A DNA stretch of 43,636 nucleotides from contig JAJRBZ010000014.1 in the NCBI GenBank assembly GCA_028679185.1, forward strand, positions 1 to 43,636, read 5' to 3'. Each line of letters opens with the position of its first letter. Position 1 is the first letter of the stretch. Positions 1-43,636 of this stretch are shown in pieces. This DNA is from Methanoregula sp. GTDB lineage: Archaea; Halobacteriota; Methanomicrobia; Methanomicrobiales; Methanospirillaceae. The notes below the pieces were generated by a model that saw nothing but the letters and a program-made list of their open reading frames with translations, did not search any database and was not told the origin of the DNA. The position numbers and the translations under genes were made by a program.

Positions 1-63
1 ACACCAACTCCTTCGCCTACACCAACTCCTTCGCCTACACCAACTCCTTCGCCTACACCAACT
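1..63 (+). repeat. 18-bp in-frame tandem repeat (Thr-Pro-Thr-Pro-Ser-Pro)
   Basis: Three full copies of the 18-bp unit acaccaactccttcgcct plus half a copy start at base 1 and may continue to the left of the window. Each unit encodes TPTPSP. The perfect DNA identity suggests recent slippage expansion of an extended, probably O-glycosylated linker in the surface protein. Confidence 0.9.
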
Positions 64-813
64 TCGGTTCCAACACAATTGTGGGATAGTGGATCTGACA
101 GCGACCCGACGCCGGTGCCAACCCGGTCACCCAGGATAACAATAACGGTAAATGCTGGCGGGGATTCCAGTGTCTACCAGGCAAATGTTACGGGCACAGG
201 GCTTTCCGGGCTCATTCTCACCGGCTTCGTTGCATCCGGGCCCGGGCAGGGCATCCCACCGGCACCGGAGACGGTATATGAGTATGTCGATCTCTTTCCG
301 GCACGGTTCTACACTATTGAACAGGCCAACATATCGTTCACCGTTCCGCAGTCATGGCTTGACGAATACCACCTTACACAGAAGAATATCATGGTCTACC
401 ACCTCACGAATACCACCTGGACAGCACTCCCGACAACGCTGGTGAAAACAGAGACCGTGCGCTCCTATTACATATCAACATCTCCCGGATTCTCGCGGTT
501 CGCAATAACCGGCAATATAACATTTACGTCAGGAACGCTAGTGCAGGCCCCAGATTCGGTACTCCAGGCTTCTGGTAGTGCGGCTCAGGCTGCTGCAATA
601 CCAGTACTATCCGCCATATCCCCTGCACCCACCACTGTTCAGACAACAGAGACGCCAGGAGGACAAACGGCGACCCGGCCCCCATCCGGGTTGCCGGAAA
701 CGATTATTGGTATGGGAATAGCAGGGGGGATCATCCTTGCCGGACTTGTCATGCTTGTGCGGCGCTGGTGGATCAGGAAACAGAACCCATTGCTGTTCAG
801 GGACCAGAAATAA
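1..813 (+). CDS. PGF-pre-PGF domain surface protein, C-terminal part (5' truncated by window)
   Basis: The frame is open from base 1, so the gene begins outside the window; the first in-window start-like codon (TTG at 79) is not the true start. Visible part: about 20 residues of Thr-Pro-Ser-Pro repeats, then a beta-rich domain ending in a PGF-pre-PGF-like segment (ISFTVPQSWL ... PGFSRFAITG, roughly residues 90-180 of the fragment). A Thr/Pro/Ala-rich linker follows, then one hydrophobic helix near the C-terminus followed by RRWW and other basic residues. This is the usual C-terminal anchor of large S-layer-like or adhesin proteins of methanogenic archaea. The cytoplasmic end is short and basic. 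The family call rests on motif resemblance; the ligand or partner is unknown. The gene is convergent with the glycosyltransferase at 872. Confidence 0.8.
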   Translation, partial: TPTPSPTPTPSPTPTPSPTPTSVPTQLWDSGSDSDPTPVPTRSPRITITVNAGGDSSVYQANVTGTGLSGLILTGFVASGPGQGIPPAPETVYEYVDLFPARFYTIEQANISFTVPQSWLDEYHLTQKNIMVYHLTNTTWTALPTTLVKTETVRSYYISTSPGFSRFAITGNITFTSGTLVQAPDSVLQASGSAAQAAAIPVLSAISPAPTTVQTTETPGGQTATRPPSGLPETIIGMGIAGGIILAGLVMLVRRWWIRKQNPLLFRDQK

Positions 814-871
814 GAAAATGGTGAATACTTAATAAAAAACGACCACTTCTTTTACGATTCTCCGGGAAATT

Positions 872-1882
872 TCAAGCATCGGCCTGTCTTTTGGAATCCG
901 CGAATTCACGGCATGCAAGCAGAGCAAGGAATGGCATCAGTAGGATCCAGTAGTGGAGATACTGGCGGATGAGAAGTGTCGATAACAGGACAAGAATCAT
1001 AATGCCCAGCACTTTTTCATTTTCGGAACAAAATCCCTTGTTTACAACACTTGCAGTTGCAAACAAGAGGGTTGGAAAAACGATTGCAACACTAAAAATA
1101 ATATTTGCCGCGTATGCTATCGGGGTTTCGGGAACATAGGTCGAAAAGGTGGTTACATTACCGGTATTGTATGTCGGGGCGATAAGGAAGGTGTAGTATA
1201 CCGCACTGTCTCCTGCTGCCGGACCGTAGATAAGATAGAGAGCCGCAAACATACCCGCAACAATGATGATAACAGGGAGAAGGAAACGGTGATAGCGTCG
1301 ATCATTGTTTGCCCACATCAGGTACAGCAGGGGAATAACCGCAAGCATGGCATACTGCTTGAACCCGCAGGCAAGACCGAGAAACACGCCTGAGAAAACA
1401 TACTGTTTCCCTCTTGCAAAGATCAGGGCGATAAGCAGGAACAAGACGGTGAACTGTTCAGAAAAAAGAAAATAGCCCTCCGTAAAAACCGATGCAACGA
1501 GGAAAAGGAGCCCGGCAGTATAGCCCGCGAAACAGCCATAATCCTCCCACCCGACCTTCCAGATCAGGAGAGCACAAATTATATTGAGGACCGTCATGAT
1601 GATGATATCAATTGAACCTGCAGGTGAAATGAGATCCATCAGAGCAATAGTAAAAAAGAGCAGGGGGGGTTTTGGATCGATATAACTGACATAGGGTTCA
1701 GACCCATTGATGATCATCTTTGCCATCTGGTGGAAACGATCAGCGTCCAGCGAGGTCCAGGCGCTGGAGTGCAGCTGAAGAGAATACATGACGGTGGCAA
1801 TTACTGCAGCAAGGAAAAGGTATGACAGAAGTCCAAGAAAGATTTTTACTGGGGGGCTTATGTGTCTATTGTTCAGTGCCAT
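872..1882 (-). CDS. Multi-pass membrane glycosyltransferase, GT-C (mannosyltransferase-like) family
   Basis: A 336-residue, strongly hydrophobic protein with one helix near the N-terminus (about residues 11-33) and about nine to ten further membrane segments. The loop after the first helix carries an Asp-Ala-Asp followed by YVSYIDPKPPLLFF, the pattern found in dolichyl-phosphate-sugar dependent GT-C transferases of the ArnT/PMT type, where the acidic loop is catalytic. It is somewhat shorter than the usual 400-550 residues and seems to lack a large soluble C-terminal domain. Inferred role: transfer of a sugar from a lipid carrier to a surface glycan or protein. It lies downstream of nusA in the same direction but 300 bases away, with its own TATA-like box (about 1924-1933), so it is probably not part of the polymerase operon. 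Substrate cannot be read from sequence. Confidence 0.7.
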   Translation of the reverse strand: MALNNRHISPPVKIFLGLLSYLFLAAVIATVMYSLQLHSSAWTSLDADRFHQMAKMIINGSEPYVSYIDPKPPLLFFTIALMDLISPAGSIDIIIMTVLNIICALLIWKVGWEDYGCFAGYTAGLLFLVASVFTEGYFLFSEQFTVLFLLIALIFARGKQYVFSGVFLGLACGFKQYAMLAVIPLLYLMWANNDRRYHRFLLPVIIIVAGMFAALYLIYGPAAGDSAVYYTFLIAPTYNTGNVTTFSTYVPETPIAYAANIIFSVAIVFPTLLFATASVVNKGFCSENEKVLGIMILVLLSTLLIRQYLHYWILLMPFLALLACREFADSKRQADA

Positions 1883-1923
1883 AAAGAATCTTCACAAAAA
1901 ATACCGGATACTCACAAGCACCC

Positions 1924-1933
1924 GTATTTATCA
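1924..1933 (-). promoter_or_regulatory. TATA-like box for glycosyltransferase gene
   Basis: On the minus strand the sequence TGATAAATAC lies about 45 bases before the ATG at 1882, the right distance for a short leader. The remaining bases to 2182 are AT-rich; a run near 2125-2145 (T-rich on the minus strand) may end the upstream polymerase operon. I see no RNA gene there. Confidence 0.4.
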
Positions 1934-2182
1934 CCTTTTTACTGTTCATGATTCGCTGTTAATCCTGCAAAATATGCTTTAAAACAGCAATCCACAGGCA
2001 AATATCGTATTTAATTATTCAGGATATATGCAAGGGGTGAACTCTTAAAGCTTGTGAAGTACTCCAGGTACATCACTGAATATAACCCAAATTTGCAGCA
2101 AAAGTGAATGATGCAAAATGGAAAATTTTTAAAATTTTTTGCGAACCGCAGGATAATAAGCTGATAAATAAATAAGAGAGAA

Positions 2183-2659
2183 TTATTCCTGAATCTGTTG
2201 ATCTGTCATCTGGTTGTCACTTGGTTTTTGGAGAATCTGGACATCAGCAATATTGTGCTGGCGCAGGGAGAGTTTTTTTGCCTTGAAAATATTCTTTCCA
2301 TCCTTTCCGATAGCAATGCCCCGGTCTTCATCCCTTACCTCTACCTGGGCCGTCTTTTCATTGGGTTCTCCCTCAAAAAGGATTGAGGTTACCTGTGCCG
2401 GTAAAAAACAGTTTTTGATGAACTGTTCCGGATTACTGTTATATTCTACAACTTCAATCTTCTTGCCCATGACTTCGGAAGCTTTCTTGATTGAAGCACC
2501 CTTCTTACCGATAGCTAAACCCATATCACCGGGATTTATTACAAATATTAGTCGTCCGTTGCGCTCATCGACAACACAGTCACGGCTTCCCGCTCCCGTA
2601 AGGCTCTCGAACTGGGAGATCAGACGCATACAGTCTTCAGTCAGTTTAACTTCAACCAT
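2183..2659 (-). CDS. nusA: NusA-like transcription factor (two KH domains)
   Basis: This 158-residue protein matches the archaeal short form of NusA, which has only the two KH RNA-binding domains and lacks the bacterial N-terminal and S1 domains. The KH signature GLAIGKKGASIKKA is at about residues 48-61 and the second, GIAIGKDGKNIFKA, at about 114-127. It probably binds nascent RNA and acts in elongation or termination with RNA polymerase. The gene is last in the rpo operon, one base after the rpl30e stop, with GAGGG six bases before the ATG. In many euryarchaea rps12, rps7 and EF-2 follow nusA; here they do not. Confidence 0.93.
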   Translation of the reverse strand: MVEVKLTEDCMRLISQFESLTGAGSRDCVVDERNGRLIFVINPGDMGLAIGKKGASIKKASEVMGKKIEVVEYNSNPEQFIKNCFLPAQVTSILFEGEPNEKTAQVEVRDEDRGIAIGKDGKNIFKAKKLSLRQHNIADVQILQKPSDNQMTDQQIQE

Positions 2660-2660
2660 A

Positions 2661-2951
2661 TCATGCCCTCTTAAGAGAGAGAATGTCTGACTCGCCCGGG
2701 GTAACTATAGCGAGTGTACTTACCATGAAGGGTTTACCGCATGCCTTACCAAGAGCCACGCTGGAACCCTCAAAAGTATGGATAAAAAGATTTTCGTAGC
2801 CCGAAAGTTTGGATTTGAAGCTCGACGGACAGTTTCCCGCGACTACGATCATCTGAGCTTTGCCCTCTTTGATGCATTTTTCCGTGTTGTTCTGGCCAAG
2901 AATTACATTTCCGGTCTTTATCGCTCTTCTGAGTGAAGCATTAAAATCCAT
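2661..2951 (-). CDS. rpl30e: Ribosomal protein L30e
   Basis: A 96-residue protein of the L7Ae/L30e/S12e fold, with the typical N-terminal helix (ASLRRAIKTGNVILGQNNT) and KAQMIVVAGNCP strand-turn segment. In archaea it is a large-subunit protein that binds kink-turn RNA. I chose the ATG at 2951 (protein starting MDFNASL) over the TTG at 2957 because GAGGA lies seven bases before the ATG. The gene sits between rpoA2 and nusA, the conserved archaeal order, so it is surely cotranscribed with the polymerase genes. Confidence 0.93.
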   Translation of the reverse strand: MDFNASLRRAIKTGNVILGQNNTEKCIKEGKAQMIVVAGNCPSSFKSKLSGYENLFIHTFEGSSVALGKACGKPFMVSTLAIVTPGESDILSLKRA

Positions 2952-2986
2952 GTACAATTCCTCTGGTTTTTTAAGATTTTTTCATT

Positions 2987-6801
<3,815 letters not shown>

Positions 6802-6813
6802 GGTTCACCTCTT

Positions 6814-8628
6814 TTAGACCACATCTTGCAGTCTCAACCTTGGGGCAATCCCCATACTCTTCATCTCATCCAGCAGGAGTTTAAACGCGTAACTCATCTC
6901 GACAGAATAGATGTCTGTCTCATTTCCGCAGGCAAGGCAGCGGGTCATATTCCGTTTACGATCCAGCATTGCAACCATACCGCAGTGTGCACAGACATAT
7001 TCCTGGACCTTATCGGATTCATCAAGCAAACGTTCTTTAAGTGCCATCGCGGCACCGTGACCTATCATGACATCCCGTTCCATTTCACCAAACCGGAGAC
7101 CTCCTTCACGAGCCCTGCCTTCTGTCGGCTGGCGGGTAAGCACCTGCACAGGTCCGCGTGACCGTGCATGCATTTTTGATGACACCATGTGGTAGAGTTT
7201 CTGGTAATAGATGACACCCACGTACACGTCGGCCTTGAATTGTTTGCCGGTGAGACCATCATACATGATTTCGCGTCCATTGTGGGAGAATCCCAGCTTC
7301 TTGAGCGATGATCGGATGTCAGCTTCACTTTCTCCCCTGAATGCGGTACCGTTGATACGACGACCTTCGAGCGCCCCGACTTTTCCTCCAATCATTTCAA
7401 GCATATGCCCGACCGTCATACGGCTTGGGATCGCGTGGGGGTTGATGACAAGGTCAGGACAGAGGCCGCTCTCAGTAAAAGGCATATCTTCCTGGTGAGC
7501 GATTAACCCGACAACACCTTTCTGGCCGTGCCTGGATGCAAACTTATCGCCAACTTCGGGGATACGAAGATCACGGGTACGGACCTTGACAAGCCGGGAA
7601 CTGTTCTCTCCTTCAGTAATAATTACAGTGTCGACGATGCCGTGTTCGTTGCTTCGCATGGTGACCGAAGTGTCACGACGTTTCTCAACGGCAATCAGTT
7701 CTCCTGAAGGTTCTTCAAGGAACCTTGGGGGAGATGTCTTACCAATCAGAACATCTTTTTCTGCTACAACTGTTTCAGGATTAATTACACCGTCTTCGTC
7801 AAGATTCTTGTACGAATCGGCACCGTGCGCTCCTGCAACATCTTCTTCGGGTACTTCAATTCTGTCGATCTGTCCTCCAGGGTAACGACGTTCTTCTCCC
7901 TCATAAGTCCGGAAAAAATGGGAGCGTCCCAGACCCCGCTCAATGGATGCCTTGTTGAAAATAAGTGCATCTTCAATGTTGTAACCCTCGTAGGATAGAA
8001 TAGCTACGACAAAGTTCTGCCCAGCCGGACGGTCATCGGAACCGATTAACTCAGAAGTCTGGGTGTGGGTGAGAGGTTTTTGCACGTAATGGAGCAGGTG
8101 ACCACGGGTGTCAGGACGCAACTTCATATTGGCTGCACCAAATCCCAGTGCCTGCTTAACCATGCCTGCACCCATTGTTACACGAGGACTTGCGTTATGT
8201 TCAGGGAACGGGACATGAGCAGCACCAATACCCAGGATCAGCGAGGGGTCAATCTCAAGGTGTGTGTGATTTGGGGTCACATCCTCCGGGTTCATTGCAA
8301 TGAGAAGATCCTCTTCCTCTTCGGCATCAATAAACTCAATCAATCCATGCTGGACAAAAGTGTTGACATCAATTTCTCTTTTTGCCAGTTTTGTCAGGTC
8401 TTCATGAGAGATGAGGGGTTCACCGTTTTTCAGGACTATGAGCGGACGACGGGCACGACCACGATCGGTGAGAATCACGACATCCCCGTTGTATTCCTTG
8501 TGTGAAACATTCACTTCAGATGAGATAGCTCCCTGCCGGCGCATGGACCGGATATTGGCCACCAGCGCTTTTGCATCATCATACAACCCGATGAGTGCCC
8601 CATCAACAAACACGCGTGACTTCTTCAT
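6814..8628 (-). CDS. rpoB1: DNA-directed RNA polymerase subunit B'
   Basis: A 604-residue C-terminal half of the second-largest polymerase subunit. Visible signatures are [20 protein letters not shown] (around residue 215), the [15 protein letters not shown] segment (around 360), which is a hallmark of beta-type subunits near the active site, and the C-terminal zinc ribbon CAHCGMVA ... CLACG (around 556-580). The 3' end of rpoB2 overlaps this start in an ATGA arrangement. Split B genes are typical for methanogens and Archaeoglobus, so the break is a lineage trait and not a frameshift. Confidence 0.98.
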
Positions 8629-10193
8629 CGTGTTTCACCCCGTATGTGCTCGACACCCAGATTATGTAAAAGACGCATTATTTCTGCCTCATCATCGACA
8701 CCTTTGGATATTTCAACCATCTGCGCAAAATTTTTCACCAGACCACAATTCGGCCCTTCGGGCGTCTCGCTGGGACATATCCGACCCCATTGGGTCGGGT
8801 GGAGGTCACGGGCTTCAAAGTGAGGCTGTGAACGTGAAAGCGGTGAAATTACACGACGCAGGTGGGACAGAACAGCCATATGGTCGACGCGGTCGAGCAG
8901 CTGGGAAACACCAGTTCTTCCGCCAACCCAGTTTCCGGTTGCAAGAGGGTGTAAAAGCCTCTCCGTGAGCACATCAGCCCGTACCGCGGTTGCAATCGAG
9001 AGGTCGCGGTGGCGCATGCTGGCTCGTTCTAGCTGGTATTTAATGTCCCGTGTAAGCCGGTTAAGAGAAATACGGAAGAGATCCTCCATCAGATCGCCGG
9101 CAAGTTTCAGCCGCTTGTTGGAATAGTGATCCTTATCATCAACCCTGCGTTTCTTCAATACCAGATCAAAACACGCCTCGGCCATGCGTCCAAGAAAATG
9201 ACCCTTTGCCAGTCGCACAGACAGCACTGCCTCCTGGTAACCATCATCGCCTTCCTTTAAGTTTGAGGGCATTGAGTAGTTGAGATGTGGCAGGAGGTAA
9301 TTGTCCAACACGAATTCAGCCCTCTTACGCTGGTAATCTTTCGTCTGGTTGGGTGCAAGCTTCTTGCCAACATACATGATACCCCCCTCAACAGAATCGC
9401 ACTCGCTCTCTTCAAGATTCTGCATCATGAATGTGAGAATGTCCTCATCAGGAGAAACCGCACTCACGACTTCCTGATCGTTCGTCATTCCGAGAGCACG
9501 CATCAGATCGACAAATTTCAGATGCCCTGCGACTGAGGGGAATGATACCTCAAGCAGGTTCTTTTTATTACGCTCTACAACGACCAGTGCACGGTATCCC
9601 CGGAACTGCGAAAAGACTTTTGCGACATAGATCCGTTCATTATAGCGCTCGGTAAATTCAGTCATGATCTTGTTGGACGCAAGGTCCTCGAGCGTCATAA
9701 GCACGCGTTCAGTACCGTTTACGATAAAATATCCCCCGGGGTCGAATGCATCCTCTCCATGAGACACACGCTGCGCATCGTCCATGCCGTACAGGTTACA
9801 GGCAAGCGATCCCACCATGATAGGAAGCTGGCCAATCGTTGTGATTATCGGCTCCTGTCGTTCGTCACCATGTACCAGAGTAAGCCCTAACTGGATCGGC
9901 GCTGCATAGGTAAGATTACGTAATCGTGCTTCGCATGGATACAGCTCCCCCTGCGATCCGTCTGCTTCCCTGACAAGTGGCCGTTTAACCGAAATTGTGC
10001 CCAGTTCCACCCACACCGGCTCGTTATTCTTTCCCCGGTTCTCGATATCGGTCTCGATAACCCGCTGTTCGTTGACCACTTTCTGAAGATTATGCTTTAA
10101 AAAGTAATTGAAGGAGTCAAGCTGGTGTCGCGCAACATGCTCCCTTGAAAAATACGCCTTCGATAAAATGCTTCTGTCAATCAGACTGACCAC
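8625..10193 (-). CDS. rpoB2: DNA-directed RNA polymerase subunit B''
   Basis: A 522-residue N-terminal half of the second-largest polymerase subunit, with protrusion, lobe and fork regions. [10 protein letters not shown] near residue 23 and the fork segment [22 protein letters not shown] (about 460-480, read in parts) are diagnostic. The start is uncertain: the frame opens at a GTG (10193) that overlaps a GAGGTG ribosome-binding site, and no ATG exists nearby; another non-ATG start a few codons in is possible. The rpoH stop is eight bases upstream. It ends in an ATGA overlap with rpoB1. Confidence 0.96.
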
Positions 10194-10201
10194 CTCAAAA
10201 A

Positions 10202-10453
10202 TTATTTTTTCGGTCTCTTGATCACGAGACGATATGCTTCTGCCCTGCCGGCAGTATGACTCTTCCGGACAATTCGTATAACATCGTCGACGTTTGCGCC
10301 AATCGTTTTGACCGCTGGATCATCATGGAAAATTTTAGGTAATTGTTCCGTAGTAATGTTGTAGCGGGATAGAAGCGCCGATACCTCCTCCTCACTCATG
10401 ATTGTATGGTCTGGCACCATCGCGTGCTTCAACACATTCAGTTTGGTGCTCAA
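10202..10453 (-). CDS. rpoH: DNA-directed RNA polymerase subunit H (Rpb5-like)
   Basis: An 83-residue protein matching the small archaeal subunit H, equivalent to the C-terminal part of eukaryotic Rpb5, with [19 protein letters not shown] and the conserved [12 protein letters not shown] end. It is first in the polymerase operon. The start is a TTG at 10453, supported by a GAGGGGG stretch about eight bases upstream; no ATG is available in frame. A TATA-like gataaatag (10471-10479) is present, but it lies too close to allow the ribosome site in the leader, so read-through from tRNA-Lys or another promoter further up is possible. Confidence 0.95.
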
Positions 10454-10503
10454 TGAAAAACCCCCTCACAGATAAATAGATTTCCTCTCAGATGCATCAC
10501 CGC

Positions 10504-10526
10504 AAAAAACCCACGATTACTCGTGG
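10504..10526 (-). terminator. Hairpin plus T-run after tRNA-Lys
   Basis: On the minus strand, just after the tRNA, a six-base-pair stem CCACGA/TCGTGG with the four-base loop GTAA (10511-10526) is followed by GTTTTTTG. This has the form of an intrinsic terminator, which is less common in archaea than plain T-runs. It would separate tRNA-Lys transcription from the rpo operon that begins 50 bases later. Confidence 0.6.
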
Positions 10527-10529
10527 AAA

Positions 10530-10603
10530 CGGGCCCGGAGGGATTTGAACCCCCGACCACCTGGTTAAAAGCCAGGCGCTCTACCTAACTGAGCTACGAA
10601 CCC
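10530..10603 (-). tRNA. tRNA-Lys (anticodon UUU)
   Basis: On the minus strand a 74-base cloverleaf folds fully: acceptor GGGTTCG/CGGGCCC (two G-U pairs), D arm GCTC/GAGC, anticodon stem CCTGG/CCAGG with loop CTTTTAA (anticodon TTT), and T arm GGGGG/CCCTC with loop TTCAAAT. Discriminator base G. The 3' CCA is not encoded and no intron is seen. A TATA-like box lies at about 10646-10655. Confidence 0.97.
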
Positions 10604-10645
10604 AATATAGATTAAGATGTACAGCATTATAACAATGCCAAAAAA

Positions 10646-10655
10646 CTATATAAAG
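10646..10655 (-). promoter_or_regulatory. TATA box for tRNA-Lys
   Basis: CTTTATATAG on the minus strand lies about 45 bases before the mature tRNA 5' end, which would give a leader of about 20 bases to be removed by RNase P. The rest of the 222-base gap (10604-10825) is AT-rich and shows no gene. Confidence 0.55.
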
Positions 10656-10825
10656 ATTCTCACCAAACAAATTAAATTTTCTGAATATATTTTCCAGCAA
10701 CAGTGCATTATGTGTCTGACCTTCACTTTCCCGTCTGGTTACCAGTAATTCGATTACCATTTATCGTCTGAATATGATATAGTCTTAATAAAAATCAGAG
10801 TCTTATCGTTCAAAAATCAATAGAA

Positions 10826-11461
10826 TTATCGGGATGAAGGGGTTCCTGACAGTTCCCCTTTTATCTGCTGGAGCCGGTTCTCCTGCAACTTAATATTCAT
10901 TTCCATATTCTTGATCGCGCTTGAGATCTCTTCACTAACTCTGACTTTGGATTCATCAAAATTATAGGTAGTCTCAAGTATTTTCATAAGACGCTTGTTT
11001 ACATCGATCGTTTTACTTAAGCGGGCATATTCAGTGATAATTTCTGCATCAAAACCGGATTGTTTTGCAATGTCTATATCTGATTTGATGGCCTGTCGCC
11101 TCTTGAGGACATGCTCGATTGCATCATACAATTCACGGTGGGTTATTGGTTTTAATACATAATCCTCAATAAAAATCCCGTATTCCTGTGCCTCTGCCGG
11201 CGAGAGCTGTTTTGCTGTAAGCATGAGCACGGGGATGTCCTTGGTCTGGGGATTCACTTTAATCCGTTCAAGGGTTTCCCAGCCATCAACCGGTTCCATC
11301 ATAATATCCAGCAGAATAAGATCTGGAGTTACTGTCTTTAATATTTCAAGACATTCTTCTCCGCCATATGCAGCAATGGTACGGTAACCGCCCCGTTCCA
11401 GCATAGTGACAAACACATCAACGATAAACGGACTGTCATCGACAACAAGGATGGTATACAT
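10826..11461 (-). CDS. Response regulator: CheY-like receiver with helical C-terminal extension
   Basis: A 211-residue protein starting MYTILVVDD. The receiver domain covers about residues 1-122: acidic pair D8/D9, phospho-acceptor D52 in LILLDIMM, the switch Thr in VLMLTAK and the conserved Lys in YVLKPIT. The remaining 85-90 residues contain no DNA-binding motif but long polar helices with coiled-coil character. This stand-alone design is common in Methanomicrobiales, where the histidine kinases are often elsewhere; none is in the window. The ATG at 11461 overlaps the stop of a small upstream ORF (TGATG) and has GAGGTG just before it, so I prefer it to the GTG at 11464. Confidence 0.88.
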   Translation of the reverse strand: MYTILVVDDSPFIVDVFVTMLERGGYRTIAAYGGEECLEILKTVTPDLILLDIMMEPVDGWETLERIKVNPQTKDIPVLMLTAKQLSPAEAQEYGIFIEDYVLKPITHRELYDAIEHVLKRRQAIKSDIDIAKQSGFDAEIITEYARLSKTIDVNKRLMKILETTYNFDESKVRVSEEISSAIKNMEMNIKLQENRLQQIKGELSGTPSSR

Positions 11462-11565
11462 CACCTCACCTCACCATTCGTCTTTGCAACCGCAAGTGTC
11501 TGGTTATGAACAATAATTGAATCAACATGATATTCGGTGGATAATGAAATTTTCTCTTTTTCCAT
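11461..11565 (-). CDS. Possible 34-residue protein coupled to the response regulator
   Basis: An ORF of 34 codons starts at ATG 11565 with AGGTG (11573-11577) exactly seven bases upstream, and its TGA overlaps the response-regulator ATG. A TATA-like stretch (11617-11630) lies about 50-60 bases before the ATG. The peptide (MEKEKISLSTEYHVDSII ...) is mostly polar with a short beta-like segment and resembles no family I know. It could be a leader peptide that controls translation of the regulator, or a real small protein. The longer in-frame extension to 11790 lacks a ribosome site and is rich in unlikely residues, so I do not support it. Confidence 0.42.
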   Translation of the reverse strand: MEKEKISLSTEYHVDSIIVHNQTLAVAKTNGEVR

Positions 11566-11825
11566 AGTCCGGCACCTAACTGCTCTACCTTCTGCAATTC
11601 TAAATACCTGATTGAACCATATATACATATCTTTTTTTTGCCTCGATAGAAGAGGGATGGCACAGGTAGACATCAAAGCTGCGGAATGCCATAAAAAAAG
11701 TACTCGAGCACAATTGGTATTAACGACGTGAAACTGTTTCATATGCATAAATAATTTTCTGATGGATGAACACTTCTTTTTTAATAACAAGATAAATAAA
11801 CGAAATGATCAAATAGTAAGAGAGC
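11566..11825. other. Intergenic region between response-regulator operon and tRNA-Pro
   Basis: About 260 bases, AT-rich. It holds the minus-strand TATA-like box (11617-11630) for the regulator operon and, near 11788-11800, a plus-strand aagataaataaac element about 30 bases before tRNA-Pro that can serve as its TATA box. I find no further gene or repeat. Confidence 0.5.
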
Positions 11826-11899
11826 GGGGCCATAGGGTAGCCTGGCCATCCTAGGAGACTGGGGGTCTTCTGACCTGAGTTCAAATCTCAGTGGCCCCA
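11826..11899 (+). tRNA. tRNA-Pro (anticodon GGG)
   Basis: A 74-base cloverleaf: acceptor GGGGCCA/TGGCCCC, D arm with GGGT/ATCC pairing, anticodon stem GGAGA/TCTTC with loop CTGGGGG (anticodon GGG), T arm CTGAG/CTCAG with loop TTCAAAT, discriminator A. No CCA and no intron are encoded. A run of seven T (11912-11918) follows and may end transcription. Confidence 0.95.
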
Positions 11900-11928
11900 T
11901 TAATGATGTTGTTTTTTTGGTTGTTGTC

Positions 11929-12783
11929 ATGAAGATTACAGAACAATGCATTGACTGTTTACTTTCCCGCGTCAAACTTGAATGTAAGTTGTGTCAGGCC
12001 GGTCCGGCTCTCACGGATACAACAATGTCAGAGTGCAGGCAGATTATGAACGAAATTCGTTTTTCGCCGCTCAGCCATCCCCAGATTGCAAGTCGTATCC
12101 ATCGCAGGGCTTATGAACTTCTGAGAAATCCCGATCCGTTTGCAGAACTCAAACAGACTGGTAACCGACAGGCATTAGAAGTCTGTAGAACGATCTGTGA
12201 TGAGCTGTCCACATTCCGCGAATATGTCCTCGCCTCAGTAATCGGCAATACATTTGATTATGGGGTGAAAGGACATATAGTTGAAGAAAATTTTTCTGTT
12301 TTTTTCAATGGAGAATTTGCACGAGGGCTTGTCATTGATGATACGGATAAAATCGCCCCGCTCTGCTCCCGAGTTGTATACATAAGCGACAATTGTGGCG
12401 AGATTGTCTTCGATCACCTCCTGATAAAATACCTCAGGTCGAGGGGTTCTCATGTCACGCTCGCTGTTAAAGAGGCCCCGATCCTCAATGATGTAACATT
12501 GAGGGATGCGAGGGAACTGCAAATTGACAAAAGCGTTGATCTTCTTACAACAACAGGTGGTGGAGCTGAGATCGGTATATGCATGGAAAATATTCCTGAC
12601 GATCTCCGTCATGCTATTTCCCGGTGCTCAATCATCATTGCAAAAGGAATGGCAAATTTTGAGTCGCTGTCCGAAATGGATAATCTTCCCCCGGTCGCGT
12701 ATCTGCTTGCAGCGAAATGCAAACCCGTTGCTGATGAAGTGGGGGTTCCTGTAGGAGCGAAGATCGCGCTCTTATGTACTTGA
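11929..12783 (+). CDS. DUF89 / ARMT1-like metal-dependent phosphatase family protein
   Basis: A 284-residue protein of the DUF89 family (damage-control phosphatases). The archaeal-type N-terminus has a Cys pair (C7, C10 in EQCIDC). The conserved metal-site motif appears as SDNCGEIVFD around residues 157-166, and a Gly-rich TTGGGAEIG follows near 210. Family members remove phosphate from damaged or unwanted phospho-metabolites using Mn or Co/Ni; the substrate here is unknown. I place the start at ATG 11929; four codons of TTG/GTT/GTT/GTC upstream are in frame but have no ribosome site. No Shine-Dalgarno is visible, so the mRNA may be leaderless or arise by read-through from tRNA-Pro. Confidence 0.85.
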   Translation: MKITEQCIDCLLSRVKLECKLCQAGPALTDTTMSECRQIMNEIRFSPLSHPQIASRIHRRAYELLRNPDPFAELKQTGNRQALEVCRTICDELSTFREYVLASVIGNTFDYGVKGHIVEENFSVFFNGEFARGLVIDDTDKIAPLCSRVVYISDNCGEIVFDHLLIKYLRSRGSHVTLAVKEAPILNDVTLRDARELQIDKSVDLLTTTGGGAEIGICMENIPDDLRHAISRCSIIIAKGMANFESLSEMDNLPPVAYLLAAKCKPVADEVGVPVGAKIALLCT

Positions 12784-12850
12784 CAGCAGCAAACTTCGGG
12801 TTCTGAGCTGCATCCCATAAGGCTTTATCCGTCCATTCTGATCACAGATT

Positions 12851-13309
12851 ATGGTACTCCTGGAAGGAATTGATATTGGATGGCTGCTCATTATGAGCGG
12901 TGCTCTTCTCCTCCTGGTTGAAGTATACAGCCCGGGTTTTTTTGTGGCGGTACCTGCCACAGTGATGATCTTTTTAGGTATATTATTTCTGCTGGGTATA
13001 GATGTTTTCAACTCTGGCTGGGGTATTGTATTAGGAGTAATAATCGCGATCTGTGCAGCAGGATTCACGGTATGGATGTACGGGAAATTTACAACGAACA
13101 AAAGTCCGACAACCATCAGCCGCGACTCCCTGATTGGTATGGAAGGGCGGGTGAAAACACGTGTTGATGCAACAACAATTTCAGGCAAAGTTCTTATTGC
13201 AAGCACTGAATGGAGTGCCCGTTCAACCGGATCCGAAATACCCCCGGGAAAAAAGGTAAAAGTTGTTGATTCGCAGGGTGTACATATCGTTGTTGAAGAG
13301 GTGAAATAA
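12851..13309 (+). CDS. NfeD family membrane protein (short form)
   Basis: A 152-residue protein with about three N-terminal membrane helices (residues 8-30, 33-50, 57-78) and a C-terminal OB-fold domain (about 90-150) with LIGMEGRVKTRV and PGKKVKVVDSQG, typical of NfeDC. It lacks the ClpP-like serine protease domain of long NfeD proteins. NfeD partners SPFH proteins in membrane microdomains, and the SPFH gene follows after a single base, so the two very likely form one complex. Confidence 0.9.
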   Translation: MVLLEGIDIGWLLIMSGALLLLVEVYSPGFFVAVPATVMIFLGILFLLGIDVFNSGWGIVLGVIIAICAAGFTVWMYGKFTTNKSPTTISRDSLIGMEGRVKTRVDATTISGKVLIASTEWSARSTGSEIPPGKKVKVVDSQGVHIVVEEVK

Positions 13310-13310
13310 C

Positions 13311-14411
13311 ATGGCAGTTTTCGAAACACTTATCGTTTTATTTTTAATCCTTGTCATCGTCGCCATTTTTGCAAAAGGCGTTGTTATTGTCCAGCCGTAT
13401 GAACAGGCGCTGCAGATCCGTCTTGGCCAATATGTCGGTCGGATGAATCCCGGTTTCCGCTGGATTGTACCGTTCGTTAGCGAAGCAATCAAACTCGATC
13501 TGCGGACTACGGTGATAGATATTCCCAGCCAGGAAGTGATCACGAAAGATAACTCCCCGACGAATGTTGATGCAATTATCTATATCCGCGTAATCGATCC
13601 CGAAAAGGCGTACTTTGAGGTTTCAAACTACAGACTGGCCACTGTTGCACTCGCCCAGACAAGCCTGCGTGGGATTATAGGTGACATGGAGCTGGACGAA
13701 GTCCTCTATAACCGGGACGTAATCAACACAAAACTCCGCGATATCCTTGATCGTGAGACCGACCAGTGGGGTGTCAAGGTGGAACGGGTTGAGATCAAAG
13801 AAGTAGACCCGATTGGGGCGGTCAAGAATGCAATGACCGAACAGACGGCTGCCGAACGTGCCCGGCGTGCGGCAATCCTGCGTGCCGATGGTGAGAAGCG
13901 CTCAGCGATCCTCAAGGCTGAAGGTCTCCGGCAGAGCATGATCCTTGAAGCGGAAGGAGAGCGGCAGAGCAAGGTACTCCGCGCAGAAGGGGAACGGCTC
14001 TCAAGAATCCTGCAGGCACAGGGAGAAGCCCAAGGACTGCGCATCCTTTCGGTGGGAGCCGCACCACTTGACAAAAAAGCAATTACCGTCCTTTCACTGG
14101 ACGCATTGAAAACGATGGCAAGCGGTCAGGCCACCAAGATTATTTTCCCGTTTGAGATTTCCCAACTGATCCGTCAGGGAGCAAAATTCCTCGGTGCAAC
14201 AGAAGAGACCATTGAAGATGTAGCCGGGCGACCGGTTATGGATGAAAATATCCTTGGAGATATCCCTAAACGTGAGGCAATCGATGCGATATTAAAAGAG
14301 ATACAGGATGCAGTGCCTCATGTTTCAGAGGATGAACTTAAGGACACGAGCAAACGCAGGCTCCCGATTGAAAAGGAAAAATCCGAGTCCATGTCAAAAA
14401 CTGCAGAATAG
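13311..14411 (+). CDS. SPFH/band 7 (stomatin-prohibitin) protein
   Basis: A 366-residue protein with one N-terminal membrane helix (about 4-25), a band 7 domain (about 26-180, VQPYEQALQIRLGQYVGRM ... NVDAIIYIRV), and a helical region of 11-residue repeats (about 180-250: copies of the form AEGERQS-ILR) that forms the coiled-coil used for oligomerisation. The C-terminal tail of about 80 residues is polar. Such proteins scaffold the membrane and regulate proteases. It is one base after nfeD, and followed by a T-run terminator at 14439-14448. Confidence 0.93.
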   Translation: MAVFETLIVLFLILVIVAIFAKGVVIVQPYEQALQIRLGQYVGRMNPGFRWIVPFVSEAIKLDLRTTVIDIPSQEVITKDNSPTNVDAIIYIRVIDPEKAYFEVSNYRLATVALAQTSLRGIIGDMELDEVLYNRDVINTKLRDILDRETDQWGVKVERVEIKEVDPIGAVKNAMTEQTAAERARRAAILRADGEKRSAILKAEGLRQSMILEAEGERQSKVLRAEGERLSRILQAQGEAQGLRILSVGAAPLDKKAITVLSLDALKTMASGQATKIIFPFEISQLIRQGAKFLGATEETIEDVAGRPVMDENILGDIPKREAIDAILKEIQDAVPHVSEDELKDTSKRRLPIEKEKSESMSKTAE

Positions 14412-14434
14412 TAAACCCGGTTCATTCGTTCAAT

Positions 14435-14448
14435 CCTCTTTTTTTTTT
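14435..14448 (+). terminator. T-run terminator after the SPFH gene
   Basis: Ten consecutive T residues (14439-14448), about 28 bases after the SPFH stop and before the promoter region of the next gene. Poly-T without a hairpin is the common archaeal terminator. Confidence 0.6.
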
Positions 14449-14490
14449 AAAAACTCATGGTACAAGGCAGGTGCCCGATAGTTTTTACCA

Positions 14491-14498
14491 GATATACA
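14491..14498 (+). promoter_or_regulatory. TATA-like box for phosphoribulokinase gene
   Basis: gatatacacc about 22-26 bases before the ATG at 14517; the transcript would begin close to the start codon. AAGGA directly touches the ATG, too close for normal Shine-Dalgarno use, which agrees with a leaderless mRNA. Confidence 0.4.
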
Positions 14499-14516
14499 CC
14501 TATACCGTATTAAGGA

Positions 14517-15479
14517 ATGAATTATCCGAATTTCAAAGATACAATTGCAGCATCGCCCTATATTTTTACTCTGGGTGTAGCCGGGGACAGTGGATCAGGA
14601 AAAACTACGTTCACAGAAGGTATACGGAGTATCTTCGGTACTGACCTTGTGTCCACATTGACTCTTGATGATTATCATCGTCTCGATCGCGAAGGCCGCA
14701 TGAAGCAGGGGCTGACAGCACTAAATCCAAAGGCAAACCGGATTGACCAGCTCGAACAGGACCTTATCCTGCTCAAACGCGGAGTGCCGATCGAAAAGCC
14801 GGTCTATAATCATACGACCGGAGTGTTTGACCCGCCGGTCATCTTTCATCCTCAAAAAATCCTTATTCTCGAAGGGCTTCATACGCTGTTTACGCCAACC
14901 CTGCGCAGGTACCTTGATTTCAAGCTCTTTGTGGATCCAACAAAAGAAGTAAAATCTGACTGGAAGATCCGTCGGGATATGAAAATTCGTGGTTATACCC
15001 GTGACGCTGTTATTAAGGAGATGGCAGGCAGGGAACCGGAGTACGAGCGCTACATAGCTCCCCAAAAAGAGTTTGCTGATGCGGTAATCGGTATTGATTA
15101 TTCTGAATACGGGAAGCACCTTGGCGAAGAAAGAAATGTCTACCGTATCACGTTGTCCCAGAACAGGATGAAACAGAGTATTGAGAATATTGATCTCTCT
15201 TTAGACCTGTACTCAATTCTGTCCCTTTCAGAGCGAAACTTCTCTCTCAAATTTCTGACGAGCGATTATATCGGGCAAAAGATGGGCGAGATGATTATTG
15301 ATGGAGAACTGAGCGCACATGTAGTACAAAAACTTGAGCACAGCATTGAACAGCAGACACGGGTTCATCCGATTTCTATCTTTAAAAACCGGAATTATGT
15401 GACTGCCGGAGACCTCGCACAACTGATTCTCTGCTGGCGAATCATCCACAGGAGGATCTTCATAGAGAGAAGACAATGA
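14517..15479 (+). CDS. prk: Archaeal phosphoribulokinase
   Basis: A 320-residue P-loop kinase of the phosphoribulokinase/uridine kinase family. The Walker A loop is GDSGSGKTT (residues 23-31). After it come LTLDDYHRLDREGR (48-61) with the catalytic/Mg Asp pair, and GLTALNPKANRIDQL, KPVYNHTTGVFDPP and ILEGLH, which are characteristic of phosphoribulokinase rather than uridine kinase. The predicted reaction is ATP plus ribulose 5-phosphate to ribulose 1,5-bisphosphate. In Methanospirillum hungatei such an enzyme was shown to feed RuBisCO in the reductive hexulose-phosphate pathway; I infer the same role. RuBisCO itself is not in the window. The next gene is phosphofructokinase, 200 bases on, with its own TATA-like box. 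Confidence 0.9.
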   Translation: MNYPNFKDTIAASPYIFTLGVAGDSGSGKTTFTEGIRSIFGTDLVSTLTLDDYHRLDREGRMKQGLTALNPKANRIDQLEQDLILLKRGVPIEKPVYNHTTGVFDPPVIFHPQKILILEGLHTLFTPTLRRYLDFKLFVDPTKEVKSDWKIRRDMKIRGYTRDAVIKEMAGREPEYERYIAPQKEFADAVIGIDYSEYGKHLGEERNVYRITLSQNRMKQSIENIDLSLDLYSILSLSERNFSLKFLTSDYIGQKMGEMIIDGELSAHVVQKLEHSIEQQTRVHPISIFKNRNYVTAGDLAQLILCWRIIHRRIFIERRQ

Positions 15480-15615
15480 TAGGCGCTCATGGGTCTGACA
15501 GGTATTCGGAAAGGTCATCACCGGTGAACGATTATATAGAATAAGAAACATCCATAAAAGAAAAAGAACCACCAGATGTATCGCTTGAATTACCCCCTGA
15601 AGCGGCAAGATCCCA

Positions 15616-15627
15616 GGATATATACAC
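15616..15627 (+). promoter_or_regulatory. TATA box for phosphofructokinase gene
   Basis: ggatatatacac lies about 55-60 bases before the pfkA ATG, giving a leader of about 30 bases that contains AAAGGAA near the start codon. Confidence 0.5.
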
Positions 15628-15679
15628 TGAATGAAAATGTTTCATCGCAGGAAATCATGACAAAAGGAACAATCGTTAT

Positions 15680-16720
15680 ATGAAAAAGATTGCTGTCATG
15701 ACCGGAGGGGGAGATTGCCCCGGACTCAATGCGGTAATCCGGTCTGTCGTACTATCGGGATCAGGCTATGAAATTGAAACAGTAGGGATACATAACGGGT
15801 GGAAAGGGCTTATTGACAGTGACCTTGAAGTGCTTACCGATGCTTCAGTCTCTGATATCCTGTCTCGGGGTGGTACAATCCTTGGAACCTCAAGAATAGA
15901 TCCACTTAAAAATCCTGCTGATCTGGAAAAGATCCAAAAAACCCTGAAGGAAACCGGCATAGATTCCCTGGTCGTGATCGGAGGAGACGGGACGCTCTCT
16001 GCAGCATATGACATCGCGTGTAAAGGAATACCTCTTGTTGGTATTCCAAAGACTATCGATAACGATATTTTTGGTACTGATCTGACAGTTGGATTTGACA
16101 CCGCGGTCGCCATCGTAACTGACGCTATCGACCGGCTCCACACCACCGCAGAATCCCACCACCGGATCATGGTAGTTGAAGTGATGGGACGCAAAACCGG
16201 GTGGATCTCCCTTATGGGAGGGATGGCCGGAGGAGCTGATATAATCCTTATCCCCGAGATACATTTCACAACAGAAGAGGTCTGCCGCGATCTCAAAGCC
16301 CGGTTCATGGCAGGAAAAAAATACTCAATCGTAGTTGTTGCTGAAGGGATAAAACATGAAGACATCACAGATGCGGTGGTTCCTGAATGTGACCGTGACG
16401 AGTGCGGACACGAGAAATTCGTAGGTGTGGGGAACCTGCTCGGAAAGGAACTTGAACACCAGCTCGGTATTGAGACCCGGGTGACAGTCCTTGGCCATGT
16501 CCAGCGTGGAGGTATCCCCACAGCATTCGACCGGATCCTCGGGACCCGGTTCGGAGTTGCAGCGGTTGAACAGATCGTTGCCGGAAACACCGGCTGCATG
16601 ATGGCCCTTCAAGGTTCCAGGATTGGTACATTCCCGCTCAAAGATGTTGCATCAAGGATAAAACCGGTAAATCCGGATCTCTATTATCTGGTAAAAACAG
16701 TAATGAGCAAGAAGTGGTAA
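15680..16720 (+). CDS. pfkA: 6-phosphofructokinase, bacterial PfkA type (group III)
   Basis: A 346-residue enzyme with all PfkA signatures: GGGDCPGLNAVIR (9-21), the nucleotide loop GGDGT (101-105), PKTIDNDI (123-130) with the catalytic TIDND, and VEVMGRKTGW. It phosphorylates fructose 6-phosphate. The donor can be guessed: Gly104 is the ATP-type residue, whereas PPi enzymes have Asp there; Lys124 is the residue of the mixed group III clade. Thus ATP is the more likely donor. This family is mostly bacterial; many archaea use an ADP-dependent enzyme of another fold, so acquisition by transfer is plausible. It is adjacent to the phosphoribulokinase gene. It ends 35 bases before the convergent protease gene. 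Confidence 0.95.
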   Translation: MKKIAVMTGGGDCPGLNAVIRSVVLSGSGYEIETVGIHNGWKGLIDSDLEVLTDASVSDILSRGGTILGTSRIDPLKNPADLEKIQKTLKETGIDSLVVIGGDGTLSAAYDIACKGIPLVGIPKTIDNDIFGTDLTVGFDTAVAIVTDAIDRLHTTAESHHRIMVVEVMGRKTGWISLMGGMAGGADIILIPEIHFTTEEVCRDLKARFMAGKKYSIVVVAEGIKHEDITDAVVPECDRDECGHEKFVGVGNLLGKELEHQLGIETRVTVLGHVQRGGIPTAFDRILGTRFGVAAVEQIVAGNTGCMMALQGSRIGTFPLKDVASRIKPVNPDLYYLVKTVMSKKW

Positions 16721-16754
16721 GAATCCACATCCTCTCAATCCAGTAAATATTATT

Positions 16755-18047
16755 TCAGATATGCAACAGGTAAGGCAGTGCAATGAGAGAAACCAAAATA
16801 ACAAGCATGAGGTAGCTGACAGCGCCGGTGACGTAGCTTGAATATTTCAGGAGCCCCCGACGTTCGAGCAACCGGTCAACACCTTCCTTGAAGATATATC
16901 CACCATCGAGCGGGATCATCGGAATCGCATTGAAAATACCGACATTAAGATTAATCCATGCACACCAGAAAAGCAAGTGAATAACACTCCAGAAACCCTC
17001 AAACGGTACCTGGTAATAGACCGTGTCAGGAGTTTCAAATGCGAGGATGCGGAGGAACTGGACACCGGAATCGTTTGCAAAGGGAACAATCAGGAACTGG
17101 AAGAATCCCAGCGGAGAGAGCATGCCCTGAATCACTGACATTATTGCTGCACCGTCATAATATTCCACACCCATAAATCCACTGGTCCTGTCCGGAAGAT
17201 TACCCGGCCATGCCGCAAGGGTGAGCGGGTAGTCCTTCATGATGTTTCCGTTTTTAACAGTGAGGGTGAGTGTTGTGCCAGGTTTTGTTGAATTCAGGAT
17301 AGTCGAAACATCCGACCGGCTGCTGACGGGAACTCCATCAACGGCTGTTACTACCGACCCCGGAGGAATGCCGGCATTGGCAGCGGGATAGTCCTTATAG
17401 ACTCCATGAATTACAGGCTGGCTGAAAGGAATAGCCAGTCCCATGCAGAGAATGAGCAGGACGAAACAGGAAAATCCTACAACAAGGTTATTGGTGATTC
17501 CGGCCCCGAACATGCGGACCTTGGCCATTCCTTTCGTCCTGTCGAGTTGTTCTTCGTCAGGTTCAACAAAAAAGCCGATGGGGATTACTGCAACGAGAGC
17601 CCCCATAGTCATCACTTTGATATTTTCAACACGACAAAGAATCGCATGTCCGAACTCATGAACCGCTATGGTGATAATAAATGCAAGCCAGACTGCAAGG
17701 GTTGACGGAACGTATTCGTTGATACCCGGAAGGAGGAGTATGTTCTGCGGTTTATAGATCCCGGTGGGTTCGGGTTGGACGATGAGCGTATAGCGGACAG
17801 AAACAAAAAGCATGAGAGTGATAAACACTGAGACGATAATGACGGCAATGACCCCGGCTGTACCGTATATCCGGAAGAACGTGCGGAATACAGCGAATTT
17901 ATCAAAAAACCCGATCCGTTTCGTTTTAATTGCCATAATCGGGCCATAGAAGGTGATGTGATCCTGCCATAGTTTCTTTGTATGAATATAGTATGCTATG
18001 GCTGCATAGGAAGCAATAAGAAAAATGATCAGGAAGGTCCAGTTCAT
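16755..18047 (-). CDS. Site-2 protease family zinc metalloprotease (M50) with PDZ domain
   Basis: A 430-residue intramembrane protease. The zinc motif HEFGH is at residues 130-134 inside a membrane helix and the third-ligand motif NAIPMIPLDGG at 373-383. Between them lies a PDZ domain (about 205-275: YPAANAGIPPGSVVTAVDGVPV). About six to seven membrane helices are present. Such enzymes cut membrane-bound regulators or leftover signal peptides. The substrate is not known and no anti-sigma-like partner is nearby. It lies 70 bases downstream of rnhB in the same direction. Confidence 0.92.
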   Translation of the reverse strand: MNWTFLIIFLIASYAAIAYYIHTKKLWQDHITFYGPIMAIKTKRIGFFDKFAVFRTFFRIYGTAGVIAVIIVSVFITLMLFVSVRYTLIVQPEPTGIYKPQNILLLPGINEYVPSTLAVWLAFIITIAVHEFGHAILCRVENIKVMTMGALVAVIPIGFFVEPDEEQLDRTKGMAKVRMFGAGITNNLVVGFSCFVLLILCMGLAIPFSQPVIHGVYKDYPAANAGIPPGSVVTAVDGVPVSSRSDVSTILNSTKPGTTLTLTVKNGNIMKDYPLTLAAWPGNLPDRTSGFMGVEYYDGAAIMSVIQGMLSPLGFFQFLIVPFANDSGVQFLRILAFETPDTVYYQVPFEGFWSVIHLLFWCAWINLNVGIFNAIPMIPLDGGYIFKEGVDRLLERRGLLKYSSYVTGAVSYLMLVILVSLIALPYLLHI

Positions 18048-18117
18048 TCGTTATTTATTGCATAGCAGGCCAAATAAAACAATGGCTCGTGCAATCTGAT
18101 GAATCTTACAGAAGATG

Positions 18118-18759
18118 TCAGAAAAAATCTGAAAGCTGGCTCTGTTGTTTTTTTCCAAGCATTGCGGTTATTGTCTTCCAGCTGATGCGTGCGATTGGAG
18201 GGGGTTGTTTGTGTTCATCAATATAGGCAGAAAGGAATGCTATAGTAACGGGATCTGAAGGATACCCGCTTCCAATCTCACCATATTTTTTGGAGAGCGC
18301 TTTAATCGCCCGGTCCCGGGTGACTTTTGCGACTATACTTGCAGCAGAGACAACTTTAAACGTCTGGTCAGCATGATGTTCAGAAATGATCTCGCATCTC
18401 TGTGCAAGATGACTTTTCACCATATCTGCATACCGGAATGCATTCACATCACAGGCATCGACATAGGCTACGGACGGTAAAAGTATGTCGATTACCTGTG
18501 CATGTGCTCGAGCTACGCAGGCATTCATGGTCATTCCCTTTCGGATCTCATCGATTTCATGCGCGTCTATGCGTAGTGTTGCTACCTGGAACCGCTTTCT
18601 GATAATTGCATAGATGCGTTCCCGCACTCTGGGTGAAAGCAGCTTGGAGTCTTTCAATTCACATTCAGACAATACCTCTTCTGATGATATACCCACGGCA
18701 GCGACCACCATCGGTCCCAGCACGGATCCCTTCCCTGCCTCATCCACTCCGCAAATCAC
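18118..18759 (-). CDS. rnhB: Ribonuclease HII
   Basis: A 213-residue enzyme, normal length for archaeal RNase HII. The N-terminus MICGVDEAGKGSVLGPMVVA carries the catalytic Asp-Glu pair (D6, E7), and AYVDACDVN (about residue 95-103) and the ASIVAKVTRDRAI segment complete the active site. It cuts RNA in RNA/DNA hybrids and at single ribonucleotides in DNA. Its start faces the TrkA-type gene with 54 bases between. Confidence 0.95.
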   Translation of the reverse strand: MICGVDEAGKGSVLGPMVVAAVGISSEEVLSECELKDSKLLSPRVRERIYAIIRKRFQVATLRIDAHEIDEIRKGMTMNACVARAHAQVIDILLPSVAYVDACDVNAFRYADMVKSHLAQRCEIISEHHADQTFKVVSAASIVAKVTRDRAIKALSKKYGEIGSGYPSDPVTIAFLSAYIDEHKQPPPIARISWKTITAMLGKKQQSQLSDFF

Positions 18760-18813
18760 ATGGATCGGTTGATGCGCAAATTATTTCAATGCCGATGATG
18801 GTAACGGGTAATC

Positions 18814-19482
18814 ATGTATATTATCATCGTAGGGCTCGGGGGTATCGGGAAAAACCTGACAAAACAGGCAGTAGAACACGCAAACAATGTCGTTGTTATT
18901 GATCAGGATGAAAACCGTTGCAGCGATATTCTTGAGCACTATGATGTGCTGGCAGTAACAGGAAACGCAACCGATAAATCAACGCTCGAGGAAGCAGGGA
19001 TTGACCGGGCAGATGCCCTGATCGCCACTACAAGTGATGATTCAGTCAACCTTATGACCTGCTGGCTTGCAAAAAAGTTCCGGGTACCCAATGTCGTTTC
19101 GATTGTCAACCAGTCCTCACATTCGGATTTTTTCAAGGAAGTCGGAGTCAGGATTAGTGAGAATCCGGACGAACTCGTTGCGTCACGTCTCTATTACTGG
19201 ACCCAGAATCCCCAGCTCCAGCAACTTGCCTCGATTCCTGGAGGAACCATCTTTGAAATAATCGCCGAACAGGGTGCACCCATAGTCGGGCATGAAATCC
19301 GGGAGCTTAAAGTAAAAGACTTCGTTTTCATCGCAATACGCAGGGCTGAGGGGGAGCTTATCATACCAAGTGGTAATGTCAAAATCCAGCCAAATGATAT
19401 CTTCACGGTTTTCACAAAAAAAGAAGCGGAAGATGATTGTCTCCGCCTGCTCAATAAACAACTTAAAAAATCAGCTGATTGA
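18814..19482 (+). CDS. TrkA-type potassium-channel regulatory protein (RCK_N + RCK_C)
   Basis: A 222-residue cytoplasmic protein. The Rossmann nucleotide-binding domain has [12 protein letters not shown] (residues 7-18) and the acidic VVIDQDENR after strand 2, preferring NAD(H). The C-terminal TrkA_C domain (about 140-218) includes [13 protein letters not shown] and [17 protein letters not shown]. It gates a K+ channel or transporter in response to ligand, but no channel gene is present beside it. Its last 12 bases overlap the 3' end of the convergent reductase gene. Confidence 0.9.
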
Positions 19483-20667
19483 TGCAGCGAGTGCACCAAG
19501 CTCAAGCATCAGTTTTGGGTTTATACTGATAATCTCCTTAATTAATGAGAGCGTGGTGAACTCCTTGAGATTAATTTTTGAAACTGAGTGGATGATCTCG
19601 TTAAGTTTTGAATCGGGCTGTTTGATTAAGTATTCCTTGATGTGGTAATTGCGTTCGATGGCTTTTCCCATCTTTGATGCCCGCCACGTTGTATCATACA
19701 CCATGAGAGCATTTTTTGAAACATCTCCCTTTCCGATACATTCCGTCGCAACCTTGGCAGCAAGTCTTCCGGTATACATACCGTTGTAGATTCCTCCCCC
19801 GGTGAGAGGATCAACGACACGGGCTGCATCACCGGCAATTATCAGACCATCTGATACAGTACAGTCAAGAGGGCGGCAGACAGATACACCACCTGCAATA
19901 TACTCTATCGGTTTTCCCCTCGGGAATGTTTTTTTCACAAACCTGTCCAGATAATCCTTTGCACGGTGTCCTTCACCACTCTTCTTGCCCGAAATACCTA
20001 TCCCGACATTTGCTGAACGCTCACCTTTTGGAAATATCCAGAGATATCCTTCAGGTGCAACTTCATTGCCCAGATAGAATACCGTAGAATGCGGATCAAT
20101 ATCGATATCTGCCATTACGTACTGGACCGAACTCATGATCTCACGAACAGGTACGGTCGTGTCAATTCCACACCATCGTGAGAATTTTGACTCAACACCA
20201 TCTGCGGCAATAACCACGTCGGCAGTAACATTCTTCACGCTTCCGCAGCTTTCTATCTTTGCCCCTTTGACATGACCTTTTTCGATTATGGGAGATGATG
20301 CCCGACTCTTGATGGCAATATCCGCTCCGGCCTCTGCTGCTTTCCAGACCAGCTCACGGTCGAAGAATTTTCGGTCAAGAATGTAACCGACTTTGTTACC
20401 TGCAAGATGGGATTCAAGTTTCATTGAAAAGCCATCGGGAGCAACAATACTGGCACCGGTCATCACAGCGGATATCCAGCGGGGGTCGGGTTCTGCGAAC
20501 TCGTGAAGGGCTTCCTTCCCGATCCCCTCGGCACAGCGTACGGGGGCTCCGATTGCGGGGCGTTTTTCGACAAGACATGCAGAAAGTCCCTCCTCCACCG
20601 CAGTCTTTGCGGCAAGTGCTCCTGCCGGTCCTCCCCCGATAACCAGAACATCATACTTATTTTTCAT
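19471..20667 (-). CDS. Geranylgeranyl reductase family flavoprotein (archaeal lipid saturation)
   Basis: A 398-residue FAD enzyme. [17 protein letters not shown] near residue 6 is the FAD-binding fold, [15 protein letters not shown] (about 160) and [20 protein letters not shown] (about 265) are the conserved GR2 motifs of this family. CAEG after the N-terminal fold is typical for digeranylgeranylglycerophospholipid reductases, which saturate isoprenoid chains of membrane lipids. I chose ATG 20667 (MKNKYDV) because of GGAGGTG just upstream; the longer frame to 20754 is the ferredoxin gene read in another frame. The start overlaps the ferredoxin stop, so the ferredoxin likely gives the electrons. 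Confidence 0.88.
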
Positions 20668-20833
20668 CGGCCACCTCCAGAGCTCCCAGAGGGCATACTT
20701 TTGCACAGATTCCACAACTCGTGCAATTCTCTTCGACACAGAGGTATGCATCAATCAGTTCAAGGGCTCCTTCCGGGCAGACTGACACACAACATCCGCA
20801 ATATCCACAGATATCCCGATGTACTTTGAGCAT
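20657..20833 (-). CDS. Small 2[4Fe-4S] ferredoxin
   Basis: A 58-residue protein not obvious by length but clear by motif: [12 protein letters not shown] (residues 9-20) and [12 protein letters not shown] (38-49), two full CxxCxxCxxxCP clusters, so two [4Fe-4S] centres. It starts MLKVHRD at 20833. The strong GGAGGAGG (about 20852-20860) is some 20 bases from this ATG, farther than usual; no other start is in frame. It overlaps the reductase start by 11 bases, pointing to coupled translation and use as its electron donor. Confidence 0.9.
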
Positions 20834-20908
20834 TGACTGATCATGTTGGTGTCCTCCTCCATTAAGATTTACGATTGAAAACTTAGAGGCAGCTAAAAAA
20901 TGTACGAT

Positions 20909-22030
20909 TTACACCAGCGAGAATGTACCGTACTTCCCGCCACCTCCCGGGTGAAATGTTACACGACCTGTCCGAAGGGTTTCAATGGCATCTGCTACCC
21001 GGGGATGAACAGAATGAATTTCATTCACAGGGATATTAACCAGAACGTCAATTTCGTTGCCAAATGTGCTGATAAACGAATTGTAAATTTTCTGGCACTT
21101 CTTCGTGTGCGGTGATGAGGTACCCTCAATCGTCTGGATGATCTGGCCGAGTGGAATAATATGGAGATAGGGAGGCCGTTTCAAAGAAGGAATGCCGGAA
21201 GCCAGCTCCAGTGCACGGTCATACACTCCTTTTTTGATGATTCCACCATCTGAAGGACACCGCCATGCATTTTGAACTGCGTCTTTAAGAGAGTACTGCG
21301 TGAAGCAGCGTACACATGCAGTCCGGTTATACTTCCCTTCTTCCGGGAAAAACCCGGCGTTCATCTCAATGGTCCCTTTTCTTATGCAATCCAGTACACC
21401 TTCAGCCGAAAGATCATTTAACCGGAGCAGATTAAATTCCCTCCCAATTTTCTCGGGCAAAGGACTGTGGGCATCCGAATTTGAGAGAAAAGGCACATGG
21501 TTCAGATCCGGGATGGCTGCACCATACGAGCTGTCAGCGGAAAGGCCAAGTTCAAGAAAATCGATCTGTTCGCTTCTGTAACAATCGGCAACGCGATCAA
21601 AATATGCATACAAAGAAGTCCATGGGGTGAATGCATGTGCCGGACCGATCATTGCACCTGCATCATGAACCCCGGCTGCAATATCTTCACCGCTGAGGTG
21701 GAGGTGAGGCCTGCCGCTGGTCTGAAAACTCTTGCATTTATCAAAGAAGAGCTCGCGGATCTGGTCGAATTGTGCCGGATCCTGTGCAAGGATCAGGTGA
21801 TGTACTCTCCTCTGATCCTCTACTTCTCCTGAAGGGACAATCACAACTCCGGCATCATTCTCCAGAAAAGGTTCCCAGCTTTTAAGCCATTCCACGTGGA
21901 GAGCATCGCCTGTGCCAAGTACGTGGATGCCCTTGACTGTACAGGCTGCGAGCAGATTTTCCGGCAGCATCGAGGCAGATACTGCCATTGAATAAGGAGA
22001 ATGTATGTGCAGATCGGCATTGACGAGCAT
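20909..22030 (-). CDS. endoQ: Endonuclease Q-like PHP-domain nuclease
   Basis: A 373-residue protein of the TIGR00375/EndoQ family. The PHP metal-binding motifs are all there: ADLHIHSPYS (6-15), GTGDALH (about 39), GEVED, GPAHAF and FLSNSDAH. A zinc-finger-like region CVRCFTQY ... RCP ... GG (about 245-280) follows. EndoQ cuts DNA 5' of deaminated bases (uracil, hypoxanthine, xanthine) and abasic sites, as shown for Pyrococcus; I infer the same. It starts two bases after the PAC2 gene stop, in a block of replication and translation genes, which fits repair linked to replication. Confidence 0.87.
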   Translation of the reverse strand: MLVNADLHIHSPYSMAVSASMLPENLLAACTVKGIHVLGTGDALHVEWLKSWEPFLENDAGVVIVPSGEVEDQRRVHHLILAQDPAQFDQIRELFFDKCKSFQTSGRPHLHLSGEDIAAGVHDAGAMIGPAHAFTPWTSLYAYFDRVADCYRSEQIDFLELGLSADSSYGAAIPDLNHVPFLSNSDAHSPLPEKIGREFNLLRLNDLSAEGVLDCIRKGTIEMNAGFFPEEGKYNRTACVRCFTQYSLKDAVQNAWRCPSDGGIIKKGVYDRALELASGIPSLKRPPYLHIIPLGQIIQTIEGTSSPHTKKCQKIYNSFISTFGNEIDVLVNIPVNEIHSVHPRVADAIETLRTGRVTFHPGGGGKYGTFSLV

Positions 22031-22032
22031 AG

Positions 22033-22788
22033 TTACCCGATGTAGCTCAGCTCTTCTTCTTTTATCTTGTTGCCTTCGACTAATCCTTCGATGACCTTTT
22101 CCATTTCGGAAGCCCGGTCATTGAGTTTGGTGGGATCGACCGGTACATCAATCAGTTTTGAGAGTGCCGCGAGCACGTTTGCCGCACTCATCGGGTCGAC
22201 AATATACCCGCTGGTTTCGCCCATCAGGCATACTGCATCTATCCCGCGCAGGGCAGACAGTCCCAGCATAAGACCGGCCGCACCGATGATTCCGCCACCT
22301 GGTTCATCCCGGTTGAACATGACCCCGGCTGATTCAATTTCCGGACGAAGCTCCGCGCGGTTCACAGCCCCCATAACCCTTGGTTCATTAACCAGGTGTC
22401 CGACTCCAAATCCGCCCAGCGTGTAAATCCGCCGGACTTTTAGTCTTTCAGCAATCTCACAGTACTGGTCTGCAAGGAGATAATGTCCTTCGTTCGAGGT
22501 ACTCTGGTGATCACCGACGAGAAAAATGAGGTCTTTTCTGTCTGCACGGTAAAAATAAATTTCATTTCTTGCAAGTCGCACAAGACCGCTTTCTTCAAGG
22601 ATAACCTGTGGAGGAAAATAAATCGAGTGGATCTCCCCGATTTTCTCGGCACCCAGCATGTGGATCATGTACTCTGCAACAAGTTTGCCAACCTGCCCTA
22701 TTCCGGGGAGACCTTCAATCAGAACAGGGTTAACAGGTTTTTTTTCCGCGAAACTATCGAAAAACCTGACAGAGATTTCCTCAATCAT
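22033..22788 (-). CDS. Proteasome assembly chaperone (PAC2/PbaB-like) family protein
   Basis: A 251-residue protein starting MIEEISVRFF. EGLPGIGQVGKLVAEYMI (about 25-42) and the YTLGGFGVGH region (about 120) are typical for the archaeal PAC2 family, whose members help assemble proteasomes; a substrate-binding Gly-rich GIIGAAGLMLG follows. The start at 22788 overlaps the nop10 stop (ATGATTGA), hence coupling; the frame continues upstream only as an overprint of nop10. It could also be a distinct ATP-grasp-like paralogue, but placement behind nop10 is the standard archaeal neighbourhood. Confidence 0.85.
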   Translation of the reverse strand: MIEEISVRFFDSFAEKKPVNPVLIEGLPGIGQVGKLVAEYMIHMLGAEKIGEIHSIYFPPQVILEESGLVRLARNEIYFYRADRKDLIFLVGDHQSTSNEGHYLLADQYCEIAERLKVRRIYTLGGFGVGHLVNEPRVMGAVNRAELRPEIESAGVMFNRDEPGGGIIGAAGLMLGLSALRGIDAVCLMGETSGYIVDPMSAANVLAALSKLIDVPVDPTKLNDRASEMEKVIEGLVEGNKIKEEELSYIG

Positions 22789-22936
22789 TTTTTGCCAGCC
22801 TCCGGTATTTCCCGTAGTGGTCCTCAAGGGAAAAACGTGCGGGGTGCGCGATGGATGTCGGTTTACCGCATACCGGGCACGTGATAGAAAGAGTATACGT
22901 ATGGTCTTTTGTGCACTGACGGATATGACCGCTCAT
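22781..22936 (-). CDS. nop10: Ribosome biogenesis protein Nop10
   Basis: A 51-residue protein: MSGHIRQCTKDHTYTL, then CPVCGKPT, and PARFSLEDHYGKYRR near the end. These are the zinc-ribbon and C-terminal helix of Nop10, a core protein of H/ACA ribonucleoproteins that make pseudouridine in rRNA. Archaeal Nop10 is this short. It overlaps aIF2alpha upstream (ATGA) and PAC2 downstream. Confidence 0.96.
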   Translation of the reverse strand: MSGHIRQCTKDHTYTLSITCPVCGKPTSIAHPARFSLEDHYGKYRRLAKND

Positions 22937-23721
22937 TGACTTTTTCCGGACTTTGGTTTCTTGATGAGTTTGCCCTCGCCACCTGACTTCTCCATGACCG
23001 CTATCGCTGCATTTGCAGCTTTTTCAATTGCTTTTTCGGCCTTCTTATAATCAGGAGCGGTCACTTTAATCCTGTATGTCGGTGCACCGAGATACAGGAG
23101 CTCAATTTCGACACCGGCAATTTTTGGCTCAGCACTTTTCAGTGCTTTCTTGATTACCGATATTCCATCCGGCAGAGTAGAGGTGAGGTAAAGGTGCCCG
23201 GTTACTTCGACTTTGGGGACTTTCACATTCTCCTGCGCTACATGCAGGAGTGCATCGGCAACCTTTTTTGAGAAGTCAAGTTTTTTAAGTGTCGTCTCAC
23301 TGTCTATCACCAGATCTTCAAATACCGGATAGAAGGCCCCGTATTTAGTGAAAATTGCATTTTCAAGAGCGGGAGCAGATTCACCAGTCTGTTCAGCAAC
23401 AAAACCGAGCCACTTCTGGGCTTTGCTTTCGTTCTTCCACTCGCGTATCTTCTCGCGGCGCTGGTGTTCATTGACATCCTTTAAGGAAAGATCAATATGT
23501 CCACGAGTCCTGTCGACATTCAGAACCTTGCAGACAATTTTTTGTCCTTCACGTATATGGTCACGAATGTACTTGATCCAGCCTGTTGCGATTTCGGAAA
23601 TAGGGATGAGACCCTGGCGGCCGCCGTATTCGTCCAGCGAAACAAAGGCAACGAAGTCCTTTACATTCTGTACAGTACAGACGACCAGTTCTGATTCCTG
23701 TGGCCACTCTCTGTCCAGCAT
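22933..23721 (-). CDS. eif2a: Translation initiation factor aIF2 alpha subunit
   Basis: A 262-residue protein. The N-terminal S1 domain covers about residues 10-85 (GELV-type strands, YGGRQGLIPISEI, and GHIDLSLKDV), followed by a helical domain and a C-terminal alpha/beta domain (about 175-255). It is one of three aIF2 subunits that bring initiator tRNA to the ribosome. I chose ATG 23721 over GTG 23733: GTGATCC, five bases before this ATG, matches the anti-Shine-Dalgarno extension, and the GTG lies inside that site. The S27e stop overlaps the same stretch. Confidence 0.95.
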   Translation of the reverse strand: MLDREWPQESELVVCTVQNVKDFVAFVSLDEYGGRQGLIPISEIATGWIKYIRDHIREGQKIVCKVLNVDRTRGHIDLSLKDVNEHQRREKIREWKNESKAQKWLGFVAEQTGESAPALENAIFTKYGAFYPVFEDLVIDSETTLKKLDFSKKVADALLHVAQENVKVPKVEVTGHLYLTSTLPDGISVIKKALKSAEPKIAGVEIELLYLGAPTYRIKVTAPDYKKAEKAIEKAANAAIAVMEKSGGEGKLIKKPKSGKSQ

Positions 23722-23729
23722 AGAAAGGA

Positions 23730-23918
23730 TCACGTAAGCTCAGCGATGATCTCAGCCTTGATGTTTGCCTTTCCCCCGGTTGGGAGCGCGAGATCGTGCC
23801 CGCAGACGATACACTTCACAACAGTGCTTGCCTTTTCAAATACCGTCTGCTCATTCTCACAGTCAGGACACTTTACTTTTAAAAATTTACTTCGGTTTTC
23901 CCGAATTTCACGTACCAT
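23730..23918 (-). CDS. rps27e: Ribosomal protein S27e
   Basis: A 62-residue zinc-ribbon protein with VKCPDCENEQTVFEKA and VVKCIVCGH, the four Cys ligands of S27e. GGAGTGA is about seven bases before the ATG. It lies between rpl44e and the aIF2alpha gene, the conserved archaeal order. Confidence 0.97.
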   Translation of the reverse strand: MVREIRENRSKFLKVKCPDCENEQTVFEKASTVVKCIVCGHDLALPTGGKANIKAEIIAELT

Positions 23919-23925
23919 TATGCGC

Positions 23926-24204
23926 TCACTCCGTCAGCTCAAATTTTGCGACCCGGTAACCCTTACGCAGGTGTGCCTTCCCGCAGGTCACACAGCGGTA
24001 GCGTACGTTAATTTTTTTCGTCGGCTTATCGCCACCGGGCACTTTTGAGAATTTTCCCATATTGCCTATTTTTCCTCTGCGGGCCTTCTGGCGGTCAATC
24101 CAGTGAAGGCCGGTAGTCTTGCCTTTCTTTACCTTCTCGACCTCGTGAATCTGATGATTCCTGCAATGAGGACAATAGGTGTTAAATTTCGCTGGCATTT
24201 TCAT
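23926..24204 (-). CDS. rpl44e: Ribosomal protein L44e
   Basis: A 92-residue protein: [17 protein letters not shown] at the start, basic middle ([18 protein letters not shown]), and [12 protein letters not shown] near the end. The two CxxC pairs bind zinc. The start at ATG 24204 has GGTGA eight bases upstream; the earlier in-frame codons (to 24240) belong to the spacer. Confidence 0.97.
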
Positions 24205-24242
24205 AAAATTTTCACCGATAATTTGGATATAGAATACCAATA

Positions 24243-24911
24243 TTATTTACAAAGGTTCATATTTAAGACTATGTTGCGTTCACTTAACACCGCAGCATTC
24301 CGTTCAGGAAGAGTCACTATATCTCCCTTTGAGAGTGTATAAATCCTCCCATCAATCCCCATAAAGGATTCCATATCCTCGAGAACCTGTACGAGAACAC
24401 AGGGATATGACATGGGTGCGCTTGCCTTTTTGAGCAAAGGAAAAATTTCATCATTTTCCTCGTCTTCATGGGGTTCGGGTTCTCCTGAGTCCGTAATCAC
24501 ATCATGGGCTGGTACACTCGGAGTATGAGGGATAGCATGTAAAAGAGTGCCTTTACATCGTTCAACACTGGCAGTAGCCGTTTCAAACATCTCTCTCTCA
24601 GCAGGTACCATCCTTTTCACTTCTTCGCGGTCATAATAATTATCTTCTGCATGCATGGCAGTAAGCGCGAGAATCTTTCGTGACCGTATTGAAAAAAGCT
24701 CACGTAAAGTCTCTCTTATCGCAAGCGTCTCCTCGATAAGGGAGCGGGCTTCTTCAGAGAGTGGATCTTCAATTGCATAGACTTTGCTGATAAGAGAGGC
24801 AAGGTTAGCATGTCCTCGTTCGAACAGATCGGGAGTTACCGTTGTAAGTCGTCCTGTCTCCCGCTCTGAAAGCAGGATGCCGCGCAGATCGTCAAGCCCC
24901 AGAGATCCCAT
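24243..24911 (-). CDS. DNA replication complex GINS family protein (Gins51-like)
   Basis: A 222-residue protein. The N-terminal half is helical ([20 protein letters not shown], then a long helix to about residue 110), matching the GINS A domain; after an acidic linker (about 140-160, [12 protein letters not shown]) comes a small beta-rich B domain (about 172-220: [21 protein letters not shown]). This A-then-B order is that of archaeal Gins51. GINS binds MCM helicase and GAN/RecJ nuclease at the replication fork. Its place between priS and rpl44e is conserved in archaea. GGAG lies six bases before the ATG. Confidence 0.9.
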
Positions 24912-24925
24912 TCACTTCTCCAATT

Positions 24926-26053
24926 TCAGGAAATTTCTGCCCAGCCTCGGCAACAGAGGAACACTGCCACTGCTTCGGGTACTGTATTGATACCTTTTTC
25001 GAGTTCATAAGTACTTCCGAGCATTGGCATTGTGACAGGATGTAAAAGATCTACTCTTACATCCCGTGTTGAAAAGACCACTGCATCCACGAGCGGTTCA
25101 AAGTCATGCAGCTCACGGAGTTCAAGGGGCTGTACCCGCATCCCGCTCCCGCCATGTAGTGAGGTTGGCATCCGTATAAGTCGTTTTGTATCCGTAGTGA
25201 CTGGTTCATCAGCAAGAGCCGCACGGGAGAGCAGCCTTTTTTTAAATTCCCCTTCCTGTTGGGCGAGGACCGTTTGAATTACACGGTTCTTTAAAATCAT
25301 GGTCGTGGGACGATGTTCAATCTCCCAGATAATCTCGCCGAGTTTTTTCAGAAATGCAGTCGCTGAGTCCTTGCCAATTCCCTCGATTCCCGTGAGATGT
25401 GCAATTGCTTCTTCCTCTTTGAGGGTCCCTATCCACCGGATATATTCAACAAGTGTTTCACGGTAACGTGTCTGCCAGCCCACAGGCACAGGTTTTTGCC
25501 CGGAAAGCATCGCCCCGGGATCAATTCCAATCCCGCAGACATAGTCAATCAACTCCCGGCGCTCAGCACTTCCCCATCCACGAAACGCAAGATCCTTGAT
25601 ATGAACATGATACCCCCGGCCACCGGAAAAAACGATTTCAATGGTCTTATGATCTATCCCTAACTCAGTGGTGAGCATTCCTATGAGCTTTAAGGTTTCC
25701 TCTTTCACCCTCACCAGCATCGTATTATAGGGACCCCGTATGATGTGGTCTGCATCAAGATCGAAAATAAGGTCAGCCCCGCACCAGCCTTTATCTGCCA
25801 TGGTCCCGGCATCAGGTTTCTCATAGTACGCAGTCGAGTAGTAGGAATGCTGAGGCACAAGATTTTTAATAAACTGAAAGAGTTCGTTCCTCCCTGAGAA
25901 ACCCATATGCCGCCGCATACGGATTGACGATGAGGGATTGAACATCACAAAACCCCATTCCCGCTGCTCAAGGGATGATGGAGCTACAAGAATGGTTTTT
26001 TTGTAATAATCGGTGAAACGCTGTCGGAGAAATTCAGTTGTTGCCGGGTTCAT
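24926..26053 (-). CDS. priS: DNA primase small (catalytic) subunit PriS
   Basis: A 375-residue primase. The catalytic acidic motif is ADLIFDLDADH (about 93-103), and the nucleotide-binding motif SGGRGYHVHI (about 142-151) follows. The N-terminus has the expected RFTDYYKK and the HMGFSGRNELFQF segments. It makes primers together with PriL, which is not in the window. The start overlaps the Elp3 stop (ATGA), and the GINS gene follows after 14 bases, so the three are cotranscribed. Confidence 0.96.
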   Translation of the reverse strand: MNPATTEFLRQRFTDYYKKTILVAPSSLEQREWGFVMFNPSSSIRMRRHMGFSGRNELFQFIKNLVPQHSYYSTAYYEKPDAGTMADKGWCGADLIFDLDADHIIRGPYNTMLVRVKEETLKLIGMLTTELGIDHKTIEIVFSGGRGYHVHIKDLAFRGWGSAERRELIDYVCGIGIDPGAMLSGQKPVPVGWQTRYRETLVEYIRWIGTLKEEEAIAHLTGIEGIGKDSATAFLKKLGEIIWEIEHRPTTMILKNRVIQTVLAQQEGEFKKRLLSRAALADEPVTTDTKRLIRMPTSLHGGSGMRVQPLELRELHDFEPLVDAVVFSTRDVRVDLLHPVTMPMLGSTYELEKGINTVPEAVAVFLCCRGWAEIS

Positions 26054-27627
26054 TGCAACTCCTTAACCATATATGGTCCTTTTCGTTCATATCCCATTCT
26101 CCGGTAATAGGGGCGGACACCAATACCGCTCATAATCGCCAGACCGGAGAGACCTTCATCGGAGGTGAGTTCTTCTGCCCTGGAAATTAGCACTTTACCG
26201 AAATTCCTGTGCTGCCATTCCTTAGACTCAGCATCTTTACCTATCGGGACAAGACTTCCGTACACGTGAAGCTCCCGTATAAGTGCTGAATTCTCCAGAA
26301 CGGGCAGGTATGGGGAAGAAGGTACCCGAAGCCGGCAGAACCCGATTAAAGAATCATCGGACACTGCAGAGATGAAGTGCTCACTTCCTCCGCAGCACTC
26401 GTACTCCAACACATGGATTTCTGATTCTGCAAGGGAGGGGAGTCTTCCAATTTCCCTGCAGCGTATGCAGTGACAGCGCCTTCCGGTTACCTTCAGCCTG
26501 TTCTGGGCAAGCTGGCGGAAATTGGAATGCCGGGAACCGGCAACAATCAGTTTTGCCGGAATATCACGCTGGATCCGCTGGAGCCGGGTGTACTCAGGGA
26601 TAAGCGATTTCGCATAGGCAACAAGATCGATCATATCCTCTTCTTTGTAAGGCTGATAAACGCCCCGGTTCCAGTGTTCTTCAATTTCAGAACCCGGGGT
26701 AACAAGAGTAGGATAGATTTTCAGGAAATCTGGCTTAAAACGGGGATCGGAAAAGATCGTTTCGAACATTTTTTTATCGATATCGATAGTCGAACCGGGA
26801 AGATTGGGCATAAGATGAAACCCCACTTTCATACCAGCATCACGGAGAAGTGTGTTTGCTTCTATGGTGTCTGCGACCGTACACCCGCGCCGGTTATAGA
26901 GGAGTATCGCATCATCAACATGCTGAACACCGAGTTCTACTTTGGTCACCCCAAGGTGCAGCATGCGGTTAATATGCTCACGCCGGCACCAGTCCGGGCG
27001 GGTTTCGAATGTTATCGCAACACATCGGATGGTCGAGGTCTCATTCTCCGTTTGCACCGCAGCCACATCACGTGACTCTGCTGATGCTTCCACACCCGGG
27101 TACATGTTCATGGCTTCAATGCAGCGTGACACAAACTGTTCCTGGTATTCCGGTGTTCGTGCAGTCATCGTCCCACCCATGACGATCAGCTCCACCTTGT
27201 CCACCCGGTGCCCGAGGAGTTCAAACTGCTCGAGCCGGGCATGCACCTGGGCAAACGGGTCATAGGAATGCTCCCGTGCACGCAACGCTGCCGGCTCCTC
27301 TCCGGTGTAGCTTTGAGGGGATTTGTACGGGTGATCCGGTCCACCCGGGCAAGGCAGGCATTTGCCATGCGGGCAGGGTGCCGGCGATGTCATTACCGCT
27401 ACAGGAGCTACACCAGACAGCGTCCGCGTGGGTTTGACAAGCAGGATTTTCCGGAGGATTTCCCGGTCCTGTGGTGAAGCAACCGCAAGAATGGCTGAGT
27501 TTTTGGGAACCGCAGGCAGCCCGTACTTCCGGCAAATATCTGTCTTTACTGCAACTATAGCATCATCACCCGGCTGAAGAGTGAGGAGGCGGGAGATTAT
27601 CTCCCGGAATGCCGGCGCCTCATCCAT
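26050..27627 (-). CDS. elp3: tRNA uridine(34) acetyltransferase, Elp3-like radical SAM/GNAT protein
   Basis: A 525-residue two-domain enzyme. The radical SAM region has CPHGKCLPCPGG (about 87-98), the Elp3-type cysteine motif, followed by DKVELIVMGGTMTA and FETRPDW. The C-terminal GNAT acetyltransferase domain (about 395-520) includes QHRNFGKVLISRAEEL and GIGVRPYYRRMGY. It starts the carboxymethyl-type modification of wobble uridine in tRNA using acetyl-CoA and SAM. It follows the UPF0058 gene by five bases and overlaps priS. Confidence 0.95.
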   Translation of the reverse strand: MDEAPAFREIISRLLTLQPGDDAIVAVKTDICRKYGLPAVPKNSAILAVASPQDREILRKILLVKPTRTLSGVAPVAVMTSPAPCPHGKCLPCPGGPDHPYKSPQSYTGEEPAALRAREHSYDPFAQVHARLEQFELLGHRVDKVELIVMGGTMTARTPEYQEQFVSRCIEAMNMYPGVEASAESRDVAAVQTENETSTIRCVAITFETRPDWCRREHINRMLHLGVTKVELGVQHVDDAILLYNRRGCTVADTIEANTLLRDAGMKVGFHLMPNLPGSTIDIDKKMFETIFSDPRFKPDFLKIYPTLVTPGSEIEEHWNRGVYQPYKEEDMIDLVAYAKSLIPEYTRLQRIQRDIPAKLIVAGSRHSNFRQLAQNRLKVTGRRCHCIRCREIGRLPSLAESEIHVLEYECCGGSEHFISAVSDDSLIGFCRLRVPSSPYLPVLENSALIRELHVYGSLVPIGKDAESKEWQHRNFGKVLISRAEELTSDEGLSGLAIMSGIGVRPYYRRMGYERKGPYMVKELQ

Positions 27628-27632
27628 GACTT

Positions 27633-27899
27633 TTAATGTTCGGCTGCAACTATGGTGGATGCAGTCTCTGAAGAATAGTTCACCACAGGAATACGACGCC
27701 CGTGGATATGGGTAACAATCTCATCTCCAAGTGTCAGAAGAGCATCTTTGTGGGCTTTCTTGTCCTTATGTATATGTACAGGAGAGATTTCAAGGGAATT
27801 ATAACGTTCAGTCTGAATATCTTCATTGGTGACGCCTTCATAGTACTTCTTAATGTGAATCATCAACATGTGTAAATGCAGCAATTCTTCCTTTTGCAC
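27633..27899 (-). CDS. UPF0058 family protein
   Basis: An 88-residue protein of an archaeal family without known function. It begins at GTG 27899 with VQKEELLHLHMLMIHIKKYYE, the typical opening; GGTGAT lies just before the start. The frame is open much further upstream (to 28367), but that part is antisense to the ADP-ribosylglycohydrolase gene. The second half contains HIHKDKKAHKDALLTLGDEI. It is the first gene of the Elp3-PriS-GINS block. Confidence 0.85.
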   Translation of the reverse strand: MQKEELLHLHMLMIHIKKYYEGVTNEDIQTERYNSLEISPVHIHKDKKAHKDALLTLGDEIVTHIHGRRIPVVNYSSETASTIVAAEH

Positions 27900-27954
27900 A
27901 CTATCACCTTCTGCAAGCTGATTCTTTTTCTTGTGATGCACATATACCTTTTTG

Positions 27955-28839
27955 GTGAGATTTATATCTGGATACCTGCATGCTGCCGGATCGCTTGTTG
28001 CACTGGCATTTGGCGATGCGTTGGGTGCGCCCCTGGAAGGATCTGCCCAACCTGAATCGTGGGTGACAAAAATGCTTCCCGGGGGGCGGCATTTCCGTAA
28101 AAAAGGGCAAATTACGGATGATACTTTACAGGCAATGGCTGTCGCTGAATCGCTCGTCACATGTGGAGAATTTGACCAAAAAGACCTTATATTACGCTTA
28201 TTTTCAGGGTACGAGAAGTATAAGGAATGGTACGGTCCAACATCCTCATCATTTTTTGAACTGATCAAATCCGGCACCCTGCCGCACCGGGCCGCATGGC
28301 TCGTGCACAAAAAGAGACATGGAAGCCGGAGCAATGGCAGTGTGATGCGGGGCTTTCCTCTGGGCATCTTCTATCCTTCACATGAAGTGTACCAAATTAG
28401 TATCGCGTGCTCACAGCTTACGCACTTTGATCCGGTCCCGGCACACTGCTCTGCATGGCTGAACATTATGGTGAGCGATATGTGCCGGGGCATTTCGCGT
28501 CAGAAAGCATACCGGCATGCCCGTTCACTCTGTATGAATGATGAAGTGTATGCAATTCTTGGCAATTATGAAAATTATTCGCCGGATCCTTCACTTGATG
28601 CCGTTCTCTGCTCTCACGCGGCTCTCTTCAGTTTCATGCACGCCCGAACACTGGAGGGAGCGATCCTGTCTGCAGTCAATCTGGGGGGCGATGCAGACAC
28701 TGTGGGCGCTTGTTGCGGAGCACTCGCAGGTGCTTACTGGGGTCTCGAGGCAATTCCGGAATGGTGTAAAACAGATCTCGAATATTATGATGAACTCCTG
28801 AAGATCGCAGACGCACTTTGGAAGAGAGCCAAAAAATAA
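27955..28839 (+). CDS. ADP-ribosylglycohydrolase family protein
   Basis: A protein of about 294 residues with the metal-site motifs of this family: AFGDALGAPLEG (near residue 18), ITDDTLQAMA (about 55), SNGSVMRGFPLGI (about 125), and LGGDADTVGACCGALAGAYWG (about 242-262). The acidic residues that hold two Mg ions are thus intact, so it should hydrolyse ADP-ribose from proteins or a related ribosyl bond. Start is not certain: GTG 27955 is likely, a TTG one codon earlier is possible, and no ATG is in frame near it. It is divergent from UPF0058 with a 55-base gap. No ADP-ribosyltransferase or toxin partner is seen nearby. Confidence 0.88.
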   Translation: MRFISGYLHAAGSLVALAFGDALGAPLEGSAQPESWVTKMLPGGRHFRKKGQITDDTLQAMAVAESLVTCGEFDQKDLILRLFSGYEKYKEWYGPTSSSFFELIKSGTLPHRAAWLVHKKRHGSRSNGSVMRGFPLGIFYPSHEVYQISIACSQLTHFDPVPAHCSAWLNIMVSDMCRGISRQKAYRHARSLCMNDEVYAILGNYENYSPDPSLDAVLCSHAALFSFMHARTLEGAILSAVNLGGDADTVGACCGALAGAYWGLEAIPEWCKTDLEYYDELLKIADALWKRAKK

Positions 28840-28842
28840 AAA

Positions 28843-29289
28843 TCAAGAAGGTTTAATTTCAACACGCTTTAACGCCCGCCCCTTCTCGCATATGTCGGAA
28901 GTATTGCCAAGCACACTAACAACAATATACTTCTCCCCATCCACAACACCATCGGGTTCGCAAAGAGGATAACTACGGCAGTCGCTCTTTTTGCAGGATA
29001 AATCGAGCTTGATTTTTGAATTGACTATTGCCATTTCAGCATTAATGAGGGCGGTAATCGGCGCCTCTATGACTTCAACAGCGGTTGCACTATCAAGATG
29101 GACCATGCACTCATGATGTGTTGTCCTGACTGAAACAATACGGTATTTTCTTCCTATCTGGAGGTTGTTGCATGCCTTTTTGACTTTGCATGTATCACAG
29201 CCTGCAACTTCACCTTCATAAATGAATTCAATACCCTGTTTAGCCATAACCGTGCCAACCAGCGTCACTTTCGTTTTGGACTCTGCCAT
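28843..29289 (-). CDS. UPF0179 family cysteine-rich protein
   Basis: A 148-residue archaeal protein of unknown function (UPF0179). It has CDTCKVKKAC (about 31-40) and CKKSDCRSYPLC (about 98-109) plus one late Cys (ICEKGRAL), which suggests an iron-sulfur or zinc site. It is 12 bases after the G1P dehydrogenase stop, so both are probably one operon; a functional link to lipid synthesis is only context. Confidence 0.85.
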   Translation of the reverse strand: MAESKTKVTLVGTVMAKQGIEFIYEGEVAGCDTCKVKKACNNLQIGRKYRIVSVRTTHHECMVHLDSATAVEVIEAPITALINAEMAIVNSKIKLDLSCKKSDCRSYPLCEPDGVVDGEKYIVVSVLGNTSDICEKGRALKRVEIKPS

Positions 29290-29301
29290 ATGACCAGCTC
29301 C

Positions 29302-30390
29302 TCACTCCGAGTACAGTATCCTCACAAGGTTCTGTGCTGATTCGCGCGTTAATCCCATGTCAAATATTGTAAAGCGTTCCGGACGGATAGTTTTTGCCAG
29401 AAGAAGTGCCTCAACGGCAATTGCGTCATCAATTCCAACATCAGCAGGAGTTACCGGGGCACCGATACTTTTTAATGAGTTCCGGATACTCCTCCAGTCT
29501 CCACCATGCAGGTACATAGATATTATAGTCCCGATTCCGCAGCTCTCACCATGGAGCGCCTTACCAGGTGCAAGCTTGTCAAGCGCATGGGAGAACTTGT
29601 GTTCACCCCCGCTTGCCGGTCTGGACGATCCTGCGATACTCATGGCTACTCCGCTGGACACGAGCGCTTTTGTGACAAACCATGCGGACTGCTCCTGGTG
29701 CGGCTTTATCAGGTGGGCATTTTTTACCAGAATCTCAGCCGTCATTCTGGAGAGCGCTATCGCGTACTCACTCATAGGTTCACCTTTAACCCTGTGGGCG
29801 AGCTCCCAGTCCAGAATTGCTGTGTAGTTGGAGATAACATCGGCACACCCGGCAGCAAGGAGCCGGTGAGGTGCAGAGGCAATGATCCCCGTATCTGCGA
29901 TAATAGCGATTGGTGGCTGTGCATCAAGTGATGCATGCCCCTCCACAGTAGGTACTGATGCCCGGGAAGATGCAATACCATCATGCGAAGCCGCAGTGGG
30001 AACAGAAATAAACTGGATATCGAGATTATACGAAACGATCTTTGCAGTATCGATAACCCGCCCACCGCCAATACCTATAACAAAGTCCATTCCTGACGCA
30101 GCTTTTTGTGCCTTTTTGATGATTGAAACACTGATCTCTTCTGCAATGAAAGGTTTTACGCTATAGCTTTTGTTGAGGATCTCCAGGATATTTCGTCCTG
30201 CGAGATCCATTGTACTCTTACCAGATATCAGAAGCGCAGACTTGCCGAGTTTAAGATCTTCACAGACCGAAGGGATCTGCCCAAAAACATCATGCCCGAT
30301 AACGACATCGCGGGGCAGCTGCATCCATTTGGACTTTTCGAAAATCTTCGGTTTGAGTAATTTTATTGCATCTGCGCTCATTCTGATCAT
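29302..30390 (-). CDS. egsA: Glycerol-1-phosphate dehydrogenase
   Basis: A 362-residue enzyme that reduces dihydroxyacetone phosphate to sn-glycerol 1-phosphate, the first committed step to archaeal ether lipids. VIGIGGGRVIDTAKIV binds NAD(P)H, FISVPTAASHDGIAS is the family hallmark, and GGEHKFSHALD and ALHGESCGIGT provide zinc-binding His residues. The start is ATG 30390 or ATG 30381 (three codons in); a TATA box at 30405-30416 places transcription start at or near 30390, so the message is likely leaderless. Confidence 0.96.
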   Translation of the reverse strand: MIRMSADAIKLLKPKIFEKSKWMQLPRDVVIGHDVFGQIPSVCEDLKLGKSALLISGKSTMDLAGRNILEILNKSYSVKPFIAEEISVSIIKKAQKAASGMDFVIGIGGGRVIDTAKIVSYNLDIQFISVPTAASHDGIASSRASVPTVEGHASLDAQPPIAIIADTGIIASAPHRLLAAGCADVISNYTAILDWELAHRVKGEPMSEYAIALSRMTAEILVKNAHLIKPHQEQSAWFVTKALVSSGVAMSIAGSSRPASGGEHKFSHALDKLAPGKALHGESCGIGTIISMYLHGGDWRSIRNSLKSIGAPVTPADVGIDDAIAVEALLLAKTIRPERFTIFDMGLTRESAQNLVRILYSE

Positions 30391-30392
30391 GG

Positions 30393-31259
30393 ATGATTAG
30401 TGATTTCATATACAAATACTACATCTATCCCATCAAGATGGGGCAACCTTACAATATAGTTGATACTCTTACATATGCGGTAATCCTGGTTCTTGGTGTC
30501 TACTTATTGTATCGCTGGATGTCACAATCATCCTGGCTTTCAGATAATGGATTTAAAATTGATACCGGATTTATCCTTGCAACACTTCCATATGTTTTTC
30601 TTGGCGGGGTATTGCGGGTTGTTCAGGATACCGGAATGATAGAAGGGGATCTCCAGTTTTTACTCGTGACCCCGCTTATTTATTTTGTGCTCTTTTTTTA
30701 TACCATTACGATGCTGTTTCTTTCCCGCTATATTACTCTTCAGGGACTGACCAGGAATTTTCTCACTTTTTATGCATTTGCCGGCATTATGTCGACATTT
30801 GTCGTTTCACTTATTCTGCTGGCATGGGGAATCAACCACACCTATGTCGATCTCTTTGTCTTGACCATCATCCCTCTTATGGCAATAACTGCCACTCTGC
30901 TTGTCTGGGCATGTATGCGCTATGTCCTCCGCTGGAAATATGTAACCGATCCTCTCTACCTGACACTACTATTTGGTCAGTTGCTGGATGCAAGTGCGAC
31001 AAGTTACGGAATCGATCTTCACCCGTCAGTCAGCTATATCGAACAGCATGTCGTAGGTTCAGGCCTAATTGAGCTGACCAATACCGCATTTGTGATGTTC
31101 CCTTTAAAACTGGTCGTGCTCTTTCCGGCAATCTATATTATGGAGCTGTACCGCAAAGAGGCAAATCCTGCATTCTGGCATCTCGTGCTGCTCGCTATGA
31201 TCGTAGTTGGTTTTGCTCCTGGAATCCGGGATATGACGCGGATGGTACTGTATGTCTGA
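30393..31259 (+). CDS. DUF63 family membrane protein
   Basis: A 288-residue archaeal protein with seven to eight membrane helices. The N-terminus FIYKYYIYPI and YNIVDTLTYAVIL match the DUF63 family. Function unknown. A helix loop contains a conserved DASATSYGID segment (about 200-209). Its start is two bases from the divergent egsA start; the sequence taattttatt about 30 bases upstream could be its TATA box. It overlaps the next gene by eight bases. Confidence 0.88.
   Translation: MISDFIYKYYIYPIKMGQPYNIVDTLTYAVILVLGVYLLYRWMSQSSWLSDNGFKIDTGFILATLPYVFLGGVLRVVQDTGMIEGDLQFLLVTPLIYFVLFFYTITMLFLSRYITLQGLTRNFLTFYAFAGIMSTFVVSLILLAWGINHTYVDLFVLTIIPLMAITATLLVWACMRYVLRWKYVTDPLYLTLLFGQLLDASATSYGIDLHPSVSYIEQHVVGSGLIELTNTAFVMFPLKLVVLFPAIYIMELYRKEANPAFWHLVLLAMIVVGFAPGIRDMTRMVLYV
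30405..30416 (-). promoter_or_regulatory. TATA box for G1P dehydrogenase, inside the neighbouring coding region
   Basis: On the minus strand TTTGTATATGAA lies about 20-26 bases before the ATG at 30390. It overlaps codons 5-8 of the divergent DUF63 gene, because the two start codons are only two bases apart. Confidence 0.55.
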
Positions 31260-31818
31260 TTCTCCGTTGACGAATGCGATCATTATTATTTTTCTTCTTT
31301 TTTGTGCCACGATCACGGTTGGCTGGGTCGGGACAATGCAAAATCCGGCAATTGGCGAAGACCTTATGAAAATCTTTGAAAAAGATGTTGCAGATCAGAT
31401 CAAGGGAAAAGAATCCCCTGAAATCTTTGTGAAACTCTTTTTCAACAATCTTGAGGTATGCCTCCTCCTATTCTTAGGAGGGGCATCATTTGGCATCCTT
31501 ACGATATTTATCATGAGCCTGAACGGTATCCTTATAGGAGCTATTATGGAAATCGTTCGCAAGGATCATTCCGTCGCCTTTGTCGCCGCTGCAATCCTGC
31601 CTCATGGCATCTTTGAGATTCCTGCGTTCATTCTTTCAGGAGCACTCGGAATTATGCTTGCCCAGTCACTTATCTCAGAGTGGTACTTCCAGACAGACAC
31701 GAATGAGAATGCACAGAAATTTGCCCGGCTGTTTATCCTATATGTCCTACCTCTCGTTGCAATTGCTGCATTTGTCGAGGCTTTTATTACACCAATAGTC
31801 ATACATTTAGTAGCTTAG
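31252..31818 (+). CDS. SpoIIM-like (stage II sporulation protein M / DUF95) membrane protein
   Basis: A 188-residue protein with four to five membrane helices. FFNNLEVCLLLFLGGASFGI, NGILIGAIM and ILPHGIFEIPAFILSGALG are the family's characteristic stretches. In archaea it has no sporulation role; its function is unknown, perhaps linked to membrane organisation or a transporter. It overlaps DUF63 and ends 12 bases before proS, so the three likely share one transcript. Confidence 0.88.
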   Translation: MSDSPLTNAIIIIFLLFCATITVGWVGTMQNPAIGEDLMKIFEKDVADQIKGKESPEIFVKLFFNNLEVCLLLFLGGASFGILTIFIMSLNGILIGAIMEIVRKDHSVAFVAAAILPHGIFEIPAFILSGALGIMLAQSLISEWYFQTDTNENAQKFARLFILYVLPLVAIAAFVEAFITPIVIHLVA

Positions 31819-31830
31819 AGGATCTGATTC

Positions 31831-33267
31831 ATGGATGATGACGCGGGCGCCCTGCCATTAAAGGAAGACTTTTCTGCGTGGTATAACGAGATCTTGTGGC
31901 GGGCCGAGATTATGGACGTCCGCTACCCTGTCAAGGGATTGTATGTCTGGTATCCCTACGGTTTCGCAATACGAAAATTCGTGTACCAGAGACTCCGCGA
32001 TCTTCTTGACCGCGACCACCAGGAAACACTTTTTCCCCTCCTGATTCCTGAACAGGAATTCATGAAGGAGGCAGAACACATCAAAGGATTCGAAGATGAG
32101 GTATACTGGGTTACACATGGCGGGACAACCCCACTTGATGTTAAGCTTGCGCTACGTCCGACAAGTGAGACTGCCATCTATCCTATGTATGCCCTCTGGG
32201 TCCGCTCACACGCGGATTTGCCCATGAAATATTACCAGATTGTAAATACATTCCGTTACGAGACCAAACAGACCCGACCGTTGATACGTTTAAGAGAGAT
32301 TACATCGTTTAAGGAAGCACATACAGTCCATGCCACCTGGGAGGAAGCTTCTGAACAAGTTGAGGAGGCAATCCGCCTCTACCGTGAATTCTATAACGGG
32401 CTCTGCATTCCGACACTCGTATCAAAACGTCCGGACTGGGATAAGTTCCCTGGCGCTGATTACACGATCGCAGTTGATGCAATCATGCCAAATGGCAAAA
32501 CGCTCCAGATTGGCACAGTACACCATCTGGCCGATCACTTCTCCCGTACATTCAACATCACGTACGAAGACAAAAATGGCGAGCAGAAATTCGGTCAGCA
32601 GACTTGTTACGGTATTTCGGAGCGGTCGATTGCAGCCCTGATAAGCATACATGGCGATGATAAAGGACTTATTCTCCCTCCGTCAGTTGCCACGCTCCAG
32701 GTCGTTATTGTCCCGATTACGATTGGAAAACGCCATGAGGATGTGATGACAGCGGCACGGAAACTGCATACTGAACTCACCGCAGCCGGTTTTCGGGTAA
32801 AACTTGACAGCCGCGACATGCGTCCCGGCGCGAAATACTACTGGTGGGAACTTCGGGGCGTCCCGCTGCGGCTTGAACTGGGACCAAGGGATCTGGATGC
32901 AGGAAAAGTCATGGCAGTGAATCGGATTGGCAGGAAGACATCAATTGATCTCTCAACCGTGACAGAAGATGTGTCGCGCCTGCTGAGTGAGATCACGGAT
33001 GCTCTCCGTACCCGTGCTGAAGATCACACCCGTTCCCACCTTTGCTGCGCACCATCACTTGATGTGCTTAAGGTGAAGCTCGATGAAGGAAAAGTTGGAG
33101 TTGTCCAGTGGTGTCAGGAAAAAAGGTGTGCTGACAGAATCGAAGAGCATACAAACGCCAGCATCCTTGGTACGGATGTGCGTTCACAGTATGTTCCTGA
33201 GACTGAAGGTATATGTATTGGGTGCGGGAACCCCGGCAAACCGACACTGGTCGGAAGGGCGTATTGA
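31831..33267 (+). CDS. proS: Prolyl-tRNA synthetase (archaeal/eukaryotic type)
   Basis: A 478-residue class II synthetase. Motif 2 region [20 protein letters not shown] (about 140-159), motif 1 with [14 protein letters not shown], and motif 3 with [12 protein letters not shown] (about 345) are visible. The C-terminal zinc-binding part has CC ... C ... CIGCGNPGK and the protein ends in Tyr, as in this type. It has no editing domain insert. GAGGA is eight to nine bases before the ATG. A tRNA-Pro gene is in the same window but 20 kb away. Confidence 0.97.
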
Positions 33268-33378
33268 AATAAGGCTGTAAGGCGGTATCATTTCTCACAT
33301 TTTTAATGATTTTTCAGCCTGATGGACTACTGGTATGAATGCTCTGGTTCGCAACTGACACATTGTTTGTCCCGGTTC

Positions 33379-33387
33379 TTTTTTTTT
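33379..33387 (+). terminator. T-run terminator after proS
   Basis: Nine consecutive T about 110 bases after the proS stop and before the next gene at 33433. Nothing else is evident in the 165-base gap. Confidence 0.5.
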
Positions 33388-33432
33388 ACTGGTACAGCAC
33401 ATTATTATTAAAAATTTTCTGAGGCGGCTGCA

Positions 33433-34764
33433 GTGAATAAAAAATCCCAGAACTCCGGCATTGCATATATTCCCGAGAGGTACAAACAGCAGATAGAAGC
33501 AAAGAAACGACGGCGGTTTGTCAAAAAAATTGCGATAATCTGTGTATTTCTTGCGACATGCATAGTGTTGTATCTGGAACTGAGTGGGTTATTACCGGAA
33601 CTTGATCAAATCCCATTCTCACTTCCTGGATCTTTAGTACCTTCTCCGGAAATTTCACCAGCCACTCCACCGGGTGATTCTCTGAGAACTCTCACATATA
33701 ACGGAACTGCCGGAGAGGATACTGGAATCAGTACAGGAAATGGTGTACCTGACCAGCCAACCCGTAATATGCTATCCCCGGCGAATGCAACCGGTTTTCT
33801 TCGTCTGGATTATCCGACACCCGCATATACTCTCATCAGTGTCAATGTAACCAATCGGTATCTATACCGGAGCTTGTACGAGTTCAGGGTCAGACTCTCC
33901 AATGCAACACCAGCTGATACCGGGTTTACTGCATTTATCGATGCCATTACCGGTGATCTCTATACACCAGGACAGGAAAATGCGAAAATCACTGCTGATC
34001 AGGCAAAAATTCTCATACAAGAATCTTTTTTCAGCCTTTATCCCGACAATATCAGGTTGAGATACAACAATAATACGGATACTATACGGGCATGGATTTT
34101 TACATTGTACCGTGAGAACGCAGAGATTCTTACCGGAACCATGGACCCGGACACCGGCGAAATTGTTTCATTCTCCCGCAGTATACAGTTCGAGGGCAGG
34201 CAGGCAAATCCATTGTTGGATATCAACGCCGCAGAAAAAATTGCAGATCGCTATATTGTCGAGAAAAACAGGGTTCCGCTCCCTCTTAATATGAGTGAGG
34301 CAAGGTACGATCCACTGGAATTTCCCCAAAAAACGGTGGCAGGGCAGTACGTGTTTGTTTACAACCGGATCGTCCAGGACATTCCCTGTGATAACGATGG
34401 GTTTACCATTTCGGTTGATTCGATAACCGGGGATGTCACAGGTTATTACCGGCGCTGGTTCACGCCGGACAGTGCATTTTCCGTGGCCCCCGCTCCTCTT
34501 GTGTCACGATCCGCGGCGATATTTACTGTATTGAAAAAGGCTCAGGAAAAGTACCCGACATCAGTTATCGAGATTCTTTCTGCAGAAATCCGTTGGAAAG
34601 ACCAGTACCCGACAGGAAGTATTCCCCGGCCAGGAACTATTCCGCTTGCCTGGAAGGTACAATTTACCGATGAGATTATCCATGCAAAGGAGACGCGCGT
34701 CACTGCAACAGGCTGGGTTGATGTGCAGACAGGAAAAATTATTGAATTTTATTACCAGCACTAA
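33433..34764 (+). CDS. Membrane-anchored protein with PepSY/YcdB-like repeats
   Basis: A 443-residue protein of unknown function. It starts at GTG 33433 with GAGGCGG about 10 bases upstream. A basic N-terminus (KKRRRFVKK) precedes one membrane helix (about 33-52), so most of the protein lies outside the cell. A Pro/Thr/Ser-rich linker (about 60-120) is followed by two or three PepSY/YcdB-like units, each with a strand ending in DAITGDLY, DPDTGEIV or DSITGDVTGYY (about 170, 238, 335), and a final DVQTGKIIEFYY. Such domains often inhibit or bind proteases or metals outside the cell; that role here is inference. No operon partner. Confidence 0.65.
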   Translation: MNKKSQNSGIAYIPERYKQQIEAKKRRRFVKKIAIICVFLATCIVLYLELSGLLPELDQIPFSLPGSLVPSPEISPATPPGDSLRTLTYNGTAGEDTGISTGNGVPDQPTRNMLSPANATGFLRLDYPTPAYTLISVNVTNRYLYRSLYEFRVRLSNATPADTGFTAFIDAITGDLYTPGQENAKITADQAKILIQESFFSLYPDNIRLRYNNNTDTIRAWIFTLYRENAEILTGTMDPDTGEIVSFSRSIQFEGRQANPLLDINAAEKIADRYIVEKNRVPLPLNMSEARYDPLEFPQKTVAGQYVFVYNRIVQDIPCDNDGFTISVDSITGDVTGYYRRWFTPDSAFSVAPAPLVSRSAAIFTVLKKAQEKYPTSVIEILSAEIRWKDQYPTGSIPRPGTIPLAWKVQFTDEIIHAKETRVTATGWVDVQTGKIIEFYYQH

Positions 34765-35023
34765 TCCTTTTTCGCTCTTGAGATGCCTTTTTAAGTAAAA
34801 TGCGAAAATTCACACTTCAGTCAAGGTGTGTAATATGTGCTTTTTACTTCAGACTGGATCACCGTAAAAAATTTCAGGGCGCCCGAATTGGGGCTGTACA
34901 GGAAGCGAAAAACACCTCTGGGTGAAAAAGCATATAACTACATTTCTTGAGAATAGTTCTTTTTAAAAAAACTTCATGGCCAATTATACAGGCAACAAAA
35001 TTACCTGAAAAATTGATGAGAGA
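34765..35023. other. Convergent intergenic region with short hairpins
   Basis: Between two convergent genes. A CACC/GGTG hairpin at 34913-34924 has TTTTT after it on the minus strand and may end transcription of the zinc-ribbon gene. A GCCC/GGGC hairpin lies near 34879-34894 and a CACAC/GTGTG pair near 34811-34831. I find no credible ORF. Confidence 0.35.
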
Positions 35024-35479
35024 TTAGCACCGGTCGCACGCATACAAGACTGTGAGCTGTGTCCTGCGAATATCCCCGCAGATTGATTTCTTACCACCGC
35101 GGAAGAATAATTTTTTGCATTTCGCACAGTACTTGGGCATGATCTGATCCCAAATGGTCATGGGGATCTCAAGAGCGAAATCTGTTTTTGTCCATTCTTC
35201 CGGTGGTGCGTCCGCATTCTGTTCGTAGGTTTTGATAAACTCCATGATTTGGTGAGGAGAGACGCCAAGGTCAACAAATTTCTTGAAGACAAAATAATTA
35301 AAGATAAGCCACGACAGATCCGAGCGATCGAGGATTCCCTCATACTCCCCGAATGACTCGTCAAATTCTTCGAGGGAACAGCCGCAGAGCGGGCATTTTC
35401 CGCCTACGAGTTCGTCAAGAAAAACCTCTTCCTGGCACCCCGGACATGTCGTGTGCGGGGATTGCATGCGTGATGTCAT
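35024..35479 (-). CDS. Zinc-ribbon protein of unknown function
   Basis: A 151-residue protein with two likely zinc sites: CPGC ... CPLCG at about 13-36 and YCAKCKK ... CGD ... CDRC at about 116-151. The middle is helical and acidic-aromatic (FDESFGEYEGIL, SWLIFNYFVFKKF). I recognise no catalytic motif. It may be restricted to methanogens. An alternative start is the Met at residue 5. It stands alone, with gaps of over 150 bases on both sides. Confidence 0.7.
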   Translation of the reverse strand: MTSRMQSPHTTCPGCQEEVFLDELVGGKCPLCGCSLEEFDESFGEYEGILDRSDLSWLIFNYFVFKKFVDLGVSPHQIMEFIKTYEQNADAPPEEWTKTDFALEIPMTIWDQIMPKYCAKCKKLFFRGGKKSICGDIRRTQLTVLYACDRC

Positions 35480-35634
35480 TGTATCTCCAGTGCTGAAATG
35501 TATCGATGTTTGATGCTACTGGTTTTAAAAACCGTGAGGATGATTGAAGCTTGAGATTAGTATTGGACGGGTCTGCACATATAGATATCATCTGTACACT
35601 AGATTCCCCGTAAATTCTTTTTATGGGATGTAAA

Positions 35635-35943
35635 TTAATCTGCGTTCAGGTCTTCGCGTTCCATTACCAGCGATCCGAAGACCACTTTTTCAAGAACCTG
35701 TGCAACATACTTGATGTGCATCGCTTTTTCCAGATCTTCATTCCTGTGGACATCTGCATAGAGTTGCAGCCGCATAAGCGAGAACCGGAACCGGTCAAGA
35801 GTGTCATCATCAAGTTTCATTGCTTCACGGTAAATCGGTTCGAGCAGGTCGGGAAATACAAGCGGATTTTCAAGGCAGGCGATGACACCGCTATATATGG
35901 GGAGTGGCAGTTCCTTCCCGGATAAAATCCGCAGGTAATCCAT
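35635..35943 (-). CDS. Conserved helical protein of unknown function, cotranscribed with Mrp
   Basis: A 102-residue, mostly helical soluble protein with no recognisable motif (starts MDYLRILSGKELPLPIY). It begins three bases after the Mrp stop, so it must be in the same operon. It resembles no family I can name; a role with Mrp in iron-sulfur cluster handling would be a guess from position only. Confidence 0.65.
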   Translation of the reverse strand: MDYLRILSGKELPLPIYSGVIACLENPLVFPDLLEPIYREAMKLDDDTLDRFRFSLMRLQLYADVHRNEDLEKAMHIKYVAQVLEKVVFGSLVMEREDLNAD

Positions 35944-35946
35944 CTC

Positions 35947-36840
35947 TTATCCCTCGACGACTTTTATGAGCGCTTCCATCACTTTGTCTACACTTGCCCA
36001 CGTTGGATTTTCACCACGTCGTATAATGAAGGGTCTCCCTTCGTCTCCTGCTTTGCGCATCTCAATATCAAGTGGAATGGAGCCGAGAAACGGAATGTTG
36101 AGTTCTTCTGCTATCTTTTTACCGCCACCCTTGCCAAAGAGGTCAATTTTTTCTCCGCAGTGTGGACAGGTCATTCCGCTCATGTTCTCGATAATCCCAA
36201 GGACAGGGACTTCAAGTTTCTGGATAAATTTAACTGATTTCCGGGCATCAAGTGTCGCAACATCCTGGGGTGTGGTAACAATAACTGCACCACTAAGATT
36301 GGGGGCAATTTGGGCAATGGTAAGCGCTTCATCCCCGGTTCCCGGTGGAAGGTCAACAACAAGGTAGTCCAGACTCCCCCAGTTCACATCTGTAAGAAAC
36401 TGCTGTATTGCAGCCATCTTCATCGGACCTCTCCAGATGATCGGTGTATTTGCATCTGGCAGGAGGAAAGCCATCGATATGACCGAAAGCATGCCGGTGA
36501 CGTGAACGGGTTCGATCATTTCGCCAATCATGGCAAGTTTATGTTCCTCAATACCCAGCATCTTCGGGATGTTAGGGCCATGCATGTCAAGATCTAAAAG
36601 CCCGACCCTGAATCCATGGTTGGAAAGAGCATATGCAAGGTTCACCGAAACAGTGGATTTACCTACGCCACCTTTTCCCGAAAGGACCATAATAACGTGT
36701 TTGACGTCAACCATTGCCCTGGGGGGGAGATCGGTTGGCCCGCTTTTTGCCGATGAACACGTGGTAGCGGTCGGGCAGCTTGAACAATCATTTTTACATT
36801 CCTCGTCTGCACCATTCTTCCTGGCATCTTTTTTTGTCAT
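35947..36840 (-). CDS. Mrp/Nbp35 family iron-sulfur carrier ATPase
   Basis: A 297-residue P-loop protein. The deviant Walker A GKGGVGKST lies at about 55-63, the switch DLDMHGPNIPKMLG at about 82-95, and VDLPPGTGDEALT further on. The C-terminal CPHCG (about 225) is the CxxC that bridges an Fe-S cluster between two subunits; an extra N-terminal Cys group (CKNDCSSCPTATTC, about 16-29) resembles that of Nbp35. It probably carries [4Fe-4S] clusters to target enzymes. Overlaps the TrmO stop (ATGA). Confidence 0.93.
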   Translation of the reverse strand: MTKKDARKNGADEECKNDCSSCPTATTCSSAKSGPTDLPPRAMVDVKHVIMVLSGKGGVGKSTVSVNLAYALSNHGFRVGLLDLDMHGPNIPKMLGIEEHKLAMIGEMIEPVHVTGMLSVISMAFLLPDANTPIIWRGPMKMAAIQQFLTDVNWGSLDYLVVDLPPGTGDEALTIAQIAPNLSGAVIVTTPQDVATLDARKSVKFIQKLEVPVLGIIENMSGMTCPHCGEKIDLFGKGGGKKIAEELNIPFLGSIPLDIEMRKAGDEGRPFIIRRGENPTWASVDKVMEALIKVVEG

Positions 36841-37391
36841 GGTTCGCCTCTTAAAAAATGTGATTCTGTACTCTCATCAGTTATCCTTCGCATGCAATAA
36901 AGATGTGGAGATGGCTGCAACAAAGAGCAGTTTTTTTTTTCCCTTACGCAATCGATGGTGGCTGAATATGGTTTGATATCAAGTACCGGTGTTCCATCAA
37001 GCGCATCAAGTCCCCGTAAAATCAGCCTTTTTCCTTCGCGACGGATAAGGTCAACAATTCCAATTCCGATCGGATTCGGGCGGTCTGGAGAGCGTGTTAC
37101 AAATACTCCATGTTCAATCCCGGTATGAGGGGAAGTCGCTTTCAGGGTTGCACGATCAGAGAGGTCGAGCCAGTACAGGACAATCAGGTGCGGATGGTGC
37201 TCCACATCCTGCAATGCATCGGTAAATTCCGGGAGTATTTCCAGCGTAGATTCCACGTCAGATAACCTGCCCTGCCGCGGGGCATCACCATGTTCACGAA
37301 AAGGTGAGTGTATTATTCCGACAGGTTTCAATTCAAAAGGCCCCAGGACCGCTATCATAGATTCATCCCTTTCCATATCTTTTTTAGACAT
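36837..37391 (-). CDS. trmO: TrmO-like tRNA methyltransferase (t6A37 N6-methylation)
   Basis: A protein of up to 184 residues with the TsaA/TrmO beta-barrel: PVGIIHSPFREHGDAPRQ, the HPHLIVLYW strand, TRSPDRPNPIGI and GLDALDGTPVLDIKPY, all hallmark motifs. It methylates the N6 of threonylcarbamoyl-adenosine 37 in tRNA, using SAM. The start is one of three Met codons (37391, 37376, 37358); 37358 has an AAAGGGA-like site, while 37391 agrees best with the TATA box at 37425-37434. The frame open to 37436 runs into the promoter and is not used. Confidence 0.9.
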   Translation of the reverse strand: MSKKDMERDESMIAVLGPFELKPVGIIHSPFREHGDAPRQGRLSDVESTLEILPEFTDALQDVEHHPHLIVLYWLDLSDRATLKATSPHTGIEHGVFVTRSPDRPNPIGIGIVDLIRREGKRLILRGLDALDGTPVLDIKPYSATIDCVREKKNCSLLQPSPHLYCMRRITDESTESHFLRGEP

Positions 37392-37424
37392 AAGAGACAG
37401 TGGAAAAAGAAAGGACAACAATAT

Positions 37425-37434
37425 GTTTATATTC
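37425..37434. promoter_or_regulatory. Shared TATA box between trmO and PEBP gene
   Basis: gtttatattc reads as a TATA-like box on both strands. It lies about 29 bases before the PEBP ATG at 37458 (leaderless) and about 38 bases before ATG 37391 of trmO. It is the only clear candidate in this 66-base divergent gap. Confidence 0.45.
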
Positions 37435-37457
37435 ACATGCCTGGTTTTTTAATAATA

Positions 37458-37910
37458 ATGGACCGACTTGTTGTCTCACTGGATTTTCTTGAATTTCCAC
37501 CCACCCATACATGCGATGGAGAAAACCTTTCGCCCCGCCTTACCCTCAAGGGGTTGAAAGCATCATCAGTTGCTGTTATGATCTTCAACCCGTTCGAAAA
37601 ATCCTGTTGTTCTTTCACTCCGTGGATCATCTGGAATATCCCTCCTGTACAGCAGATACCTCCCGGAATCCCGCCCGGAGGCAGGGTCACTTCACCCATC
37701 CCGGCTGTGCAGGGCATAACGGACTATGGGACTATCGGCTATAAGGGTCCGTGTCCCCCGCATGGCCAGATGATACGGTATCAGTTCAGGGTGTATGGAC
37801 TGGATGCGATGCTTGATCTCCCCGCCGGATCCAACAAACATGAGCTTATAACAGCAATGAGAGGACATGTGATCCAGTTTGGCGATACGGCCGCAATATG
37901 TTCACGATAA
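37458..37910 (+). CDS. PEBP family protein (YbhB/YbcL-like), first of a tandem pair
   Basis: A 150-residue protein of the phosphatidylethanolamine-binding/Raf-kinase-inhibitor-like family. THTCDGENLSPRL (about 16-28), PWIIWNIPP, the GTIGYKGPCPP ligand-pocket motif and YQFRVYGLDA are present. In the usual core D-P-D-A-P motif position this copy has FNPFEKSCCSF, so the pocket is altered. Its cellular role in archaea is unknown. I start it at ATG 37458; an ATG at 37437 would put the codon next to the TATA box. A close relative follows 89 bases later. Confidence 0.87.
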   Translation: MDRLVVSLDFLEFPPTHTCDGENLSPRLTLKGLKASSVAVMIFNPFEKSCCSFTPWIIWNIPPVQQIPPGIPPGGRVTSPIPAVQGITDYGTIGYKGPCPPHGQMIRYQFRVYGLDAMLDLPAGSNKHELITAMRGHVIQFGDTAAICSR

Positions 37911-37949
37911 TCAGGTTTACTGTTTTTATGGTGTACCGCTGTGCTAACT

Positions 37950-37958
37950 TTTATTATA
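37950..37958 (+). promoter_or_regulatory. TATA box and ribosome-binding site for second PEBP gene
   Basis: ttattatacc at 37951-37960 lies about 45 bases before the ATG at 38000, and GGAGGT at 37984-37989 is ten bases upstream of it. The second copy thus has its own promoter and a strong Shine-Dalgarno, unlike the first copy. Confidence 0.5.
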
Positions 37959-37999
37959 CCACCAGTGTATCATCCCAATAACCGGAGGTAAAAATCAGT

Positions 38000-38461
38000 A
38001 TGGAGCAGCTTAACGTAAAAATTTCTGCAAAAAATCTACCCAGTGACTATACATGTGACGGAAAAGATATATCTCCGCAGATCTCTATCGGCGATGTTAA
38101 CCCGGCTCTCTCAAAATCCCTTGCCATTATCGTCAATGATCCCGATGCACCTGGCGGAGGGGGTTTTGTTCATTGGATTGCGTGGAATATGGAGCTTGTG
38201 AGATTGATTCCCGATAATATTCCAAAAACACCAGAAGTTACGTTTCCGATCAGGGCAGTGCAGGGAAAAAACAGCTTTGGCAGGATCGGATACAACGGTC
38301 CCTGCCCACCGCGGGGAAAGCCCCACAGGTATTTCTTTAAGATCTATGGTCTGGACTCTGAGATTTCCCTGCCAGCAGGAGCCACAAAGGATCAACTTGT
38401 CCGGACAATGGAAGGACATGTCGTCCAGTATGGCGATACTTATGTCACGTATGGGCGGTGA
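38000..38461 (+). CDS. PEBP family protein (YbhB/YbcL-like), second of a tandem pair
   Basis: A 153-residue member of the same family as its upstream neighbour, with the canonical motifs complete: YTCDGKDISPQI, NDPDAPGGGGFVHWIAWNM (about 47-65) and RIGYNGPCPPRGKPHRYFF. Unlike the first copy it keeps the D-P-D-A-P pocket motif. The two are diverged paralogues. Ligand and role are unknown; bacterial YbhB binds no proven substrate. A GGAGGT ribosome site precedes it. Confidence 0.9.
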   Translation: MEQLNVKISAKNLPSDYTCDGKDISPQISIGDVNPALSKSLAIIVNDPDAPGGGGFVHWIAWNMELVRLIPDNIPKTPEVTFPIRAVQGKNSFGRIGYNGPCPPRGKPHRYFFKIYGLDSEISLPAGATKDQLVRTMEGHVVQYGDTYVTYGR

Positions 38462-38825
38462 TACTCTTCCATTTTCTTCTAACCGAAGGTTTTAACCTGT
38501 ACTTTGGGGCACCATACAGCCGAATCGACTGGCGATGTAACAGTAAACAGCAGATGCAAAAACTGCATTCGGCAAAAGAATCTCGAACTAAAAATTAATG
38601 GATCTGGAGGGCAAATCGAGGATATCACCAGCATCATTACTGATCCGATCATCACGATTTTGAAGGAAATTGCATGTTTGAACGATGGAAAATAATCCGG
38701 CAAATGCAACTTTTTTCTGCCTTTTTACTCGCACTATTCCCGGCTTCAGTCGCGCAGATTTTTCCGGTTCTGCTTTTTTTTTTAAAACAGTATAATTAAG
38801 GTATCAGAGAGAAAATGTGCTGTAA
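38462..38825. other. 364-base gap between PEBP and dGTPase genes
   Basis: The frame from TTG 38504 to 38695 stays open on the plus strand and encodes 63 residues with two Cys (CKNC) and a helical end (ITDPIITILKEIACLND), but it lacks an ATG and a ribosome site. It may be a gene remnant or chance. Further right are a run of nine or ten T (about 38774-38783) and a TATA-like box (38790-38798) for the dGTPase gene. No repeat or RNA gene is visible. Confidence 0.35.
38790..38798 (+). promoter_or_regulatory. TATA box for dGTPase-like gene
   Basis: gtataatta about 30 bases before the ATG at 38826; the message would have a very short leader. No Shine-Dalgarno is seen, which agrees. Confidence 0.5.
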
Positions 38826-40016
38826 ATGAATCCCGCAAGCAACCGCCATCGGTCACTGGATTCCGGAAAGGAATCATCAATCCGATCATATATCAGTAAG
38901 CAGGAAGCTCTTTTCTCGCCTCTCGCCTCGATAAGTGCTGATGCAGTACGGAGGCACAACAGAAAATCTGAAGATATCCGTACACCATACTCCCGGGATA
39001 CCGACCGAATCATCCACACAAGAGCATACACGAGGTATATCGACAAGACCCAGGTCTTTTCCCTGGTAGATAACGATCACATCACCCACCGGGTCATTCA
39101 TGTTCAGCTGGTTTCCAAGATCGCAAGAACGATAGGGCGCTGCCTCCGGTTAAATGAGGACCTTATAGAGGCAATTGCACTTGGTCATGACATAGGACAT
39201 ATCCCGTACGGGCATTTTGGAGAAACATGCTTATCAGAACTCTGTGAACAGTACGGTATTGGCAAGTTTTTCCACAATGTCCAGAGCGTACAATTTCTCG
39301 ATCGGATAGAAGACTGTGACCTCACCATGCAGGTGCTCGATGGCATCCTCTCCCACAACGGTGATGCTGATGATGTGAAAATCTTCCCTGAACCCTGCCT
39401 GACATGGCTGTCATTCGATAAAAAAGTGCAGGATAACGCGGATGGAAAACGCACAAAGGCCCCAATGACGCTGGAAGGATGTGTCGTCAAGTTTGCCGAT
39501 ACTATTGCATATATCGGCAGGGATTTGCAGGACGCACGTGAGGTGGGTCTAATCGCAGATTCGACCATGTTCCCTCAGAAGTGCAGGGAACTGCTCGGTG
39601 AATCCAACCGGGAAATCATCAATACCTTAATTTACGATCTCCTTGAAAACAGTGATACTGAAGAAAAGGGTTATATCTCGTACAGTCCTGATGTCGAATC
39701 AGCTCTAATAGATCTTCGCACCTTTTCCCGGATCCATATTTATGACAATGAAAAACTCACTTCAGAACGGGAGAAGGTGAGGCAGATGTACGCAACTCTG
39801 TTTATCAAATGTCTTGACGATCTGGAAAAAGATTCAAGGAATGAAAAAATCTTTACGGATTTTATCGACACCAGCTGGATCAACCGCGGCTATCTTCAGT
39901 CAGCTACGTACGCCGAGCTTGCCAGGGACTTTATTGCTGGCATGACCGACCGGTACTTTGCAAAACGATATGAAGAATGTGTAATTCCCCGCAGGGTTGA
40001 GGGAAAATTCTGTTAA
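38826..40016 (+). CDS. dgt: dGTPase-like HD-domain nucleotide triphosphohydrolase
   Basis: A 396-residue HD-superfamily enzyme. The opening SRDTDRIIHTRAYTRYIDKTQVF (read in parts) and NDHITHRVIHVQLVSKIAR (about 78-96) followed by EAIALGHDIGHIPYGHFGE (about 114-132) contain the metal-binding His/Asp residues of dGTP triphosphohydrolases; FHNVQSVQFL and LDGILSHNGD continue the pattern. It would cut dNTPs to deoxynucleoside and triphosphate, controlling dNTP pools. Such enzymes can also serve against viruses in bacteria; that is only a possibility here. It stands alone and ends 16 bases before a convergent cysteine-rich gene. Confidence 0.9.
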   Translation: MNPASNRHRSLDSGKESSIRSYISKQEALFSPLASISADAVRRHNRKSEDIRTPYSRDTDRIIHTRAYTRYIDKTQVFSLVDNDHITHRVIHVQLVSKIARTIGRCLRLNEDLIEAIALGHDIGHIPYGHFGETCLSELCEQYGIGKFFHNVQSVQFLDRIEDCDLTMQVLDGILSHNGDADDVKIFPEPCLTWLSFDKKVQDNADGKRTKAPMTLEGCVVKFADTIAYIGRDLQDAREVGLIADSTMFPQKCRELLGESNREIINTLIYDLLENSDTEEKGYISYSPDVESALIDLRTFSRIHIYDNEKLTSEREKVRQMYATLFIKCLDDLEKDSRNEKIFTDFIDTSWINRGYLQSATYAELARDFIAGMTDRYFAKRYEECVIPRRVEGKFC

Positions 40017-40032
40017 AGCCAGGTACGTGCTC

Positions 40033-40224
40033 TTACTCGTACTTTCCCTTGGGCTCAGACCAGCCGGTAAAACCACAGTATATGCACCCAATACCATCAC
40101 AATGATGGCAATGTCTTTTAGGTGCGGTGACCAAAACCACTCCGGTCTTGTTACAGTACAGGCACCCATGCCCTTCACAGTGACAACAGGTCGCAGGTTC
40201 GTAGATTTTTTGCCTTTCTGTCAT
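40033..40224 (-). CDS. Cysteine-rich mini-protein with two DnaJ-like zinc-finger repeats
   Basis: A 63-residue protein that has two near copies of one unit: CCHCEGHGCLYCNKTG (about 13-28) and CHHCDGIGCIYCGFTG (about 39-54). Each has CxxCxGxGCxYC, close to the CxxCxGxG zinc repeats of DnaJ. It probably binds one or two zinc ions and may bind a protein or RNA. A TATA-like GGTATAATTA (minus strand, 40241-40250) lies about 22 bases before the ATG, so the message may be leaderless. It resembles no named family that I know. Confidence 0.75.
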   Translation of the reverse strand: MTERQKIYEPATCCHCEGHGCLYCNKTGVVLVTAPKRHCHHCDGIGCIYCGFTGWSEPKGKYE

Positions 40225-40284
40225 GGCAGCAGCTTCCCCCTAATTATACCAGATCATAGTCAAGGTCAAAAATCAGCCCCTCGA

Positions 40285-42423
40285 TCATCCTTCCTCATTC
40301 AGGTATCCCATGAGTGCGTCAAGCATCTCACCTGCAGACTGGTACCGCTGAGCTGGATCTTTTTCGAGACATTTCAGGATGATTTTTTCCACAATCAATG
40401 CATCAGAATTATACTTTGACGGGGGGATAGGTTGCTCTCTCACAATAGCATTTCCTACTTCAACAATACTCTCGCCGCCAAATGGAACCGAACCGGTAAC
40501 CAGTTCGTAAAAAACCACGCCCAGCTGATAGATATCGGTCCGTTCATCAGTCCTCCCGAAAACCGAAGGGGAAACCTGTTCGGGAGCTGCATATGAAAGC
40601 GAGAACCCGGCAATACTGGACTTTTTTATTTCATTGGCTAGAACCTTGCTCATCCCCCAGTCCGTGATCTTGGGAACGAAATCCTTATTGAGCAGGATAT
40701 TGTGGGGTTTGATATCCCGGTGGATGAACCCCTGTGAATGAGCATATTTCAGACCGTCGGCAATACCTCTGATAAGGTGTACTGCTTTCCAGACAGGGAT
40801 TGGTTTCTCGATTGTTTCCAGGGAATCAGGCACGTACTCCATCTCAACATAAGGAACCGGCAGGATATTGACTGCAGTTACTTTTACAATATTGGGATGA
40901 CGAAGCGTTTCCCATGCTGCAATCTCATTTAAAAAGGATTTCCCCGTCATTTCATCAAAACTAATCGGGATCTTGACGGCAACCATCATGTCATCTGATT
41001 TTCGGCGGGCAGAGAAAACCCACGCGATACCGCCTCTTCCGATATATTTAATCTCGGCATATTTACTCTCCAGCTCATTGGGGAAGATGTTCATTTGTTC
41101 TGCAGATGAGGCATAAGGCCTCGATAGTACCGGAACTGTTGTATCTGTTGCAGGGGTAGTTGCCGCGGGGGTGAGACGGTTGTTAGATGTTCTGGATGTC
41201 TTTTGCTGGGGAATTGCTTCGGGAACTGTTGCAGTAGATGAAATCCTGATATTCGAGGTCCTGGACATTTTTTGCTGGCTCGCTGCTGCTACACCTGCAG
41301 ATATTTCCTGCTTACTCTCTTTTTGCTTGAGCTGCCGGAAAATTATCAAAACTACAACACCAGAAATCAGCAGCACAATGAGTTCGATCATAAGGAAACT
41401 CGTGGCTTGTCCATTCACCGGGCTTTCAGGGGTTGTCAAAGAGATTGTTTGTGTTGATGCAGGAACGGGTGCAGTAGGGTATGTCTCCTGGGAGATACCC
41501 GGGAGTGTCGGGAAAATCATTGGTTGTAAAGCGGGCACCTCTTCTTTTTGCGGAAAGACTTCGTAGTAGTATTGTTTTGGGTCCATTAAGGGAAATGCAT
41601 CAATAATATTCTGATTGGATTCAAGTATCGCTTTCGGGTTTGCACCGATCATTATGCCATATGGTGTATCACCGATGCCGTCACCATTTTTGTCCTTCCC
41701 GCGGTAATCACTCCAGAAATTTCCCATGGGGCTCTGTCTGAAAAGACCCAGATAAGTGTACGTATACGTGAAGGGAGAATACCAGACTGAAGTCGCACTC
41801 TTGGAGATGACATTCAGGGGATTACGAAAATTATTTCGGTATATCCTGTTGGAGAGGGAATACTCGTTAAGCTCTATCCCGATAGAATTTTTTGTGAATA
41901 TATTCTCTTCAATCACATTATTATTTGAGGCTTCAAAGGAAATGCCGGCCTGACTGTTGTTTGTAATAGTATTGCCGACAATCGTATTCTGCATTGCTGA
42001 CACCAGAAGGATACCCCTTGCATTGTTCAGGAAGGCATTGCCTTTTATGAGATTTCCGCTGGACTTGATATGGATGCCATTAAGAAATTCAATATTCCGG
42101 ATAGTGAAACCTTCAACTCTGCATCCATCGGCAAGAATTTCGATAGTGTTCCCCTTGTTCTCCGGTTCAAGTATTGGTGCACCACCCCCATTGTCAACAC
42201 CGACAAGATCAATCTTTTTATCAATAAGAAGATTTTCCAGATACGTACCACTATTCACACGGATGGTATCCCCAGGTAAAGAGTGGTTTATTGCCGCCTG
42301 GATGCTGGTAAAATCTGCATTTGATGAGGCAACGGTATATTCAGCAGCAGCTGCAGGTATAAAACAAATAGTAGTCAGGATTATTAGGCAGCAGATGATA
42401 CGGTTTATCTTGATCATAGGCAT
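40285..42423 (-). CDS. Receptor-like Ser/Thr protein kinase with extracellular NosD-type beta-helix
   Basis: A 712-residue membrane protein. Residues 1-27 form a signal peptide (ICCLIILTTICFIPAAAA). Residues 28-285 are a right-handed parallel beta-helix of the NosD/CASH type (repeats such as GNTITNNSQAGISFEASNNN) with NFWSDYRGKDKNGDGIGDTPYGI closing it. A Pro/Thr linker leads to one membrane helix (343-362). Residues 455-710 are a Hanks-type kinase: GRGGIAWVF loop (462-470), Lys484, Glu500, HRDIKPHN (568-575), DWG (588-590), APE (613-615), DIYQLG and Arg693. All catalytic residues are present; the DFG Phe is Trp. A duplicated segment, QQK-SRTSN-R (383-393, 406-416), lies inside the cell next to the membrane and could be a phosphorylation site. 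FHA-HTH gene lies upstream. A TATA-like box at about 42455-42466 suggests its own promoter. Confidence 0.92.
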   Translation of the reverse strand: MPMIKINRIICCLIILTTICFIPAAAAEYTVASSNADFTSIQAAINHSLPGDTIRVNSGTYLENLLIDKKIDLVGVDNGGGAPILEPENKGNTIEILADGCRVEGFTIRNIEFLNGIHIKSSGNLIKGNAFLNNARGILLVSAMQNTIVGNTITNNSQAGISFEASNNNVIEENIFTKNSIGIELNEYSLSNRIYRNNFRNPLNVISKSATSVWYSPFTYTYTYLGLFRQSPMGNFWSDYRGKDKNGDGIGDTPYGIMIGANPKAILESNQNIIDAFPLMDPKQYYYEVFPQKEEVPALQPMIFPTLPGISQETYPTAPVPASTQTISLTTPESPVNGQATSFLMIELIVLLISGVVVLIIFRQLKQKESKQEISAGVAAASQQKMSRTSNIRISSTATVPEAIPQQKTSRTSNNRLTPAATTPATDTTVPVLSRPYASSAEQMNIFPNELESKYAEIKYIGRGGIAWVFSARRKSDDMMVAVKIPISFDEMTGKSFLNEIAAWETLRHPNIVKVTAVNILPVPYVEMEYVPDSLETIEKPIPVWKAVHLIRGIADGLKYAHSQGFIHRDIKPHNILLNKDFVPKITDWGMSKVLANEIKKSSIAGFSLSYAAPEQVSPSVFGRTDERTDIYQLGVVFYELVTGSVPFGGESIVEVGNAIVREQPIPPSKYNSDALIVEKIILKCLEKDPAQRYQSAGEMLDALMGYLNEEG

Positions 42424-42454
42424 TATGGTATATTTTTTTTGATGAATTGATGGT

Positions 42455-42466
42455 AAGGTATTTTAA
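42455..42466 (-). promoter_or_regulatory. TATA-like box before the kinase gene
   Basis: TTAAAATACC on the minus strand is about 35-40 bases before the kinase ATG (42423). No Shine-Dalgarno is visible. The kinase may therefore be transcribed from here as well as from the FHA-HTH promoter. Confidence 0.4.
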
Positions 42467-42497
42467 CTCTCATCAGTTCGGATTACAGTCTGTTCAT

Positions 42498-43283
42498 TCA
42501 TTCGTTACCCTGCGGGATGATTATAAGAAGTTTAACGCCATGTAATCCTTTTGAGAACTCGATAAGATCTCCATCATGAATTAGTACACGCGAATTTTTT
42601 CCAAGTTGTTTGTTGTTAAGCTTGGTACCTCCCGTGCTCCCACAATCTTCAATCTGCCAACCATCTTTGGTATGAAGGAACCTTCCATGGGGCTTTGATA
42701 CTCTGGTTACCGCAGTGTAGCCATCTGAAAGGACAACATCATCGGGAGAGAACGCAGTCTGGTTCTCAGGATCGATCCTGCCGATGCGGACTTGATCGTG
42801 TTTCAGCATGAACACCTTCCCATCGTCTGGTCCACCAAGCACGATGGCTGTGGGTATATTTCCCAGCACTTCCTTGGAAAGAGTGTTTTTTACTTCCTCG
42901 AGACGGCGGGAGATTTCGCTCCCCACTATCTGCACCCGGGTATTGGAAAAAAGCCCCAGGTTCCTTATGATGGCTTCAAGACCACCGGGAACAATCGAAT
43001 ATTCCCAGACCGGGTGGATGCCCTTGGAGGTGGGAGCACCCAGACCAGCCTCTTTTTTGATTACCCCGACACTCAGGAGCTTGTCAAGATGCTTTTTTGT
43101 ATTTTCATAGCTGGTCTCGATTTCCTTGGAGATGGAACGGGCGTCCCGGGGCTTTTTTTCGAGAAATTTTAATATCCTGAGCCGCGCGCTGCTTGAAAGT
43201 ACATCGAGATACTCCGAAAGTTCTTCCAGTGAGTCTGAATCTTCATGAACAATAATTGTCGGGGATTTGTCCGCGGGATTCAT
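42498..43283 (-). CDS. FHA-domain winged-helix transcription regulator
   Basis: A 261-residue soluble protein. Residues about 22-82 form an ArsR-like winged helix (YLDVLSSSARLRILKFL, then ISKEIETSYENTKKHLDKL). A helical linker (about 98-140) precedes an FHA domain (about 143-257): strand TAIVLGGPDDGKVFML, RIGR (166-169), VSKPHG (195-200), the GST-x-GT loop (215-220) and FLHTKDGWQIEDC. FHA domains bind phosphothreonine; here the usual Asn of the loop is Gly (GSTGGT), while Arg169, Ser196 and His199 remain. It should bind DNA and a phosphorylated partner. GGAGG lies about 10 bases before the ATG. The downstream kinase is the obvious candidate partner. Confidence 0.9.
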   Translation of the reverse strand: MNPADKSPTIIVHEDSDSLEELSEYLDVLSSSARLRILKFLEKKPRDARSISKEIETSYENTKKHLDKLLSVGVIKKEAGLGAPTSKGIHPVWEYSIVPGGLEAIIRNLGLFSNTRVQIVGSEISRRLEEVKNTLSKEVLGNIPTAIVLGGPDDGKVFMLKHDQVRIGRIDPENQTAFSPDDVVLSDGYTAVTRVSKPHGRFLHTKDGWQIEDCGSTGGTKLNNKQLGKNSRVLIHDGDLIEFSKGLHGVKLLIIIPQGNE

Positions 43284-43355
43284 GGCACGCCTCCAAAATT
43301 ATGTCAGTTTGTTTTCCCATATCCCTATAATAATCAGACTATAAGGTCGTGACGG

Positions 43356-43364
43356 TTTATATTA
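43356..43364 (-). promoter_or_regulatory. TATA-like box before the FHA-HTH gene
   Basis: On the minus strand GATAATATAAACC lies about 75-80 bases before the ATG at 43283, and a second TATA-like stretch is at about 43325-43334. Either would leave room for a leader with the GGAGG site. Confidence 0.4.
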
Positions 43365-43484
43365 TCTCCCTGCAGAAGTACCCTTTAAGTTCATGAGGGT
43401 AACCGATTGGTTCAATACTTCAACCATCATTATATTGGGAATTTATTAGCATCCGCCATTATTGTATATATAAGGTGATACACG

Positions 43485-43610
43485 ATGCAGTTTCGAGTGT
43501 CACCGACCCATCCAATGCACATTGAACCAGAGCAAGACCCATACTTCAGACAACAAAGGAACGTTCAGATAAAATCTCACTCCAGAGACAGGGGATTCCA
43601 ATCCCCTTAA
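43485..43610 (+). CDS. Possible 41-residue small protein, divergent from the FHA-HTH gene
   Basis: An ORF MQFRVSPTHPMHIEPEQDPY ... of 41 codons has AAGGTGAT (43472-43479) five bases before the ATG, an excellent match to the archaeal Shine-Dalgarno. A TATA-like cattatattgg (43428-43438) gives a fitting start point; a second, closer one (43464-43474) would start RNA inside the ORF. It is polar and basic, with no known family. A perfect hairpin (43590-43607) ends at its stop codon. Confidence 0.42.
   Translation: MQFRVSPTHPMHIEPEQDPYFRQQRNVQIKSHSRDRGFQSP
43590..43607 (+). terminator. Perfect inverted repeat at the end of the small ORF
   Basis: aggggattccaatcccct: eight paired bases on each side of a CC centre, directly before the TAA of the small ORF and followed by AT-rich sequence (taaaatcata). 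It may be a terminator, an RNA-processing hairpin or a protein-binding palindrome-like site. The sequence to 43636 shows no further gene. Confidence 0.4.
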
Positions 43611-43636
43611 AATCATACATTTAAAGCCAGATACCA

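What the first reader, a model, noticed from the sequence alone, without database searches (positions are those of the whole stretch)
40285..43283. Candidate one-step signalling pair: beta-helix receptor kinase and FHA winged-helix regulator
Seen: a secreted NosD-type beta-helix joined by one membrane helix to a complete Hanks-type kinase, next to a same-direction gene for an ArsR-like winged helix fused to an FHA domain. Known: FHA domains bind phosphothreonine; beta-helices of this type bind glycans or ligands at the cell surface. Inference: the kinase senses an outside glycan or metabolite, phosphorylates itself or another protein on Thr, and the FHA part of the regulator reads that mark and changes DNA binding. 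This would be a two-protein signalling system distinct from histidine kinase/response regulator chains. I know of no characterised archaeal example.
Basis: partly seen in the sequence, partly recalled or inferred. Interest (0 to 1): 0.82.

Follow-up and report, generated by a model that had tools for sequence, protein, structure and literature searches.

The report
Archaeal receptor kinase and phospho-reading gene switch
A methane-making archaeon carries a two-gene circuit, conserved across most of its order, in which a membrane receptor kinase very probably phosphorylates a DNA-binding partner that reads phosphothreonine and appears to control genes for cell-surface proteins; it resembles a circuit known from the tuberculosis bacterium but is built from different parts.

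Summary
On the minus strand lie a winged-helix/FHA regulator (42498-43283) and, 74 bp downstream, a NosD beta-helix, single-TM, complete Hanks-type kinase (40285-42423). They are the genome's only FHA protein and only clear Ser/Thr kinase. The pair is conserved through the order Methanomicrobiales: kinase next to regulator in 77 of 78 loci not cut by contig ends (75 co-directional, 2 convergent); presence correlates across 232 genomes (151 both, 3 and 14 one only, 64 neither). Kinase and regulator stay constant while the sensor is swapped (beta-helix, PEGA, short or multi-TM). Some lineages add a PP2C phosphatase. New here: (1) an N-terminal Thr9 in the regulator, Thr in 80/80 sequences at fixed distance, a likely phospho-acceptor read by the FHA domain as in OdhI/GarA; (2) a candidate operator, AACC-N4-GGTT in 21-bp-spaced copies upstream of the regulator gene and, in Methanoregula, of genes for secreted or surface proteins. 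Best reading: an envelope-sensing kinase/FHA-regulator system that works like mycobacterial PknH-EmbR but is not an EmbR homologue. Ligand, phosphorylation and DNA binding are untested.

The parts
42498..43283 (-). Regulator gene, 261 aa: ArsR-like winged helix + helical linker + FHA domain
   Evidence: AlphaFold model; homologues in 155/232 genomes of the order
43257..43259 (-). Codon of Thr9, the proposed phospho-acceptor (SP-T9-IIV-HED)
   Evidence: Thr in 80/80 regulators at a fixed, ungapped distance of 13 residues before the invariant LSEYL; pLDDT <50 in residues 1-14
43053..43190 (-). Winged-helix DNA-binding domain (HTH_5, residues 32-77); TSYENTKKHL nearly invariant
   Evidence: Foldseek 2oqg ArsR-like; phmmer 2p4w
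42555..42791 (-). FHA domain (residues 165-243): G168, R169, H199, S216, N223 invariant, S196 Ser/Thr, canonical Asn replaced by Gly218
   Evidence: Foldseek GarA, OdhI, EmbR, Rad53
40285..42423 (-). Receptor kinase gene, 712 aa
42346..42423 (-). Predicted signal peptide (about residues 1-26)
   Evidence: hydropathy scan
41698..42123 (-). NosD-type right-handed beta-helix ectodomain (Pfam span, residues 101-242), ending in a DKNGDGIGD loop that looks calcium-binding (inference)
41341..41397 (-). Transmembrane helix (about residues 343-361)
40339..41061 (-). Hanks-type Ser/Thr kinase domain, catalytically complete, nearest solved structures are PknB
43399..43414 (-). Candidate operator 1: TGAACC-AATC-GGTTAC, inverted repeat 131-116 nt before the regulator start
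43378..43393 (-). Candidate operator 2 (degenerate): TGAACT-TAAA-GGGTAC, exactly 21 bp from operator 1
43356..43362 (-). TATA-like element ATATAAA, about 15 nt downstream of operator 2, conserved in most Methanoregula loci
40033..40224 (-). Small (63 aa) double CxxCxGxGC zinc-ribbon-like ORF just downstream; possible third operon member
   Evidence: found after the kinase in 32 of 33 loci of Methanoregula and its sister genus

Best explanation
The two genes form a cognate membrane-to-DNA signalling pair. A receptor kinase with an outward-facing, lineage-swappable sensor (here a NosD-type beta-helix) reports the state of the cell envelope across one TM helix and activates its cytoplasmic PknB-like kinase domain. 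The kinase docks and phosphorylates the wHTH-FHA regulator, most likely on the invariant N-terminal Thr9. The FHA domain of the same or a partner subunit then binds phospho-Thr9 (an OdhI/GarA-like switch), which changes dimer or oligomer state and hence binding to tandem 21-bp-spaced AACC-N4-GGTT operators just upstream of the TATA element of its own operon and, in Methanoregula, of genes for secreted and surface proteins. Shown computationally: anatomy, catalytic and FHA residues, order-wide gene pairing, sole kinase/FHA in this genome, invariant Thr, operator conservation and context. Inferred: the signal, phosphorylation of Thr9, FHA-pThr9 binding, that this regulator binds the operator, and the sign of regulation (position upstream of TATA suggests activation).
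For: Pairing: kinase adjacent in 77/78 uncut loci from all sampled families; co-occurrence 151/3/14/64 over 232 genomes, Fisher p 3e-39 (not corrected for phylogeny or completeness). Only FHA and only above-cutoff Hanks kinase in the genome. Catalytic residues invariant 78/78. PP2C phosphatase in the operon in 9 of 81 loci (L089-L094, L070, L075, L105). Thr9: 80/80 Thr, never Ser, in an otherwise variable, disordered N-terminus, with V/L/I usual at +3. FHA: Arg, Ser/Thr, His kept; best folds are GarA bound to PknB, OdhI, phospho-OdhI, EmbR, and DgcB-FHA with its own phosphorylated N-terminal peptide. Operator: 23/33 Methanoregula-type upstream regions hold an exact AACCN4GGTT against 0.2 in shuffles; sharp periodicity at -21/0/+21 (5.55, 7.7, 5.45 of 8 matches against 1.91); the same motif upstream of regulators in Methanolinea UBA277, Methanoculleus FWC-SCC1 and L105. 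Tandem sites: 97 against 6 for the reversed control in Methanoregula, 46 against 1 order-wide at <=1 mismatch. Neighbouring genes: 23/28 with N-terminal hydrophobic segment against 31/140, including PKD/CARDB, beta-propeller, CAP, DUF4349 lipoprotein and type IV pilin proteins.
Against: No biochemistry. The canonical FHA Asn (STNGT) is Gly in 80/81 sequences, so pThr affinity or specificity may differ. AlphaFold does not dock the Thr9 peptide; it is disordered. The operator is tied to this regulator by position only; it was not found upstream of most regulators of families f4, f5 and f6 although the recognition helix is conserved. Twenty near-complete genomes lacking the regulator still hold 17 tandem matches at <=2 mismatches (about 0.85 per genome) against about 3 in near-complete Methanoregula genomes with it, so the reversed-pattern control understates the background; some order-wide hits lie inside coding genes (L336, L337, L348). 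The hydrophobic N-terminus test uses naive ORF calls, so its background includes spurious ORFs. No PP2C phosphatase was found in this genome. Nothing identifies the ligand.
Confidence: 0.7

Rival explanations
1. Docking/sequestration: the kinase autophosphorylates Thr residues in its own juxtamembrane linker, the regulator's FHA binds there, and the regulator is held at the membrane or released; Thr9 phosphorylation is secondary.
For: FHA substrates of PknG dock on kinase autophosphorylation sites (PMC8546545). The Methanoregula linker is Thr/Ser-rich with T428 conserved in 84%.
Against: The linker is poorly conserved, whereas Thr9 is 80/80 conserved. The two mechanisms can also coexist.
Confidence: 0.15
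2. The FHA domain is a phospho-independent dimerisation or partner-binding module, and the kinase acts on other envelope targets; the genes are merely co-regulated neighbours.
For: Canonical FHA Asn is Gly in 80/81; phospho-independent FHA interactions are known for GarA (title of Nott 2009, cited in PMC8546545).
Against: pThr-contacting Arg, Ser/Thr and His are kept; one kinase and one FHA in the genome; order-wide linkage; invariant Thr9; PP2C in some operons.
Confidence: 0.1
3. The AACC-N4-GGTT operator belongs to another transcription factor that controls both this operon and the surface-protein genes; the pair's own targets lie elsewhere.
For: Assignment rests on position only; regulators in several genera lack a recognisable site; regulator-less genomes still show some matches.
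Against: Site found upstream of regulator genes in several genera and of paralogous regulators (L066, L071), with a nearly invariant recognition helix; the two near-complete Methanoregula genomes lacking the regulator have none.
Confidence: 0.2

Closest known systems
EmbR-PknH of Mycobacterium tuberculosis (Rv1267c-Rv1266c)
   Same: Operon with the regulator gene upstream of a Ser/Thr kinase gene; N-terminal winged DNA-binding domain and C-terminal FHA; envelope genes as proposed targets (PMC9239209); EmbR structures are among the fold hits
   Different: EmbR has an OmpR/SARP-type DNA-binding domain and a BTAD; here an ArsR-like wHTH and no BTAD; invariant N-terminal Thr; archaeal; swappable sensors. 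EmbR phosphorylation in vivo is disputed (PMC9239209)
ST0829/ST1565 and ArnA/ArnB-ArnC/ArnD of Sulfolobales
   Same: Archaeal Hanks-type kinase modifying an FHA protein that affects transcription; ST0829 binds promoter DNA and phosphorylation inhibits this (PMC7226565; PMC5300886 gives the two names reversed)
   Different: A family described from Thermoprotei (PMC6509490); target is archaellum genes; no wHTH-FHA/receptor-kinase operon with swapped ectodomains is described in the passages read
OdhI / GarA (PknG/PknB substrates)
   Same: Small FHA protein phosphorylated on an N-terminal Thr; FHA fold nearest to this one
   Different: Regulates metabolic enzymes, not DNA; ETTS motif instead of T-[IVL]-[IV]-[VLI]; no DNA-binding domain
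Bdellovibrio DgcB
   Same: FHA domain solved with its own phosphorylated N-terminal peptide (6hc1)
   Different: Output is a diguanylate cyclase (own knowledge), not a DNA-binding domain
Archaeal two-component regulators (FilI/FilR, LtrK/LtrR)
   Same: Signal to transcription in archaea with a wHTH or HTH output
   Different: His-Asp chemistry; DNA-binding response regulators are rare in archaea (PMC5847659)

Membership tests
Hanks-type Ser/Thr protein kinase (PknB-like) | Pkinase domain above cut-off with VAIK Lys, aC Glu, HRD Asp/Asn, DxG Asp | tested here: met
   PF00069 143.7 bits against 31.7; residues invariant in 78/78
Hanks-type Ser/Thr protein kinase (PknB-like) | PASTA ectodomain of the PknB/Stk1 subfamily | tested here: not met
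   NF033483 209.8 bits against 450; ectodomain is NosD
FHA domain | FHA fold and profile match | tested here: met
   PF00498 41 bits against 20.7; fold hits GarA/OdhI/Rad53
FHA domain | Canonical pThr-site residues Arg, Ser, Asn | tested here: inconclusive
   Arg169, Ser/Thr196 and His199 kept; Asn of STNGT is Gly in 80/81
ArsR/SmtB metalloregulator | Metalloregulator model above cut-off and metal-binding Cys in the wHTH | tested here: not met
   NF033788 24.5 bits against 55; no Cys in the wHTH. ArsR-like fold only
EmbR / SARP family | OmpR-type DNA-binding domain plus BTAD plus FHA | tested here: not met
   No BTAD or OmpR-type hit; HTH_5 instead. Works like EmbR, not a member
EmbR / SARP family | Regulator gene upstream of a transmembrane STPK, same direction | tested here: met
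   75/78 uncut loci co-directional
OdhI/GarA-type switch | Conserved N-terminal phosphorylatable Thr ahead of the FHA domain | tested here: met
   Thr9 80/80; phosphorylation itself untested; OdhI model 24 bits against 200, so not a family member
OdhI/GarA-type switch | Intramolecular FHA-pThr binding | not testable with these tools
   Unphosphorylated AlphaFold model leaves the N-terminus disordered
Two-component system | HisKA/HATPase and REC domains | tested here: not met
   None in either protein
NosD copper-maturation protein | Equivalence to nitrous-oxide reductase NosD | tested here: not met
   TIGR04247 115 bits against 300; only the beta-helix fold is shared

The most novel reading that the evidence does not exclude
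Most Methanomicrobiales carry a dedicated Ser/Thr 'writer-reader(-eraser)' transcription system, analogous in logic to two-component systems: a membrane receptor kinase with swappable ectodomains, a wHTH-FHA regulator switched by its own N-terminal phosphothreonine, sometimes a PP2C phosphatase, and cooperative binding to 21-bp-spaced AACC-N4-GGTT operators controlling the cell-surface proteome. It would be a euryarchaeal phosphothreonine-to-DNA pathway with a predicted operator and regulon.
Probability: 0.5. Interest if true: 0.85.

Novelty: new variant of a known kind. Interest (0 to 1): 0.72.

Why it matters
Archaeal response regulators with DNA-binding domains are rare (PMC5847659), and FHA proteins were reported missing from most archaeal genomes analysed, with only two studied, both of a Thermoprotei family (PMC6509490). 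An order-wide, modular Ser/Thr kinase/FHA regulator pair in methanogens offers another answer to how archaea pass outside signals to transcription. It is directly testable: one kinase, one regulator, one predicted phospho-site, one predicted operator and a short list of predicted target genes. Convergence on the PknH-EmbR layout, with an unrelated DNA-binding domain, would suggest that this circuit design arose more than once.

Tried and rejected
Metal sensing by the ArsR-like domain: rejected, no Cys in the wHTH and below the NCBIfam cut-off. NosD copper function: rejected, far below cut-off. PASTA/PknB membership: rejected. A greedy ORF picker in the first neighbourhood scan hid several pairs through shadow ORFs; redone with all ORFs. 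Single AACCN4GGTT sites in the own genome (50 against 17 for the reversed pattern) are too unspecific to name targets. Order-wide tandem hits in L336/L337/L348 (inside a DHH-type pyrophosphatase-like gene; identified by eye) and in L354 are coding matches, rejected as operators. A PP2C_2 phosphatase was sought in the own genome and not found. A paper search for NosD + serine threonine kinase + methanogen found nothing.
Full report
What is there. Both genes are real and on the minus strand. The first is a 261-aa regulator at 42498-43283: an ArsR-like winged helix (residues 32-77) and a C-terminal FHA domain (165-243), both above Pfam cut-offs. After 74 bp follows the 712-aa kinase at 40285-42423: signal peptide, NosD-type beta-helix, one TM helix, a Thr/Ser/Pro-rich linker and a PknB-like kinase domain. 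AlphaFold gives a confident beta-helix core, whose nearest solved folds are mostly polysaccharide-acting beta-helix enzymes at low identity, and a wHTH-helical-FHA regulator. The window is a whole contig of a 97%-complete genome whose nearest named relatives are Methanoregula.

The pair is genuine. Regulator homologues occur in 155 of 232 genomes of the order and 33 of 40 genera. I read the DNA around 81 of them. The kinase is next to the regulator in 75 loci in the same direction (72 intact, 3 with split or displaced kinase ORFs) and in 2 more in convergent orientation (L066, L071); 3 loci end before the kinase; in one (L105) the regulator is followed by a PP2C gene and a second FHA-kinase pair lies about 3 kb on. 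Over 232 genomes, regulator and a strong Pkinase match co-occur 151 times, occur alone 3 and 14 times, and are both absent 64 times (p 3e-39, not corrected for phylogeny or completeness). Full-length wHTH-FHA proteins were found only in this order among 393 genomes of the phylum; outside it only the HTH part matches. In the window's own genome these are the only FHA protein and the only above-cutoff Pkinase, so partner choice is nearly forced.

Constant core, changing sensor. Kinase catalytic residues are invariant in 78/78 while the N-terminal part changes between lineages: beta-helix + 1 TM (Methanoregula), beta-helix + several TMs, PEGA domains + several TMs, a short ectodomain between two TMs, or a multi-TM module. 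In six loci of family f6 (L089-L094) and in L070, L075 and L105 a PP2C-type phosphatase gene lies in the operon (by motif; Pfam-confirmed for L089). This writer-reader-eraser grouping independently supports reversible Thr/Ser phosphorylation as the currency. This genome has no PP2C_2, so its eraser is unknown.

The likely mark. The regulator's N-terminus is variable and predicted disordered, yet position 9 is Thr in 80 of 80 sequences at a fixed ungapped distance before the invariant LSEYL helix, followed mostly by T-[IVL]-[IV]-[VLI] and acidic residues; Ser never replaces it. FHA domains prefer pThr (established knowledge), and the analogues found by fold include GarA and OdhI, phosphorylated on an N-terminal Thr (PMC8546545), and DgcB, whose FHA was solved with its own phosphorylated N-terminal peptide. 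The FHA site keeps Arg169, Ser/Thr196 and His199, but the canonical Asn is Gly218 in 80/81, a departure that must be tested.

The likely DNA target. Upstream of the regulator gene in Methanoregula lies a conserved inverted repeat, (T/G)(G/T)AACC-N4-GGTT(A/C). It is exact in 23 of 33 loci against 0.2 in shuffles and occurs in copies at precisely -21, 0 and +21 bp (mean matches 5.55, 7.7 and 5.45 of 8, background 1.91). In the window the array ends about 15 nt upstream of a TATA-like element. The motif recurs upstream of regulators in Methanolinea UBA277, Methanoculleus FWC-SCC1 and L105. A tandem pattern search gives 97 matches against 6 for the reversed pattern in 39 Methanoregula genomes and 46 against 1 over the order at one mismatch. 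As a sterner control, 20 near-complete genomes without the regulator give 17 against 3, that is 0.85 per genome against about 3 in near-complete Methanoregula genomes with it; the two near-complete Methanoregula genomes lacking it give none. Some matches are therefore background, and some order-wide hits are in coding sequence.

The likely regulon. Genes next to the Methanoregula tandem sites start with a hydrophobic segment in 23 of 28 cases against 31 of 140 other ORFs (background ORFs are naive calls). They include a PKD/CARDB/Ig-like surface protein, a secreted beta-propeller, a CAP-domain protein, a DUF4349 lipoprotein and, in the window's own genome, a type IV pilin-like protein. The common theme is the cell surface, which fits envelope-facing sensors. 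The own-genome sites other than the operon (L301-L303) have two mismatches and are tentative.

Compared with what is known. The layout is that of mycobacterial embR-pknH: regulator upstream of a kinase in one operon, N-terminal wing, C-terminal FHA, envelope targets proposed (PMC9239209). But EmbR has an OmpR-type domain and a BTAD, absent here, so this is an analogue, not a member. DNA-binding response regulators are rare in archaea (PMC5847659). The literature searched is the open PMC subset only.

Verdict. A real, order-wide, specific signalling pair with a testable switch, operator and regulon. I file it as a new variant of a known kind. The ligand, the phosphotransfer, FHA-pThr9 binding and DNA binding are inferences.

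Noticed in passing
window 40033-40224 (-) and the stretch after the kinase in L032-L063: A 63-aa protein with two CxxCxGxGC(x)YC zinc-ribbon-like motifs follows the kinase in 32 of 33 loci of Methanoregula and its sister genus, with a conserved GCIYCGFTGW...PKGKYD tail; no Pfam family matches. Possibly a third operon member.
   Followed up: partly
window 38826-40016 (+): HD-domain dGTPase-like gene (HD + HD_assoc) convergent with the kinase; a gene of about 395 aa stands in the same place in most Methanoregula loci.
   Followed up: no
L089-L094 upstream of the regulator; L070, L075 after the kinase; L105 after the regulator: PP2C-type phosphatase genes in the kinase/FHA operon in some lineages (PF13672 48 bits for L089), while this genome has none.
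   Followed up: partly
L066 and L071: Methanoregula paralogs in which the kinase is convergent with the regulator instead of downstream; their promoters hold two operator-like sites 20 bp apart.
   Followed up: partly
L033:4673-5608 and equivalents: A gene for a secreted protein of about 311 aa lies just upstream of the regulator in many Methanoregula loci, in the same direction; no clear family.
   Followed up: no
L072:8909-9646: In a Methanoculleus-type locus a secreted SIMPL/DUF541 protein gene lies downstream of the kinase.
   Followed up: no
L159 (DQIQ01000084.1): A contig labelled Thermoplasmata archaeon carries an 88%-identical regulator; probably a mis-binned Methanoregula contig.
   Followed up: no
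regulators of families f4, f5 and f6 (for example L072, L086, L089): The recognition helix is conserved but the AACC-N4-GGTT operator is not recognisable upstream; unexplained.
   Followed up: partly
window 37308-37910 and 38000-38461 (+): Two adjacent phosphatidylethanolamine-binding-protein (PBP) genes.
   Followed up: no
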